A stretch of 44,041 bases of DNA from Clostridiales bacterium. Lineage in GTDB: Bacteria; Bacillota; Clostridia; Oscillospirales; Oscillospiraceae. The DNA lies in contig JAJQCW010000045.1 in the NCBI GenBank assembly GCA_021202515.1, forward strand, positions 1-44,041. The letters are read 5' to 3'. The notes beneath the pieces are model-generated. The model worked only from the letters and a program-made list of their open reading frames with translations, searched no databases and was not told the DNA's origin. The position numbers and the translations under genes were made by a program. Of the stretch, positions 1 to 44,041 are shown one piece after another. The first letter of the stretch is position 1; every line of letters starts with the position of its first letter.

Positions 1-75
1 GGGCTGACCCTGGGGGCCATGAGCGGGGACTCCCTGCTCATCACGGGCACCATCCGCACCGTGGAGCTGGAGTAG
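1..75 (+). CDS. yqfC: Sporulation protein YqfC, C-terminal fragment
   Basis: Frame 1 is open from the window edge to a TAG at 73-75 and gives 24 residues ending SLLITGTIRTVELE. This resembles the C-terminus of the YabP/YqfC family of small forespore/mother-cell proteins, and the gene lies directly upstream of yqfD as in Bacillus and Clostridia. The 5' part is outside the window. The assignment rests mostly on synteny because so little sequence is visible. Confidence 0.7.
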   Translation, partial: GLTLGAMSGDSLLITGTIRTVELE

Positions 76-104
76 CCGGACGGCGGGAGAAAGGCGGGCA
101 AAAC

Positions 105-1304
105 GTGAAGAAAATCATCCATTTCATCGGCGGTTCGGTGCAAATCCGACTGGAAGGGCCGTTTCCGGAGCGGTTCCTGAACCTGTGCGGCACGGCGCGT
201 CTCCCCTTCTGGGACGCAGCGCGGGAGAGCGGCCACGTTCTCCGCTTGACCCTCCCCGCCTGGCAGCTTCGCCGGGCCAGGACGCTGGCGGAGCGGGCCA
301 TGTGTGAACTGACGGTGGAGCGGCGCTTCGGATTGCCCGCCTTTTTGTATCGGTTCCGCCGGCGGTACGCCTTGGCCGCCGGACTGGTTTTCGCACTTTT
401 TTGCGCTGTCATTCTGTCCCAGTTCGTTTGGGTCATCCGGGTGACGGGAAACACCGCCGTCCCAAATTCCGTCATTTTGACCGAATTGGATTCCTTAGGA
501 TTCGGAATTGGCAGCTATGGCCCCGGCGTAGACTGCCGGGCGCTGGCAAATCAGGCCCTGCTGGACCTGCGGGAGCTGAGCTTTCTGTCGGTGAACATCA
601 GCGGCATCTACGCCGAGGTGGTGGTGCGGGAGGCCACTCCCGCCCCGGAGGTGGAGGACCCCACGGCGGCGGCGGACATCGTGGCCGCCGTGGACGGGGT
701 GGTGGTGGACGTGGACACCGTCCGGGGCAAGACCCAGGTGGAGGAAGGGCAGGCGGTGCTGGCGGGGGAAATTCTCATCTCCGGGCTGGAGACATACGAG
801 AGCGGCGACGGCAGCGGTACGGTGCTGTCCTCCCGGCAGGTCCGGGCGGAGGGGGACGTCTGGGCGCTGACCAACCGAACCCTCCGCTCCGCCACCCCTT
901 TGACGGCGGAAACCAGGGCCGGAGAGACCGTGCGCACCCTGTACTCGTTAAAAATTTTAAAATGCTCGGTCAAATTTTATCAAAACAGTGGCATTTCCGG
1001 TCTGACCTGTGGTAAAATAAAAAAAGTTTACGCCCTGACTTTGCCGGGCGGGACGGTTTTGCCCCTGGCGTGGGAAAAACTGACCGTCGCCATCGGCGAG
1101 CTGACCTCCGCCAGTGTGGTCCGCGCCAGCGCCGAGGACTATCTGACCGGGGTGCTGGAAACCCGGCTCTCCGCCCTGCTGGGGGAGGAGGGGCAACTGC
1201 TTTCCAGCCAAATCAGCTTCGAGGAGGCGGACGGCGTGCTGACCGGCACCCTGCGGGCCTCGTGTTTGGAGCAGATCGGCAGAACGGTGGAGCTGGGGAA
1301 TTAG
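105..1304 (+). CDS. yqfD: Sporulation protein YqfD
   Basis: Encodes a 399-residue membrane protein, the usual YqfD length. The GTG start at 105 follows a purine-rich GGAGAAAGG about 12 bases upstream, 29 bases after the yqfC stop. One transmembrane segment is visible at about residues 89-110, followed by a POTRA-like stretch (VIRVTGNTAVPNSVIL) and a long extracytoplasmic part, the normal YqfD layout. The family is needed at a middle stage of sporulation in Bacillus, with unknown biochemical role. The stop TAG (1302-1304) lies within a repeat of the ATTAGCA type, so the last residue (Asn) and the stop are repeat-derived. Confidence 0.93.
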   Translation: MKKIIHFIGGSVQIRLEGPFPERFLNLCGTARLPFWDAARESGHVLRLTLPAWQLRRARTLAERAMCELTVERRFGLPAFLYRFRRRYALAAGLVFALFCAVILSQFVWVIRVTGNTAVPNSVILTELDSLGFGIGSYGPGVDCRALANQALLDLRELSFLSVNISGIYAEVVVREATPAPEVEDPTAAADIVAAVDGVVVDVDTVRGKTQVEEGQAVLAGEILISGLETYESGDGSGTVLSSRQVRAEGDVWALTNRTLRSATPLTAETRAGETVRTLYSLKILKCSVKFYQNSGISGLTCGKIKKVYALTLPGGTVLPLAWEKLTVAIGELTSASVVRASAEDYLTGVLETRLSALLGEEGQLLSSQISFEEADGVLTGTLRASCLEQIGRTVELGN

Positions 1305-1680
1305 CAATTAGCAATGTGCAATGCACAATTATGAGGAGACCGGACGTATCGTTGTCGCCTTACGGCGAGGGCGCGTTGTACTTGCTGCCTGGTCAATGAT
1401 TTTGCTCAGAATGATGCCAAAACGCCTGTAGGGGCGGCCCGTGGCCGCCCGCAATAACCAACTGCGTATCCCGGACGGCTAAGGGACGCCCCTACACCTA
1501 CGACAGCAAAAGAGAAACCGTGTGCCTGGTGGCGGAGGGGTTGCGGCGGATTTGTTTTCCACATTGTCCCCGTGACACGAACACGGCTGCAAACCCGGTC
1601 ATTGCGCATTGCTAATTGCACATTGCTAATTGATAAAACCCGGTCATTGCTAATTGCTAACTGCACATTGCTAATTGATA
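1299..1680 (+). repeat. Family A composite element 1, carrying a B palindrome
   Basis: Fills the whole yqfD-phoH gap. The left end (1299-1332) has ATTAGCA/ATGTGCA units; the right end (1598-1680) has the same units inverted and duplicated. The directional core runs from a TCGCCTTACGGCGAGG hairpin (about 1355-1370) to an ACACGGCTGCAAACCCGGTC block (about 1581-1600). A family B palindrome sits in the middle at 1428-1495. Outside the repeat parts I see no gene or promoter here. Confidence 0.85.
1428..1495. repeat. Family B GC-rich palindrome inside element 1
   Basis: Begins GTAGGGGCGGCCCGTGGCC and ends with the inverted form GGGACGCCCCTAC. The right arm is slightly decayed compared with other copies. 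It lies within the family A core, which is uninterrupted at 6281-6510, so it looks like a later insertion. Confidence 0.8.
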
Positions 1681-1687
1681 CAAGGAG

Positions 1688-2692
1688 ATGAACCGATTGA
1701 TCGAACAGCGCGTCAGTCTGGAGCGGATGGAGGAAGCGGCCACCCTCTTCGGCGCTTTTGATGAAAATATCCGCATCATCGAGCGGGAGTTGTCCGTTCG
1801 TATTTTGATTCGGGAGGAAGAGCTGAAAATCAGCGGAGAGGCGGAGCAGGTGCTGCTGGCGGTGAAAACCGTCCAGGGCCTGATGAGCCTCATCGCCCGT
1901 GGCGAGCCGCTGAACGAGCAGAACATCCGCTACATGATCTCCCTGGCCCGTGCGGGCCAGGAGGAGCGCATCAACGACATGGCCAAGGACGTGGTCTGTG
2001 TCACTGCCAACGGCAAGCCCATCAAGGCCAAGACCGTGGGACAGGCCCGCTACGTCAAGGACATCCAGACCCACACCATCACCCTGGGGGTGGGGCCAGC
2101 GGGCACCGGCAAGACCTACCTGGCGGTGGCGGCGGCGGTGGCCGCCTTCAAGGCCCGGGAGGTCAACCGCATCATCCTGACCCGCCCGGCGGTGGAGGCT
2201 GGGGAGCGGCTGGGGTTCCTGCCCGGCGACCTCCAGAGCAAGGTGGACCCCTACCTGCGGCCCCTGTACGACGCGCTGTTTGAAATGCTGGGCAGCGAGA
2301 CCTATGAGAAGTATGTGGAGCGAGGCAACATTGAGGTGGCGCCCCTGGCCTACATGCGGGGCCGGACCCTGGACGACTCGTTCATCATCCTGGACGAGGC
2401 CCAGAACACCTCCAGGGAGCAGATGAAGATGTTCCTGACCAGGCTGGGCTTCGGCTCCAAAATCGTCATCACCGGCGATATCACCCAAATCGACCTGCCG
2501 AAGGATCAGACCTCCGGCCTGAAAGAGGCCATGCGGGTGCTGAACGGGGTGGAGGACATCGCCATTCGCCGCCTGACCGGGGCCGACGTGGTGCGCCACG
2601 CCTTGGTGCAGCGCATCATTCAGGCTTACGAGGAGGACGAGCAGCGCCGGAACCCGCCCAAAAAGCACCCGGCGGACAAGCCCCGGAAATGA
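1688..2692 (+). CDS. phoH: PhoH-like ATPase (YbeZ/PhoH)
   Basis: A 334-residue P-loop ATPase with Walker A GPAGTGKT (residues 136-143) and Walker B FIILDEAQN (232-240), characteristic of the PhoH core domain. PhoH/YbeZ proteins work with YbeY in RNA metabolism and ribosome maturation, and ybeY follows directly. The start is uncertain: AAGGAG (1682-1687) abuts the ATG at 1688, so an in-frame TTG at 1697, nine bases from the Shine-Dalgarno, may be the true start and would remove only three residues. The 3' end overlaps a possible ATG of ybeY. Confidence 0.95.
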   Translation: MNRLIEQRVSLERMEEAATLFGAFDENIRIIERELSVRILIREEELKISGEAEQVLLAVKTVQGLMSLIARGEPLNEQNIRYMISLARAGQEERINDMAKDVVCVTANGKPIKAKTVGQARYVKDIQTHTITLGVGPAGTGKTYLAVAAAVAAFKAREVNRIILTRPAVEAGERLGFLPGDLQSKVDPYLRPLYDALFEMLGSETYEKYVERGNIEVAPLAYMRGRTLDDSFIILDEAQNTSREQMKMFLTRLGFGSKIVITGDITQIDLPKDQTSGLKEAMRVLNGVEDIAIRRLTGADVVRHALVQRIIQAYEEDEQRRNPPKKHPADKPRK

Positions 2693-2703
2693 GGGAAAAT
2701 GCC

Positions 2704-3201
2704 ATGAACCACGAAATCATTTTGGAATCCGATCTGGAGGAACCCTTCCCCTACGCCGACCTGCTGGAGACCTGCATCTGCGCCGCACTGGAGCAGGAGG
2801 GGGTCACGGTGGGCTGCGAGGTGGACGTGCTTATCACCGACGACGCGGGCATCCACGAGATCAACCGGGAGCAGCGGGGGGTGGACCGGCCCACCGACGT
2901 GCTCTCCTTCCCCATGTTCCAACTGGAGCCGGGGGTCCCCCCCACCCCGGAGACGGCGGAGACCGACCCCGCCACCGGGCTGCTGCCCCTGGGAGACATG
3001 GTCATCTCCTACCAGCGGGCGCAATCTCAGGCGGAGGAGTACGGCCACAGCGTCCGGCGGGAGCTGGGCTATCTGGCAGTCCACTCCGTCCTCCACCTGC
3101 TGGGCTACGACCACATGGACGGGGACGACGGCCCCATGAAGCGGCAAATGCGGGCGCGGGAAGAGGATATTATGAACGCGCTGGGGATACCCAGAGAGTA
3201 A
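2704..3201 (+). CDS. ybeY: Endoribonuclease YbeY
   Basis: A 165-residue metalloprotein carrying the signature HSVLHLLGYDH, matching HxxxHxxGYDH, whose three histidines bind the catalytic zinc. YbeY acts in 16S rRNA 3'-end maturation and ribosome quality control. I chose ATG 2704 because GAGGG (2692-2696) sits seven bases before it; an earlier ATG at 2689 overlaps the phoH stop (ATGA) and would add five residues. Translational coupling with phoH is likely. Confidence 0.95.
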   Translation: MNHEIILESDLEEPFPYADLLETCICAALEQEGVTVGCEVDVLITDDAGIHEINREQRGVDRPTDVLSFPMFQLEPGVPPTPETAETDPATGLLPLGDMVISYQRAQSQAEEYGHSVRRELGYLAVHSVLHLLGYDHMDGDDGPMKRQMRAREEDIMNALGIPRE

Positions 3202-3204
3202 AAC

Positions 3205-3562
3205 CAATTAGCAATTAGCAATGTGCAATGTGCAATGTGCAATGAACGGGTTTGCGGCCTGGTGCGAGAAACCCCTCCACCATGCTTCGCATGGTCCCCC
3301 TCCCCTTTGCGACTCGCATGGCCCAAAAGGGCCATAGCTCCCTGCATTTGCGCTAAAGCGGAATTGGCCATTCGGCCAGCGCTTCACAGGGGAGGCAAGA
3401 GGGGTAGTTAGTTATCGAAAAGCAGTACCCCTTGGGAAATCTGTGCTATTTTGGGCAAAAGTGTTGGCCAAAAATCAAATACAACACTTCCTCGCCGTAA
3501 GGCGACAACGATATGTCCGGTTTTCCCCATAATTGCACATTGCACATTGCACATTGCTAATT
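3205..3562 (-). repeat. Family A composite element 2, inverted, carrying a C element
   Basis: Fills the gap between ybeY and the YcxB-like gene. ATTAGCA/ATGTGCA units lie at 3205-3246 and, inverted, at 3530-3562. The core is in the opposite orientation to element 1: the CGGGTTTGCGGCC block is on the left (about 3247) and the CCTCGCCGTAAGGCGA hairpin on the right (about 3490-3505). A family C element occupies 3269-3410. No gene is apparent in this 379-base gap. Confidence 0.82.
3269..3410 (+). repeat. Family C element, divergent long copy
   Basis: Starts ACCCCTCCACC and ends GAGGCAAGAGGGGTAGTTAG, as in other C copies, but the middle is replaced by two different hairpins (CATGCTTCGCATG and ATTGGCCATTCGGCCAGCG-like). 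It is nested inside family A element 2. Confidence 0.7.
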
Positions 3563-3580
3563 TTAAGAAGGAGCGAACTC

Positions 3581-4186
3581 ATGAGCGAACAGGAACAAAA
3601 CGAGACCATGAACGTCACCATCGAGGAAGTGGACGAGGAGGACACCCGCCCCATCGTGGAGACCACCACCGTCATCGACGAGCGGCTGGTCCATGTGCTG
3701 GCAAAAAGCGCCGTCCGCAGGGACCAAAAGAGCGAGAAGCGCCGCCCCATCTACACCGGCCTCGCCATCGCCATTCTGGTGCTGGCGGCTTACCTGGCCT
3801 ACACCTACTTTATCACCAAGACCAACACCACCCGCGGGCCGGTGATGATCGTCATTATGGTCATCATGGCCATCACCCTGCTGCGGTATCTCCGCACCCC
3901 GCTGATCGACACGATGGAGCGGCGGATGCAGCCCTACCTGGGCCAGGCGTGGCACTACGTCATCTCCGACGACGGCATCACCCTGACTCTGAACGGCCAG
4001 GAGGCCCTGTTCAAGTGGGAGGAGATCACCGGCTGGTGGCTGGAGGACGGCTGCTATATGATGGAGGTCGCTGGGCAGGCCATCGTATTCCGGCAGGACA
4101 GCCTGGACGAAGACGAGGAAGAGGATTTGAAGGAGCTGCTCTACGTCTATCTGGGCGACGCTATGACAATTAGCAATGAGCAATGA
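3581..4186 (+). CDS. YcxB-like membrane protein
   Basis: A 201-residue protein with an acidic N-terminus (about 50 residues), two transmembrane helices (about residues 61-84 and 88-110) and a C-terminal domain with the run LTLNGQEALFKWEEITGWW typical of YcxB-like proteins. Function is unknown for this family. ATG 3581 follows AAGAAGGAG with good spacing; upstream in-frame ATGs lie inside the repeat and lack a Shine-Dalgarno. The last residues (MTISNEQ) and the TGA stop are encoded by family A repeat sequence, so the original C-terminus may have been replaced. In Bacillus this slot holds dgkA and cdd. Confidence 0.75.
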   Translation: MSEQEQNETMNVTIEEVDEEDTRPIVETTTVIDERLVHVLAKSAVRRDQKSEKRRPIYTGLAIAILVLAAYLAYTYFITKTNTTRGPVMIVIMVIMAITLLRYLRTPLIDTMERRMQPYLGQAWHYVISDDGITLTLNGQEALFKWEEITGWWLEDGCYMMEVAGQAIVFRQDSLDEDEEEDLKELLYVYLGDAMTISNEQ

Positions 4187-4321
4187 GAAATGTGCAATTA
4201 TGTGGAAAACGGAGGCTGGCGGTTCCTTTTGAAGGGTATCGTTTCCCACCGGCATTTCCACAGAACAACCACGGCTGCAAACCGGTTAATTGCTAATTGC
4301 ACATTGCTAATTGCAAATTGA
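4168..4321 (+). repeat. Family A element 3, short copy
   Basis: About 154 bases between the YcxB-like gene and era, with ATTAGCA-type units at both ends in inverted orientation (4168-4200 and 4285-4320) and the CACGGCTGCAAACCGGTT block before the right end. The central part is short and has no B or C insertion. Its left end overlaps the last six codons of the preceding gene. Confidence 0.8.
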
Positions 4322-4336
4322 ATTAAAGGGGTTACT

Positions 4337-5233
4337 ATGAACATCAACTATTCCGGCATCATCACCATCGTGGGCCGCCCCAACGTGGGCAAGTCCACCC
4401 TGCTCAACGCCCTGGTGGGGGAAAAAGTGGCCATCGTCAGCCACAAGCCCCAGACCACCCGGAACCGCATTACCGGCATCGTCAACCGGGGGGACAAGCA
4501 GTTTGTCTTTACCGACACCCCCGGCCTCCACAAGGCCCGCAACCGGCTGGGGGAGTATATGGACGGTGTGGTCCGGGCCAGCATCGACTCCGTGGACGCG
4601 GCGGTGCTAGTGGTGGAGCCTATCCCCACCCCCGGCGAGCCGGAGATGCAGCTCATGGGGCGCATCCAGGCGCTGAAAGTCCCCGCCGTGCTGGTCATCA
4701 ACAAAATCGACCTGCTGGAGAACAAGGACAAACTGCTGGAGGTCATCGCCGCCTACCAGGAGCAGTGCCGGTTTGAGGCCATCATCCCCCTCTCCGCCGC
4801 CAAAAAGGACGGCGTGGATGAGTTGCTGGACACCCTGGGGGGGCTGCTGCCCGAAGGTCCTCAGCTCTTCCCGGACGACATGACCACCGACCAGCCCGAG
4901 CGCCAGATGATGGCGGAGATTTTGCGGGAAAAGCTGCTGCTGCGGCTGAACAAGGAAATTCCCCACGGGACCGCCGTGGAGATCACCCGCTTCGCCGAGC
5001 GGGACGACGGCATCATCGACGTGGAGGCCACCATCTTCTGCGAAAAGGCCAGCCACAAGGGCATCATCATCGGCAAAAACGGCACCATGCTGAAAAGCAT
5101 CTCCACCGCCGCCCGGCGGGACATGGAGCGCTTCATGGGGGCGAAGGTCTACCTCCAGACCTGGGTGAAGGTCAAGGAGAACTGGCGGGACAGCCTGACC
5201 GCCATCCACAACTTCGGCTATCGGGAGGACTAA
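4337..5233 (+). CDS. era: GTPase Era
   Basis: A 298-residue GTPase with G1 GRPNVGKST (13-21), G3 DTPG (60-63), G4 NKID (122-125) and a C-terminal KH domain with GIIIGKNGTML (about residue 240). Era binds the 3' end of 16S rRNA and assists 30S assembly. ATG 4337 is preceded by AAAGGGG. It stands in the conserved ybeY-era-recO neighbourhood, here without dgkA and cdd. Confidence 0.97.
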   Translation: MNINYSGIITIVGRPNVGKSTLLNALVGEKVAIVSHKPQTTRNRITGIVNRGDKQFVFTDTPGLHKARNRLGEYMDGVVRASIDSVDAAVLVVEPIPTPGEPEMQLMGRIQALKVPAVLVINKIDLLENKDKLLEVIAAYQEQCRFEAIIPLSAAKKDGVDELLDTLGGLLPEGPQLFPDDMTTDQPERQMMAEILREKLLLRLNKEIPHGTAVEITRFAERDDGIIDVEATIFCEKASHKGIIIGKNGTMLKSISTAARRDMERFMGAKVYLQTWVKVKENWRDSLTAIHNFGYRED

Positions 5234-5319
5234 TCTTTCCAGACATAAACCCCGCGGAATCCTCACAGTCTAACCCCAACGGACAGGGCTTGTGTATGAG
5301 CAAAACCGGAAGCGTTTTT

Positions 5320-5386
5320 GTAGGGGCGGCCCGTGGCCGCCCGCAGGAACCGCCTGCTTTTCCGGGCGGCCATGAGCCGCCCCTAC
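5320..5386. repeat. Family B palindrome between era and yqzL
   Basis: A 67-base element with near-perfect ends GTAGGGGCGGCCCGTGGCC and GAGCCGCCCCTAC around GCAGGAACCGCCTGC. It stands alone in this gap, not inside an A element. Confidence 0.85.
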
Positions 5387-5438
5387 AGGTGGAAAAACCA
5401 ATTTTTGCGCAGGCGCTGCCCCAACGGAGGATTCGACT

Positions 5439-5615
5439 ATGACATCTGAACAGAGTTGGGCGCTCTTTTTCCGCACCGGCCTGCCGGAGGCTTACGTGCT
5501 GGCAAAGGCCGCTGAGAGAGGACGGGACCACCATGAACCTGACCACCCAGGCCATCGTCCTGCGGGCGGTGAACTACAAGGAATCGGACAAAATTCTGAC
5601 CCTACTGACCCGTGA
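5439..5615 (+). CDS. yqzL: YqzL-like small protein overlapping recO
   Basis: A 58-codon frame starting at ATG 5439, seven bases after a strong GGAGGA (5427-5432). The N-terminal half reads EQSWALFFRTGLPEAYVLAK, which matches the W..F..TG...AY..YK pattern of the YqzL family of about 45-residue proteins encoded between era and recO in many Firmicutes. The last 28 codons overlap the start of recO in another frame and are probably unconserved. Function of YqzL is unknown. The short length makes it easy to miss; synteny and the ribosome-binding site support it. Confidence 0.7.
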   Translation: MTSEQSWALFFRTGLPEAYVLAKAAERGRDHHEPDHPGHRPAGGELQGIGQNSDPTDP

Positions 5616-6288
5616 CAGCGGTAAGCTGACGGTGACGGCACGGGCCTGCCGCAAAAGCCGCAAACAGGGAGGCGGCGTCTCCGCTGCCGCTCAGCTTTTG
5701 GTCTGGTCCGACGTGGTCCTCAAGGAGTACCGGGGCCGCTGGACCCTCAGCGAGGCGGTGACGAATCGGGAGTTCCGGGGCGTCCGGGAGGACCTGGACA
5801 AAATGGCCCTCGGCTCCTACTTCGCGGAGGTGACGGAGCTGCTGGCCCCGGAGGGGGTCCCCGCCCCGGAGCTGCTGGCCCTGCTGCTGAACTCCCTCTA
5901 TGCCCTGGAGAGCCTGGACCGGCCCCTGCCGCTGGTCAAGGCGGCCTTCGAGCTGCGGGCCATGTGCCTGGCGGGATACGCCCCCGCCCTGGACCGGTGC
6001 GCCCTCTGCGGCGCAGAGCAGCCGGAGGAACCCCGCTTCCACCTGCGGGAGGGCGTGCTGCACTGCCGGGGCTGCCGGGTGGGGGACGGCATCTCCCTGC
6101 CCCTGGACGCCGGGAGCCTGACCGCCATGCGGCACATCGTCTCCTGCCCCTCCAAGCGGCTGTTCTCCTTCCGGCTCTCCGGGCCGGGGGAAAAGCGGCT
6201 GGGGGACGCGGCGGAGGGGTTTTTGCTGACCCAGTTGGAGCGGGGGTTTTATACATTGGACTTCTATAAACAAATCAAAACCAATTAG
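5533..6288 (+). CDS. recO: DNA repair protein RecO
   Basis: A 251-residue RecO with an N-terminal OB-fold region and a C-terminal zinc site visible as Cys156-x2-Cys159 and Cys178-x2-Cys181. RecO loads RecA onto SSB-coated DNA together with RecR in the RecF pathway. The start ATG 5533 follows GAGAGAGG. The final codons AAA ACC AAT TAG run into a family A repeat, which supplies the stop codon. Confidence 0.95.
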   Translation: MNLTTQAIVLRAVNYKESDKILTLLTRDSGKLTVTARACRKSRKQGGGVSAAAQLLVWSDVVLKEYRGRWTLSEAVTNREFRGVREDLDKMALGSYFAEVTELLAPEGVPAPELLALLLNSLYALESLDRPLPLVKAAFELRAMCLAGYAPALDRCALCGAEQPEEPRFHLREGVLHCRGCRVGDGISLPLDAGSLTAMRHIVSCPSKRLFSFRLSGPGEKRLGDAAEGFLLTQLERGFYTLDFYKQIKTN

Positions 6289-6510
6289 CAATTAGCAATG
6301 CGCAAAACAATTAGCAATGTGCAATTAGCAATGTGCAATGACCGGGTTTGCAACCGTGTTCGTGCTACGGGAGCGTCGGTGGAAAACTTGTAGCATACCG
6401 GGCAAAGATGCTGGTCAAAGAGCAAGCACAACGATTCCTCGCCGTAAGGTGACAACGGAGCGCTTGGTTTCCACATAATTGCACATTGCACATTGCTAAT
6501 TGCTAATTTG
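6281..6510 (-). repeat. Family A element 4, uninterrupted reference copy
   Basis: The cleanest copy, 230 bases with no B or C insertion. Left terminal units at 6281-6340, right inverted units at 6475-6509. The core is inverted relative to element 1: CCGGGTTTGCAACCGTG block at about 6341-6357 and CCTCGCCGTAAGGTGA hairpin at about 6440-6455. Its reverse complement can be read alongside element 1 almost throughout, which shows where the B palindrome of element 1 was inserted. Confidence 0.85.
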
Positions 6511-6542
6511 AATTGCGTTTCCAATTTGAAAAAGGATCGACT

Positions 6543-8921
6543 ATGACAGACTTATACGAAAAATCCATCCACACCCTGGAGCTGCCCCGCGTGCTGGAGC
6601 TGCTGGCGGAGCAGGCGGTCAGCGACGGGGCCAAGGAGCGCTGCCTGGCCCTGCGGCCCAGTGGCGAAGAGGTGGAGGTGCTGCGCCGCCAGGCGGAGAC
6701 CACCGCGGCGCGGGACATGATGGACCTCCACGGCAACCCGGCCCTTGCCAACCTGAAACCGGTGGACGCCACCCTCCAGCGGGCGGCGCTGGGGGGCGCG
6801 CTGAACAACCGGGAGCTGCTGGAGGTGGCGGCGGTGCTGCGCACCGCCCGGAACGTGGCGGCCTACAGCGGCTTCGGGGAGAAAAGCACCATCCTGGACC
6901 CCCTGTTCCGCAGTCTGGTCCCCGACCAGGGGCTGGAGAACCGCATCACCGGGGCCATCCTCTCCGAGGACGAGGTGGCCGACAGCGCCAGCCCCGCCCT
7001 GGCGGACATCCGCCGCCACATCCGCAGCGCCTCCGGCAAGGCCCGGGAGGTGTTGCAGCGGCTCATCTCCTCCTCCGCGTCCAAATATTTGCAGGAGGCC
7101 ATCATCACCATCCGCAACGACCGCTTCGTGGTGCCGGTGAAGGCTGAGTGCCGGGGCAGTGTTCCCGGCCTTATCCATGATGTATCCGCCTCCGGCTCCA
7201 CCCTGTTCGTGGAGCCCATGGCGGCGGTGCAGGCCAACAACGAGCTGCGGGAGCTGCTGAGCCGGGAGGAAAAAGAGATCGCCCGCATCCTGGCGGAGCT
7301 TTCCGCCCTGGCCGCCCAGCGCCGGGAGGATATCCTGCTGGACTATGACCTGCTGCTCCAACTGGACGTGATTTTCGCCAGGGGCAAGCTCTCCTACGCC
7401 ATGAACGGGATGCCCCCCAGACTGTCCCACAGCGGCGGCTTCCACTTCCGCAAGGCCCGCCACCCCCTGCTGGACCCCAAAACGGCGGTACCCATCGACC
7501 TGCGGCTGGGGGAGGACTTCGATACATTGGTCATCACCGGCCCCAACACCGGCGGCAAGACGGTGACGCTGAAAACCGCCGGACTGCTGACGCTGATGGC
7601 CCAGTGCGGCCTGCACCTGCCCGTGGGGGACGACAGCAGCTTTTCCATCTTCCAGGCGGTGCTGGCGGACATCGGGGACGAGCAGTCCATCGAGCAGAGC
7701 CTGTCCACCTTCTCCTCCCACATCACCAACATCGTGGAAATTCTTGCTCAGGCGGGAGAGGACACCTTAATTCTCTTCGACGAGCTGGGAGCGGGCACCG
7801 ACCCCATCGAGGGTGCGGCGCTGGCTGTCGCCATCATCGAGGAAGCCCGGAGCATCGGGGCGCGGGTGGCGGCCACCACCCACTATGCCGAGCTGAAAGT
7901 TTACGCCATGACCACGCCGGGGGTGGAGAACGCCTCCTGCGAGTTCAACGTGGAGACCTTGCAGCCCACCTACCGGCTGCTCATCGGCGTTCCCGGCAAG
8001 TCCAACGCCTTCGCCATTTCCCGGCGGCTGGGCCTGCCGGAACACGTCATCGCCAACGCGGGAGGCCGCATCGACCGGCAAAACGTCCAGTTTGAGGACG
8101 TGCTGACCCGGCTGGAGCAGCAGCGCCAGGAGCTGGAGGACCAGCAGCAGAAGGCGGAAAAGCTCCGCCGCCAGATGGAACAGGACGCCGCCGCCGCTGC
8201 CGAGAGCCGCCGGGCCATCGAAGAGGAGCGCTCCAAGGTGGTGGACAAGGCCCGCGCCGAGGCCCAGCAGATTTTGGACGACGCCCGCAGCGCCTCCAAC
8301 CGGGTATTTCATGAGCTGGACGGCATGAAAAAGCGCCAGAAGCAGGGCCAGGAGGCCGGGGACACCAACGCCCAGCGCGCCGAGCTGCGCCGCCAGTTGA
8401 ACCAGGCCAGCCAGCGGGTGGGCCAGAGCCGCAGCCTGCCCCAGCCGGAACCCTCCCGCCCCGCTCAGGAGGGGGACACGGTGGAGCTGCTCAGCCTGGG
8501 CACCCGCGCCCAGGTGCTCTCCGTGGGCAAGGACGGGGCCTTGCAGCTCAAGGCCGGCATTTTGACCATCTCCGCCACCCAGGACGAGGTGCGGGTGGTC
8601 TCCGCCGCCTCCGCCCAGCCCAAGAAGCAGCCCCAGCGCAAATCCAACACCGCTCACCACCAGGTCACCCGCAGCAGCGTGGGCCAGGAGCTGGACATCC
8701 GGGGCATGACCTGCGACGAGGGCGTGGCCATGGTGGAGCGGTTTTTGGACAGCGCAGTGATGGCCCACCTGACCGGCGTCTCCATCATCCACGGCAAGGG
8801 CACCGGCGTCCTCCGCCAGGCGGTCCACCAGTACCTGAAAACCTGCAAGTACGTCAAGCGCTACCGGCTGGGCCGGTTCGGAGAGGGCGAGGACGGTGTC
8901 ACCGTTGTTGAACTAAAATGA
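6543..8921 (+). CDS. mutS2: Endonuclease MutS2
   Basis: A 792-residue MutS2. The Walker A GPNTGGKT is at 333-340, the Walker B LILFDELGAGTD at about 409-420, a long Gln/Glu/Arg-rich coiled coil at about 520-640, and a C-terminal Smr nuclease domain from about 716 (LDIRGMTCDEG, HGKGTGVLR). MutS2 acts on branched DNA and, in Bacillus, on collided ribosomes. ATG 6543 was preferred to the upstream ATG 6513 because AAAAGGA (6530-6536) is correctly spaced and family members start near this point. Confidence 0.96.
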   Translation: MTDLYEKSIHTLELPRVLELLAEQAVSDGAKERCLALRPSGEEVEVLRRQAETTAARDMMDLHGNPALANLKPVDATLQRAALGGALNNRELLEVAAVLRTARNVAAYSGFGEKSTILDPLFRSLVPDQGLENRITGAILSEDEVADSASPALADIRRHIRSASGKAREVLQRLISSSASKYLQEAIITIRNDRFVVPVKAECRGSVPGLIHDVSASGSTLFVEPMAAVQANNELRELLSREEKEIARILAELSALAAQRREDILLDYDLLLQLDVIFARGKLSYAMNGMPPRLSHSGGFHFRKARHPLLDPKTAVPIDLRLGEDFDTLVITGPNTGGKTVTLKTAGLLTLMAQCGLHLPVGDDSSFSIFQAVLADIGDEQSIEQSLSTFSSHITNIVEILAQAGEDTLILFDELGAGTDPIEGAALAVAIIEEARSIGARVAATTHYAELKVYAMTTPGVENASCEFNVETLQPTYRLLIGVPGKSNAFAISRRLGLPEHVIANAGGRIDRQNVQFEDVLTRLEQQRQELEDQQQKAEKLRRQMEQDAAAAAESRRAIEEERSKVVDKARAEAQQILDDARSASNRVFHELDGMKKRQKQGQEAGDTNAQRAELRRQLNQASQRVGQSRSLPQPEPSRPAQEGDTVELLSLGTRAQVLSVGKDGALQLKAGILTISATQDEVRVVSAASAQPKKQPQRKSNTAHHQVTRSSVGQELDIRGMTCDEGVAMVERFLDSAVMAHLTGVSIIHGKGTGVLRQAVHQYLKTCKYVKRYRLGRFGEGEDGVTVVELK

Positions 8922-9038
8922 CACAAATCTTGCATATTCTGAGGCATATTTCGCCCTTTCCCTGCGGCTTTCGTACCATTTTCACGACAATGTGGCATAT
9001 TTCCTCGCCCGGTGGGAAAAAGTTTGTTAAATTTGACA

Positions 9039-9068
9039 TTGACGGCGGGAAATAAAATTTGTTATGAT
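9039..9068 (+). promoter_or_regulatory. Promoter of the HPr/Crh-like gene
   Basis: TTGACG (9039-9044), 18-base spacer, TATGAT (9063-9068), with a TG at 9060-9061 giving an extended -10. An overlapping TTGACA at 9033 would leave 24 bases and is less suitable. The AT-rich stretch contrasts with the GC-rich surroundings. Confidence 0.7.
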
Positions 9069-9111
9069 ATACTCCAGCTATAACAGGATAGCCTTTGGGG
9101 AGGAATCTTTC

Positions 9112-9375
9112 ATGACTGTAAAAGAAGCGGTTGTCAGCAGCAAGGTTGGCCTGTATGCGCGCCCTGCCACGTTTTTCATCCAGAAAGCCAATGAGTACGT
9201 CAGCTCTATCTGGGTGGAGGTCGAAGACAGCCGGGTAAACGCCAAAAGTCTGCTGGGAGTGCTGTCTATGGGCATTCTCCAGGGAACCGTTGTGAAACTG
9301 ATGGCAGACGGACCGGACGAAAAAGAGGCCATCGACGGCCTGGTGGAAGTCCTGGCCTGCGATACCGTCAACTGA
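9112..9375 (+). CDS. HPr-family protein with Tyr in place of His15 (Crh-like)
   Basis: An 87-residue HPr-fold protein. The active-site signature GLHARPA of HPr is GLYARPA here, so the residue that accepts phosphate from Enzyme I, His15, is Tyr15. The regulatory serine is kept exactly: Ser46 in VNAKSLLGVLSMGI. This combination resembles Bacillus Crh (Gln15, Ser46), which has no PTS transport role but, when phosphorylated on Ser46 by HPrK, is a CcpA corepressor; the stretch FFIQKANEY is also Crh-like. Inferred role: carbon catabolite signalling rather than sugar uptake. The gene has its own promoter and terminator. ATG 9112 follows GGGGAGGAA. Confidence 0.85.
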   Translation: MTVKEAVVSSKVGLYARPATFFIQKANEYVSSIWVEVEDSRVNAKSLLGVLSMGILQGTVVKLMADGPDEKEAIDGLVEVLACDTVN

Positions 9376-9396
9376 TCTGTTTTTAGGACAAAAATC

Positions 9397-9426
9397 AGCG
9401 CCGCAGGGTTTTGCGGCGCTTTTTTT
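9397..9426 (+). terminator. Rho-independent terminator after the HPr-like gene
   Basis: Perfect 9-bp stem AGCGCCGCA / TGCGGCGCT (9397-9405 and 9412-9420) with a GGGTTT loop and a run of seven T. Confidence 0.9.
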
Positions 9427-9452
9427 GTGAACAGCCACACCGGGAGGCGGCA

Positions 9453-11285
9453 ATGACCAAGGAAGAATTGAAGGAAAAGGCCCACTCCCTCCCCCTCCAG
9501 CCGGGCGTCTACATCATGATGGACAAGGCGGGAGAGGTCATCTACGTGGGCAAGTCCCGGGCGCTGAAAAACCGGGTCAGCCAATACTTCGCGGACCTGG
9601 CCAGTCACACGGGCAAGACCCGGGCCATGGTCAGCCAGATCGACCACTTCGACTATATCCTGGCCGACAGCGAGTTTGAGGCCCTGGTGCTGGAAAACTC
9701 CCTCATCAAGCGTCACAAACCCAAGTATAACATCTTATTAAAGGATGACAAGGGATACCCCTATATCCGCCTGTCCGTCAAGGACGAGTACCCCCGATTC
9801 TCCCTGGCCTCCCGGTCTGTGGACGACGGGGCCAGGTACTTCGGTCCCTACGGCAGCCGGGGCAGCAGCTACGAGATCATCAAGACCGTCTCCGCCGCCC
9901 TGCGCCTGCCCACCTGCAAGAAGAAGTTCCCCCGTGACATCGGCAAGGAGCGGCCCTGCCTGAACCACCATCTGGGCACCTGCGACGGCTGGTGCCAGCC
10001 GATGATGAGCGCGGAGGAGTACCAGTCCCGCATCCGCCAGGCCATCCGCCTGCTGGACGGCAAATTCGCCCAGGTGGAAAAGGAATTAGAAGAAGAAATG
10101 CTCCGGGCATCGGCGGAGCTGCGGTTCGAGAACGCCGCCGAGCTGCGGGACCGCTTGCAGGCCATTCAGCTCCTGGGCACCCGGCAAAAGGTCGTCGCCG
10201 GGGCCGGAGCGGACACCGACGTGGTGGGCTTCTATCGCGGCGAGGCCAAAAGCTGTTTTGTGGTGCTGCACTTCCTGGACGGGGCGCTGGCGGACCGGGA
10301 CACAGAGCTGTTGCCCACCCCCATGGAGGAAGAAGAACAGGACGTGGTCTCCGCGCTGGTGAGCCAGTACTACGGTGACCGGGGCAACCTGCCCCGACAG
10401 ATCTTGCTGCCCTGCCAGGTGGAGGGCCGGGAGGCCCTGCAACAACTGCTGACCCAGGCGGCGGGCCGCAAAGTGGAGCTGCTGGTGCCCCAGCGGGGGG
10501 ATAAAGTGCGGCTGGTGGAGCTGGCGGGGAAAAACGCCGCCGACGAAGCCGAGCGCGCCACCACCAAGGAGGAGCGGCAGAACCGCCTGATGGAGCTGCT
10601 GGGCAGCATGATGGGGCTGGAGAGCGTCCCCCACCGGTTCGAGGCGTATGACATCTCCAACACCGGTTCGGCGGACATCGTGGCCTCCATGACCGTCTTT
10701 GTGGACGGAAAACCTCTGAAAAAGGACTACCGCCGGTTTCGGCTCAAGGACATGACCGGCCCCGACGACTACGCCTCCATGGAGCAGGTGCTGACCCGGC
10801 GGTTCCGCCGCTACCTGGACGGGGACGAGAAATTTTCCACCCTGCCCGACGTGCTGCTGATGGACGGCGGTCTGGGCCAGGTCCACGCGGCGGAAACGGT
10901 GCTGGAGACGATGGGGCTGACCGTCCCCGTGTTCGGCATGGTGAAGGACGGACGCCACCGCACCCGCGCTCTGGTGGCGGGGGACGGGCGGGAGATCGGC
11001 ATCCAGTCCAACCAGGCGATTTTCTCCATGATCGGCCGTATCCAGGAGGAAACTCACCGCTTCGCCATCACCTACCACCGGGAGAGCCACGCGAAACACA
11101 CCGTCGCCTCGGAGCTGGAGGCCATTCCCGGCGTGGGAGAGGCCCGGCGCAAGGCGCTGATGAAGCAGTTCAAGAGCGTGAAGAACATCCGCGCCGCCAG
11201 CTATGAGGAATTGTGCCAGGCGGTGCCGAAAAACGCCGCGAAGGCGGTGTATGAGCATTTCCACCCGGAAGAAGAGAATAATTAG
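9453..11285 (+). CDS. uvrC: Excinuclease ABC subunit UvrC
   Basis: A 610-residue UvrC: N-terminal GIY-YIG nuclease (PGVYIMMD...EVIYVGKSRALKNR, about residues 16-45), a Cys-containing stretch (LNHHLGTCDGWC), a UVR motif (about 205-240), the RNase H-like C-terminal nuclease (EAYDISNTGSADIVASM, LLMDGGLGQV) and a tandem helix-hairpin-helix end (AIPGVGEARRKALMKQF). It makes the dual incisions of nucleotide excision repair. ATG 9453 follows GGGAGG at 9442-9447. The last codons AAT AAT TAG are part of a family A repeat, which provides the stop. Confidence 0.97.
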   Translation: MTKEELKEKAHSLPLQPGVYIMMDKAGEVIYVGKSRALKNRVSQYFADLASHTGKTRAMVSQIDHFDYILADSEFEALVLENSLIKRHKPKYNILLKDDKGYPYIRLSVKDEYPRFSLASRSVDDGARYFGPYGSRGSSYEIIKTVSAALRLPTCKKKFPRDIGKERPCLNHHLGTCDGWCQPMMSAEEYQSRIRQAIRLLDGKFAQVEKELEEEMLRASAELRFENAAELRDRLQAIQLLGTRQKVVAGAGADTDVVGFYRGEAKSCFVVLHFLDGALADRDTELLPTPMEEEEQDVVSALVSQYYGDRGNLPRQILLPCQVEGREALQQLLTQAAGRKVELLVPQRGDKVRLVELAGKNAADEAERATTKEERQNRLMELLGSMMGLESVPHRFEAYDISNTGSADIVASMTVFVDGKPLKKDYRRFRLKDMTGPDDYASMEQVLTRRFRRYLDGDEKFSTLPDVLLMDGGLGQVHAAETVLETMGLTVPVFGMVKDGRHRTRALVAGDGREIGIQSNQAIFSMIGRIQEETHRFAITYHRESHAKHTVASELEAIPGVGEARRKALMKQFKSVKNIRAASYEELCQAVPKNAAKAVYEHFHPEEENN

Positions 11286-11580
11286 CAATTAGCAATGTGC
11301 GTTTATAATTAGCAATTAGCAATGTGCAATGTGCAATTATGATTGCCCCGCTGGTTCAGCTGTGGGGAGAACCCCTCCGCCACCGCCTAAAGGCGGCGGC
11401 CCTCCTCCCCTTTCAGGGGAGGCAAGGGGGATAGTGCTTGTCGTCTGATGTCAATTTTGTCCGACAAAAATGGGGCTTTTAGTGAGAACCAGCGCCTTCT
11501 AGCTGCTCATCGCCAGCCACTAAAAAAACAGCGGCTGCAAACCAATCATTGTACATTGCTAATTGCACATTGCACATTGG
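11280..11580 (+). repeat. Family A composite element 5 carrying a C element
   Basis: Fills the uvrC-rsmD gap. Tandem left units at 11280-11341, right inverted units at 11547-11580, the GCGGCTGCAAACC block just before the right end, and a family C element at 11370-11434. No gene is apparent in these 313 bases. Confidence 0.82.
11370..11434 (+). repeat. Family C element, short copy
   Basis: ACCCCTCCGCCACCGCC, a GCCTAAAGGC hairpin, CTCCTCCCCTTTCAGGGGAGG and a closing AGGGGGATAGTGCTT. The TCCCC...GGGGA and CCGCC...GGCGG arms are imperfect palindromes. Confidence 0.75.
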
Positions 11581-11598
11581 ATAAAAGGAGGATTCGCC

Positions 11599-12144
11599 AT
11601 GCGCGTCATCACCGGTACGGCCAGAGGCCGTCGCCTGGGCGAACTGCCCGGCATGGAGACCCGCCCCACCACTGACCGGGTGAAGGAGGGTATGTTCAAC
11701 ATCATCCAATTCGACATTGAGGGCCGCCGGGTGCTGGACCTCTTCGGCGGCACCGGCCAGCTTGGCATCGAGTGCCTGAGCCGGGGGGCGGCGGAGTGCG
11801 TCTTTGTGGACCAGCGGAAGGACGCGGTGAAGCTCATCCGGGACAACCTGCGGGTCACCGGCTTCACCGACAAGGCCAAGGTGGTCCAGGGGGATTCCAT
11901 TGGGTATCTCAACACCGCCCGCCAGCCCTTCCATCTGGTGTTCCTGGACCCGCCTTATGACAGCGGTTTGCTGGAATCTGCGCTGAAAAAGCTCGCTGCA
12001 ATTGACATTTTGACGGATAATGGTATAATCATCTGTGAGAGCCGCGCAGAGGCCACCCTGCCCGACCTGCCCGCCCCCTTTGTCAAGAGCAAGGACTACC
12101 GTTACGGCAAGATCAAGGTCACTCTCTATCGAAAGGAAGGCTGA
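11599..12144 (+). CDS. rsmD: 16S rRNA (guanine966-N2)-methyltransferase RsmD
   Basis: A 181-residue SAM-dependent methyltransferase with motif I VLDLFGGTGQLGIE (about residues 43-56) and the N6/N2-amine methylase motif LDPPY (116-120). RsmD methylates G966 of 16S rRNA. ATG 11599 follows AAAGGAGG. It lies four bases before coaD, the common rsmD-coaD pair. Confidence 0.95.
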   Translation: MRVITGTARGRRLGELPGMETRPTTDRVKEGMFNIIQFDIEGRRVLDLFGGTGQLGIECLSRGAAECVFVDQRKDAVKLIRDNLRVTGFTDKAKVVQGDSIGYLNTARQPFHLVFLDPPYDSGLLESALKKLAAIDILTDNGIIICESRAEATLPDLPAPFVKSKDYRYGKIKVTLYRKEG

Positions 12145-12148
12145 CGCC

Positions 12149-12652
12149 ATGAGGACTGCCATCTATCCCGGCAGCTTTGACCCCGTCACCGCGGGGCATC
12201 TGGACATCATCCAGCGGGCGGCGGCCCAGTTTGACCGGCTGGTGGTCTGCGTGATGTACAACTCGGAAAAGCAGGGCCTGTTCACCCCGGCGGAGCGGGC
12301 GGAGCTGATCCGCCGGAGTTTGTCCGAACTGGACGGCGTGGACAACGTGGAGGTGGATTACGCCGACGGCCTGCTGGTGGACTACGCCCGCCGCCAAAAC
12401 GCCAACTGCGTGGTCAAGGGCCTGCGGCGGGTGGCGGACTTCGAGGCGGAGATGCAGATGGCCGACCTGAACCGGCAGCTCAGCCCCGGCGTGGACACTC
12501 TGTTTCTCACCGCCCGGCCTGACCTGGCCTTTATCAGTTCCACCATCGTCAAGGAAATGGCCCGGTATCAGGTGGACCTGCGGGGCTACGTGGCCGGGAG
12601 CATCGCGGACGACGTGACCGAGCGGATGCGCCAAAGATTAGAAAATCAATAG
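12149..12652 (+). CDS. coaD: Phosphopantetheine adenylyltransferase
   Basis: A 167-residue nucleotidyltransferase with PGSFDPVTAGHLDII (residues 7-21), including the TxGH phosphate-binding motif ending at His17, and the second motif ISSTIVKE. It performs the penultimate step of coenzyme A synthesis, 4'-phosphopantetheine plus ATP to dephospho-CoA. ATG 12149 follows AAAGGAAGG just past the rsmD stop, indicating translational coupling. Confidence 0.97.
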   Translation: MRTAIYPGSFDPVTAGHLDIIQRAAAQFDRLVVCVMYNSEKQGLFTPAERAELIRRSLSELDGVDNVEVDYADGLLVDYARRQNANCVVKGLRRVADFEAEMQMADLNRQLSPGVDTLFLTARPDLAFISSTIVKEMARYQVDLRGYVAGSIADDVTERMRQRLENQ

Positions 12653-12667
12653 ACGAAGCGGTTTGAG

Positions 12668-13067
12668 AATTAGCAATTAGCAATTAGCAATGTGCAATGT
12701 GCAATGTGAAATTGAGCTATTAGCTGCTAGCTGTTAGCCATTAGCCTGGGCAGTGCTTACTGTTTTGACGGCATTTTGTCCAACATGGTGCAGGTTTTCC
12801 ACAGAGAACTATCGTTCGATAATTGACCACCCCTCTTGCCTCCGCCGTCAAGCGGCACTTCCGCTGCGCTCCCTGCCCTGAAAGGGGAGGAGGGCCGCCG
12901 CCTTTAGGCGGTGGCGGAGGGGTTTGGGCACAAGGTTGAGCAAAAGCGATGGCCAGATAACGGAAAATACCCGTTTCTTTGCGAAAAACGTTTTCGACTG
13001 CGTCCCGGTGATACAGCTGTGGCTGCAAAGCCGGTCATTGCTCATTGCTAATTGCACATTGCAAATT
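12668..13067 (+). repeat. Family A composite element 6 with E, C and F modules
   Basis: The longest composite, covering the coaD to coiled-coil-gene gap. Left units at 12668-12712, then a GCTATTAGCTGCTAGC-type E module (12714-12747) and the CAGTGCTTACTG motif (12751). A C element in reverse orientation carries an F hairpin (12826-12929). The GTGGCTGCAAAGCCGGTC block precedes the right units (13034-13067). The 440-base gap holds no convincing gene. Confidence 0.8.
12826..12929 (-). repeat. Family C element with nested F module, reverse orientation
   Basis: Reverse copy of ACCCCTCCGCCACCGCC...GAGGGGTGGTC. It contains the F module CCGTCAAGCGGCACTTCCGC ... CGCTCCCTGC at about 12846-12876, absent from the copies at 11370 and 13695. 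Confidence 0.78.
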
Positions 13068-13092
13068 AAAAACAAAGGGGAGGGTGCAGTTA

Positions 13093-13662
13093 ATGGCAAA
13101 CAAGGAAAAGGTAAACGAGCTGCTGAACACGCTGTACGAGATGATCGACGAGGCCAGAGGCGGCTTCGGCGGCACCTGCCGGATCGACCGGGACAAGGCC
13201 CTGGACATCCTGGACGAGGTGCGCCGGGTGTTCCCGGTGGAGATCGACGAGTCCCAGCGGATCATGGCCCAGCGGGCGGAGTATCTGTCCCGGGCGGAGA
13301 AGGACGCAGACCGCATCCGCAAGCAGGCCGAGGAGCAGGCCCGCCAGATGATGGACGACAGCGAAATTCAGGCCAGGGTCAAGGCCAAGGCCACTGAGAT
13401 CCTCCAGGAGACGGAGCGCCGGAGGGACGAGATGATCCGCCAGGCGGAGACCGCCGCCAGCGAGGCCACCGCCAAGGCGGAGCAGCGCTCCACGGAGTTG
13501 CAGCAGGCGGCCAACAGCTACTGTGACGACGTGCTGCGCCGGACGGAGGAGGCTCTGAACGAGGCTCTGACCGAGGTGCAGCAGGCCCGCAGCCAGTTCC
13601 AGGCCCTCTCCGGCAAGGAGAAGGGCAAGAAAAAGACCGCTTACGATGCGGAGAAAGAATAA
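13093..13662 (+). CDS. Coiled-coil protein downstream of coaD
   Basis: A 189-residue, highly charged protein with a short N-terminal part (ELLNTLYEMIDEARGGFGG) and a long Ala/Glu/Gln/Arg heptad-like region (about residues 55-170), then a Lys-rich tail. Its composition resembles ATP synthase b/V-ATPase H subunits and DivIVA-like scaffold proteins, and similar proteins are often annotated after coaD in Clostridia. No enzyme motif is visible and I cannot name a function. ATG 13093 follows AAAGGGGAGGG; an upstream in-frame ATG at 13045 lies in the repeat and is rejected. Confidence 0.7.
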   Translation: MANKEKVNELLNTLYEMIDEARGGFGGTCRIDRDKALDILDEVRRVFPVEIDESQRIMAQRAEYLSRAEKDADRIRKQAEEQARQMMDDSEIQARVKAKATEILQETERRRDEMIRQAETAASEATAKAEQRSTELQQAANSYCDDVLRRTEEALNEALTEVQQARSQFQALSGKEKGKKKTAYDAEKE

Positions 13663-13694
13663 AGGTCACGCTTCTTTTTGCGTTGTCATGTACC

Positions 13695-13765
13695 AGAAAC
13701 CCCTCCGCCACCGCCTGCGGCGGCGGCCCTCCTCCCCTTTCAGGGGAGGCGAGAGGGGTGGTCAG
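13695..13765 (+). repeat. Family C element, short copy
   Basis: AGAAACCCCTCCGCCACCGCC, a GCCTGCGGC hairpin, CTCCTCCCCTTTCAGGGGAGG and GAGAGGGGTGGTCAGTTGTC. It stands alone, with no A repeat near it. Confidence 0.78.
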
Positions 13766-13841
13766 TTGTCTAATAATACTTCTATGCAGAAAACGTATAC
13801 TGCGTTGAGCAAAAGAAGTAACCAGGCCCTACGTCTTACAG

Positions 13842-13877
13842 GCCCGGCAGCGTTTGCCAGACGTTGCCGGGCTTTTT
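13842..13877 (+). terminator. Rho-independent terminator before the dcw cluster
   Basis: 12-bp stem GCCCGGCAGCGT / ACGTTGCCGGGC with one G-T pair and a seven-base loop, followed by TTTTTG. It separates the rsmD-coaD region from the mraZ promoter. Confidence 0.85.
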
Positions 13878-14028
13878 GTTCCCATTATCCGCCAAAAATG
13901 GAGAAAAAAGGAATGTCTCGCGGAAGAAAGGATGCAGACCGAATCTTTTTGCGGTGAAATGACCACAAAATCGACAAAAAATTTCAGAAACCCCGCCGCC
14001 CAACGAAAAAAATCTAAGAAAAAAAGGC

Positions 14029-14057
14029 TTGCTATTTCCAAAAGGCTGAATTATACT
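14029..14057 (+). promoter_or_regulatory. mraZ / dcw cluster promoter
   Basis: TTGCTA (14029-14034), 17-base spacer, TATACT (14052-14057), in an A/T-rich stretch that starts after the terminator at 13877. GTGG-rich repeats follow between it and mraZ (CGGTGGTAG, AGTGGTCC, TGTGGAGG, AGTGGAGC at 14066-14115). They resemble the spaced GTG/GGG boxes bound by MraZ in other bacteria, so autoregulation is possible. Confidence 0.7.
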
Positions 14058-14129
14058 ATAAGATACCGGTGGTAGTAAAGTGGTCCTTTGTGGAGGAATA
14101 AGCGGCAAAGTGGAGCGGAGGTGGCGCAG

Positions 14130-14570
14130 TTGACCGGGAAATCCGAGCATAACCTGGACAGCAAGGGCCGTCTCATCCTGCCCGTGCGGTTCCGCGCCGA
14201 CTTGGGCGAGGCGTTCTACGTCGCCGCAGGCTACCACAGGACCCAGGAGGGGAAACTGATCCCCAACCTGACCCTCTACCCCATGGACGCATGGAACGAC
14301 ATGTGCGCCAAGTTCGCCGCCCTGCCGGAGGACGAGAGCAGCGTGGCGGAGGCGTTCTTCGCCTCGGCGGAGCGCTGCGAGCCGGACAGCCAGTACCGCA
14401 TCGTCATCCCCAGCTACCTGCGGGAGTACGCCCAACTGAAAAAGGCCGTGGTGCTCATCGGCTGCAACACCCGCGCCAAGCTGTGGGACGCCGACCTGCT
14501 GGCCCAGACCGAGAGCATGAAGCTGAGCGTCAACAACATCGCCCGCATGATGCAGGCCATCCGGGGCTGA
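14130..14570 (+). CDS. mraZ: Transcriptional regulator MraZ
   Basis: A 146-residue protein with two AbrB/SpoVT-like halves, each with the DxxxR pattern (HNLDSKGRLILPVRFR near the start; DSQYRIVIPSYLREYA in the second half). MraZ binds repeats upstream of the division cluster and regulates it. The start is TTG 14130: GGAGGTGG (14117-14124) is well spaced, and the protein then begins just before the conserved EHNLDSKGR as in the family. A longer frame from TTG 14088 adds 14 residues without family support. Confidence 0.93.
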   Translation: MTGKSEHNLDSKGRLILPVRFRADLGEAFYVAAGYHRTQEGKLIPNLTLYPMDAWNDMCAKFAALPEDESSVAEAFFASAERCEPDSQYRIVIPSYLREYAQLKKAVVLIGCNTRAKLWDADLLAQTESMKLSVNNIARMMQAIRG

Positions 14571-14602
14571 CATCACACCATCAAAAACCAAAGGAGCTGT
14601 TC

Positions 14603-15538
14603 ATGGAAGAGCTGACCCATCGCCCGGTGCTGCTGCAAGAGTGCATCCAGGGCCTGCGCATCCGCCCGGAAGGGGTTTATATCGACGGGACCCTGGGGCG
14701 GGCAGGCCACAGCCGGGAGATCGCCAAACGGCTGAACGGCGGGCGGCTCATCTGCATCGACCGGGACCAGGCGGCGCTGGACGCCGCCCAGGTGCGCCTG
14801 GCCGACTATATGGACCGGGTCACGCTGGTCCACGACAACTTTGTCAACATCCCCCAGGTGATGGATGAATTAGGTATCCAGGGGGCCGACGGGGTGCTGC
14901 TGGACCTGGGGGTGTCCTCCCCCCAGTTGGACGACCCCAGCCGCGGTTTTTCCTACATGCACAACGCGCCGCTGGACATGCGCATGGACCAGACCCAGCC
15001 CCTGACCGCCGCCCAGGTGGTCAACGAGTGGCCGGAGCAGGAGCTGAGCTTCATCCTCTCCCGGTACGGGGAGGAACGGTACGCCCGCTCTATCGCCGCC
15101 GCCATCGTCCGCCGGCGGGAAGAACGGCCCATCGAGGAAACTCTGGATTTGGTGGAGGTCATCAAGTCCGCCATGCCCGCCGCCGCCCTGCGGGAGAAGC
15201 AGCACCCGGCCAAGCGGAGCTTTCAGGCCATCCGCATCGCCGTCAACGATGAGCTTTCCGCTTGCTCCCAGGCGGTGGACGCCATCATCCCCCGGCTGAA
15301 TCCGGGCGGGCGGCTGTGTGTCATCACCTTCCACTCCCTGGAGGACCGGCTGGTGAAAAACGGCTACCAGGCCCAGGCCAGAGGGTGCATCTGCCCGCCG
15401 GAGTTCCCGGTGTGCGTCTGCGGCAGGACCCCGGCCATCAAAATGACCCCCAAGAAGCCCATCCTCCCCTCAGCGGAGGAAATAAAGGAGAATCCCCGCG
15501 CCCGCAGTGCCAAGCTGCGCATCGCGGAAAAAGTATAA
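14603..15538 (+). CDS. rsmH: 16S rRNA (cytosine1402-N4)-methyltransferase RsmH
   Basis: A 311-residue MraW/RsmH with the N-terminal HRPVLLQECIQGL, the SAM-binding DGTLGRAGHS (about residues 29-38), LLDLGVSSPQLDDPSRGFSY and the C-terminal ITFHSLEDRLVK. It methylates N4 of C1402 in the decoding centre. ATG 14603 follows AAAGGAG, 32 bases after mraZ. Confidence 0.97.
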   Translation: MEELTHRPVLLQECIQGLRIRPEGVYIDGTLGRAGHSREIAKRLNGGRLICIDRDQAALDAAQVRLADYMDRVTLVHDNFVNIPQVMDELGIQGADGVLLDLGVSSPQLDDPSRGFSYMHNAPLDMRMDQTQPLTAAQVVNEWPEQELSFILSRYGEERYARSIAAAIVRRREERPIEETLDLVEVIKSAMPAAALREKQHPAKRSFQAIRIAVNDELSACSQAVDAIIPRLNPGGRLCVITFHSLEDRLVKNGYQAQARGCICPPEFPVCVCGRTPAIKMTPKKPILPSAEEIKENPRARSAKLRIAEKV

Positions 15539-15593
15539 AACGATTTTCAAAGGGGAAAATCCCCTATACTTCACAAAAGAGAGGTAGTTCATC

Positions 15594-16163
15594 ATGGCTG
15601 CACGACGCAAAAGACAGAACCCTTTTCAGACGGCTATCAGCGGAAATGTGGCCTATGATGTCAACACCCGCGGCAACGTCGCCTATGAGCCGGAGCGCGA
15701 GGAGCGCACGGAACAGCAGCGCATTTCCGACACCGGTCTCCAGCGGGCCAAAAATGCCCGCCGCCAGCCGGTAGAGCTGCGCAAGCAGCAGCCCGTCTCC
15801 CTCACCGCCGTGGCCGGTTTCGTGCTGGTGGCGATGCTGGCGGTGGGTGTGCTGACCAGCTACATCCAGCTCAACAGCGTTTACGCCGAGACCATCACCG
15901 CCCAGACCGAGCTGACCGAGCTGGAGGACACCTACACCAAGCTGGCCGCCGAGGAAGAAGAAGTGTTCGACAGTGAGACCCTGCTCCAGGCAGCGGAGGA
16001 CGCCGGGCTGACCGAGCCAAGCGCCAGCCAAAAGGTCTACATCGAGTTCTCCTCCCCGGACAACACCGTGGTCTATACCCAGCAGGAGCAGGCTACCGGG
16101 CTGCGGGGCTGCTGGCAGGCAGTGGTCTCCTTCTTCACCGGCCTGGGGGCATATTTCAGTTAA
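15594..16163 (+). CDS. ftsL: Cell division protein FtsL-like
   Basis: A 189-residue bitopic protein with a basic cytoplasmic N-terminus (about 68 residues), one transmembrane helix (about 69-91) and a coiled coil beyond it (ITAQTELTELEDTYTKLAAE), the FtsL/DivIC layout. The identification relies on this topology and on the position between rsmH and a division PBP, because FtsL sequences diverge quickly. The N-terminus has a small internal repeat (GNVAYDVNTRGNVAYEPE). ATG 15594 follows AGAGAGG. Confidence 0.82.
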   Translation: MAARRKRQNPFQTAISGNVAYDVNTRGNVAYEPEREERTEQQRISDTGLQRAKNARRQPVELRKQQPVSLTAVAGFVLVAMLAVGVLTSYIQLNSVYAETITAQTELTELEDTYTKLAAEEEEVFDSETLLQAAEDAGLTEPSASQKVYIEFSSPDNTVVYTQQEQATGLRGCWQAVVSFFTGLGAYFS

Positions 16164-16219
16164 ACGGGACATATCAGTGTTTTGGACGAGAGAACGGCAA
16201 CAGCCATAAGAAACAACAG

Positions 16220-16250
16220 AGGGCGTAAGAAGAGTACATTCTTGCGCCCT
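16220..16250. other. Hairpin between ftsL and the PBP gene
   Basis: 12-bp stem AGGGCGTAAGAA / TTCTTGCGCCCT (16220-16231 and 16239-16250, one T-G pair) with a seven-base loop, 26 bases before the PBP start. The tail TCTTCG is a poor terminator tail, so it may be an attenuator or an mRNA-processing or stability element. Confidence 0.5.
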
Positions 16251-16276
16251 TCTTCGACAGCCGGGGAGGTGGACGA

Positions 16277-18616
16277 ATGAACAGGCAAAAGCGAAAAAAG
16301 AGCAGCAGCCGCCAGGCCAACCGGCGCATTTTTCGCAGGACGGTGTTTCTGCTGGTCATCTGCGGCGTGGTCATGTTCCTCCCCATCATCTACAAGCTGT
16401 GGTACTGGCAGATCAGCCGCCACGACGAGATCGAGCAAAAGGCGGTGCAGCAGCAGACCAGCGAGCTGTCCGTCTCTGCCCAGCGGGGGGCCATCTACGA
16501 CTCCGAGGGCAATGTGCTGGCTATCAGCGCCAGTGCCTACGACGTGATTTTGTCCCCCAAGGCCATCAACGACAAGCAGCAGGAGCTGGATGCCGCCGCA
16601 GAGGAAGCCCAGGAGAAGGGCGAGGACCCCGGCGAGGTCCTGGACGTGGTGGAGACCATCGCCACCGGCCTTTCCGAGATTTTGGACGGCGTGGACGCGG
16701 ACAGCATCCGGGAGAAGTGCCAGGACACCAACAGCCAGTACAAAAAAATCGCCACCAAGCTGGACGCCACCACCGAGGCGGAGGTGCGGGCGTTCATGGA
16801 CGAATATGACCTCTCCGGCTGCATCTACCTGACCCCCAACTCCAAGCGGTACTACCCCTATTCCACCCTGGCCGCCCAGATCATCGGCTTCACCAACGAC
16901 AACGGCGGCGCTTACGGCATCGAGGCCGAGCTGGACGACGAGCTGGCCGGGACCTCCGGCCTGGTGGTCACTGCCCAGAACGCCAGCGGAACCGACCTGC
17001 TGAATTTCTATCAGGAGTATTACGACGCGGAGAGCGGCAGCACCGTCACCCTGACCCTGTCCACCGAAATTCAGAAGCTCTGCGAGGACGCGCTGGCGGA
17101 CGGCGTGGAGAAATACGACGCCCAGAACGGCGGCTTTATCATCGTCATGGACTGCGACAGCGGCGCCATTTTGGGCATGGCCAGCAGTCCCACCTACGAC
17201 CTGAACAACTACAGCACCATCATCGACTCAGTGCTCCAGGAGGAAGTGGAGTCCGGGGCCATCACCGAGTCAGAGGCGCTGAACGAGATGTGGCGCAACA
17301 AGGCGCTGAACGACACTTACGAGCCTGGCTCCACTTTCAAGTCGCTGGTGCTGGCCGCCGCATTGCAGGAGGGGGTCGTCAGCGAGGAGACCACCTTCAA
17401 CTGCACCGGCTCCGTCACCGTCTCCAACTACACCATCCGCTGCTCCAACCGCTCCGGCCACGGCCTCCAGACCCTGGCGGAGGCGGTGGGCAACTCCTGC
17501 AACCCGGCCTTTATCTCCATCGGCCAGAGCCTGGGCGCGGAGACCTTCTACTCCTACATGGAGCGGTTCGGCCTGATGGATTCCACCGGCATCGACCTGC
17601 CCGGTGAGAGCGCCAACGTCATCTGGAGCCTGGACAACTTCGGCATCACCGAGCTGGCCACCGCCTCCTTCGGGCAGCGGTTCACCGTCACCCCCATCAG
17701 CCTCATCACCGCCATCAATGCGGTGGTCAACGGTGGCTATCTCTACACCCCCCATGTGGTGCAGAGCATCGTGGACGCCGACGGCGACACCACCTATGAG
17801 GCGGACACCACCCCCGTCCGGCAGGTCATCAGCGAGGAGACCTCCCAGCGCTGCGCCACCATCCTGGAGGGGGTCGTCACCAGCTTCACCGGGCGCAACG
17901 CCTATATGTCCGGCTACCGCATCGGCGGCAAGACCGGCACCTCCCAGACCCTGGTGGATGACGAGTACATCGTCTCCTTTATGGGTTTCGCCCCGGCGGA
18001 CGACCCGGAGATCATCGTACTGGTGGCCTTCGACTCCCCCCAGGTGGACGCGGCGGGCAGCAACTATTCCACCACCGGCTACTACATCTCCGGCGGCAAC
18101 ATGGCCGCGCCGGTGGCGGGGCAGCTCATCGCGGATATCCTGGACTATATGGGCTACGAAAAGCAGTATACCGACGACGACCTCTCTGGCGTCAGCGTCT
18201 CCATGCCCGCCCTGGCTGGGCTGAGCGAGAGCGAGGCGGCGGAGGCGCTGGAGGCCAAGGACCTGACCTATCGGGTGGTGGGCGACGGGGAGACCGTCAC
18301 CGACCAGTGCCCCGCCTCCGGGTCCACCCTGCCCAGCGGTAGCGAGGTCATTCTCTATATGGGGGAGGAGGCCCCCGACGACACCGTCACCGTCCCGGAC
18401 CTGACCGGCATGACGGTGGACCAGGCAAAGGAGGCGCTTAGCGAGCTGGACCTCTACATGACGGCCACCGGCTCCTCCAGCTACTACAACAGCACCACGC
18501 TGGCTTACAGCCAGAGCACCGCCGCCGGGACCGAGGTGAAGCGGGGCAGCGTCATTACGGTGAACTTCGCCGACAGCGCCGTGGCCGACTACGCAGGACA
18601 GGAAATTGATGATTAG
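16277..18616 (+). CDS. Class B penicillin-binding protein with two PASTA domains (FtsI/SpoVD type)
   Basis: A 779-residue transpeptidase. A transmembrane anchor lies at about residues 20-42, then a PBP dimerisation region. The transpeptidase motifs are STFK (Ser352 nucleophile), SCN (407-409) and KTGT (from Lys552). Two PASTA domains follow (about 640-700 and 705-770; VPDLTGMTVDQAKEALSELD). The architecture fits both the vegetative septal PBP and the spore-cortex SpoVD of Firmicutes; the position after ftsL favours a division role, but only one such gene is present here. ATG 16277 follows GGGGAGGTGG. Confidence 0.93.
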   Translation: MNRQKRKKSSSRQANRRIFRRTVFLLVICGVVMFLPIIYKLWYWQISRHDEIEQKAVQQQTSELSVSAQRGAIYDSEGNVLAISASAYDVILSPKAINDKQQELDAAAEEAQEKGEDPGEVLDVVETIATGLSEILDGVDADSIREKCQDTNSQYKKIATKLDATTEAEVRAFMDEYDLSGCIYLTPNSKRYYPYSTLAAQIIGFTNDNGGAYGIEAELDDELAGTSGLVVTAQNASGTDLLNFYQEYYDAESGSTVTLTLSTEIQKLCEDALADGVEKYDAQNGGFIIVMDCDSGAILGMASSPTYDLNNYSTIIDSVLQEEVESGAITESEALNEMWRNKALNDTYEPGSTFKSLVLAAALQEGVVSEETTFNCTGSVTVSNYTIRCSNRSGHGLQTLAEAVGNSCNPAFISIGQSLGAETFYSYMERFGLMDSTGIDLPGESANVIWSLDNFGITELATASFGQRFTVTPISLITAINAVVNGGYLYTPHVVQSIVDADGDTTYEADTTPVRQVISEETSQRCATILEGVVTSFTGRNAYMSGYRIGGKTGTSQTLVDDEYIVSFMGFAPADDPEIIVLVAFDSPQVDAAGSNYSTTGYYISGGNMAAPVAGQLIADILDYMGYEKQYTDDDLSGVSVSMPALAGLSESEAAEALEAKDLTYRVVGDGETVTDQCPASGSTLPSGSEVILYMGEEAPDDTVTVPDLTGMTVDQAKEALSELDLYMTATGSSSYYNSTTLAYSQSTAAGTEVKRGSVITVNFADSAVADYAGQEIDD

Positions 18617-19745
18617 TCCAAGAATCCCGCTGACGGCGGTGATCGGCGGGGCAGGCAAGACCTGTACGGCGCATCTGGTACGCCGGATGCTGGAGGACGG
18701 CGCGAACCAGACCACCGGCCTCATCACCACCCGCCACAGCTACGTGCGGGACGAAGTGCTTCCGCCCCCGGCTTGGCCGGGGTGGGCGCGGCAACTGCCG
18801 GACATCCTGGACCGCATGGCGGACGCAGGGTGTGACCGGGCGGTGTTCACCATGACCGTCCCCATGCTGGCGGCGGGGCTGGCGGAACAACTGCCTCTGG
18901 AGCTGGCGGTGGTCACCAGTCTGCAAAACGAGCAGGAGGCCGAGCTGGTGTTCGAGAAACTGTCCGGCCGGTGCGAGACGCTGGTGTGCTGCATCGACGA
19001 CGGCGACGTGCGCCGCCTGGCGGAGCTGTGGCCCGGCAAAAAGCGCACCTACGCCGAAAAGCGGGGAGAGGCCGATGTCAATGGCCGAAATCTGCGCCTG
19101 CTGCGGAACCGCATCGAGTTCGAAGCGCTGACCGACCAGGGCATCTCCCGGGTGCGGCTGCCCATCCCCGGCGGTTTCGGCCTCTACCACAGCCTGGCCG
19201 CCCTGACAGTGGGACAGCTTTGGGGCGTTCCCCTGGGGCGGATGGTGGAGGTGCTGGGCCACGCCGGAGGCGTGCCGGGCCGCATGGAACTGCACGAGCT
19301 GGACGGCGGCGTGGCCGCCCTCATCGACAGCGCCGCCACCCCGGAGCAGATGGAAAATTTGCTGCTCACCGCCCGTTCCATGGCCCAGGGGCGGCTGCTG
19401 CTGGTCTGCGGCGCGCCGGGCGACCGGGACCGGAGCCGCCGGGCGCAAATCGGCTCGGTCATCTCCCGCATGGCCGACCGGGTCTATCTCACCGCCGACG
19501 ACCCCCGCACCGAGCCGGTAGAGAACATCTGCCGGGACATCCGCGCCGGGATGCAGGGCCGGAAGGGGACGTTGGTCCCCGATAGGGCCAAAGCCATCCG
19601 CCGGGCGGTATCTGCGGCGGAGCCGGGGGATTTGGTCATCCTCGCCGGGCGGGGCGACCGCACCACCATGCTGGTGGGCCGGGAGGAAGCGCCCTTCGAT
19701 GAGCGGACGATTTTAAAGGAATTTCAAACAGAAATGAGCTGTTAG
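18609..19745 (+). CDS. Short Mur-ligase-like protein in the murE slot, motif-poor
   Basis: A 378-residue protein overlapping the PBP stop by eight bases. It has a P-loop IGGAGKTCTAHL (12-23) and a C-terminal half clearly like MurE (VPGRMELHEL, GAPGDRDRSRRAQIG, ADDPRTEP, DLVILAGRGDRTT). Compared with MurE (about 490 residues) the N-terminal UDP-MurNAc-binding domain is missing. The DYAHTP motif reads DSAATP, and the MEVSSHAL region is represented by FTMTVPMLAAGL. It may be a divergent ligase with another substrate or a non-catalytic remnant. The stop TAG lies inside an E-type repeat (19736-19768). ATG 18609 follows AGGACAGGA; TTG 18606 is also possible. Confidence 0.75.
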   Translation: MISPRIPLTAVIGGAGKTCTAHLVRRMLEDGANQTTGLITTRHSYVRDEVLPPPAWPGWARQLPDILDRMADAGCDRAVFTMTVPMLAAGLAEQLPLELAVVTSLQNEQEAELVFEKLSGRCETLVCCIDDGDVRRLAELWPGKKRTYAEKRGEADVNGRNLRLLRNRIEFEALTDQGISRVRLPIPGGFGLYHSLAALTVGQLWGVPLGRMVEVLGHAGGVPGRMELHELDGGVAALIDSAATPEQMENLLLTARSMAQGRLLLVCGAPGDRDRSRRAQIGSVISRMADRVYLTADDPRTEPVENICRDIRAGMQGRKGTLVPDRAKAIRRAVSAAEPGDLVILAGRGDRTTMLVGREEAPFDERTILKEFQTEMSC

Positions 19746-19768
19746 CTATTAGCCGTTAGCTGTTAGCC
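19736..19768 (+). repeat. E module (GTTAGCTATTAGCC reiterations)
   Basis: Reiterated GTTAGC/ATTAGC units, related to those at 12714-12747 and 35472-35490. It starts inside the last codons of the Mur-ligase-like gene and supplies its stop codon. An AAAGTGCTCA motif follows, as in other E copies. Confidence 0.7.
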
Positions 19769-19842
19769 AGAAAGTGCTCATTTTGTGGGTGTCCCTTTGC
19801 ATCAGACGTATTTGTTTGCGTGGAAGTTTTCCCACACGCCTG

Positions 19843-19909
19843 TAGGGGCGGCCCTTGGCCGCCCGTCAAACCGCCTGCTTATCCAGGGCGGCCACGGGCC
19901 GCCCCTACA
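19843..19909. repeat. Family B palindrome between the Mur-like gene and mraY
   Basis: 67 bases from GTAGGGGCGGCCCTTGGCC to CCACGGGCCGCCCCTAC. It sits in the 283-base gap where murF is normally found in dcw clusters. Nothing else coding is seen in the gap; a TATAAA (19976-19981) upstream of mraY has no good -35 partner. Confidence 0.85.
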
Positions 19910-20028
19910 CATACGATAGTAAGAAGCGGAACCCATCAAAAATTCAAACAGACGGATAAAACCCACTGTTTTCCGTATAAAATAGAAAGAAATAAGGCTC
20001 TTAAATGACAGAGCCGAAGGAGCGAAAG

Positions 20029-21006
20029 ATGAGAGCAATTATCAGCCTGGTTGTGGCCTTTGCCGCCACGGTGCTTATTGGACACTTTTTAATTCCCTGG
20101 CTCCACGCCCTGAAGGCGGGCCAGACCATCAAGGAAATTGGCCCCAAGTGGCACATGTCCAAGCAGGGCACCCCCACCATGGGGGGCCTGATGTTCATCG
20201 GGGGCAGCTTTTTGGCCCTGGTGCTTTTGGGGTGGAGCGACTTTGTCAGCGGCGACTTCGGGGCGCTCATTGTGTTCTGCTTTGCCCTGGTGTTCGGCGT
20301 CATCGGCTTTATCGACGACTACAAAAAGGTCCGCTACCACCAGAACGAGGGCCTCACCGCCGCGCAGAAGTTCCTGCTCCAGTTGGTGGCGGCCATCGTG
20401 TTCACCCTGCTGCTGCGGAACACGGGGTATCTGAACCCCGACCTCTATATCCCCTTCGCCAACGTGATGGTGGAGATCCCGTGGGTGGTGTACATGGTCT
20501 TTGCCGCCTTCGTGATGGTGGGGACGGTGAACGCCGTCAACATCACCGACGGCGTGGACGGCCTGGCCACCGGCGTGACCATCCCGGTGATGGTGTTCTA
20601 TCTGGCCACGGCGCTGCTGTGGGGCTATACGGAGCTGGGGGTGCTCAGCGCCGCCATGCTGGGGGGCCTGCTGGGGTTCCTGGTCTATAACTTCCACCCC
20701 GCCAAGGTGTTCATGGGGGACACCGGCTCCCTGTTCCTGGGGGGCATGGTCTGTGGGATGGCCTTTGCGTTGGATATGCCGCTGATTTTGATTCTGGTGG
20801 GCATCATCTATATCGCGGAGACCGCTTCCGACATCATTCAGGTGACGTACTTCAAACTGACCCACGGCAAGCGCATCTTCCGCATGGCCCCGCTGCACCA
20901 CCACTTCGAGATGGGCGGCTGGAGCGAATACAAGCTGTTCGCCGTGTTTTCCGGCATCACTGCTGTGGCGTGTGTGTTGGCGTATCTGGGCGTAATGGGA
21001 CGGTAA
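20029..21006 (+). CDS. mraY: Phospho-N-acetylmuramoyl-pentapeptide transferase
   Basis: A 325-residue polytopic enzyme with about ten hydrophobic segments and the MraY signatures DDYKK (in FIDDYKKVRYH), NAVNITDGVDGLA, MGDTGSL and APLHHHFE. It transfers phospho-MurNAc-pentapeptide to undecaprenyl phosphate, giving lipid I at the inner face of the membrane. ATG 20029 follows AAGGAG (20017-20022); an upstream ATG at 20005 would add eight residues and has no Shine-Dalgarno. Confidence 0.97.
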   Translation: MRAIISLVVAFAATVLIGHFLIPWLHALKAGQTIKEIGPKWHMSKQGTPTMGGLMFIGGSFLALVLLGWSDFVSGDFGALIVFCFALVFGVIGFIDDYKKVRYHQNEGLTAAQKFLLQLVAAIVFTLLLRNTGYLNPDLYIPFANVMVEIPWVVYMVFAAFVMVGTVNAVNITDGVDGLATGVTIPVMVFYLATALLWGYTELGVLSAAMLGGLLGFLVYNFHPAKVFMGDTGSLFLGGMVCGMAFALDMPLILILVGIIYIAETASDIIQVTYFKLTHGKRIFRMAPLHHHFEMGGWSEYKLFAVFSGITAVACVLAYLGVMGR

Positions 21007-21074
21007 AGGATAGAATACGGCTACTCTTTTTGCACCTGTCTAATCAACTTCGTTTGGAACTATTGCCAACGCCT

Positions 21075-21142
21075 GTAGGGGCGGCCCTCGGCCGCCCGGG
21101 GTAAGCAGGGGGTTCCTGCGGGCGGCCACGGGCCGCCCCTAC
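21075..21142. repeat. Family B palindrome between mraY and ftsW
   Basis: 68 bases from GTAGGGGCGGCCCTCGGCC to CCACGGGCCGCCCCTAC. It lies in the gap where murD is normally encoded. Confidence 0.85.
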
Positions 21143-21201
21143 ACAGGTGGCACAGCTTTTGCGCCAAACCCGCGAAAAGGAACGCTAAACAATACTATCT
21201 G

Positions 21202-21207
21202 TATAAT
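21202..21207 (+). promoter_or_regulatory. Candidate -10 element upstream of ftsW
   Basis: A perfect TATAAT in an AT-rich stretch 42 bases before ftsW, preceded by TG. No convincing -35 is present at 16-18 bases, so this is a tentative internal promoter downstream of the B palindrome. Confidence 0.35.
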
Positions 21208-21248
21208 CAACATAGACTATTACATTTCGACAGGAAAGGAGGGGCCGT

Positions 21249-22496
21249 ATGGCAGTCAAATCATCCCGGCGGGGACTGCACCGCCATCAGCAACTGGCGA
21301 AAGGGCCGATCGACCTGCCCTTTCTGATGCTGGTGCTGCTGTTGTTGGGCATCGGCCTCATCATGCTGCTGTCGGCCTCGTCCTACGCCGCCCTCTATGA
21401 CCGGGCGGCGGGGTATAACGCCTCCGCCGGCACCCTGGGCGACCCCTATTATTACTTCAAGCGGCAAGCGCTCTTCGCCGTGCTGGGCATTGTGGCAATG
21501 CTGCTGGTCTCCCGGTTTGATTACCAGCACCTGCGCATCCTGTCGGTGCCGGTGCTGCTGGTGGCCATTGTGCTGCTGATTTTGGTGCTGACCCCACTGG
21601 GCGTCACCCAGAACAACGCCACTCGCTGGCTGCGGTTGGCGCTGGTGGCCGGGCCGACCTACCAGCCCTCGGAGGTCGCCAAGCTGGGCGTGGTGCTGTT
21701 TTTCTCCGCCCGGCTGTCCAAGCGGCGGCAGGGACCGCCGAAGTTTGCCCGGCGGTGGCCTCAGCCCTGGGAAAACATTCGTTATTTCTTCTACTGGAGC
21801 GACTTGGCGGAGCTGATCCCCTATGGGATAATTCTGGTGCTCATCGCCGTGCTAATGCTCATGGAACCCCATATGTCCGGCACCCTGTTGGTGCTGGCCG
21901 CAGGCGCGGCCATCCTGTTCGCCGCCGGGATTCGGCTGGGCTGGTTCGCCCTGGGCGCAGGTGCAATGGGGGCTGTGGCCTATGCGGTCATCTTCGTGAT
22001 GGGCTACAACAGCAGCCGCATCGCCATCTGGCTGGACCCCTGGTCCGACCCCACCGACACCGGCTATCAGGTGGTGCAGTCCCTCTATGCGGTGGCCTCT
22101 GGAGGGCTGACCGGCCTTGGCTTCGGCCTGAGCCGCCAGAAATACCTCTACCTGCCCGAAGAGCAAAACGACTTTATCTTCGCTATCATCTGCGAGGAGC
22201 TGGGCTTCATCGGGGCCACGCTCATTGTGGTGCTGTTCGCCCTGCTGGTCATCCGGGGTTACTGGTTGGCCCTCCACGCCAGGGACCGGTTCGGCTCCCT
22301 GCTCATCGTGGGCATCACCACCCTGCTGGCGGTGCAGGTGTTCCTGAACATGGCGGTGGTGCTGAACCTGATCCCCGCCACGGGCATTTCCCTGCCCTTC
22401 TTCTCCTACGGCGGCACCGCGCTGCTCATTCAGCTCGTGGAAATGGGCATTATCCTGTCCGTCTCCCGGCAGATCGCCCCGCCGAAACAGGGGTGA
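21249..22496 (+). CDS. ftsW: SEDS peptidoglycan polymerase FtsW
   Basis: A 415-residue SEDS protein with about ten transmembrane segments. Family landmarks are YQPSEVAKLGVVLFF, the loop WLDPWSDPTDTGYQVVQS and LPEEQNDFIFAIICEELGF, and the C-terminal NLIPATGISLPFFSYGG. FtsW polymerises glycan strands from lipid II together with the class B PBP encoded upstream. The location in the dcw cluster favours FtsW over RodA or SpoVE. ATG 21249 follows AAAGGAGGGG. Confidence 0.94.
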   Translation: MAVKSSRRGLHRHQQLAKGPIDLPFLMLVLLLLGIGLIMLLSASSYAALYDRAAGYNASAGTLGDPYYYFKRQALFAVLGIVAMLLVSRFDYQHLRILSVPVLLVAIVLLILVLTPLGVTQNNATRWLRLALVAGPTYQPSEVAKLGVVLFFSARLSKRRQGPPKFARRWPQPWENIRYFFYWSDLAELIPYGIILVLIAVLMLMEPHMSGTLLVLAAGAAILFAAGIRLGWFALGAGAMGAVAYAVIFVMGYNSSRIAIWLDPWSDPTDTGYQVVQSLYAVASGGLTGLGFGLSRQKYLYLPEEQNDFIFAIICEELGFIGATLIVVLFALLVIRGYWLALHARDRFGSLLIVGITTLLAVQVFLNMAVVLNLIPATGISLPFFSYGGTALLIQLVEMGIILSVSRQIAPPKQG

Positions 22497-22517
22497 GCGA
22501 GTGGCTAGTGGCTTATT

Positions 22518-22618
22518 GTAGGGGCGGCCCGTGGCCGCCCGCAGGAACCACCTGCCTGCCCAGGGCGGCCACAGGGAGCGAAGCGGAAGTACCGCTTGAC
22601 GATAAGGGCCGCCCCTAC
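22518..22618. repeat. Family B palindrome with a nested F module
   Basis: Starts GTAGGGGCGGCCCGTGGCC and ends AAGGGCCGCCCCTAC, but is 101 bases instead of about 67. About 32 extra bases (22572-22603) are the reverse complement of the F module (CGTCAAGCGGTACTTCCGC...CGCTCCCTG) otherwise found in C elements. The insertion splits the right arm after GGGCGGCCAC. Confidence 0.85.
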
Positions 22619-22699
22619 AGAAACGGGGGGAAACTGGTTTCCAAAATCACGCTTCCCATTTCCAAATCACCAACTCCATCCTCCAGGAGGGATATACCT

Positions 22700-23830
22700 A
22701 TGAATCCGAAAATTCTCTTCACCTGCGGCGGCACCGCCGGACACATCAACCCGGCGGTGGCCCTGGCGGGCCTGTTCCAGGAGCGGGACGGCGCGGAGAT
22801 TCTCTTTGTGGGGGCTGACGGCGGCATGGAGGAATCTCTTGTGCCCAAGTCCGGCTACCCCATCCGTACCGTCACCATCTCCAGCTTTTACCGTTCGGTC
22901 AACCTGAACAGCCTGAAACACAACCTGACCACCGCGAAAAACCTGCTGGTCTCCCCCGGCCAGGCCAAAAGAATCCTGGCGGAGTTCCAGCCCGACCTGG
23001 TGGTGGGCACCGGCGGCTACGCCTCCTACCCGGTGGTGAACCAGGCGGCGAAAATGGGCATCCCCACCGCCGTCCACGAGTCCAACGCCTTCCCCGGCCT
23101 GACCACCCAGCGGCTGGCCAAGGTGGTGGACAAGGTGATGGTGGGATTCGAGGAGAGCAAGAGCCACTACGAGGACCAGAGCAAGGTGGAGGTCACCGGC
23201 ACCCCCGTCCGGGAGGACTTCTTCGCCCAGACCCAGGCGGAGGCCCGGACCAAGCTGGGCTTTGGGGACACCAAACCCGTGGTGGTCACCACCTGGGGCA
23301 GCCTTGGGGCGCAGGTGATGAACGACCATATGGTGGACTTCGTGGCCCGTGAGATCGAAGCGGGGACCCCCTTCCACCACATCTACGGCGTGGGGCAGCG
23401 GTACTATCAGCGGGTGCTGGACGGCATCGCCGCCCGTGGCATCGACCTGAGCCTCTACCCCAACGTGGACATCCGGGACTATATCTACGACATGCCCGTG
23501 GTGATGTCGGCGGCGGACGTGGTCCTCAGCCGGGCCGGAGCCTCCACCATCGCGGAAATTTCCGCCATCGCCCGGCCCAGCATCCTGGTGCCCTCCCCCA
23601 ACGTCACCGCCAACCACCAGGAGAAGAACGCCCGCGTCCTCTCCGACCAGGGGGCGGCCATGCTGATGCTGGAGCCGGACTGCACCGGCAAAAAGCTCTA
23701 TGACCAGGTCACCGACCTGCTGGACCACCGGGGACGGTTGGAGCAGATGCAGATGGAGCTGAAACGGCTCTTTGTCAGCAACGCCAACGAGCGCATTTAC
23801 CAGGTGCTGAAGGACCTGATGGAGAAGTAA
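22700..23830 (+). CDS. murG: UDP-GlcNAc:lipid I N-acetylglucosaminyltransferase MurG
   Basis: A 376-residue GT28 transferase with the N-terminal TCGGTAGHINPAVALA (glycine-rich loop), VGTGGYASYP, HESNAFPGLTTQ and a C-terminal donor-site stretch VLSRAGASTIAEISAIARPS. It converts lipid I to lipid II. ATG 22700 follows CAGGAGGG. The frame is open far upstream through the B repeat and antisense to ftsW, but that extension has no coding support. Confidence 0.97.
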   Translation: MNPKILFTCGGTAGHINPAVALAGLFQERDGAEILFVGADGGMEESLVPKSGYPIRTVTISSFYRSVNLNSLKHNLTTAKNLLVSPGQAKRILAEFQPDLVVGTGGYASYPVVNQAAKMGIPTAVHESNAFPGLTTQRLAKVVDKVMVGFEESKSHYEDQSKVEVTGTPVREDFFAQTQAEARTKLGFGDTKPVVVTTWGSLGAQVMNDHMVDFVAREIEAGTPFHHIYGVGQRYYQRVLDGIAARGIDLSLYPNVDIRDYIYDMPVVMSAADVVLSRAGASTIAEISAIARPSILVPSPNVTANHQEKNARVLSDQGAAMLMLEPDCTGKKLYDQVTDLLDHRGRLEQMQMELKRLFVSNANERIYQVLKDLMEK

Positions 23831-23895
23831 TCCCGCTGTCAAATCGTCCAACCGGCGCATAGGATGGGATAAATCCGTTCAATGGAGGAATCCCT

Positions 23896-25188
23896 ATGCG
23901 TGTGTTGCGAGTGGGCGGCGGCAGGCCGCTCTCCGGCGCTGTGGCCGTCCACGGGGCCAAAAACAGTGTGCTGCCCATCCTGGCAGCGGCGATTTTGGCG
24001 GGCGGCGTCAGCGTGATACATAACTGCCCCGCCCTGACCGACGTGGACGCGGCGGTGGCCATCCTGCGGCATTTGGGCTGCCGGGTTCAGCGGGAGGGCG
24101 AGACGGTGACGGTGGACTCGTCCGCCCTGACCCGTATGGACATCCCCGACGCCCTCATGCGGGAAATGCGCTCCTCGGTCATCTTTCTGGGGGCGATTTT
24201 GGCCCGGTGCGGCCAGGCGGAGCTGTCCTTTCCCGGCGGGTGTGAGCTGGGGCCACGGCCCATCGACCTGCACCTGAGCGCCCTGCGGTCCATGGGAGCG
24301 GAGATCGACGCCGCCTGTGGCGGCATCCGCTGCCGGGGACGGCTCCACGGCGCGGAGCTTTCCCTCTCCCTCCCCAGCGTGGGGGCCACGGAGAACATCA
24401 TGCTGGCGGCCTGTGCCGCCGACGGCGTGACCGTTATCTCCAACGCTGCCAGAGAGCCGGAAATCGTAGATTTACAGAACTTTTTACGCACTCTGGGGGC
24501 CGACATCGACGGGGCCGGTACCTCCACCGTGACGATACGGGGCGGCGCGCCTCTCCACGGCGGCGAACACACCGTCATCGCGGACCGCATCGTGGGGGCC
24601 ACCTATCTGGCCGCTGCCGCGGCCACCGGGGGCCATGTGGCCCTGGAGGGTTTGGACCGGCGGTGGCTGCTGCCGGTGCTGGACGCCTTCCGGCAGGCGG
24701 GTTGTACCGTCTCCGGCGGGGAAAAGCGAGTGGAGCTGCGGTGTGACCGACCTCTGACCGGCGTTCGGCCCATCCGCACCGCCCCCTATCCCGGCTTCCC
24801 CACCGACGCCCAGCCGATGGTCATGGCCGCCTTCTGCGGCGGCAGAGGGACTGCCGTCTTTGTGGAGAACATCTTCGAGAACCGCTACCGCCAGGCGGCG
24901 GAGCTGGCCCGCATGGGAGCTGACATCCGGGTAGAGGGACGGGTGGCCGTGGTCTGCGGCGTGCCCCGGCTCCACGCCGCCCGTCTGGAGGCGGCGGACC
25001 TGCGGGGCGGCGCGGCGTTGGTCGTGGCGGCCCTGGCCGCAGAGGGCGAGAGCCAAATCGCCGGGCTGCGTCACATCGACCGGGGGTACGCCCGGCTGGA
25101 GGAGGATCTGTCCTCCCTGGGGGCCGACATCCGGCGGGTGGACGTGGACACAGATACAGGCACAGAACGACAGCGCGAGACGCTGTGA
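23896..25188 (+). CDS. murA: UDP-GlcNAc 1-carboxyvinyltransferase MurA
   Basis: A 430-residue EPSP-synthase-fold enzyme. GAKNSVLPILAAA near the start contains the catalytic Lys-Asn pair, and the active-site Cys116 lies in FPGGCELGPRPIDLH, equivalent to Cys115 of E. coli MurA. The normal cysteine predicts fosfomycin sensitivity at the enzyme level. It makes the first committed step of peptidoglycan synthesis. ATG 23896 follows TGGAGGAA, 65 bases after murG. Confidence 0.96.
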   Translation: MRVLRVGGGRPLSGAVAVHGAKNSVLPILAAAILAGGVSVIHNCPALTDVDAAVAILRHLGCRVQREGETVTVDSSALTRMDIPDALMREMRSSVIFLGAILARCGQAELSFPGGCELGPRPIDLHLSALRSMGAEIDAACGGIRCRGRLHGAELSLSLPSVGATENIMLAACAADGVTVISNAAREPEIVDLQNFLRTLGADIDGAGTSTVTIRGGAPLHGGEHTVIADRIVGATYLAAAAATGGHVALEGLDRRWLLPVLDAFRQAGCTVSGGEKRVELRCDRPLTGVRPIRTAPYPGFPTDAQPMVMAAFCGGRGTAVFVENIFENRYRQAAELARMGADIRVEGRVAVVCGVPRLHAARLEAADLRGGAALVVAALAAEGESQIAGLRHIDRGYARLEEDLSSLGADIRRVDVDTDTGTERQRETL

Positions 25189-25200
25189 AGGGGGAAGCGT

Positions 25201-26037
25201 ATGGCGAACAAACGACGACACCAGCACAATTACCAGGGCAGCGGACGGCTTTGGGGCCTGTATGTCGTTTTCACGACGGTTCTGGTGCTGGCCGCCATCG
25301 GCGCGGGCTGCATCGTGTTTTTCAAGGTCAGCGGTGTGGAGGTTTACATCCGCGACAGCGACGGAAACACGGAGGCACTGGCCCAGGATGACCGTTACTC
25401 CCAGGAGGAGATATTGGAAGCCGCCGGTATCGACATCGGCGACAACCTGTTCCTGCTGAACAAAAACCGGGCGGCGGCATCCATGCTGTCCCGGCTGACC
25501 TACGTCTCCAGCGTATCCATCCAGAAAAAACTGCCCGGCACTGTGGTGCTGACCCTGACCGAAAGCGACCCGGTGGGAGCCATCCAGGACGGGGACGTCT
25601 GGTGGCTCATCGACCTGAACGGCAAGCTGCTGGAGCAGGCGGACAGCGACCAGGGCTGCACCGTCATCCTGGGCCTGACCCCGGTGGACCCGGTGCAGGG
25701 TGCGCTGCTGTCCGTGCCGGACGGCAGCGACGAGGAGGCCGGGAGCCAGACCCTCCAGTTGAGCAGTTTGCTGGAGCTGTTGACGCCCCTCCGGGATTAC
25801 GCTCTGTTGGAGGACGTGGTCTCTATCGACCTGTCCTCCGAGAGCACGGTGCTGCTGGACTACGACGGGCGCATCCAGGCGAAGCTGCCCATCGAGGCCG
25901 ATTATAATGAAAAAATCCGGTACTTTGCCCAGATCCTGACAGAGTATGTGGCGGAAAACTGGACGGAGGACGACACCGGTACGCTGGATATGACTTACAG
26001 CGACGAAAACCCCCATCTGGTGAAAAATGAAAAATAA
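25201..26037 (+). CDS. ftsQ: Cell division protein FtsQ/DivIB
   Basis: A 278-residue bitopic protein: basic N-terminus, transmembrane helix at about 19-41, then a POTRA domain (YSQEEILEAAGIDIGDNLFL... VSSVSIQKKLPGTVVLTLTE) and a beta domain. It links to FtsL-type proteins at the divisome, and the ftsL-like gene is upstream. ATG 25201 follows AAGGGGGAAG, 12 bases after the murA stop. Confidence 0.93.
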   Translation: MANKRRHQHNYQGSGRLWGLYVVFTTVLVLAAIGAGCIVFFKVSGVEVYIRDSDGNTEALAQDDRYSQEEILEAAGIDIGDNLFLLNKNRAAASMLSRLTYVSSVSIQKKLPGTVVLTLTESDPVGAIQDGDVWWLIDLNGKLLEQADSDQGCTVILGLTPVDPVQGALLSVPDGSDEEAGSQTLQLSSLLELLTPLRDYALLEDVVSIDLSSESTVLLDYDGRIQAKLPIEADYNEKIRYFAQILTEYVAENWTEDDTGTLDMTYSDENPHLVKNEK

Positions 26038-26049
26038 AGGATAAAGGTA

Positions 26050-26078
26050 TTGACCCCATAGAAAATATCCGATAAAAT
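26050..26078 (+). promoter_or_regulatory. ftsZ promoter
   Basis: TTGACC (26050-26055), exactly 17 bases, TAAAAT (26073-26078). It lies in an AT-rich patch between ftsQ and ftsZ and would allow ftsZ expression independent of the upstream cluster. Confidence 0.7.
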
Positions 26079-26142
26079 GTTATTTAGAAAAAATAGGTTT
26101 AATTACTTCCCGAATACGGAGCTGAACTTAGGAGGAAAGCAT

Positions 26143-27348
26143 ATGTCCCTTGGATTTGAGTTGGAGCCGGACACCGTTGTCAATATCAAGGTGGTCGGCG
26201 TAGGCGGCGGAGGCAACAACGTCGTCAATCGCATGGCAAATTCCGGCACCCAGGGTGTGGAATTTATCGCCGTGAACACAGACCGTCAGGCGCTGGACAA
26301 CTCCTGCGCCACCAGCAAAATTCAAATCGGTGAGAAGATCACCCACGGCCAGGGCGCCGGGGCCAACCCCGAGGTGGGCCGCAAGGCCGCCGAGGAGAGC
26401 CGCAGCCAGTTGGACAAGGCCCTGGAGAACACCGATATGGTCTTTGTCACCTGCGGCATGGGCGGCGGCACCGGCACCGGCGGCAGCCCCATCGTGGCGG
26501 ACGTGGCCCGGGAGAAGGGCATCCTCACCGTGGGCGTGGTCACCAAGCCCTTCAAGTTCGAGGGGCGGCGGCGGATGCTCCAGGCCGAGGCCGGCATCGA
26601 AGAGCTGAAGGAAAAGGTGGATTCCCTGGTCATCATCCCCAACGACCGGCTGAAGCACGCCACCGACCAGAAGATCACCCTGAGCAACGCCTTTGAGATC
26701 GCCGACGACGTGCTGCGCCAGGCGGTGACTTCCATCTCCGACCTGGTGACCGACGTGGGCTTCATCAACCTGGACTTTGCCGACGTGACCGCCGTCATGA
26801 AGGACGCGGGCCTGGCCCACATGGGCACCGGGCGCGCTGCGGGAGCCAACAAGGCGGAAGAGGCGGCGAAAATGGCCATCTCCTCTCCCCTGCTGGAGAC
26901 CTCCATCGTAGGCGCCCGCGGCGTGCTGGTCAACATCACCGGCGACATGAACATCGGCCTGGAGGAAGTGGAGACCGCCGCCACGCTGGTGCAGGAGGCC
27001 GCCAACCCCGACGCCAACATCATCTTTGGCGCCACCTTTGACGAGAGCCTGGAGGACGAAATTCGGGTCACGGTCATCGCCACCGGCTTTGACGATACCC
27101 CCGCAGAGGAGAAAACCCCTTCTTTTTCTGAGCCGGTGCCGGAATCGCCCAAGCCCGCACCGGCGACCACACCGGGGCAAGCTCCCGCCGCTGAACCGGC
27201 CCCCGCGCCGGAGGCGGCAGCCACACCTGATCCCGCGCCGGAGCAGCCTCCCGTCTTTGTGGAGGAGCCTGTGGCCGCGCCTCAGCCGCCGAAGGAAGAG
27301 GAAGACCCATACGAGGCCATTCTCCGTATCTTTGGGAACCGACAGTAA
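26143..27348 (+). CDS. ftsZ: Cell division GTPase FtsZ
   Basis: A 401-residue tubulin homologue. The GTP-binding signature GGGTGTG is at 107-113, and the T7 loop region is [11 protein letters not shown]. The globular domain ends near residue 320, followed by a Pro/Ala-rich linker. The C-terminal peptide reads [14 protein letters not shown] instead of the usual DxxDIPxFLR-type peptide that binds FtsA, SepF and ZapD, so partner binding may differ. ATG 26143 follows TTAGGAGGAAAG. The upstream in-frame ATG at 26077 is not supported. Confidence 0.97.
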
Positions 27349-27355
27349 CCAACTC

Positions 27356-27388
27356 AGCGGCGCAGCCTGCGGCTGTGCCGCTGCTTTT
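27356..27388 (+). terminator. Rho-independent terminator after ftsZ
   Basis: 12-bp stem AGCGGCGCAGCC / GGCTGTGCCGCT (27356-27367 and 27371-27382, one G-T pair), TGC loop, tail GCTTTTCC. It marks the end of the dcw cluster. Confidence 0.8.
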
Positions 27389-27419
27389 CCCGTTCGTTCC
27401 GTCAAGGAGGAACCTGTTT

Positions 27420-27767
27420 ATGATCAAAAAGAAGGACCAGATGCGCCACGCGGTCATCGAGCACATGCGGGGCGGCGAGGGTGAAATTCGCCTGGAGCAC
27501 ATTTTGGAGAACAGCGAGACCGGGGAGCGCACCGGCCTGTGCAGCGCCTGCACCGTGGAGCCGGGCTGCTCCATCGGTCTGCACACCCACGACACCAACG
27601 CCGAAATCTACTATATGCTGGAGGGGACGTTGGAGCTGAACCAGAACGGCCAGCTCTGCACCATCCAGGCTGGAGATGTGGTGTTCACCTCCGACGGGGA
27701 GAGCCACAGCATCGCCAACCGGGGAGACAAGCCCGCCAAGCTGCTGGCGGTGATTTTCCCGCAATAG
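27420..27767 (+). CDS. Small cupin-domain protein
   Basis: A 115-residue single cupin. Motif 1 is visible as GLHTHDTNAEIYYMLEG and motif 2 as GDVVFTSDGESHSI, with the metal-binding His/His/Glu...His set. The substrate cannot be told from the sequence; small cupins of this type include sugar-binding, isomerase and regulatory proteins. ATG 27420 follows AAGGAGGAA. It lies 32 bases beyond the ftsZ terminator, so it is probably transcribed by readthrough or from a promoter I cannot identify. Confidence 0.8.
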   Translation: MIKKKDQMRHAVIEHMRGGEGEIRLEHILENSETGERTGLCSACTVEPGCSIGLHTHDTNAEIYYMLEGTLELNQNGQLCTIQAGDVVFTSDGESHSIANRGDKPAKLLAVIFPQ

Positions 27768-27805
27768 AGTACAAGTTTCCCGCAGAGAACCAGCGTTCGA
27801 CAACT

Positions 27806-27907
27806 GACCACCCCTTGCCTCCGCCGTCAAGCGGCACTTCCGGGGCTTCGCCCCTCCCTGCCCTGAAAGGGGAGGTGGCACGGCGTAAGCCGTAACGGAG
27901 GGGTTTC
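27806..27907 (-). repeat. Family C element with F module, reverse orientation
   Basis: Begins GACCACCCCTTGCCTCCGCC, contains CCGTCAAGCGGCACTTCCGG and a GGGGCTTCGCCCC hairpin (F variant), then CTGAAAGGGGAGG, a CGGCGTAAGCCG hairpin and GGAGGGGTTTCC. The preceding GAGAACCAGCGTTCGACAA also flanks the reverse copy at 12826. Confidence 0.78.
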
Positions 27908-27927
27908 CATTGGAGTTACTGATTCAG

Positions 27928-27956
27928 TTGATTCAAGGGAATATCCCGATTTTACT
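27928..27956 (+). promoter_or_regulatory. Weak candidate promoter upstream of the Nudix gene
   Basis: TTGATT (27928-27933), 17 bases, TTTACT (27951-27956). The spacer holds an imperfect inverted repeat GGGAATATCCC. The hairpin at 27978-28004 lies between it and the gene, so this is weak. Confidence 0.25.
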
Positions 27957-27977
27957 TTGTCTGCTTTATCCACAACA

Positions 27978-28004
27978 AAAGCCTCCGCCGGCGGCGGAGG
28001 CTTT
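27978..28004. terminator. Bidirectional-looking hairpin upstream of the Nudix gene
   Basis: 12-bp perfect stem AAAGCCTCCGCC / GGCGGAGGCTTT around GGC. The short T run fits a terminator for the cupin transcript. Its proximity to the Nudix start (28022) leaves room for an attenuation role. Confidence 0.6.
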
Positions 28005-28021
28005 GCCTCTTTCAAACTGCT

Positions 28022-28627
28022 ATGACACGAAACGACATTGAACAGCTTTTCAAAACCCTGCCCCCTGCGGCGGAGCCAGCCGAGCGACATGCGGCGGTGC
28101 TGGTCCCCCTGACCGAGAGCGACGGGGAGATCTGCGTCCTGCTGGAGGTGCGCGCCGCCGCCCTGCGGCGCCAGCCGGGGGAAATTTGCTTCCCAGGCGG
28201 CGGCATGGAGCCGGGGGAGGACGCGACATCCTGCGCCCTCCGGGAGACGGAGGAGGAGCTGGGGCTGTCCGCCCGGCAAATCGACCGTATCGCCCCGCTG
28301 CCCGCCCTGCGGCACAGCTCCGGCCAGCGGGTGGAGGCGATTCTGGGCTGGGTGAACAGTCTGGAGGGGCTGCGCCTCCAGCGGGAGGAGGTGGCGGAGG
28401 CGTTTCTGCTGCCGCTCTCGTGGCTCCGGGCCAACCCGCCCAAGTGGGCCACCTACGCCACGGTGGCGGAGCTGGACACCGCGCCGCAGGAGCTGCTGCC
28501 CTTCCTGCCCCACTACCGCCGGGAGCGGCGCACCCCCATCTGGGTCTATCAGGGCCGCGTCATCTGGGGACTGACCGCGAAAATGCTGGTGGCCCTGCTG
28601 GAGACGCTGGAGGGGATAGCGGATTAG
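28022..28627 (+). CDS. Nudix hydrolase, CoA pyrophosphatase type
   Basis: A 201-residue protein with a complete Nudix box GGGMEPGEDATSCALRETEEELGLS-type pattern (about residues 60-83; G-x5-E-x7-REt-x-EE-x-G) and the preceding RRQPGEICFPGG, which resembles the UPF0035 signature of CoA-pyrophosphohydrolases such as NudL. It probably hydrolyses CoA or related nucleoside diphosphate compounds. ATG 28022 lacks a good Shine-Dalgarno. The stop overlaps the stop of the convergent reductase gene by four bases. Confidence 0.85.
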   Translation: MTRNDIEQLFKTLPPAAEPAERHAAVLVPLTESDGEICVLLEVRAAALRRQPGEICFPGGGMEPGEDATSCALRETEEELGLSARQIDRIAPLPALRHSSGQRVEAILGWVNSLEGLRLQREEVAEAFLLPLSWLRANPPKWATYATVAELDTAPQELLPFLPHYRRERRTPIWVYQGRVIWGLTAKMLVALLETLEGIAD

Positions 28628-29535
28628 CAGTCATACCCCAGCTTCCGGGCCACCATGCAATAGGTGGGGGTAGGCACCTGATACCGCTGGCCCAGCCGCA
28701 CCACCTCGAAAATCAGACCGTCCACCTCGGACTCGTGCCCGGCCCAAATGTCCCGCTGCATAGAGGTGGAGGCGTCGGGGGACAGCGCGTCCAAAATCAG
28801 CAGATTGGCCCGGACCATGCTGGTGCGGAAGGGGTGGCCCATGGCCTCCGCCAGCGCGTCGATCTCCCGGATGAGGGCGGCAAAGGTGTCCCGCTCCGGG
28901 CCGGGGCGCTGCATGGCCTCGGCCTTCACGTCGTAGTACACGCCGCAGGCAGCGGCGGGAGAGACGTAGGAAAATTTTTGCAGAGCGTCCCGCTGGATGT
29001 TCCGAGAGAGCTGGGCCTTGACGCCGCAGCGGGTCAGGTCGGCCTGAATGTCCTTCAGCACCGGGCGGTACTCCTCCGGGGTCCGGGGGCCGTACACCAC
29101 CCGCAAAATCTCCCCCTGCATGGCGACGACGCCGGGGGACTGGATGCTGGCGGCCACGTAGATGCACCCATCCGTCACCAGACTCTCCGGCAGGGAGGGC
29201 TGGAGCCGCCCGCCGGTGCCGTAGATGTTCAGAATGGGGATGACCACCGTGTCTTTGGTGCAGATGCGCTGTAAAAAGGGGATGAGTGCGTCTAAACTGT
29301 AGCCCTTGACGCAGAGAAACACCACGTCCGGCTGGCCCTGATAGTGTTCGCTGTCCGTGGCCTGGACGGGGACGGTGTACGCCGCCCCGCCGCTGGGGAC
29401 GAGGGTCAGGCCGTTGTTTTGGAGGGCGGCCAGGTGCTGCCCCCGGGCGATGAGGGTCACGTCCAGCCCGCCCCGGGCCATGTGCGCGCCCAGACAGCCG
29501 CCGGTGCCGCCTGCGCCGATGATGAGGTACTTCAT
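28624..29535 (-). CDS. Ketopantoate reductase-like (ApbA/PanE family)
   Basis: A 303-residue NADP-binding protein with the N-terminal IIGAGGTGGCLG Rossmann motif (residues 5-16) and the ApbA/PanE pattern of a C-terminal helical domain. Family members reduce 2-dehydropantoate to pantoate in the CoA pathway, but many paralogues act on other 2-keto acids, so the substrate is open. Being next to a CoA-pyrophosphatase-type gene is suggestive only. The minus-strand ATG at 29535 follows AAAAGGAGCC. Confidence 0.82.
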   Translation of the reverse strand: MKYLIIGAGGTGGCLGAHMARGGLDVTLIARGQHLAALQNNGLTLVPSGGAAYTVPVQATDSEHYQGQPDVVFLCVKGYSLDALIPFLQRICTKDTVVIPILNIYGTGGRLQPSLPESLVTDGCIYVAASIQSPGVVAMQGEILRVVYGPRTPEEYRPVLKDIQADLTRCGVKAQLSRNIQRDALQKFSYVSPAAACGVYYDVKAEAMQRPGPERDTFAALIREIDALAEAMGHPFRTSMVRANLLILDALSPDASTSMQRDIWAGHESEVDGLIFEVVRLGQRYQVPTPTYCMVARKLGYDC

Positions 29536-29573
29536 AGAAAAGGCTCCTTTCCAACCGCTTGCGTTGTGGCATT

Positions 29574-29602
29574 ATTATAGCAGGTCGGGTGGCAGTTGGC
29601 AA
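29574..29602 (-). promoter_or_regulatory. Promoter of the ketopantoate reductase-like gene
   Basis: On the minus strand: TTGCCA (29602-29597), 17-base spacer, TATAAT (29579-29574), about 40 bases before the start codon. Confidence 0.7.
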
Positions 29603-29633
29603 ATGGCAGAAGCCACTCCCCAAATTCTCCCCC

Positions 29634-29661
29634 TTGCTTTCCCGCAAAAATGTGATAGGAT
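29634..29661 (+). promoter_or_regulatory. Candidate promoter of the lipoprotein gene
   Basis: TTGCTT (29634-29639), 16 bases, TAGGAT (29656-29661), 33 bases before ATG 29695. It would be divergent from the reductase promoter. Confidence 0.5.
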
Positions 29662-29694
29662 AAGGATAACAATCCACAAGGAGGATGGTTCACC

Positions 29695-30561
29695 ATGAAA
29701 AAAGGAATTGCCCTGCTGCTCTGCGTGGCCCTGGCCCTGTCGCTGACCGCCTGCGGCGGCGGCGCGGAGGAAAGCGCAGAGGAGAGCGCGGACGTTGAAA
29801 TTATCATCGAGGACGCCAGCGTGGAGGAGGTCGAGGACGACGCGGACGCGGTGCTGGAGGTGGACGCGCCGGAGGTGGACACCCAGGGGGCCTATCTGGT
29901 GCTGGACGCCTTCGACGCCTATGACTGGCCCTATTCCTTCGTCACCGACGAGGCGGGGACCTACACCTTCGCCACCACCAACGCCGAGGGCTACGAGGAC
30001 ATCACCTGGAGCATCTACCTCTTTGATGAGGAAGTGGAGGAAATAGAGGAGGGCGAGGTCCCGGCCCTGACCGGCGACGGCACCATCGAGCTGGCGGCGG
30101 ATAAGTACGTCTACTGCGTCTGCTCCTACAGCAACGCCACCCAGGAGCAGGCGGTCTCCGGGGCCAGCACACTGGTCATCACCTTCGAGGCCGACGAAGC
30201 GGAGCAGGCCGACACCACCGCCGTGACCATCGACGCCGCCGACGCCTACGACAGCGGCGCGTTCTCCTTCCGGGCCTCCCAGTCGGGGATCTATCAGGCG
30301 GTCAGCGTCACTGCGGAGGGCTTCTCCCCTGCCGACGTGGACTGTGACGCGGAAGAAGTGGTTTGGTCCTTCTACGTGCTGGACGAACCCTTCGACGACG
30401 CAGTTCGCTACCTGCCGCAAGCCTGCGACAGCGTACTGGAGGGGGACGGCAGCTTTGAGGTGGAACAGGGGCAGTACGTCTACTGCATGTGCAACATCAG
30501 CGGCTTCACCGCCGATGAGATGCCGGAGGGACAGAACACCCTGACTTTAACGCTGGAATAA
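29695..30561 (+). CDS. Lipoprotein with two tandem repeats, unknown function
   Basis: A 288-residue, strongly acidic protein with a lipoprotein signal peptide (MKKGIALLLCVALALSLTAC; lipobox LTAC, Cys20). The mature part holds two similar halves (about residues 62-170 and 178-288). LDAFDAYDWPYSFVTDEAG matches IDAADAYDSGAFSFRASQSG, and GDGTIELAADKYVYCVC matches GDGSFEVEQGQYVYCMC, so the protein arose by internal duplication. Each half ends in a YVYCxC motif. Probably anchored at the outer face of the membrane. I do not recognise the family. ATG 29695 follows AAGGAGGA. Confidence 0.8.
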   Translation: MKKGIALLLCVALALSLTACGGGAEESAEESADVEIIIEDASVEEVEDDADAVLEVDAPEVDTQGAYLVLDAFDAYDWPYSFVTDEAGTYTFATTNAEGYEDITWSIYLFDEEVEEIEEGEVPALTGDGTIELAADKYVYCVCSYSNATQEQAVSGASTLVITFEADEAEQADTTAVTIDAADAYDSGAFSFRASQSGIYQAVSVTAEGFSPADVDCDAEEVVWSFYVLDEPFDDAVRYLPQACDSVLEGDGSFEVEQGQYVYCMCNISGFTADEMPEGQNTLTLTLE

Positions 30562-30564
30562 ACG

Positions 30565-30613
30565 CAAAAAACAGCACCCGGAGGCAGGTTTGATTCCTGT
30601 CCGGGTGCTGTTG
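30565..30613. terminator. Bidirectional terminator between the lipoprotein and TSUP genes
   Basis: 12-bp stem ACAGCACCCGGA / TCCGGGTGCTGT (30571-30582 and 30599-30612) with an inner CAGG/CCTG pairing. A run of A before it gives a T-rich tail on the minus strand. It separates two convergent genes. Confidence 0.8.
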
Positions 30614-30616
30614 TGC

Positions 30617-31378
30617 TTACGCCACAAACTCCCAACAAATCTTCACGAAAAACAGGGTCAGCACCGCCAGCATCAGCGGCTTCACCGCCCTGGCTCCCCC
30701 CTTGTCGAAGCAGCGGGTGCCAATGTAGTTCCCCGCCAGGCTGAACAGGCCCGCCGTCAGGCCCAGGACGAAGATCACCTTGCCGTTGAGCAGGTAGACC
30801 GCCAGGGCGGTGAGGTTGGTGGTCAGGTTGATGACCTTTGCCACGCCGTTGGCGGAGCGGAGGTCCATGTGGGCCACGGCGGTCAGCAGCAGGATGAGGA
30901 AGGTCCCCGTCCCCGGCCCGTAAAAGCCGTCGTAGGCCCCGATGACCATCGCCGCCGCTATGCTCAAAAGGGCGGTTTTCCGGGGGCCATAGGGGGCCTT
31001 CTGCACCTCCAGCGTCTTGCAGCGGAACACATAAAAGGCGGTCAGCGGCAGGATGAACAGCATGAGGATGCGGAAAAACCCGTCGCTGATGAGCAGCGCC
31101 AGGTTCGCCCCGGCGCTGGAGCCGATAAGGGCGCAGACCACGCACAGCCCAGCCTGCCGCCAGGGGATGTACCCGCTGCGGGAGAACCGCCAGGTGGTCA
31201 GGGCGGTGCCCATGCCAGAGCTGAGCTTGTTGGTGCCGATGGCCATATGCACCGGCAGCCCGGCGATGAGGTAGGCGGGCAGGGAGATGAGGCCGCCGCC
31301 TCCGGCTACCGCGTCCACGAACCCCGCCAGGAAGATCAGGGGGCAGACGATGAAAAATTGCAGCGCTGTGATGTCCAT
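30617..31378 (-). CDS. TSUP-family permease (TauE/SafE)
   Basis: A 253-residue membrane protein with about eight hydrophobic segments. It carries the family's duplicated motif: LAGFVDAVAGGGGLISLP in the first half and GAYDGFYGPGTGTFLI in the second. TSUP proteins export or import small sulfur or carbon anions (sulfite, sulfoacetate, taurine-derived compounds); the substrate here is unknown. The start at 31378 follows GGAGGT on the minus strand. A family A half-repeat lies directly upstream of this Shine-Dalgarno. Confidence 0.88.
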   Translation of the reverse strand: MDITALQFFIVCPLIFLAGFVDAVAGGGGLISLPAYLIAGLPVHMAIGTNKLSSGMGTALTTWRFSRSGYIPWRQAGLCVVCALIGSSAGANLALLISDGFFRILMLFILPLTAFYVFRCKTLEVQKAPYGPRKTALLSIAAAMVIGAYDGFYGPGTGTFLILLLTAVAHMDLRSANGVAKVINLTTNLTALAVYLLNGKVIFVLGLTAGLFSLAGNYIGTRCFDKGGARAVKPLMLAVLTLFFVKICWEFVA

Positions 31379-31391
31379 AAAGACCTCCGGA

Positions 31392-31471
31392 ATCAATTAG
31401 CAATTTGCAATGTGCAATGTGCAATTAAGGGGGGGACGGGACGTTCTGCCGTCGCCTTGCGGCGAGGGGTG
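31392..31471 (-). repeat. Family A half-element
   Basis: ATTAGCA/ATGTGCA units at 31392-31428 followed by the TCGCCTTGCGGCGAGG hairpin (31451-31466), but without the second inverted end. It fills most of the gap between the TSUP gene and the flavin reductase stop. Confidence 0.7.
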
Positions 31472-31491
31472 CAGAGAGAAAGCTCAAACAA

Positions 31492-32055
31492 TCACTTTAA
31501 TTTCAGCCCGTCCTGGAACGCCTCCCCCACCCGCTGGGTGACCTTATAATACCCGTGGGTGTAGGGGTCAAAGGCGATGGCGGCCACCTTTTCAATGTCC
31601 ACCCGGTCCCCGTCCAGAACGGATTCGTCGGCCAGGGTATTGACCACCTTGCCGATGACCCCGCAGCCGTACTCCCCGGACTGGTACTCGATGAACTCGC
31701 ACTCCATGCACAGGGGAAACTCGTTGATGACCGGCGCGTCCACCCGGCTGGACTTCCGGGCGGTCAGGCCGCTTTTGGCGAACTTGTCCGGGGCGTCGTT
31801 GCCGGAGACCACGCCGAAGTAGTCCGCCTCTGTCACGTGGGCGGCGTCGGCAATGCTGACAGTGAAGGCGTTCCGGGCCTTGATGTTCTGCACCGTCTTG
31901 TGCGGCTCCGACAGCTTGAGGACGATTTGGTTCCGGGTCCGCATGGTGCCCCAGGCGGCGTTCATCACGTTGACGCTGCCGTCCTCGTTGTAGGTGGCGA
32001 TCATCAGCACCGGCATGGGGAAGATGGCTTCGGTGGTTTTGATGTCCTTTTTCAT
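31492..32055 (-). CDS. Flavin reductase-like FMN-binding protein
   Basis: A 187-residue split-barrel flavoprotein of the flavin reductase-like family (PMPVLMIATYNEDGSVNVMNAAWG near the N-terminus, NAFTVSIADAAHV in the middle). Such proteins bind FMN and often act in redox-stress or electrophile responses. It is transcribed divergently from an HxlR regulator, a very common pairing. The minus-strand ATG at 32055 follows AAGGAGGT. Confidence 0.85.
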   Translation of the reverse strand: MKKDIKTTEAIFPMPVLMIATYNEDGSVNVMNAAWGTMRTRNQIVLKLSEPHKTVQNIKARNAFTVSIADAAHVTEADYFGVVSGNDAPDKFAKSGLTARKSSRVDAPVINEFPLCMECEFIEYQSGEYGCGVIGKVVNTLADESVLDGDRVDIEKVAAIAFDPYTHGYYKVTQRVGEAFQDGLKLK

Positions 32056-32068
32056 GGAAAAGACCTCC

Positions 32069-32098
32069 TTGTGTTTTGTCTGCGCTTATGCTATCATA
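32069..32098. promoter_or_regulatory. Divergent promoters sharing a -10 region
   Basis: Plus strand: TTGTGT (32069-32074), 17 bases, TATCAT (32092-32097), reading toward the HxlR gene. Minus strand: TATGAT (32098-32093), reading toward the flavin reductase gene, with its expected -35 at 32121-32116 (GGTACT, poor consensus). The palindromic CTATCATAG serves as -10 in both directions. Confidence 0.45.
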
Positions 32099-32114
32099 GT
32101 GTCAGGAAAAACGC

Positions 32115-32141
32115 AAGTACCCACATTTTTGTAAGGTACTT
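32115..32141. promoter_or_regulatory. Candidate HxlR operator
   Basis: Perfect 7-base inverted repeat AAGTACC - 13 bases - GGTACTT (32115-32121 and 32135-32141). The left arm covers the -35 of the flavin reductase promoter. A second inverted repeat CTTACC-4-GGTAAG (32139-32154) overlaps the HxlR Shine-Dalgarno. Both fit control of the pair by the encoded regulator. Confidence 0.5.
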
Positions 32142-32155
32142 ACCGGGAGGTAAGC

Positions 32156-32488
32156 ATGGAACAGAAGAACATCGAGACCGCCGACTTCGCCGAAACCGGC
32201 TACAGCTACACCCTGTCGCTGATTTCCGGCAAGTACAAGCCCGTGATTTTGTATTGCCTGATGGAGTATGAGCCGGTGCGGTTCAACCAGATGCGGCGGT
32301 ATCTGAAAAATGTGGCGGACAAGACCCTGAGCCAAAACCTGAAGGAGCTGGAGGCGGACGGCCTCATCCTCCGCCGGGAGTACCCGCAGATACCCCCCAA
32401 GGTGGAGTATTCGCTCACCGAGCGGGGCCGCTCGCTGATGAACGTCTTAGACCAGCTCTGTGTCTGGGGCAACGAAAACCGCGTATAA
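32156..32488 (+). CDS. HxlR-family transcriptional regulator
   Basis: A 110-residue winged-helix protein with the HxlR pattern ISGKYKPVILYCLMEYEPVRF ... LKNVADKTLSQNLKELEADGLI ... VEYSLTERG. Family members sense electrophiles, quinones or other redox signals, usually through cysteines. Here the cysteines are Cys35 and one near position 102, so sensing by an N-terminal cysteine such as YodB Cys6 is not evident. It probably controls the divergent flavin reductase gene. ATG 32156 follows GGGAGG. Confidence 0.9.
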   Translation: MEQKNIETADFAETGYSYTLSLISGKYKPVILYCLMEYEPVRFNQMRRYLKNVADKTLSQNLKELEADGLILRREYPQIPPKVEYSLTERGRSLMNVLDQLCVWGNENRV

Positions 32489-32500
32489 AGCCGCAGAAAA

Positions 32501-32540
32501 GGCACCCGGAACAGGGAGAAATGGCCTGAATCCGGGTGCT
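32501..32540 (+). terminator. Likely terminator after the HxlR gene
   Basis: Stem GGCACCCGGA / TCCGGGTGCT (32501-32510 and 32531-32540) with a 20-base loop and the tail GGTTTGCG. The stem sequence GCACCCGGA is the same as in the terminator at 30571. The weak T run lowers confidence. Confidence 0.5.
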
Positions 32541-32586
32541 GGTTTGCGAAAATTTATGGGTATCCCCTTTATTTAGACGTGTGCCA

Positions 32587-32775
32587 GAAACCCCTCTACC
32601 GTCAAGCGGTACTTCCGAAGCTACGCTTCTCCCTGCGCCACCGCCTGAAGGCGGCGGCCCTCCTCCGCCGTCAAGCGGCACTTCTGCCCTCAAGGGGCAC
32701 TTCCGAAGCTGCGCTTCTCCCTGCGGGGCGTTGCCCCTCCCTGCCCTTTCAGGGGAGGCGAGAGGGGCGGTCGGT
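32587..32775 (+). repeat. Family C element with multiple F modules
   Basis: The largest C copy (about 190 bases). ACCCCTCTACCGTCAAGCGG opens it. F-type hairpins follow (AAGCTACGCTT about 32618-32628; CCGTCAAGCGGCACTTC 32670; GAAGCTGCGCTTC 32704; GGGGCGTTGCCCC 32726). It closes with CTTTCAGGGGAGGCGAGAGGGGCGG. F appears to have been added at least twice. It fills most of the 327-base gap before glyA; no gene is seen. Confidence 0.8.
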
Positions 32776-32815
32776 TAGAGAACGCTTGTTCTTCGGGGAT
32801 AACTAGGTCGATGCC

Positions 32816-34069
<1,254 letters not shown>

Positions 34070-34112
34070 AGTTTTTCCCTCCAAAAAGACAGTTTGTACG
34101 ATTGCTCTCAGT

Positions 34113-34141
34113 AATATACCAGATTTCCGCCTTTTTCACAA
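34113..34141 (-). promoter_or_regulatory. glyA promoter
   Basis: Minus strand: TTGTGA (34141-34136), 17 bases, TATATT (34118-34113), 44 bases upstream of the start codon. Confidence 0.65.
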
Positions 34142-34162
34142 GAAGAAGATGTGACAAACGAC

Positions 34163-34190
34163 TTGCATTTTTCCCGATTGCTGTTAGAAT
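34163..34190 (+). promoter_or_regulatory. Promoter of the formyl-THF ligase / cyclodeaminase pair
   Basis: TTGCAT (34163-34168), 16 bases, TAGAAT (34185-34190). It lies back to back with the glyA promoter, with only about 20 bases between the two -35 elements. Confidence 0.65.
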
Positions 34191-34223
34191 AAATGTGAAA
34201 AAAGCGGAGGAGGAACGGCGCTG

Positions 34224-34805
34224 TTGGACGCACAAATGATTTTATCCGAGAAACAGGCCCAGCGAAAGCGGGGCATCCAGGCCCGAAACGCCCTCTCCGC
34301 CCAGCAGCGGGCGGAGTACAGCCGCCGCATCTGCGAAAAAATCGCCGGGCTGGAGGCTTTCCAGCGGGCGGAAACGGTGCTGCTCTACGCGGCGTTCCGG
34401 GCGGAGGTCAGCTTAGACCCCCTGCTCCTGGCGGCGGCGAACAAGCGGCTGGCCTGGCCGGTGTGCCTGCCGGAGTGTCAAATGGCGGCGGCGGTCCCCC
34501 AGGGGCCAGAGGGCTGGGAGACGGGAGCCTACGGCATCCGCGCTCCCATTTTGGAACGTTCGCTGGTGGTGCCGCCGGAGGAACTGGATTTGGTGTTGGT
34601 CCCCTGCACCGCCTTTGACCCGGACTGCCATCGGGTGGGCATGGGCAAGGGCTACTATGACCGCTACCTGGCCCGGTGCGTCCGGGCGGTGAAGCTGGGG
34701 GTGGCCTTCCAGTGCCAGCAGGTGGAGCGGGCCGCTGTGGAGGCCCACGACCTGCGGCTGGACGGGTTTATCACGGAGAGAGAGGTTTACACATGGAACA
34801 GATGA
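34224..34805 (+). CDS. 5-Formyltetrahydrofolate cyclo-ligase
   Basis: A 193-residue enzyme with the ATP/phosphate-binding signature GMGKGYYDRYL (139-149) and the preceding LDLVLVPCTAFDPDCHRVG, typical of 5-FCL (MTHFS). It converts 5-formyl-THF to 5,10-methenyl-THF using ATP, recovering the folate that SHMT makes as a side product. TTG 34224 is chosen because GGAGGAGG (34206-34213) is ten bases upstream; the next ATG (34236) is too far. It overlaps the next gene. Confidence 0.93.
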   Translation: MDAQMILSEKQAQRKRGIQARNALSAQQRAEYSRRICEKIAGLEAFQRAETVLLYAAFRAEVSLDPLLLAAANKRLAWPVCLPECQMAAAVPQGPEGWETGAYGIRAPILERSLVVPPEELDLVLVPCTAFDPDCHRVGMGKGYYDRYLARCVRAVKLGVAFQCQQVERAAVEAHDLRLDGFITEREVYTWNR

Positions 34806-35437
34806 CAGAAAAATCCTGCAACCAGTTCCTGACGGAACTGGCGGGCAAAGCGCCGACCCCCGGCGGCGGCGGAGCGGCCGCCCTGGTGGGGGCCGTGGGT
34901 GTGGCCCTGGGCAACATGGTGGGCAATTTGACCACCGGCAAGAAAAAGTACGCCGCCGTAGAGGAGGACATCCAGCGGCTCAACGCAAAGGCGGAGGACC
35001 TTCGCCGGGAGCTGGAGGAACTGGTCACGGCGGACGCGGAAGCCTTCGCCCCTCTCTCCAGAGCCTACGGCCTGCCCAAGTCCACCCCGGAGGAAATCGC
35101 ACACAAGGAGCAGGTGATGGAGGCCGCGCTGGAGGACGCCTGTGCCGTCCCCATGAAGATCATGATGCGCTGCTGCGACGCGCTGGATTTGATCGAGGAG
35201 TACGCCGAAAAGGGCAGCGTGATGGCGGTGTCAGACGCGGGCTGTGCCGCCGTGCTGTGCAAAGCCGCGCTCCAGGCCGCCAGCCTGAACGTGTTCATCA
35301 ACACCAAGGCCATGCAGGACCGGAACCGGGCCAACCAGTTGAACCTGGAGGCGGATATTTTGCTGAGCAATTACCAGCCCAAAGCGGACGCGATCTTCGA
35401 CCGGGTGAACCGGGGGCTGCGGACGTATCGGTATTGA
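34793..35437 (+). CDS. Cyclodeaminase/cyclohydrolase family protein (FchA-like)
   Basis: A 214-residue, mostly helical protein with APTPGGGGAAALVGAVGVALG near the N-terminus, matching the formiminotransferase-cyclodeaminase C-terminal domain and clostridial FchA (methenyl-THF cyclohydrolase). Either reaction acts on 5,10-methenyl-THF or its formimino precursor, so it follows naturally from the preceding cyclo-ligase. ATG 34793 overlaps the end of that gene by 13 bases and follows AGAGAGG; an alternative ATG at 34802 overlaps its TGA. Confidence 0.88.
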   Translation: MEQMTEKSCNQFLTELAGKAPTPGGGGAAALVGAVGVALGNMVGNLTTGKKKYAAVEEDIQRLNAKAEDLRRELEELVTADAEAFAPLSRAYGLPKSTPEEIAHKEQVMEAALEDACAVPMKIMMRCCDALDLIEEYAEKGSVMAVSDAGCAAVLCKAALQAASLNVFINTKAMQDRNRANQLNLEADILLSNYQPKADAIFDRVNRGLRTYRY

Positions 35438-35506
35438 CAATTTGCAATTAGCAATGTGCAATGTGCAATTTGAGCTGTTAGCCGTTAGCCTGGATAGTGC
35501 TTGCTG
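35437..35506 (+). repeat. Family A end plus E module
   Basis: ATTAGCA/ATGTGCA units (35437-35471), then GCTGTTAGCCGTTAGCC (E module), then the GATAGTGCTTGCTG motif shared with 11430, 12750 and 42247. No inverted second end is present before the next gene. Confidence 0.65.
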
Positions 35507-35563
35507 TTTGGTCAGCTTGACGGGAACCCCCAATCTTTCAAACCTATTTTCACAGGAGCTGCC

Positions 35564-36547
35564 ATGAAAATTCTCATTCTCACCAACGAGGACCGGGTCC
35601 GCCGGTTCTACGACCTCACCACCCTGCCCGCCGACTTCGAGCTGGTCTTTGCCGGGGCGCAGCCCACCGACGAGGACATTTTGTCCTTCGGCACCGACTA
35701 CGACGCCCTCTTTGTGGACGCCATCCAGCCGGTCAGCGCCGCCGTCATCGCCGCCATGCCCAACCTGAAGCTCATCCACTCCGAGGGCGTGGCCTACAAC
35801 TCCATCGACACCCAGGCCGCCGCCGCCCACGGCGTGGCCGTCTGCCGCTGTGTGGCCATCAACGACACCGCCGTGGCCGAGCAGACCATTTTGCTGATGC
35901 TGGCCACCCTCCGCCGGTTCCGGGAGGGGGAAACCCTGCTCTACGCGGGCAAGCAGATCCAGGCCAAGACCCAGTTCATCCTGGACGGGCTGAACGAGCT
36001 GAGTTCCCAGCGTGTGGGCATCATCGGCCTGGGGGCCATTGGCCGCCAGACCGCCCGGCTGCTCCACGCCTTCGGCGCGGAGGTGTGCTACCACAACCGC
36101 CACCAGCTCACCCCGGAGCAGGAGGCAGAACTGCACGTCCGGTACGTCTCCCAGGAGGAGCTGCTGTCCGGCTGCGACATCGTCAGCCTCCACTGTCCCG
36201 TCACGCCGGAGACCACCCACCTCATCAACGCGGACACTCTGGCCCTGATGAAACCCACCGCCATCCTCATCAACACGGCTCGCGGCGAGGTCATCGACCA
36301 GGAGGCGGTCCGCGCCGCCCTCATCGAAGGACGGCTGGGGGCGCTGGGGGCGGACGTGCTCTCCCCGGAGCCGGTGCCCGCCGACAACCCCCTGCTGACC
36401 CTGCCGGAGGAATACAAGTACAAGGTCACGCTGACCCCCCACGTGGGCGGCGTCACCGTCCAGACCTTCCAGAAGGGTCACAAGCTGGTGTGGGACAACA
36501 TGCGCGCCCTGGCGGAAGGGAGACCGCTGAAATACACCGTGAATTGA
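35564..36547 (+). CDS. D-2-hydroxyacid dehydrogenase
   Basis: A 327-residue NAD-dependent enzyme of the D-isomer-specific 2-hydroxyacid dehydrogenase family. The NAD-binding motif is GLGAIG (155-160), with the catalytic Arg in LINTARGEVID, the Glu downstream and the His in TPHVGG. It resembles the catalytic core of phosphoglycerate dehydrogenase (SerA) but has no ACT domain. Together with glyA it could feed serine synthesis, though glycerate or other 2-keto acids are equally possible. ATG 35564 follows CAGGAGC. Confidence 0.88.
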   Translation: MKILILTNEDRVRRFYDLTTLPADFELVFAGAQPTDEDILSFGTDYDALFVDAIQPVSAAVIAAMPNLKLIHSEGVAYNSIDTQAAAAHGVAVCRCVAINDTAVAEQTILLMLATLRRFREGETLLYAGKQIQAKTQFILDGLNELSSQRVGIIGLGAIGRQTARLLHAFGAEVCYHNRHQLTPEQEAELHVRYVSQEELLSGCDIVSLHCPVTPETTHLINADTLALMKPTAILINTARGEVIDQEAVRAALIEGRLGALGADVLSPEPVPADNPLLTLPEEYKYKVTLTPHVGGVTVQTFQKGHKLVWDNMRALAEGRPLKYTVN

Positions 36548-36578
36548 CGGGAGAAACATATTTTCGACACAAAACGAC

Positions 36579-36617
36579 ACCCTCTGATGGAGAATGTTTC
36601 ATCAGAGGGTATTTTTT
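36579..36617 (+). terminator. Rho-independent terminator after the dehydrogenase
   Basis: 11-bp perfect stem ACCCTCTGATG / CATCAGAGGGT (36579-36589 and 36600-36610) followed by ATTTTTT. Confidence 0.9.
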
Positions 36618-36622
36618 ACGGT

Positions 36623-37170
36623 TCACTTGCCCTTTTTATCCACCTTTGTCCTGGGGCTGGACATGGCGTGGGCCACCAGCAAAATCAGCCCGCCGCCGAT
36701 GAACCAGACCGTCCCCGACGCGATGCGGGAGGCGGAGGCGGAAACCACCATGGCCAGGGTGTCAGCGCCCAGGTTACCGGCGGCGTAGGCCATAACGATG
36801 TTGACCACGCCGAACCCCACAGCGCCCAGGCCCCGGAGCAGCACCACCGCCCCCATCAGCCGCAGCGCGTTGCGCAGCCGCCGAACCATTTTCTCCAGGC
36901 CGCTGATGCGCTCCACCAGTTCCAGCGCCTGTTCCTCCGAGAGGGGCGCGCCCTTCTCCTCGTCCTCCCGGCCCTGAATCAGCTCCGCCACGGTGATGTC
37001 CAGCGCCTGGCACAGGGCGGGGACGATGCTGTAGTCGGGCATGGTCCAGCCGTTCTCCCACTTCGATATCGTCTTGTTGGAGACCCCCAGTTTTTGGGCC
37101 AGTTGCTCCTGGGTCAGGTTCAGATCTTTTCGCCGCTGGCGGAGGAAGGCCCGGTTTTTGTCTGCTCCAT
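36623..37170 (-). CDS. XRE-family membrane-associated regulator, apparent N-terminal frameshift
   Basis: The minus strand encodes an HTH_3 domain (DLNLTQEQLAQKLGVSNKTI then SKWENG), a linker, and two hydrophobic segments near the C-terminus (about MGAVVLLRGLGAVGFGVV and VWFIGGGLILLVAHAM). The only start with a good Shine-Dalgarno (GGGAGG, minus-strand ATG at 37170) reads MEQTKTG and then runs out of frame, ending at a TGA 16 codons in. The HTH frame begins exactly where one extra base in the AAAAA or GGG run would join the two, giving MEQTK..AFLRQRRKDLN. So either a one-base deletion has broken the gene, the assembly has an error, or frameshifting occurs. Without it the HTH frame has no well-placed start. 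Confidence 0.7.
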
Positions 37171-37268
37171 GTGTATCCTCCCTTTCCTTGTTTCGGATGC
37201 TACAAAAAGAATAGCAGATTTGGCGGAAAAAGGCCATCCCTCCAGGGGAGACTTTGGGGGAAGTTTGC

Positions 37269-37306
37269 AAAAAAGCTGCCTGACACCTCGGCCAGACAGC
37301 TTTTTT
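37269..37306 (-). terminator. Terminator after the TagF-like gene
   Basis: Stem AAAAAAGCTGCCTG / CAGACAGCTTTTTT with one mismatch. On the minus strand it ends in TTTTTTGC, just past the TagF-like stop. Confidence 0.8.
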
Positions 37307-37327
37307 GAGTTTACTTGTTGCGGCGGG

Positions 37328-39460
37328 TCAGATGATGTTCTCCGCCTGCAACGCCTCGTAGACCCGGCGGGTGTTCTGCCCGTCGTGGAACTCGTTGATC
37401 TCGTTGTACCGCCGCTCGTATTCCTCGCTGCGGAACTGATCCAGTTGAACGACGCCGTCTTTCAGCCCGGCAGCCAGTACCTTGTTCAGCTCCTTGATGC
37501 GGAAGCACCGGGGGCCGATATACTCGTCCGCTTTGGGGATCAGCTCGCCGATATACTCCTCATACTCTTTCAGGTCCGGCTGGAAGAACACCACGCCGCC
37601 GCCCTGATAGAAGGAGTTCCAGCAGACGGAGGAGTAGTCGGTGATGAGCAGCTTGGACTCCTTGAGCACCTCGGAGATGGGCCGTGTCCACACCAGGTCG
37701 TGGAGGCTGGTGGTCATCAGCAGGTCGTGTGCCCGGGGATGGGCGACGATGTTGATCTGGGAGCGGTCCACGTAGTTCAGCAGCAGGTTGTACACCTGGA
37801 GGGTGTAGCGGTAATAGGTGGAGTCCTCATAGTTGTCCAGGGATTCCTCATAGGGCTTCCACGTCAGCATAATGGTGATTTTATCCGGGGACGCCTGGGA
37901 GATGTGCTTGTAAGCGCAGTTGTCGAACATCAGCATACCGGTTTTCAGAATAAAGTCCGGGCTGATGTGGAAGGTATCCGCCACCACCTGCTTTTCCTTC
38001 TCGCTGCTGACGACAACGTACTTGGCCTCACCTGCATGGCCTTTCAAGTAGGTGGAGTGTTTTCCCTGCCGTTTCATATAGGTGATGCCGTGCTGGAGAA
38101 ACACCAGCGGGTGCCGGACGCAGGTCCAGCGGATATAGCGGTTGTTGGAATTGAGGAGGCTGATATGGATCGGCGACTCCGGGGCGATAAAATAATTCAC
38201 GTTGTAGAGCAGCCAGTAATATTTCAACGAGAACTTCCGCACCACGCAGGGGTCGTCCTTAATGCGCTGGTAATCCGGTGTGTTCCCGTCGATGACGAAA
38301 TAGCACCGGGTCCGCTGGCTGGAGGTGCAGAGGCGGCACAGCTCATAAGTGCCCTCCTCCGCCTTTTCCGCATACTTCTCGTAGAACAGGGCGACCTTTT
38401 TCCGGAAGGGCAGACGGTTCAGCAGCCGCCCTGCGTGGAACATCGCCGCGGATACCGGCTTGGATTCCATCAACCGGAACCGGCGGGTGTACTCGATGGG
38501 ATACATATGGCGCTTAAAGACCACAAAGTTGCCGGAAAAATTGCGCCGCACATGCAGAGCCATATCCTGGTCATACACCGACGCCACCGGCACCCAGGCT
38601 TCCCGAATGCTGTGCTTCATGCCGAAGCGCTTCCACGCGATAGGCTTCTCCGAAATGTTATAGGAGGCCAGCACGTCGTCCACCTGGATCACCAGCCTTA
38701 CCCCGTTGCCTTCCAGATGAACGGGGCTGTTCTCCCCCGCGCTGTAGTCGGACAGGGTGCTGATGGGGATGGTGAAGGAAGTCCGATATTTTCTGCGGCG
38801 AATGGCGGTGTTCCCGGTGACATGCTTTTCCTGCACCAGAGAACAGTTTTCACCTCTGGCATCCGAGACGGCCAGGTAGGTTTCCCCGATCTCCAGATGG
38901 TATGGGTTTTCGATTTTCGCCCACATCTCAAACACCAGATTTGTTTTGGTGAAGCGGACCTTTTTCACGCTGTACACCAGCCGGACCAGCGAATGACAGA
39001 CCTGCTCCTTTGTGCCCAGGACGGTGAAGAGCCGGTTTGTGTGGGAGAAAATACCAACCCAAAGCGGCTCGTCCATGGAATACTCCTCCGGCGATCCCAT
39101 GTGTTCCGGCGCGTCCTCCTCTTTCCACAGGCGAACGCCGAACACAGTCTGGACCTGCTTCATGGTTTCGATGTCCTGGCTCCGCTCGTTCTGCTGTGCG
39201 GTCTGTGCCTGGTCCAAAGCGAAGCGCTGCTCGTCTTTCGTCAGTTCACGGAACAGGTAAAGCCGCTCGCTTTCCTCTGGGGTGAGTTTGATGGGCAGCG
39301 TGTATCGCTTTCCCATCGGAAAACTGCCCAGCGCGGCGATGCAATAGTTGTTCAGACATTCTTTGCGTTCCTCAAACGATGCTTTTAAAGAACCACCGCT
39401 CCACGCCGAACGACGGGATGCGCAGATGATTCCGTTGACAAGCGTCACATTCAGCGCCAT
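37328..39460 (-). CDS. CDP-glycerol glycerophosphotransferase family protein (TagF/TagB-like)
   Basis: A 710-residue protein whose C-terminal half (about residues 330-700) has the features of the TagF/TagB glycerophosphotransferase domain: LQHGITYMKRQGK, NIVAHPRAHD and LITDYSSVCWNSFYQGG with VVFFQPDLKEYE. Such enzymes add glycerol or ribitol phosphate units to teichoic acids or capsules from CDP-activated donors at the membrane. The N-terminal 330 residues are less clear; part of them (about 140-290) resembles substrate-binding beta domains. No tag or tar synthesis genes are nearby, so it is an orphan. The minus-strand ATG at 39460 follows TAGGAGGT. The frame stays open upstream to 39820, across its promoter, and that extension is rejected. 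Confidence 0.85.
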   Translation of the reverse strand: MALNVTLVNGIICASRRSAWSGGSLKASFEERKECLNNYCIAALGSFPMGKRYTLPIKLTPEESERLYLFRELTKDEQRFALDQAQTAQQNERSQDIETMKQVQTVFGVRLWKEEDAPEHMGSPEEYSMDEPLWVGIFSHTNRLFTVLGTKEQVCHSLVRLVYSVKKVRFTKTNLVFEMWAKIENPYHLEIGETYLAVSDARGENCSLVQEKHVTGNTAIRRRKYRTSFTIPISTLSDYSAGENSPVHLEGNGVRLVIQVDDVLASYNISEKPIAWKRFGMKHSIREAWVPVASVYDQDMALHVRRNFSGNFVVFKRHMYPIEYTRRFRLMESKPVSAAMFHAGRLLNRLPFRKKVALFYEKYAEKAEEGTYELCRLCTSSQRTRCYFVIDGNTPDYQRIKDDPCVVRKFSLKYYWLLYNVNYFIAPESPIHISLLNSNNRYIRWTCVRHPLVFLQHGITYMKRQGKHSTYLKGHAGEAKYVVVSSEKEKQVVADTFHISPDFILKTGMLMFDNCAYKHISQASPDKITIMLTWKPYEESLDNYEDSTYYRYTLQVYNLLLNYVDRSQINIVAHPRAHDLLMTTSLHDLVWTRPISEVLKESKLLITDYSSVCWNSFYQGGGVVFFQPDLKEYEEYIGELIPKADEYIGPRCFRIKELNKVLAAGLKDGVVQLDQFRSEEYERRYNEINEFHDGQNTRRVYEALQAENII

Positions 39461-39679
39461 TCCATTACCTCCTAAGATCGACCGCGTCCCCTGATCGCAG
39501 GCCCTGACTCTATGTTGACCACGCCCCGACACAGTATGTCCGGTTCCACACACAGGAAAACCGTTTGATAGCAGAAAAACAGAAGGGGGTAGAACCATTA
39601 CTCCCTTCCCCGTGTCAGGCATCGTGTCTCTTTCATTTTTATAAAGCCCTATTTTGGGCTGTTTTTGTACTTCTTCCAC

Positions 39680-39708
39680 ATTATATGGCTTTTTCAATGC
39701 GCTGTCAA
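39680..39708 (-). promoter_or_regulatory. Perfect-consensus promoter of the TagF-like gene
   Basis: Minus strand: TTGACA (39708-39703), exactly 17 bases, TATAAT (39685-39680). The predicted start site (about 39673) leaves a leader of about 210 bases before the gene. The leader begins with a small hairpin AGCCC/GGGCT (about 39650-39665). No other gene is seen in the 39461-39912 gap. Confidence 0.85.
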
Positions 39709-39855
39709 CCGTTATCCGCGAAATTACCGAAAGAGGCAGTTGATGCGCCTTTTTGCGACAGAGACGGAGGAGCTTTTCTGCGTTTTTTTTCACAAAAAAC
39801 AGATGGTTTTCTATGCGCAAAATTCACAATTTTTTGCGCACCTCCGATTTTCTGT

Positions 39856-39885
39856 TTGAAATTCCCTGCCTGTAAATGCTAAAAT
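39856..39885 (+). promoter_or_regulatory. Promoter of the 80-residue protein gene
   Basis: TTGAAA (39856-39861), 18 bases, TAAAAT (39880-39885), with TGC just before the -10 (extended -10). The -10 is 28 bases from the start codon. Confidence 0.75.
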
Positions 39886-39912
39886 AGTATCAAAAAAGGA
39901 GGGAAAATCCAC

Positions 39913-40155
39913 ATGAAACGCATTAAACAAGCCTGTTTGTTACAAACCATTCATTTTCAGGTCAGAGACGCCGCGCTCTCCAACGACCCGGCGGGGGATG
40001 TCCGCACCGAGCTGGAGAACTACAAGGCCCAACTGAAACGCAGCGGCACCCAGTACCGCATCGTCTCTGAGGAGGTCCAGCCGGACCAGTCCATCATCAT
40101 CCGCATCCGCAAACAGTACAACAGCTACGACACCGGCAACTATCTGGACGAATAA
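39913..40155 (+). CDS. Small conserved-looking protein of unknown function
   Basis: An 80-residue soluble protein with charged helices and a beta-like run (QYRIVSEEVQPDQSIIIRIR) and the tail KQYNSYDTGNYLDE. I recognise no domain. Real expression is supported by a strong promoter, the Shine-Dalgarno AGGAGGG nine bases upstream, and a terminator just downstream, so it forms an isolated single-gene unit. Confidence 0.75.
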   Translation: MKRIKQACLLQTIHFQVRDAALSNDPAGDVRTELENYKAQLKRSGTQYRIVSEEVQPDQSIIIRIRKQYNSYDTGNYLDE

Positions 40156-40190
40156 AACGCACATGCGGCAGTTGTCGCAGCGTGCAAAAG

Positions 40191-40227
40191 AAAAACCAGC
40201 TACTCTTCGGAGCGGCTGGTTTTTTCT
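40191..40227. terminator. Rho-independent terminator after the 80-residue gene
   Basis: Stem AAAAACCAGC / GCTGGTTTTTT with an inner CTC-TTCG-GAG tetraloop hairpin. The tail suits termination in both directions. Confidence 0.85.
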
Positions 40228-40243
40228 GTATTCCATAATGGAT

Positions 40244-40320
40244 GACCCCTCTTGCCTCCGCCGTCAGGCGGCGCTCTGTTGTCAAGCAGCACTTCCGCTG
40301 CGCTCCCTGCGGGGGTTCCG
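40244..40320 (-). repeat. Family C fragment with F module
   Basis: GACCCCTCTTGCCTCCGCCGT, then GTCAAGCAGCACTTCCGC and CGCTCCCTGCGGGGG (F module), but the remaining part of the C element is missing, so this copy is truncated. Confidence 0.7.
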
Positions 40321-40367
40321 CTGGATCTCCTGACCAGGCTGAGTAAAAGGGATAACCATTTTGCTCT

Positions 40368-40865
40368 TTACAGCCCAAACATCTCCCGGCAGAAGGTCTT
40401 TCCGGTCTCTGTGCGGAAAATCTTTGTGTAGGCCGTTTCCACGGCGGCTTTGGAGGCGTTGTCCTCGAACAGGTTCACCAGGAAGTCCGCCTCCACCAAG
40501 ATCTGATAGTCCAGACCGTCGATGTTGGTGTAGGTGTGGTGATGGCCCACCAGGTAGCACACCCGGCGAATGAGCGGCTCCTCGAAGCCCAGCTCCCCCA
40601 GCATCCGCTCCGCTTCGGCGGGGCCAAGGGCCTCCTGATACGGCCCGGCGGAGCTGCCGTACTGGGCCTCGGCGGGCTTGATGCCGATGTCGTGGACGTA
40701 GGCGGCGGCCTCCAGGGTGTACAGCGCCCCCTTGTCCATGCCCTCCGCCCGGCCAATGAGCCGACTGAATGCGTGGACCTTCAAAAAGTGTTGGATGCGT
40801 GCCGGGTCGCCGGCATAATAGGAGATCATTGCCGCCGCCAGGCGGTCCAGTTGACTGCTTGCCAT
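40368..40865 (-). CDS. HD-domain phosphohydrolase
   Basis: A 165-residue single-domain protein with the metal-binding pattern His31, HD at 58-59 (YVHDIG), a His cluster at 108-110 (VGHHHTYTNIDG) and Asp127 (VEADFLVNL). HD proteins hydrolyse nucleotides or phosphodiesters; the specific substrate is not visible. The minus-strand ATG at 40865 follows GAGGAAAGG. Confidence 0.85.
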   Translation of the reverse strand: MASSQLDRLAAAMISYYAGDPARIQHFLKVHAFSRLIGRAEGMDKGALYTLEAAAYVHDIGIKPAEAQYGSSAGPYQEALGPAEAERMLGELGFEEPLIRRVCYLVGHHHTYTNIDGLDYQILVEADFLVNLFEDNASKAAVETAYTKIFRTETGKTFCREMFGL

Positions 40866-40947
40866 AAAAATTTCATTCCTTTCCTCTGCGGTTTGATGTA
40901 TAAACCGGAAAATCTATCATTTTGTTTTTGTTTGTAACCATTTGTTG

Positions 40948-40976
40948 TTGCATATCAACGCCCCATCGTGTAAAAT
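40948..40976 (+). promoter_or_regulatory. Promoter of the 211-residue protein gene
   Basis: TTGCAT (40948-40953), 17 bases, TAAAAT (40971-40976), 42 bases before ATG 41018. Confidence 0.75.
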
Positions 40977-41017
40977 ATTAATATCTATGGGTATGCTTAG
41001 GAAAGGGGCTGATTTGC

Positions 41018-41653
41018 ATGACACGGCGCGCTGCGATTTTTGCAGTGATTCTTGCGCTCATCATCGGGCTGGCCGCCGGTTGTGTTTTGTGGAGCTTGCT
41101 CTCCCCTGGCAGCGATGGGATCTCGGTGTTCCAGTCCGATTCCGGCGAGAACGGCAGCAACACAGCGCTGCTCTGCGCCGCGATGGACGTACTGGACGCT
41201 CTGAACAGTCAGGATTGCGCTGCCCTGTCCGATTGGGCGGACCCGGAGGTGGGTGTGACCTTTACCCCCTATTCCACGGTGGACTTCTCCACCGACGTGA
41301 CCATCACCGCCAAGGAGTTGAAAAAAGCGGATTCCGAGACCACCAGCTACGTTTGGGGCGTCAGCCTGGGGGATGGGGAACCGATGAAAATGACGGTGAC
41401 GGAATTTCTCTCTGATTTCCTGTGGGATGCGGATTACACCGCCTGCCCCTCGTTTGGGGTGGACACCGTTCTCTATACCGGCAACGCCCAGGAGAACGTG
41501 ACGGAGGCGTACCCCGACTGCCGCTTTGTGGACTGCTACCTGCCTGGCCAGGGGGACGACAACCTGGACTGGTCGGCGCTGAAACTGGTGTTTCTCTGGC
41601 GGGACGACGGCTGGTATCTGCGGGGGATCATCCACAGCCAGGCCACGGCATGA
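41018..41653 (+). CDS. Membrane-anchored or lipoprotein of unknown function
   Basis: A 211-residue protein with an N-terminal hydrophobic segment RRAAIFAVILALIIGLAAGC. LAAGC fits a lipobox, though the hydrophobic run continues for several residues, so an uncleaved anchor is possible. The exported part is acidic and contains NTF2/SnoaL-like sections (DVLDALNSQDCAALSDWADPE; a C-terminal WRDDGWYLRGI), which suggests a small alpha/beta-cone domain. I cannot name a function. ATG 41018 follows AGGAAAGGGG. Confidence 0.75.
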   Translation: MTRRAAIFAVILALIIGLAAGCVLWSLLSPGSDGISVFQSDSGENGSNTALLCAAMDVLDALNSQDCAALSDWADPEVGVTFTPYSTVDFSTDVTITAKELKKADSETTSYVWGVSLGDGEPMKMTVTEFLSDFLWDADYTACPSFGVDTVLYTGNAQENVTEAYPDCRFVDCYLPGQGDDNLDWSALKLVFLWRDDGWYLRGIIHSQATA

Positions 41654-41681
41654 CCCAATTTGCACTGTTAGGAGGCAACCT

Positions 41682-42104
41682 ATGCCCTGTCCCAACTGCG
41701 GCGGGTGCGGCAAGCCCGCCCCGCTGACTGACCCGGAGCGTCAACTGCTGGACCTGCTGGCCCAAAACGCCTTTCTTCCGGTGGCCCGGTTCCTGCTGCG
41801 CAGCCCGGAAAACCCGGAGCTGTCCTTTGTCATGTCCGCACCGGTCTACCTCACCGGGCCGGAGACCACCCAGGAGGAGCTGCGCACGGCGGGGACCGCT
41901 CTGCTCCAACTCCAGCGGCGGGGATTCCTCACCCTGGACTACGGCGTTCCCCTCTCCGGCTTCGACTACGCTGCCTGGGAGCGCTCCACCCTCTACCGGC
42001 AGTTCGCCCAGTCCGCCGCCACGCCGGGGGCCGAACCCCAGCTTGAGCCGGGCAGCGCCGCCCTGACCCTCCAGGGCCAGGAGGCCATCGACGAGGGAGA
42101 ATAA
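41682..42104 (+). CDS. Small protein with N-terminal Cys cluster, unknown function
   Basis: A 140-residue protein 28 bases after the preceding gene, probably co-transcribed. The N-terminus MPCPNCGGCGK has three cysteines spaced for metal binding. The middle (RQLLDLLAQNAFLPVARFLL ... AGTALLQLQRRGFLTLDYG) reads like a helical winged-helix fold. No family recognised. ATG 41682 follows TTAGGAGG. Confidence 0.7.
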   Translation: MPCPNCGGCGKPAPLTDPERQLLDLLAQNAFLPVARFLLRSPENPELSFVMSAPVYLTGPETTQEELRTAGTALLQLQRRGFLTLDYGVPLSGFDYAAWERSTLYRQFAQSAATPGAEPQLEPGSAALTLQGQEAIDEGE

Positions 42105-42148
42105 ACCACTGGATAACCCTTTGAATCAGCTTTTTCAGTCATTCCAGC

Positions 42149-42250
42149 GGAAACCCCTCCACCACCGCCTGAAGGCGGCGGCCCCCCTCCGCCGTCAAGC
42201 GGCACTTCCGCTTCGCTCCCTGCCCTTTCAGGGGAGGCAAGAGGGGATAG
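42149..42250 (+). repeat. Family C element with F module
   Basis: AAACCCCTCCACCACCGCC, a GCCTGAAGGC hairpin, CCGTCAAGCGGCACTTCCGC / CGCTCCCTGC (F), CTTTCAGGGGAGGCAAGAGGGG and the GATAGTGCTT motif. After it, ACCGTGGCTGATTCAAAAG (42327-42345) recalls the family A core block. Nothing coding is seen between 42105 and 42362. Confidence 0.78.
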
Positions 42251-42362
42251 TGCTTATCGTTTGGTGCTGATTTGTTCGATGGAGGCGGAATTTTCGGTGA
42301 AACGCTCCTCCTTCCAGCCGCTAATACCGTGGCTGATTCAAAAGGATAATGAATGAGTTTCT

Positions 42363-42396
42363 ACTCCCCGGAGAGTTGGTCTCTCCGGGGAGTTTT
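42363..42396 (+). terminator. Strong hairpin between convergent genes
   Basis: 13-bp perfect stem ACTCCCCGGAGAG / CTCTCCGGGGAGT with a TTGGT loop and TTTT after it on the plus strand. Confidence 0.7.
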
Positions 42397-42405
42397 GCGC
42401 GTTTT

Positions 42406-43074
42406 TTACCGCTGGGGGACCACCACGCCGCCGGTCTTGTAGATGCTCTTGGGCGGCACCACGCCCCGGACGCAGGACAGGGGATAGATGTGGCTGCCCC
42501 GGCCAATGACCGTGCCGGGGTTCAAAACGGAGTTACACCCCACCTCTACGTGGTCGCCCAGCATGGCCCCGAACTTCTTCCGGCCGGTCTCCCAGCGCTG
42601 TTCTCCGGCCTTGACCACCACCAGGGTCTTGTCGCTCTTGACGTTGCTGGTGATGGAACCGGCACCCATGTGGGAGTAGTAGCCCAGGATGCTGTCCCCC
42701 ACGTAGTTGTAATGGGGGGTCTGCACGTGGTCAAAGAGGATGACGTTTTTCAGCTCCACGGAGTTGCCCACCACGCAGTCCTCGCCCACCAGGGCGTTGC
42801 CCCGGACGAAGGCCCCGTGACGCACCTCGGTGTTTTTGCCGATGATGCAGTTCTTGCCCAGGTAAGCGGTGGGGGCGACGGTGGCGCTGCGGGCCACCCA
42901 AACGCCCTCGGACACCTGTTGGTACTCCGCCGGGTCCAACTGCGGCCCCAGGGCGGCGATCAGCGCGCCGATGCCGTCCAGCGCCTCCCAGGGATAGGTG
43001 AACTGGCGCAGGTAGTCCCCCGCCAGGGTGTGGTTCAGGTCGTAAAGGTCCTTGATTTGAATGGTTTCCATCAT
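42406..43074 (-). CDS. Left-handed beta-helix (GlmU C-terminal-like) protein
   Basis: A 222-residue protein with hexapeptide-repeat runs (IGKNTEVRHGAFVRGNALVG, VGDSILGYYSHMGAGSITSN, GRKKFGAMLGDHVEVG), like the C-terminal acetyltransferase domain of GlmU. It lacks the pyrophosphorylase domain. Related stand-alone proteins are annotated as UDP-GlcNAc pyrophosphorylase-like; the real acyl acceptor is unknown. Two adjacent ATGs (43074 and 43071) are possible, both after GAAAGGATGG. Confidence 0.8.
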   Translation of the reverse strand: MMETIQIKDLYDLNHTLAGDYLRQFTYPWEALDGIGALIAALGPQLDPAEYQQVSEGVWVARSATVAPTAYLGKNCIIGKNTEVRHGAFVRGNALVGEDCVVGNSVELKNVILFDHVQTPHYNYVGDSILGYYSHMGAGSITSNVKSDKTLVVVKAGEQRWETGRKKFGAMLGDHVEVGCNSVLNPGTVIGRGSHIYPLSCVRGVVPPKSIYKTGGVVVPQR

Positions 43075-43165
43075 TGACCATCCTTTCTGCCTGCCGCGGG
43101 TTTGAGCCGCTGGCTTTCAATTTGTTATTCTGGCGACCCGTTGCTCTGCCTGCAACGTCATGTGT

Positions 43166-43231
43166 GTAGGGGCGGCCCTTGGCCGCCCAGAAAAGAACAT
43201 GTAACTGCGGGCGGCCAGGGGCCGCCCCTAC
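43166..43231. repeat. Family B palindrome
   Basis: GTAGGGGCGGCCCTTGGCC to GCCAGGGGCCGCCCCTAC, 66 bases. It occupies part of the 315-base gap between the beta-helix gene and the terminator of the Fn3 gene; no gene is visible in the gap. Confidence 0.85.
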
Positions 43232-43312
43232 AATGCCACATAATAGCGTTTGCGTTTCATCTGGAACCAACGAAAAGGCCGACACAAAGGAATAACCAGA
43301 TACCTCATTATA

Positions 43313-43346
43313 CAAAGAAATGCGCGGCCCCGTCAAGGGGCCGCGC
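43313..43346 (-). terminator. Terminator after the fibronectin type III gene
   Basis: 10-bp stem GCGCGGCCCC / GGGGCCGCGC (43322-43331 and 43337-43346) with the loop GTCAA. On the minus strand it is followed by ATTTCTTTG. Confidence 0.8.
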
Positions 43347-43389
43347 CGGTTTAAGGGGGTTGGAGGAATGGAGAGGCGTCGTTTGCCGT

Positions 43390-44041
43390 TCACTTCTTGA
43401 TGGAGACGTTCTTGGCGGCGCTCCACGCGGAGCGATAGGTCTCGCCGCCGGTGGTCTTGTAAGCCCGGACCCGGACATAGTACTTCTTGCCCTTGGTCAG
43501 CTTGGAGATGGTCTTGGAGAGGGTGGAGGCGCTGGTGACCTTGACGGTCTTGGCGTTCTTGAAGTTGCTGTTGGTGGAATACTGGATCTGATAGCCGGTG
43601 GCCTTGGAGTTCTTCTTCCACTTGACGGTCATCTTCTTGGAAGAGCTGTTGGTCAGGCTGGAGATGCTGGTGCGGCTCAGGCGGTAGACCTCTTCACCCT
43701 TGGCGTCATAGCCGCTGGTGTAGCTGCCGGAATAAGCCTTGACGGTGTAAGTGTACATGGTGCCGTTGGAGACGTCGGTGTCGCTCCACTTGAGGGTGCT
43801 GCCGCTGTTCACGGTGCCGACCTTGGTCCAGGAGGTGGCGTTCCCGGCCTTGCGGTAGATGTAGTAGCCGCTGGCGCCCTTCACCTTTTCCCAGTTGACG
43901 GTGACGGAGGAGGAGGCGTTGGCGGCGTCATCCAGGTCGGGAGCCGCCAGCCACTTGGTGGTCAGGCCGGTCTTGTCGTAGCTGCCCCAGGTGTTCTCGC
44001 CGTTCTGCTTGACGTAGGCCCGGACGGTGTAGACGTAGGTG
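43390..44041 (-). CDS. Fibronectin type III repeat protein, C-terminal part
   Basis: The minus-strand frame is open from the window edge to TGA at 43392-43390, giving about 217 codons of a longer protein. Two nearly complete Fn3 domains and part of a third are visible, with the usual repeated core (KGASGYYIYRKAG; SKATGYQIQYSTNSNF; KGKKYYVRVRAYKTTGG). Such repeats at the C-terminus are common in secreted or wall-bound proteins of Clostridia. The internal GTG in KVKGASG is not the start, because coding continues upstream. The 5' end and any signal peptide or catalytic domain are outside the window. Confidence 0.85.
   Translation of the reverse strand, partial: TYVYTVRAYVKQNGENTWGSYDKTGLTTKWLAAPDLDDAANASSSVTVNWEKVKGASGYYIYRKAGNATSWTKVGTVNSGSTLKWSDTDVSNGTMYTYTVKAYSGSYTSGYDAKGEEVYRLSRTSISSLTNSSSKKMTVKWKKNSKATGYQIQYSTNSNFKNAKTVKVTSASTLSKTISKLTKGKKYYVRVRAYKTTGGETYRSAWSAAKNVSIKK

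Follow-up and report, generated by a model that had tools for sequence, protein, structure and literature searches.

What kind of sequence fills the gaps between genes in this 44,041-nt stretch of Clostridiales DNA (the window, meaning the whole stretch analyzed), and what could have brought it there? The original prediction had described six elements with inverted arrays of ATTAGCA/ATGTGCA heptamers at their ends and a directional core, and had read them as non-autonomous mobile (MITE-like) or BOX-like elements. All six were found where it had placed them, to within a base or two. The inverted heptamer arrays were recovered, as were both orientations of the core, which runs forward at 1299-1680 and 4167-4320 and is inverted at 3205-3562 and 6281-6510. 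Allowing up to two mismatches, AATTAGCAATGTGCAA gave 40 matches in the window versus none in 100 dinucleotide shuffles. The elements sit between protein genes and hold no IVP/S23 open reading frame, and an Rfam scan of the window returned no family at threshold and no rRNA family match.

Architecture of the window elements

Element 1 (1299..1680, plus strand) consists of a left array (1299-1330), a TCGCCTTACGGCGAGG hairpin (1355-1370), an internal TGTAGGGGCGGCC block (1427-1496) and a right end (1582-1632), with a second 45-bp right-end copy at 1636-1680; its 45-bp right end thereby stands in tandem duplicate (1591-1635 and 1636-1680). Element 2 (3205..3562, minus strand) begins with a left array and GGGTTTGCGGCC (3205-3259), followed by an internal GC-rich block (about 3271-3404), the inverted hairpin (3490-3505) and the right array (3531-3562). 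Its gap is occupied by other fillers in the related genomes G015, G001 and G022. Element 3 (4167..4320, plus strand) is the base form of about 153 bp and lacks the hairpin; where the upstream gene in G015, G001 and G042 continues into its C-terminal tail, the window has this element instead, and the element provides that gene's stop codon. Element 4 (6281..6510, minus strand) had been taken for an uninterrupted copy. It carries one additional array on its left (6282-6305) and is thus not the simplest form, which is found at 4167-4320. The predicted RNA fold of element 4 has an energy of -89.1 kcal/mol (z -5.6), and a terminal complementary stem is predicted for two window elements (z -5.6 and -4.3).

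In elements 5 and 6, both on the plus strand, the core is forward. Element 5 (11280..11579) has an additional array (11280-11302), an internal GC-rich block (about 11371-11432) and a right end at 11529-11579. Element 6 (12668..13067) also contains an internal GC-rich block and ends at 13018-13067 on the right; its left end is composite, with an A-type array (12668-12711) followed by a B-type TTAGCTG array (about 12714-12746). Other repeats recur within the larger copies: those at 1299, 3205, 11280 and 12668 contain 'TGTAGGGGCGGCC', 'CCCCTCCGCC...AGGGGAGGC' or the second heptamer type TTAGCTG. Two half-copies on the plus strand had been missed. The first (31394..31467) comprises a left array, the subterminal part and the hairpin TCGCCTTGCGGCGAGG, and no right end was found for it. 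The second (35438..35490) comprises an A-type array (35438-35469) with a B-type TTAGCCG array directly after it, and no right A-type end was found.

The base unit of the family measures about 150 bp and is clearest at 4167-4320, the larger elements being this unit plus insertions. Among 80 paired elements of related genomes, 36 are 125-165 bp long, and these minimal copies align as one sequence of about 150 bp with two different ends. Of the two landmarks originally proposed for the core, the GGCTGCAAACC block is kept in 27 of the 36 minimal copies, and the hairpin is optional, being present in 13 (≤2 mismatches in both cases). Fold-back copying of one end was considered as an origin of the inverted ends and rejected for this family: in 76 elements, the unit-by-unit likeness between the two ends was 0.18, lower than the 0.345 of shuffled ends, which is due to the family's left and right ends being distinct.

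Distribution of the family in the genome and the genus

Dispersed copies, which the original prediction had proposed to look for, are present in the window's own genome (G000), with 123 blast matches to the family, window copies included. A 24-base end pattern, which can match several times per array, was found 185 times in G000, 144 in G041, 125 in G042, 82 in G022, 63 in G015 and 51 in G001; it had no match in four other congeners, and the reversed-pattern control also gave none. Within the genus, the family is limited to one clade, being found in 6 of the 31 sampled genomes and undetected in the other 25. Among the non-carrier orthologous gaps listed, many are short, the gap-by-gap comparison having been made at the window operon only.

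The orthologous sites of the carriers were then compared. For 52 of 69 compared elements, the A-type array is present in all compared carrier species, and for 17 it is missing in at least one. Counted as single comparisons (n = 156), 122 keep the A-type array and 2 are near-empty, while in 32 the same gap holds a different filler (21 B-type arrays and 11 others). As the fetched carrier regions were selected for holding arrays, these sharing counts are biased upward. By these counts, most A-type insertions in the carriers are old or shared. Occupation of always the same loci with no empty sites, which had been named as the finding that would speak against mobility, is only partly avoided among the carriers. 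The reading as non-autonomous mobile elements is partly supported overall: copies are dispersed, intergenic, in both orientations, confined to one clade and in those 17 cases absent somewhere.

The IVP gene and its heptamer ends

The window copies are gene-less, as had been claimed, yet full-length copies of the family do have coding capacity: they carry a 23S-rRNA-IVP gene (four-helix-bundle, PF05635). This gene occurs in five of the six carriers, once in each, versus 1 of the 25 other congeners, an association that comes from a single clade. It is accompanied by heptamer arrays on both sides in G000, G041, G015 and G001, and in G022 by an array on the side visible in the contig. G042 has 125 end-pattern matches yet no IVP gene. 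The IVP copy of the window's own genome (C79, L188) has the left end common to the window elements. Its left subterminal part matches 20 of the 80 paired elements, including window positions 1299-1631 and 6283-6508, and one of the 20 is the IVP copy of G041; its right subterminal part matches none of the elements except that same G041 copy. In a class sample of 391 genomes, all three genomes with A-type ends have IVP genes, versus 56 of the 398 genomes sampled across the phylum, and A-type ends are absent from G667 and G719 despite their IVP genes.

We looked for other genes within the paired elements. Among 76 elements of up to 700 bp (in 1.63 Mb of fetched sequence), five contain an open frame of at least 80 residues: one is IVP, one contains masked bases and was left out of the scan, and the remaining three gave no Pfam match, so that IVP is the only Pfam-matching frame of this size. 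Four pairs longer than 700 bp were translated and inspected by eye only. Among the paired elements examined, none revealed a transposase whose ends match. A DUF559 nuclease, found in one G015 gap filler, was considered as the mover and dropped because it is present in one of six carriers versus 12 of 25 other congeners. DUF559 loci do have inverted flanks (6 of 12 with a score of 23 or more), but these lack the period of 7, which was seen at 1 of 11 loci and there on a single side.

The combination of IVP gene and heptamer ends extends well outside the genus. At 95 dereplicated IVP loci, scored within 500 bp, period-7 arrays were detected on the left in 59, on the right in 60, on both sides in 46 and on either side in 73, whereas periods of 5, 6, 8, 9, 10 and 11 gave 1, 0, 7, 0, 1 and 1 loci with an array on either side. 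The outer flanks had period-7 arrays in 6 (left), 8 (right) and 1 (both) of the loci, and the shuffled control had none (0/100). At 32 of the 46 two-sided loci, the unit on one side is the reverse complement of the unit on the other (≤1 mismatch), versus 6% of mispaired loci. No period-7 array was found at 22 of the 95 loci at the threshold used, and seven loci have period 8. By sampling, arrays on either side were present at 57 of 68 named loci, a share that may be biased since these loci were found using carrier proteins, and at 19 of 30 HMM-sampled loci. Using a laxer threshold, 13 of 20 plasmid IVP loci have arrays. Loci with such ends are spread over several bacterial phyla, where the design is alike and the letters are quite different. 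What is seen directly is that ends and a left subterminal sequence are shared, and that an IVP gene accompanies ends of this kind both in the carriers and at loci of several phyla. The elements lie mostly in gene gaps, often between co-directional genes, and in one case (L219) within 23S rRNA, as a true intervening sequence (IVS) with heptamer ends; 19 of 20 scanned IVP loci lack an rRNA match inside the locus. Copies of IVP ends are numerous in only one of six other IVP genomes searched (G443, 66 matches; G101, G222, G442, G444 and G445, 1 to 10). Solo arrays, 130 and 166 bp long, also occur in G443.

The full-length copies resemble the 23S rRNA IVS with S23/IVP in their protein family (PF05635), their terminal inverted repeats or long stem, their compactness and their sporadic distribution. 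The window elements differ from them in being intergenic, gene-less and present in dozens of copies. RNase III excision from the transcript is a further hallmark of such an IVS. In the portion of the source available, the Coxiella IVS is reported to have tandem GACAGAT heptamers, strain-variable in number, ahead of its S23 gene (PMC4990558). Intergenic heptamer arrays like those of the window family are described in excerpts of two further papers: TAACTGA in Beggiatoaceae, Cyanobacteria and Bacteroidetes, for which regulatory roles or gene rearrangement were proposed (PMC4679880), and GGGAATC in Xanthomonas and GGGGA(C/T)T in Nostoc, with 70 and 75 cases of close array pairs in convergent orientation in two Xanthomonas genomes (PMC4692102). 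The latter excerpt states that heptamer repeats are over-represented in bacterial genomes and had no detailed study. The available text of PMC4679880 has no mention of 'four helix', '23S' or 'S23', that of PMC4692102 none of '23S', and neither ties its arrays to IVP genes. A general link between IVP genes and heptamer arrays was not found in the literature searched, much of it available in part and with preprints and most subscription journals outside its coverage; heptamers were reported in one IVS (PMC4990558). PF05635 is treated as Avd-like in the accessible part of PMC10053308, and two IVP proteins also match Pfam bAvd (E 2.7e-8 and 6.6e-6, both below the bAvd cut-off), which gives them a likeness to diversity-generating retroelements. 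On reading the compact IVP elements, however, neither a reverse transcriptase nor template and variable repeats were noticed. Three of the 20 plasmid IVP loci sit between cas or cmr genes, resembling the 18 IVP genes reported in cas loci in the part of PMC3936711 at hand.

Mobility and the most probable explanation

Filled and empty sites of IVP elements were found in cyanobacterial plasmids at 97-98% identity. Three plasmids carry the element; six others align to them at 97.4-97.6% identity as two separate pieces and lack it, and in two of those six, as inspected, the junction has a GTAAT repeat on both sides. The insertion is about 420 bp and has a short repeat on either side of it. For two of the plasmid sites, the junction repeats are 5 bp (8 with one mismatch) and 3 bp; at four sites there is a net loss of 7, 11, 16 and 42 bp. 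As the junctions vary, there is no fixed target duplication pointing to one defined enzyme. Two other comparisons gave no empty site, L385 versus L393 holding another filler and L382 versus L397 aligning out of register. The clean empty sites all belong to IVP elements of cyanobacterial plasmids and none to the window's own A-type family. Judged by aligned sequence, this comparison shows the IVP-heptamer class to be mobile.

Could the elements instead be ordinary MITEs, i.e. deletion derivatives of an insertion sequence, with a DDE transposase acting in trans on the heptamer arrays and IVP as a passenger? They are short, gene-less and mostly intergenic, with many dispersed copies and inverted ends that are conserved yet different, all as in MITEs. 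We nevertheless consider this unlikely, as each end is an array of 7-bp units, a four-helix-bundle protein is encoded in the presumed parent and the paired elements examined show no parent transposase, IVP being what full-length copies with matching ends carry. Moreover, related IVP elements have variable junctions with no fixed duplication, and IVP genes elsewhere have the same end design in very different sequence. Regulatory or mRNA-stability elements (BOX/REP-like), that is, transcribed hairpins retained for operon function and spread by duplication, would account for the strong folds of two elements, the location in operon gaps and the persistence at orthologous sites. BOX elements are built from boxA, boxB and boxC modules, and REP elements are palindromes that go with a RAYT gene. 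The regulatory reading is quite improbable, given that the core shows no clear preference relative to co-directional neighbors (19 : 14) and that, of 74 neighbor-gene contexts, 17 are divergent and 14 convergent. The replacement by other fillers (32 of 156 comparisons), the failure to detect the family in 25 of 31 sampled congeners and the often short gaps among the non-carriers listed also argue against it.

Local slippage at gaps that happen to hold IVP genes would make the heptamer arrays and leave mobility only apparent. Array length does vary among close copies, by 14 bp between two plasmid copies, and the solo arrays of G443 fit as well. Slippage leaves unexplained, however, the inverted pairs around a gene with complementary units, a common core of about 150 bp at dozens of sites and an insertion of about 420 bp with a short flanking repeat; it is strongly disfavoured and we give it very little weight.

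We therefore regard the six elements, with a probability of about 75%, as gene-less, MITE-like, non-autonomous representatives of a mobile IVP-heptamer family that is widespread. The full-length form would consist of an inverted 7-bp array, a 23S-rRNA-IVP/S23 four-helix-bundle gene and a complementary 7-bp array. IVP, as a relative of Avd, may bind the folded element as RNA or as a single-stranded DNA hairpin and, together with host enzymes, bring about its insertion; gene-less copies would be moved by IVP in trans, and solo arrays would be element remnants. That IVP drives the movement is our inference. Surviving insertions would be mainly intergenic, where an element can supply a stop codon, which would explain why the elements fill gaps. 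A broader proposal, which we put at somewhat below even odds, is that these are a distinct, transposase-free mobile class acting via folded RNA or a single-stranded hairpin and an Avd-related four-helix-bundle protein, with rRNA IVSs as members, MITE-like copies and solo arrays as derivatives, and all of them together as a main source of the unexplained heptamer excess in bacterial genomes.

The IVP-heptamer family joins three matters that are treated separately in the parts of the literature available: rRNA intervening sequences of unclear origin, the widespread IVP family and over-represented heptamers. If IVP moves the elements, this would be a route of transposition without a known transposase. 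The family may explain the origin of many puzzling 7-base repeats in bacterial genomes, and it would account for the operon gaps of this lineage being packed with layered repeats.

Dispersed elements with two defined ends

Six elements bearing heptamer arrays of ATTAGCA/ATGTGCA units (A-type), inverted at their two ends, lie in the window where originally predicted (1299-1680, 3205-3562, 4167-4320, 6281-6510, 11280-11579 and 12668-13067). The end pattern matches 40 times in the window and in none of 100 shuffles, and two half-copies, at 31394 and 35438, add to the original prediction. No Rfam family matched in the window. The predicted folds of 6281-6510 and 4166-4321 are each more stable than those of 200 of 200 shuffles. 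Dispersed copies had been expected of a mobile family, and the 230-bp copy at 6281-6510 indeed gave 123 matches in its own genome (G000). The family is carried by 6 of 31 genomes of the genus; Era identity to G000 is at least 97% in these six carriers, and at most 85% in the next relatives. The end pattern is found 51-185 times per carrier and 0 times in the four other congeners searched.

In about 1.63 Mb fetched from six related genomes, G000 among them, we counted 299 heptamer arrays by a strict criterion, together with 80 paired elements, 36 of the latter being 125-165 bp long. The minimal copy consists, in order, of the left end CAATTAGCAATTAGCAATGTGCAATGTGCAATTATG, an inner repeat GGAAAAC..GTTTTCC, an optional TCGCCTTGCGGCGAG hairpin (13 of the 36 copies of 125-165 bp), GGCTGCAAACCCGGTCATTG and the right array; the GGCTGCAAACC part of GGCTGCAAACCCGGTCATTG is kept in 27 of these 36 with at most 2 mismatches. 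Unit order is not the same at the two ends of paired elements, and bigger copies contain other repeats. Relative to co-directional neighbours, the core points in the two directions in a ratio of 19 : 14 among 33 judgeable elements. The family comprises dispersed copies with two defined ends. Among the arrays, 138 are unpaired; for 92 of these, all away from fragment edges, a relaxed pattern likewise reveals no partner inside 800 bp. By a crude open-frame test, the neighbouring genes of 74 carrier elements with readable flanks are co-directional in 43 cases, divergent in 17 and convergent in 14.

Fillers of orthologous gaps

Among the gaps compared, identical operon gaps hold differing fillers by carrier: A-type heptamers, TTAGCTG heptamer arrays (B-type), GC-rich blocks or, in one case, a DUF559 gene and its surrounding filler. 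Among those comparable in more distant congeners, the gaps are often short there. We made 162 element-by-species comparisons and kept 156, after excluding 6 with missing flank ends. The A-type array was present in 122, a B-type array instead in 21, another filler in 11, and 2 sites were near-empty; sharing at orthologous sites is overestimated in these figures because the regions were picked for containing arrays. In place of the empty orthologous sites expected of a mobile element, near-empty ones were recovered, in only 2 of 156 comparisons (G000 locus L097 versus G001, with a partial array left, and G041 locus L133 versus G042), the array being retained in 122.

Other fillers were also observed. 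At 12705-12746 and 35460-35490 of the window, an A-type array passes straight into a B-type array through the junction CAATT(T)GAGCT, which recurs in gaps of G042, G022, G015 and G001, as if the composite ends moved as a single unit. The era-recO gap (5233-5533) holds a filler with TGTAGGGGCGGCC, flanked by the direct repeat CCCCAACGGA, of which G042 has one copy only; this is likely a separate insertion with a duplicated target. In the gap before phoH in G015 (L046), a DUF559 nuclease gene lies inside a filler whose inverted ends are GC-rich (CCCCTCCGCC..AGGGGAGGC). Inverted flanks scoring at least 23 occur in 6 of 12 DUF559 loci (L069-L084), and period-7 arrays on the left in 0, on the right in 1 and on both sides in 0 of 11. 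The DUF559 type may be a parallel element family.

Full-length copies bearing an IVP gene

The G041 element at L133:6371-6957 contains an open reading frame of PF05635 (23S_rRNA_IVP, here IVP), a four-helix-bundle protein also called S23. The G000 protein matches PF05635 with E 4.5e-27 and PDB 2rld with 8e-35. PF05635 was found in 5 of 6 carriers versus 1 of 25 other congeners, where the lone match is weak and, judged by adjoining repeats, probably Avd-like; the PF05635 search found no IVP gene copy in G042. In G000 and G041 the gene is enclosed by A-type ends in a gap common to both, the two genes differing at the C-terminal end. In G015 and G001 it is enclosed by B-type arrays, and in G022 a B-type array lies on the visible side and a contig end on the other. 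Of the 80 paired elements, 20 match the G000 IVP copy over its left subterminal part, including the G041 IVP copy, which is the sole match of the right subterminal part. Among the 76 paired elements no longer than 700 bp, 5 have an open frame of at least 80 residues: one is the IVP, three match nothing in Pfam, and one, which contains masked bases, was outside the Pfam scan. In a class sample, the end pattern occurs in 3 of 391 genomes (G000, G560 and G685), all with IVP genes; G667 and G719, from the same distant family, have IVP genes and no end pattern.

The generality of this design was assessed at 95 IVP loci, drawn from 30 loci of an HMM search of 398 phylum genomes (56 positive) and the best 80 of 111 named loci on GTDB contigs (found by using the aligned proteins of the carriers as query), once the three carriers, short flanks and near-duplicates had been removed. 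Period-7 arrays (score at least 13, within 500 bp) were found on the left in 59, on the right in 60, on both sides in 46 and on either side in 73, whereas outer flanks had them on the left in 6, on the right in 8 and on both sides in 1 of the 95, and shuffled flanks in none. Any other period from 5 to 11 occurred on either side of at most 7 loci. Taken separately, HMM-sampled loci gave 19/30 (either) and 10/30 (both), and named loci 57/68 and 36/68. Units are mutually reverse-complementary (at most 1 mismatch) in 32 of the 46 two-sided loci versus 6% of mispaired loci, and very dissimilar from one locus to another. Taxa with period-7 loci include Bacteroidota, Chlorobi, Treponema, Nitrospira, Planctomycetota, Chloroflexi and Clostridia. 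Elements that bear IVP and have ends built in this way are present in the species that carry the gene-less copies, and across several phyla. Period 8 occurs at 7 loci, 5 of them Prevotella or Prevotellaceae (L276, L277, L295, L296 and L298), where AATTGAAA/AATTGAAG arrays replace period 7 on both sides.

Several individual loci are worth recording. Genome G443 has solo intergenic arrays of 166 and 130 bp (L319 and L324) that share the unit of an IVP element in that genome, the inverted partner being absent from the fetched stretch. One 5-kb stretch (L301, G349:C150) holds four IVP genes in four consecutive gaps, with flanking repeats that by eye are all different. Two IVP elements lie immediately upstream of a tmRNA gene (L264, by Rfam match; L300, by sequence likeness).

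Filled and empty sites, and a possible mechanism

One IVP protein, used as query, matched 26 plasmid records, mostly cyanobacterial, and 20 loci were read. Among the positions of the gene are the cas6/cas4 interval (twice), a gap separating two type III-B CRISPR genes and another separating two ribonucleotide reductase genes; neighbours are co-directional in 17 of 18 loci with both annotated, two near-duplicate pairs included. At a laxer threshold of 11, period 7 occurs on either side in 13/20 and on both in 8/20, and period 8 on either side in 4/20. Two otherwise alike plasmid copies of one IVP element (L385 and L386) differ in the left array by exactly two heptamers (14 bp). At a Trichormus/Scytonema site, three plasmids contain the element, whereas in six others, at 97.4-97.6% identity, the match falls into two pieces and the element is missing. 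Sites that hardly differ otherwise exist both with and without an IVP-bearing element. In the two of six empty plasmids read, GTAAT flanks both sides of the about 420-bp insert, and BLAST gives a junction repeat of 8 bp with one mismatch. Of five other sites, all of lower identity, one shows an overlap of 3 bp, and the other four have lost 7, 11, 16 and 42 bp. Such varied junctions would favour an RNA-primed or hairpin route over a fixed-cut transposase, six sites of differing divergence being insufficient to settle this.

An Rfam scan of 20 IVP loci placed one of them, L219, within a 23S rRNA gene, with period-7 scores of 12.5 at the left end (reached by 0 of 500 shuffles) and 7.0 at the right (2 of 500). 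In one published 23S rRNA intervening sequence (IVS), that of Coxiella, tandem heptamers precede the S23 gene in strain-dependent copy number (PMC4990558), and older ideas cited there hold IVSs to be mobile or transposition remnants. Earlier work describes intervening sequences as well as the IVP family, heptamer repeats and MITEs; in the portions of the literature consulted, we found no account of a general link between these four, of the gene-less derivatives or of filled and empty sites. We propose that IVP may be the element's own mobility factor, working on folded ends with host enzymes, and that gene-less copies would rely on it. Gap-filling would need no special targeting if in-gene insertions are purged. 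The sites in small operon gaps and rRNA hint that being transcribed matters.
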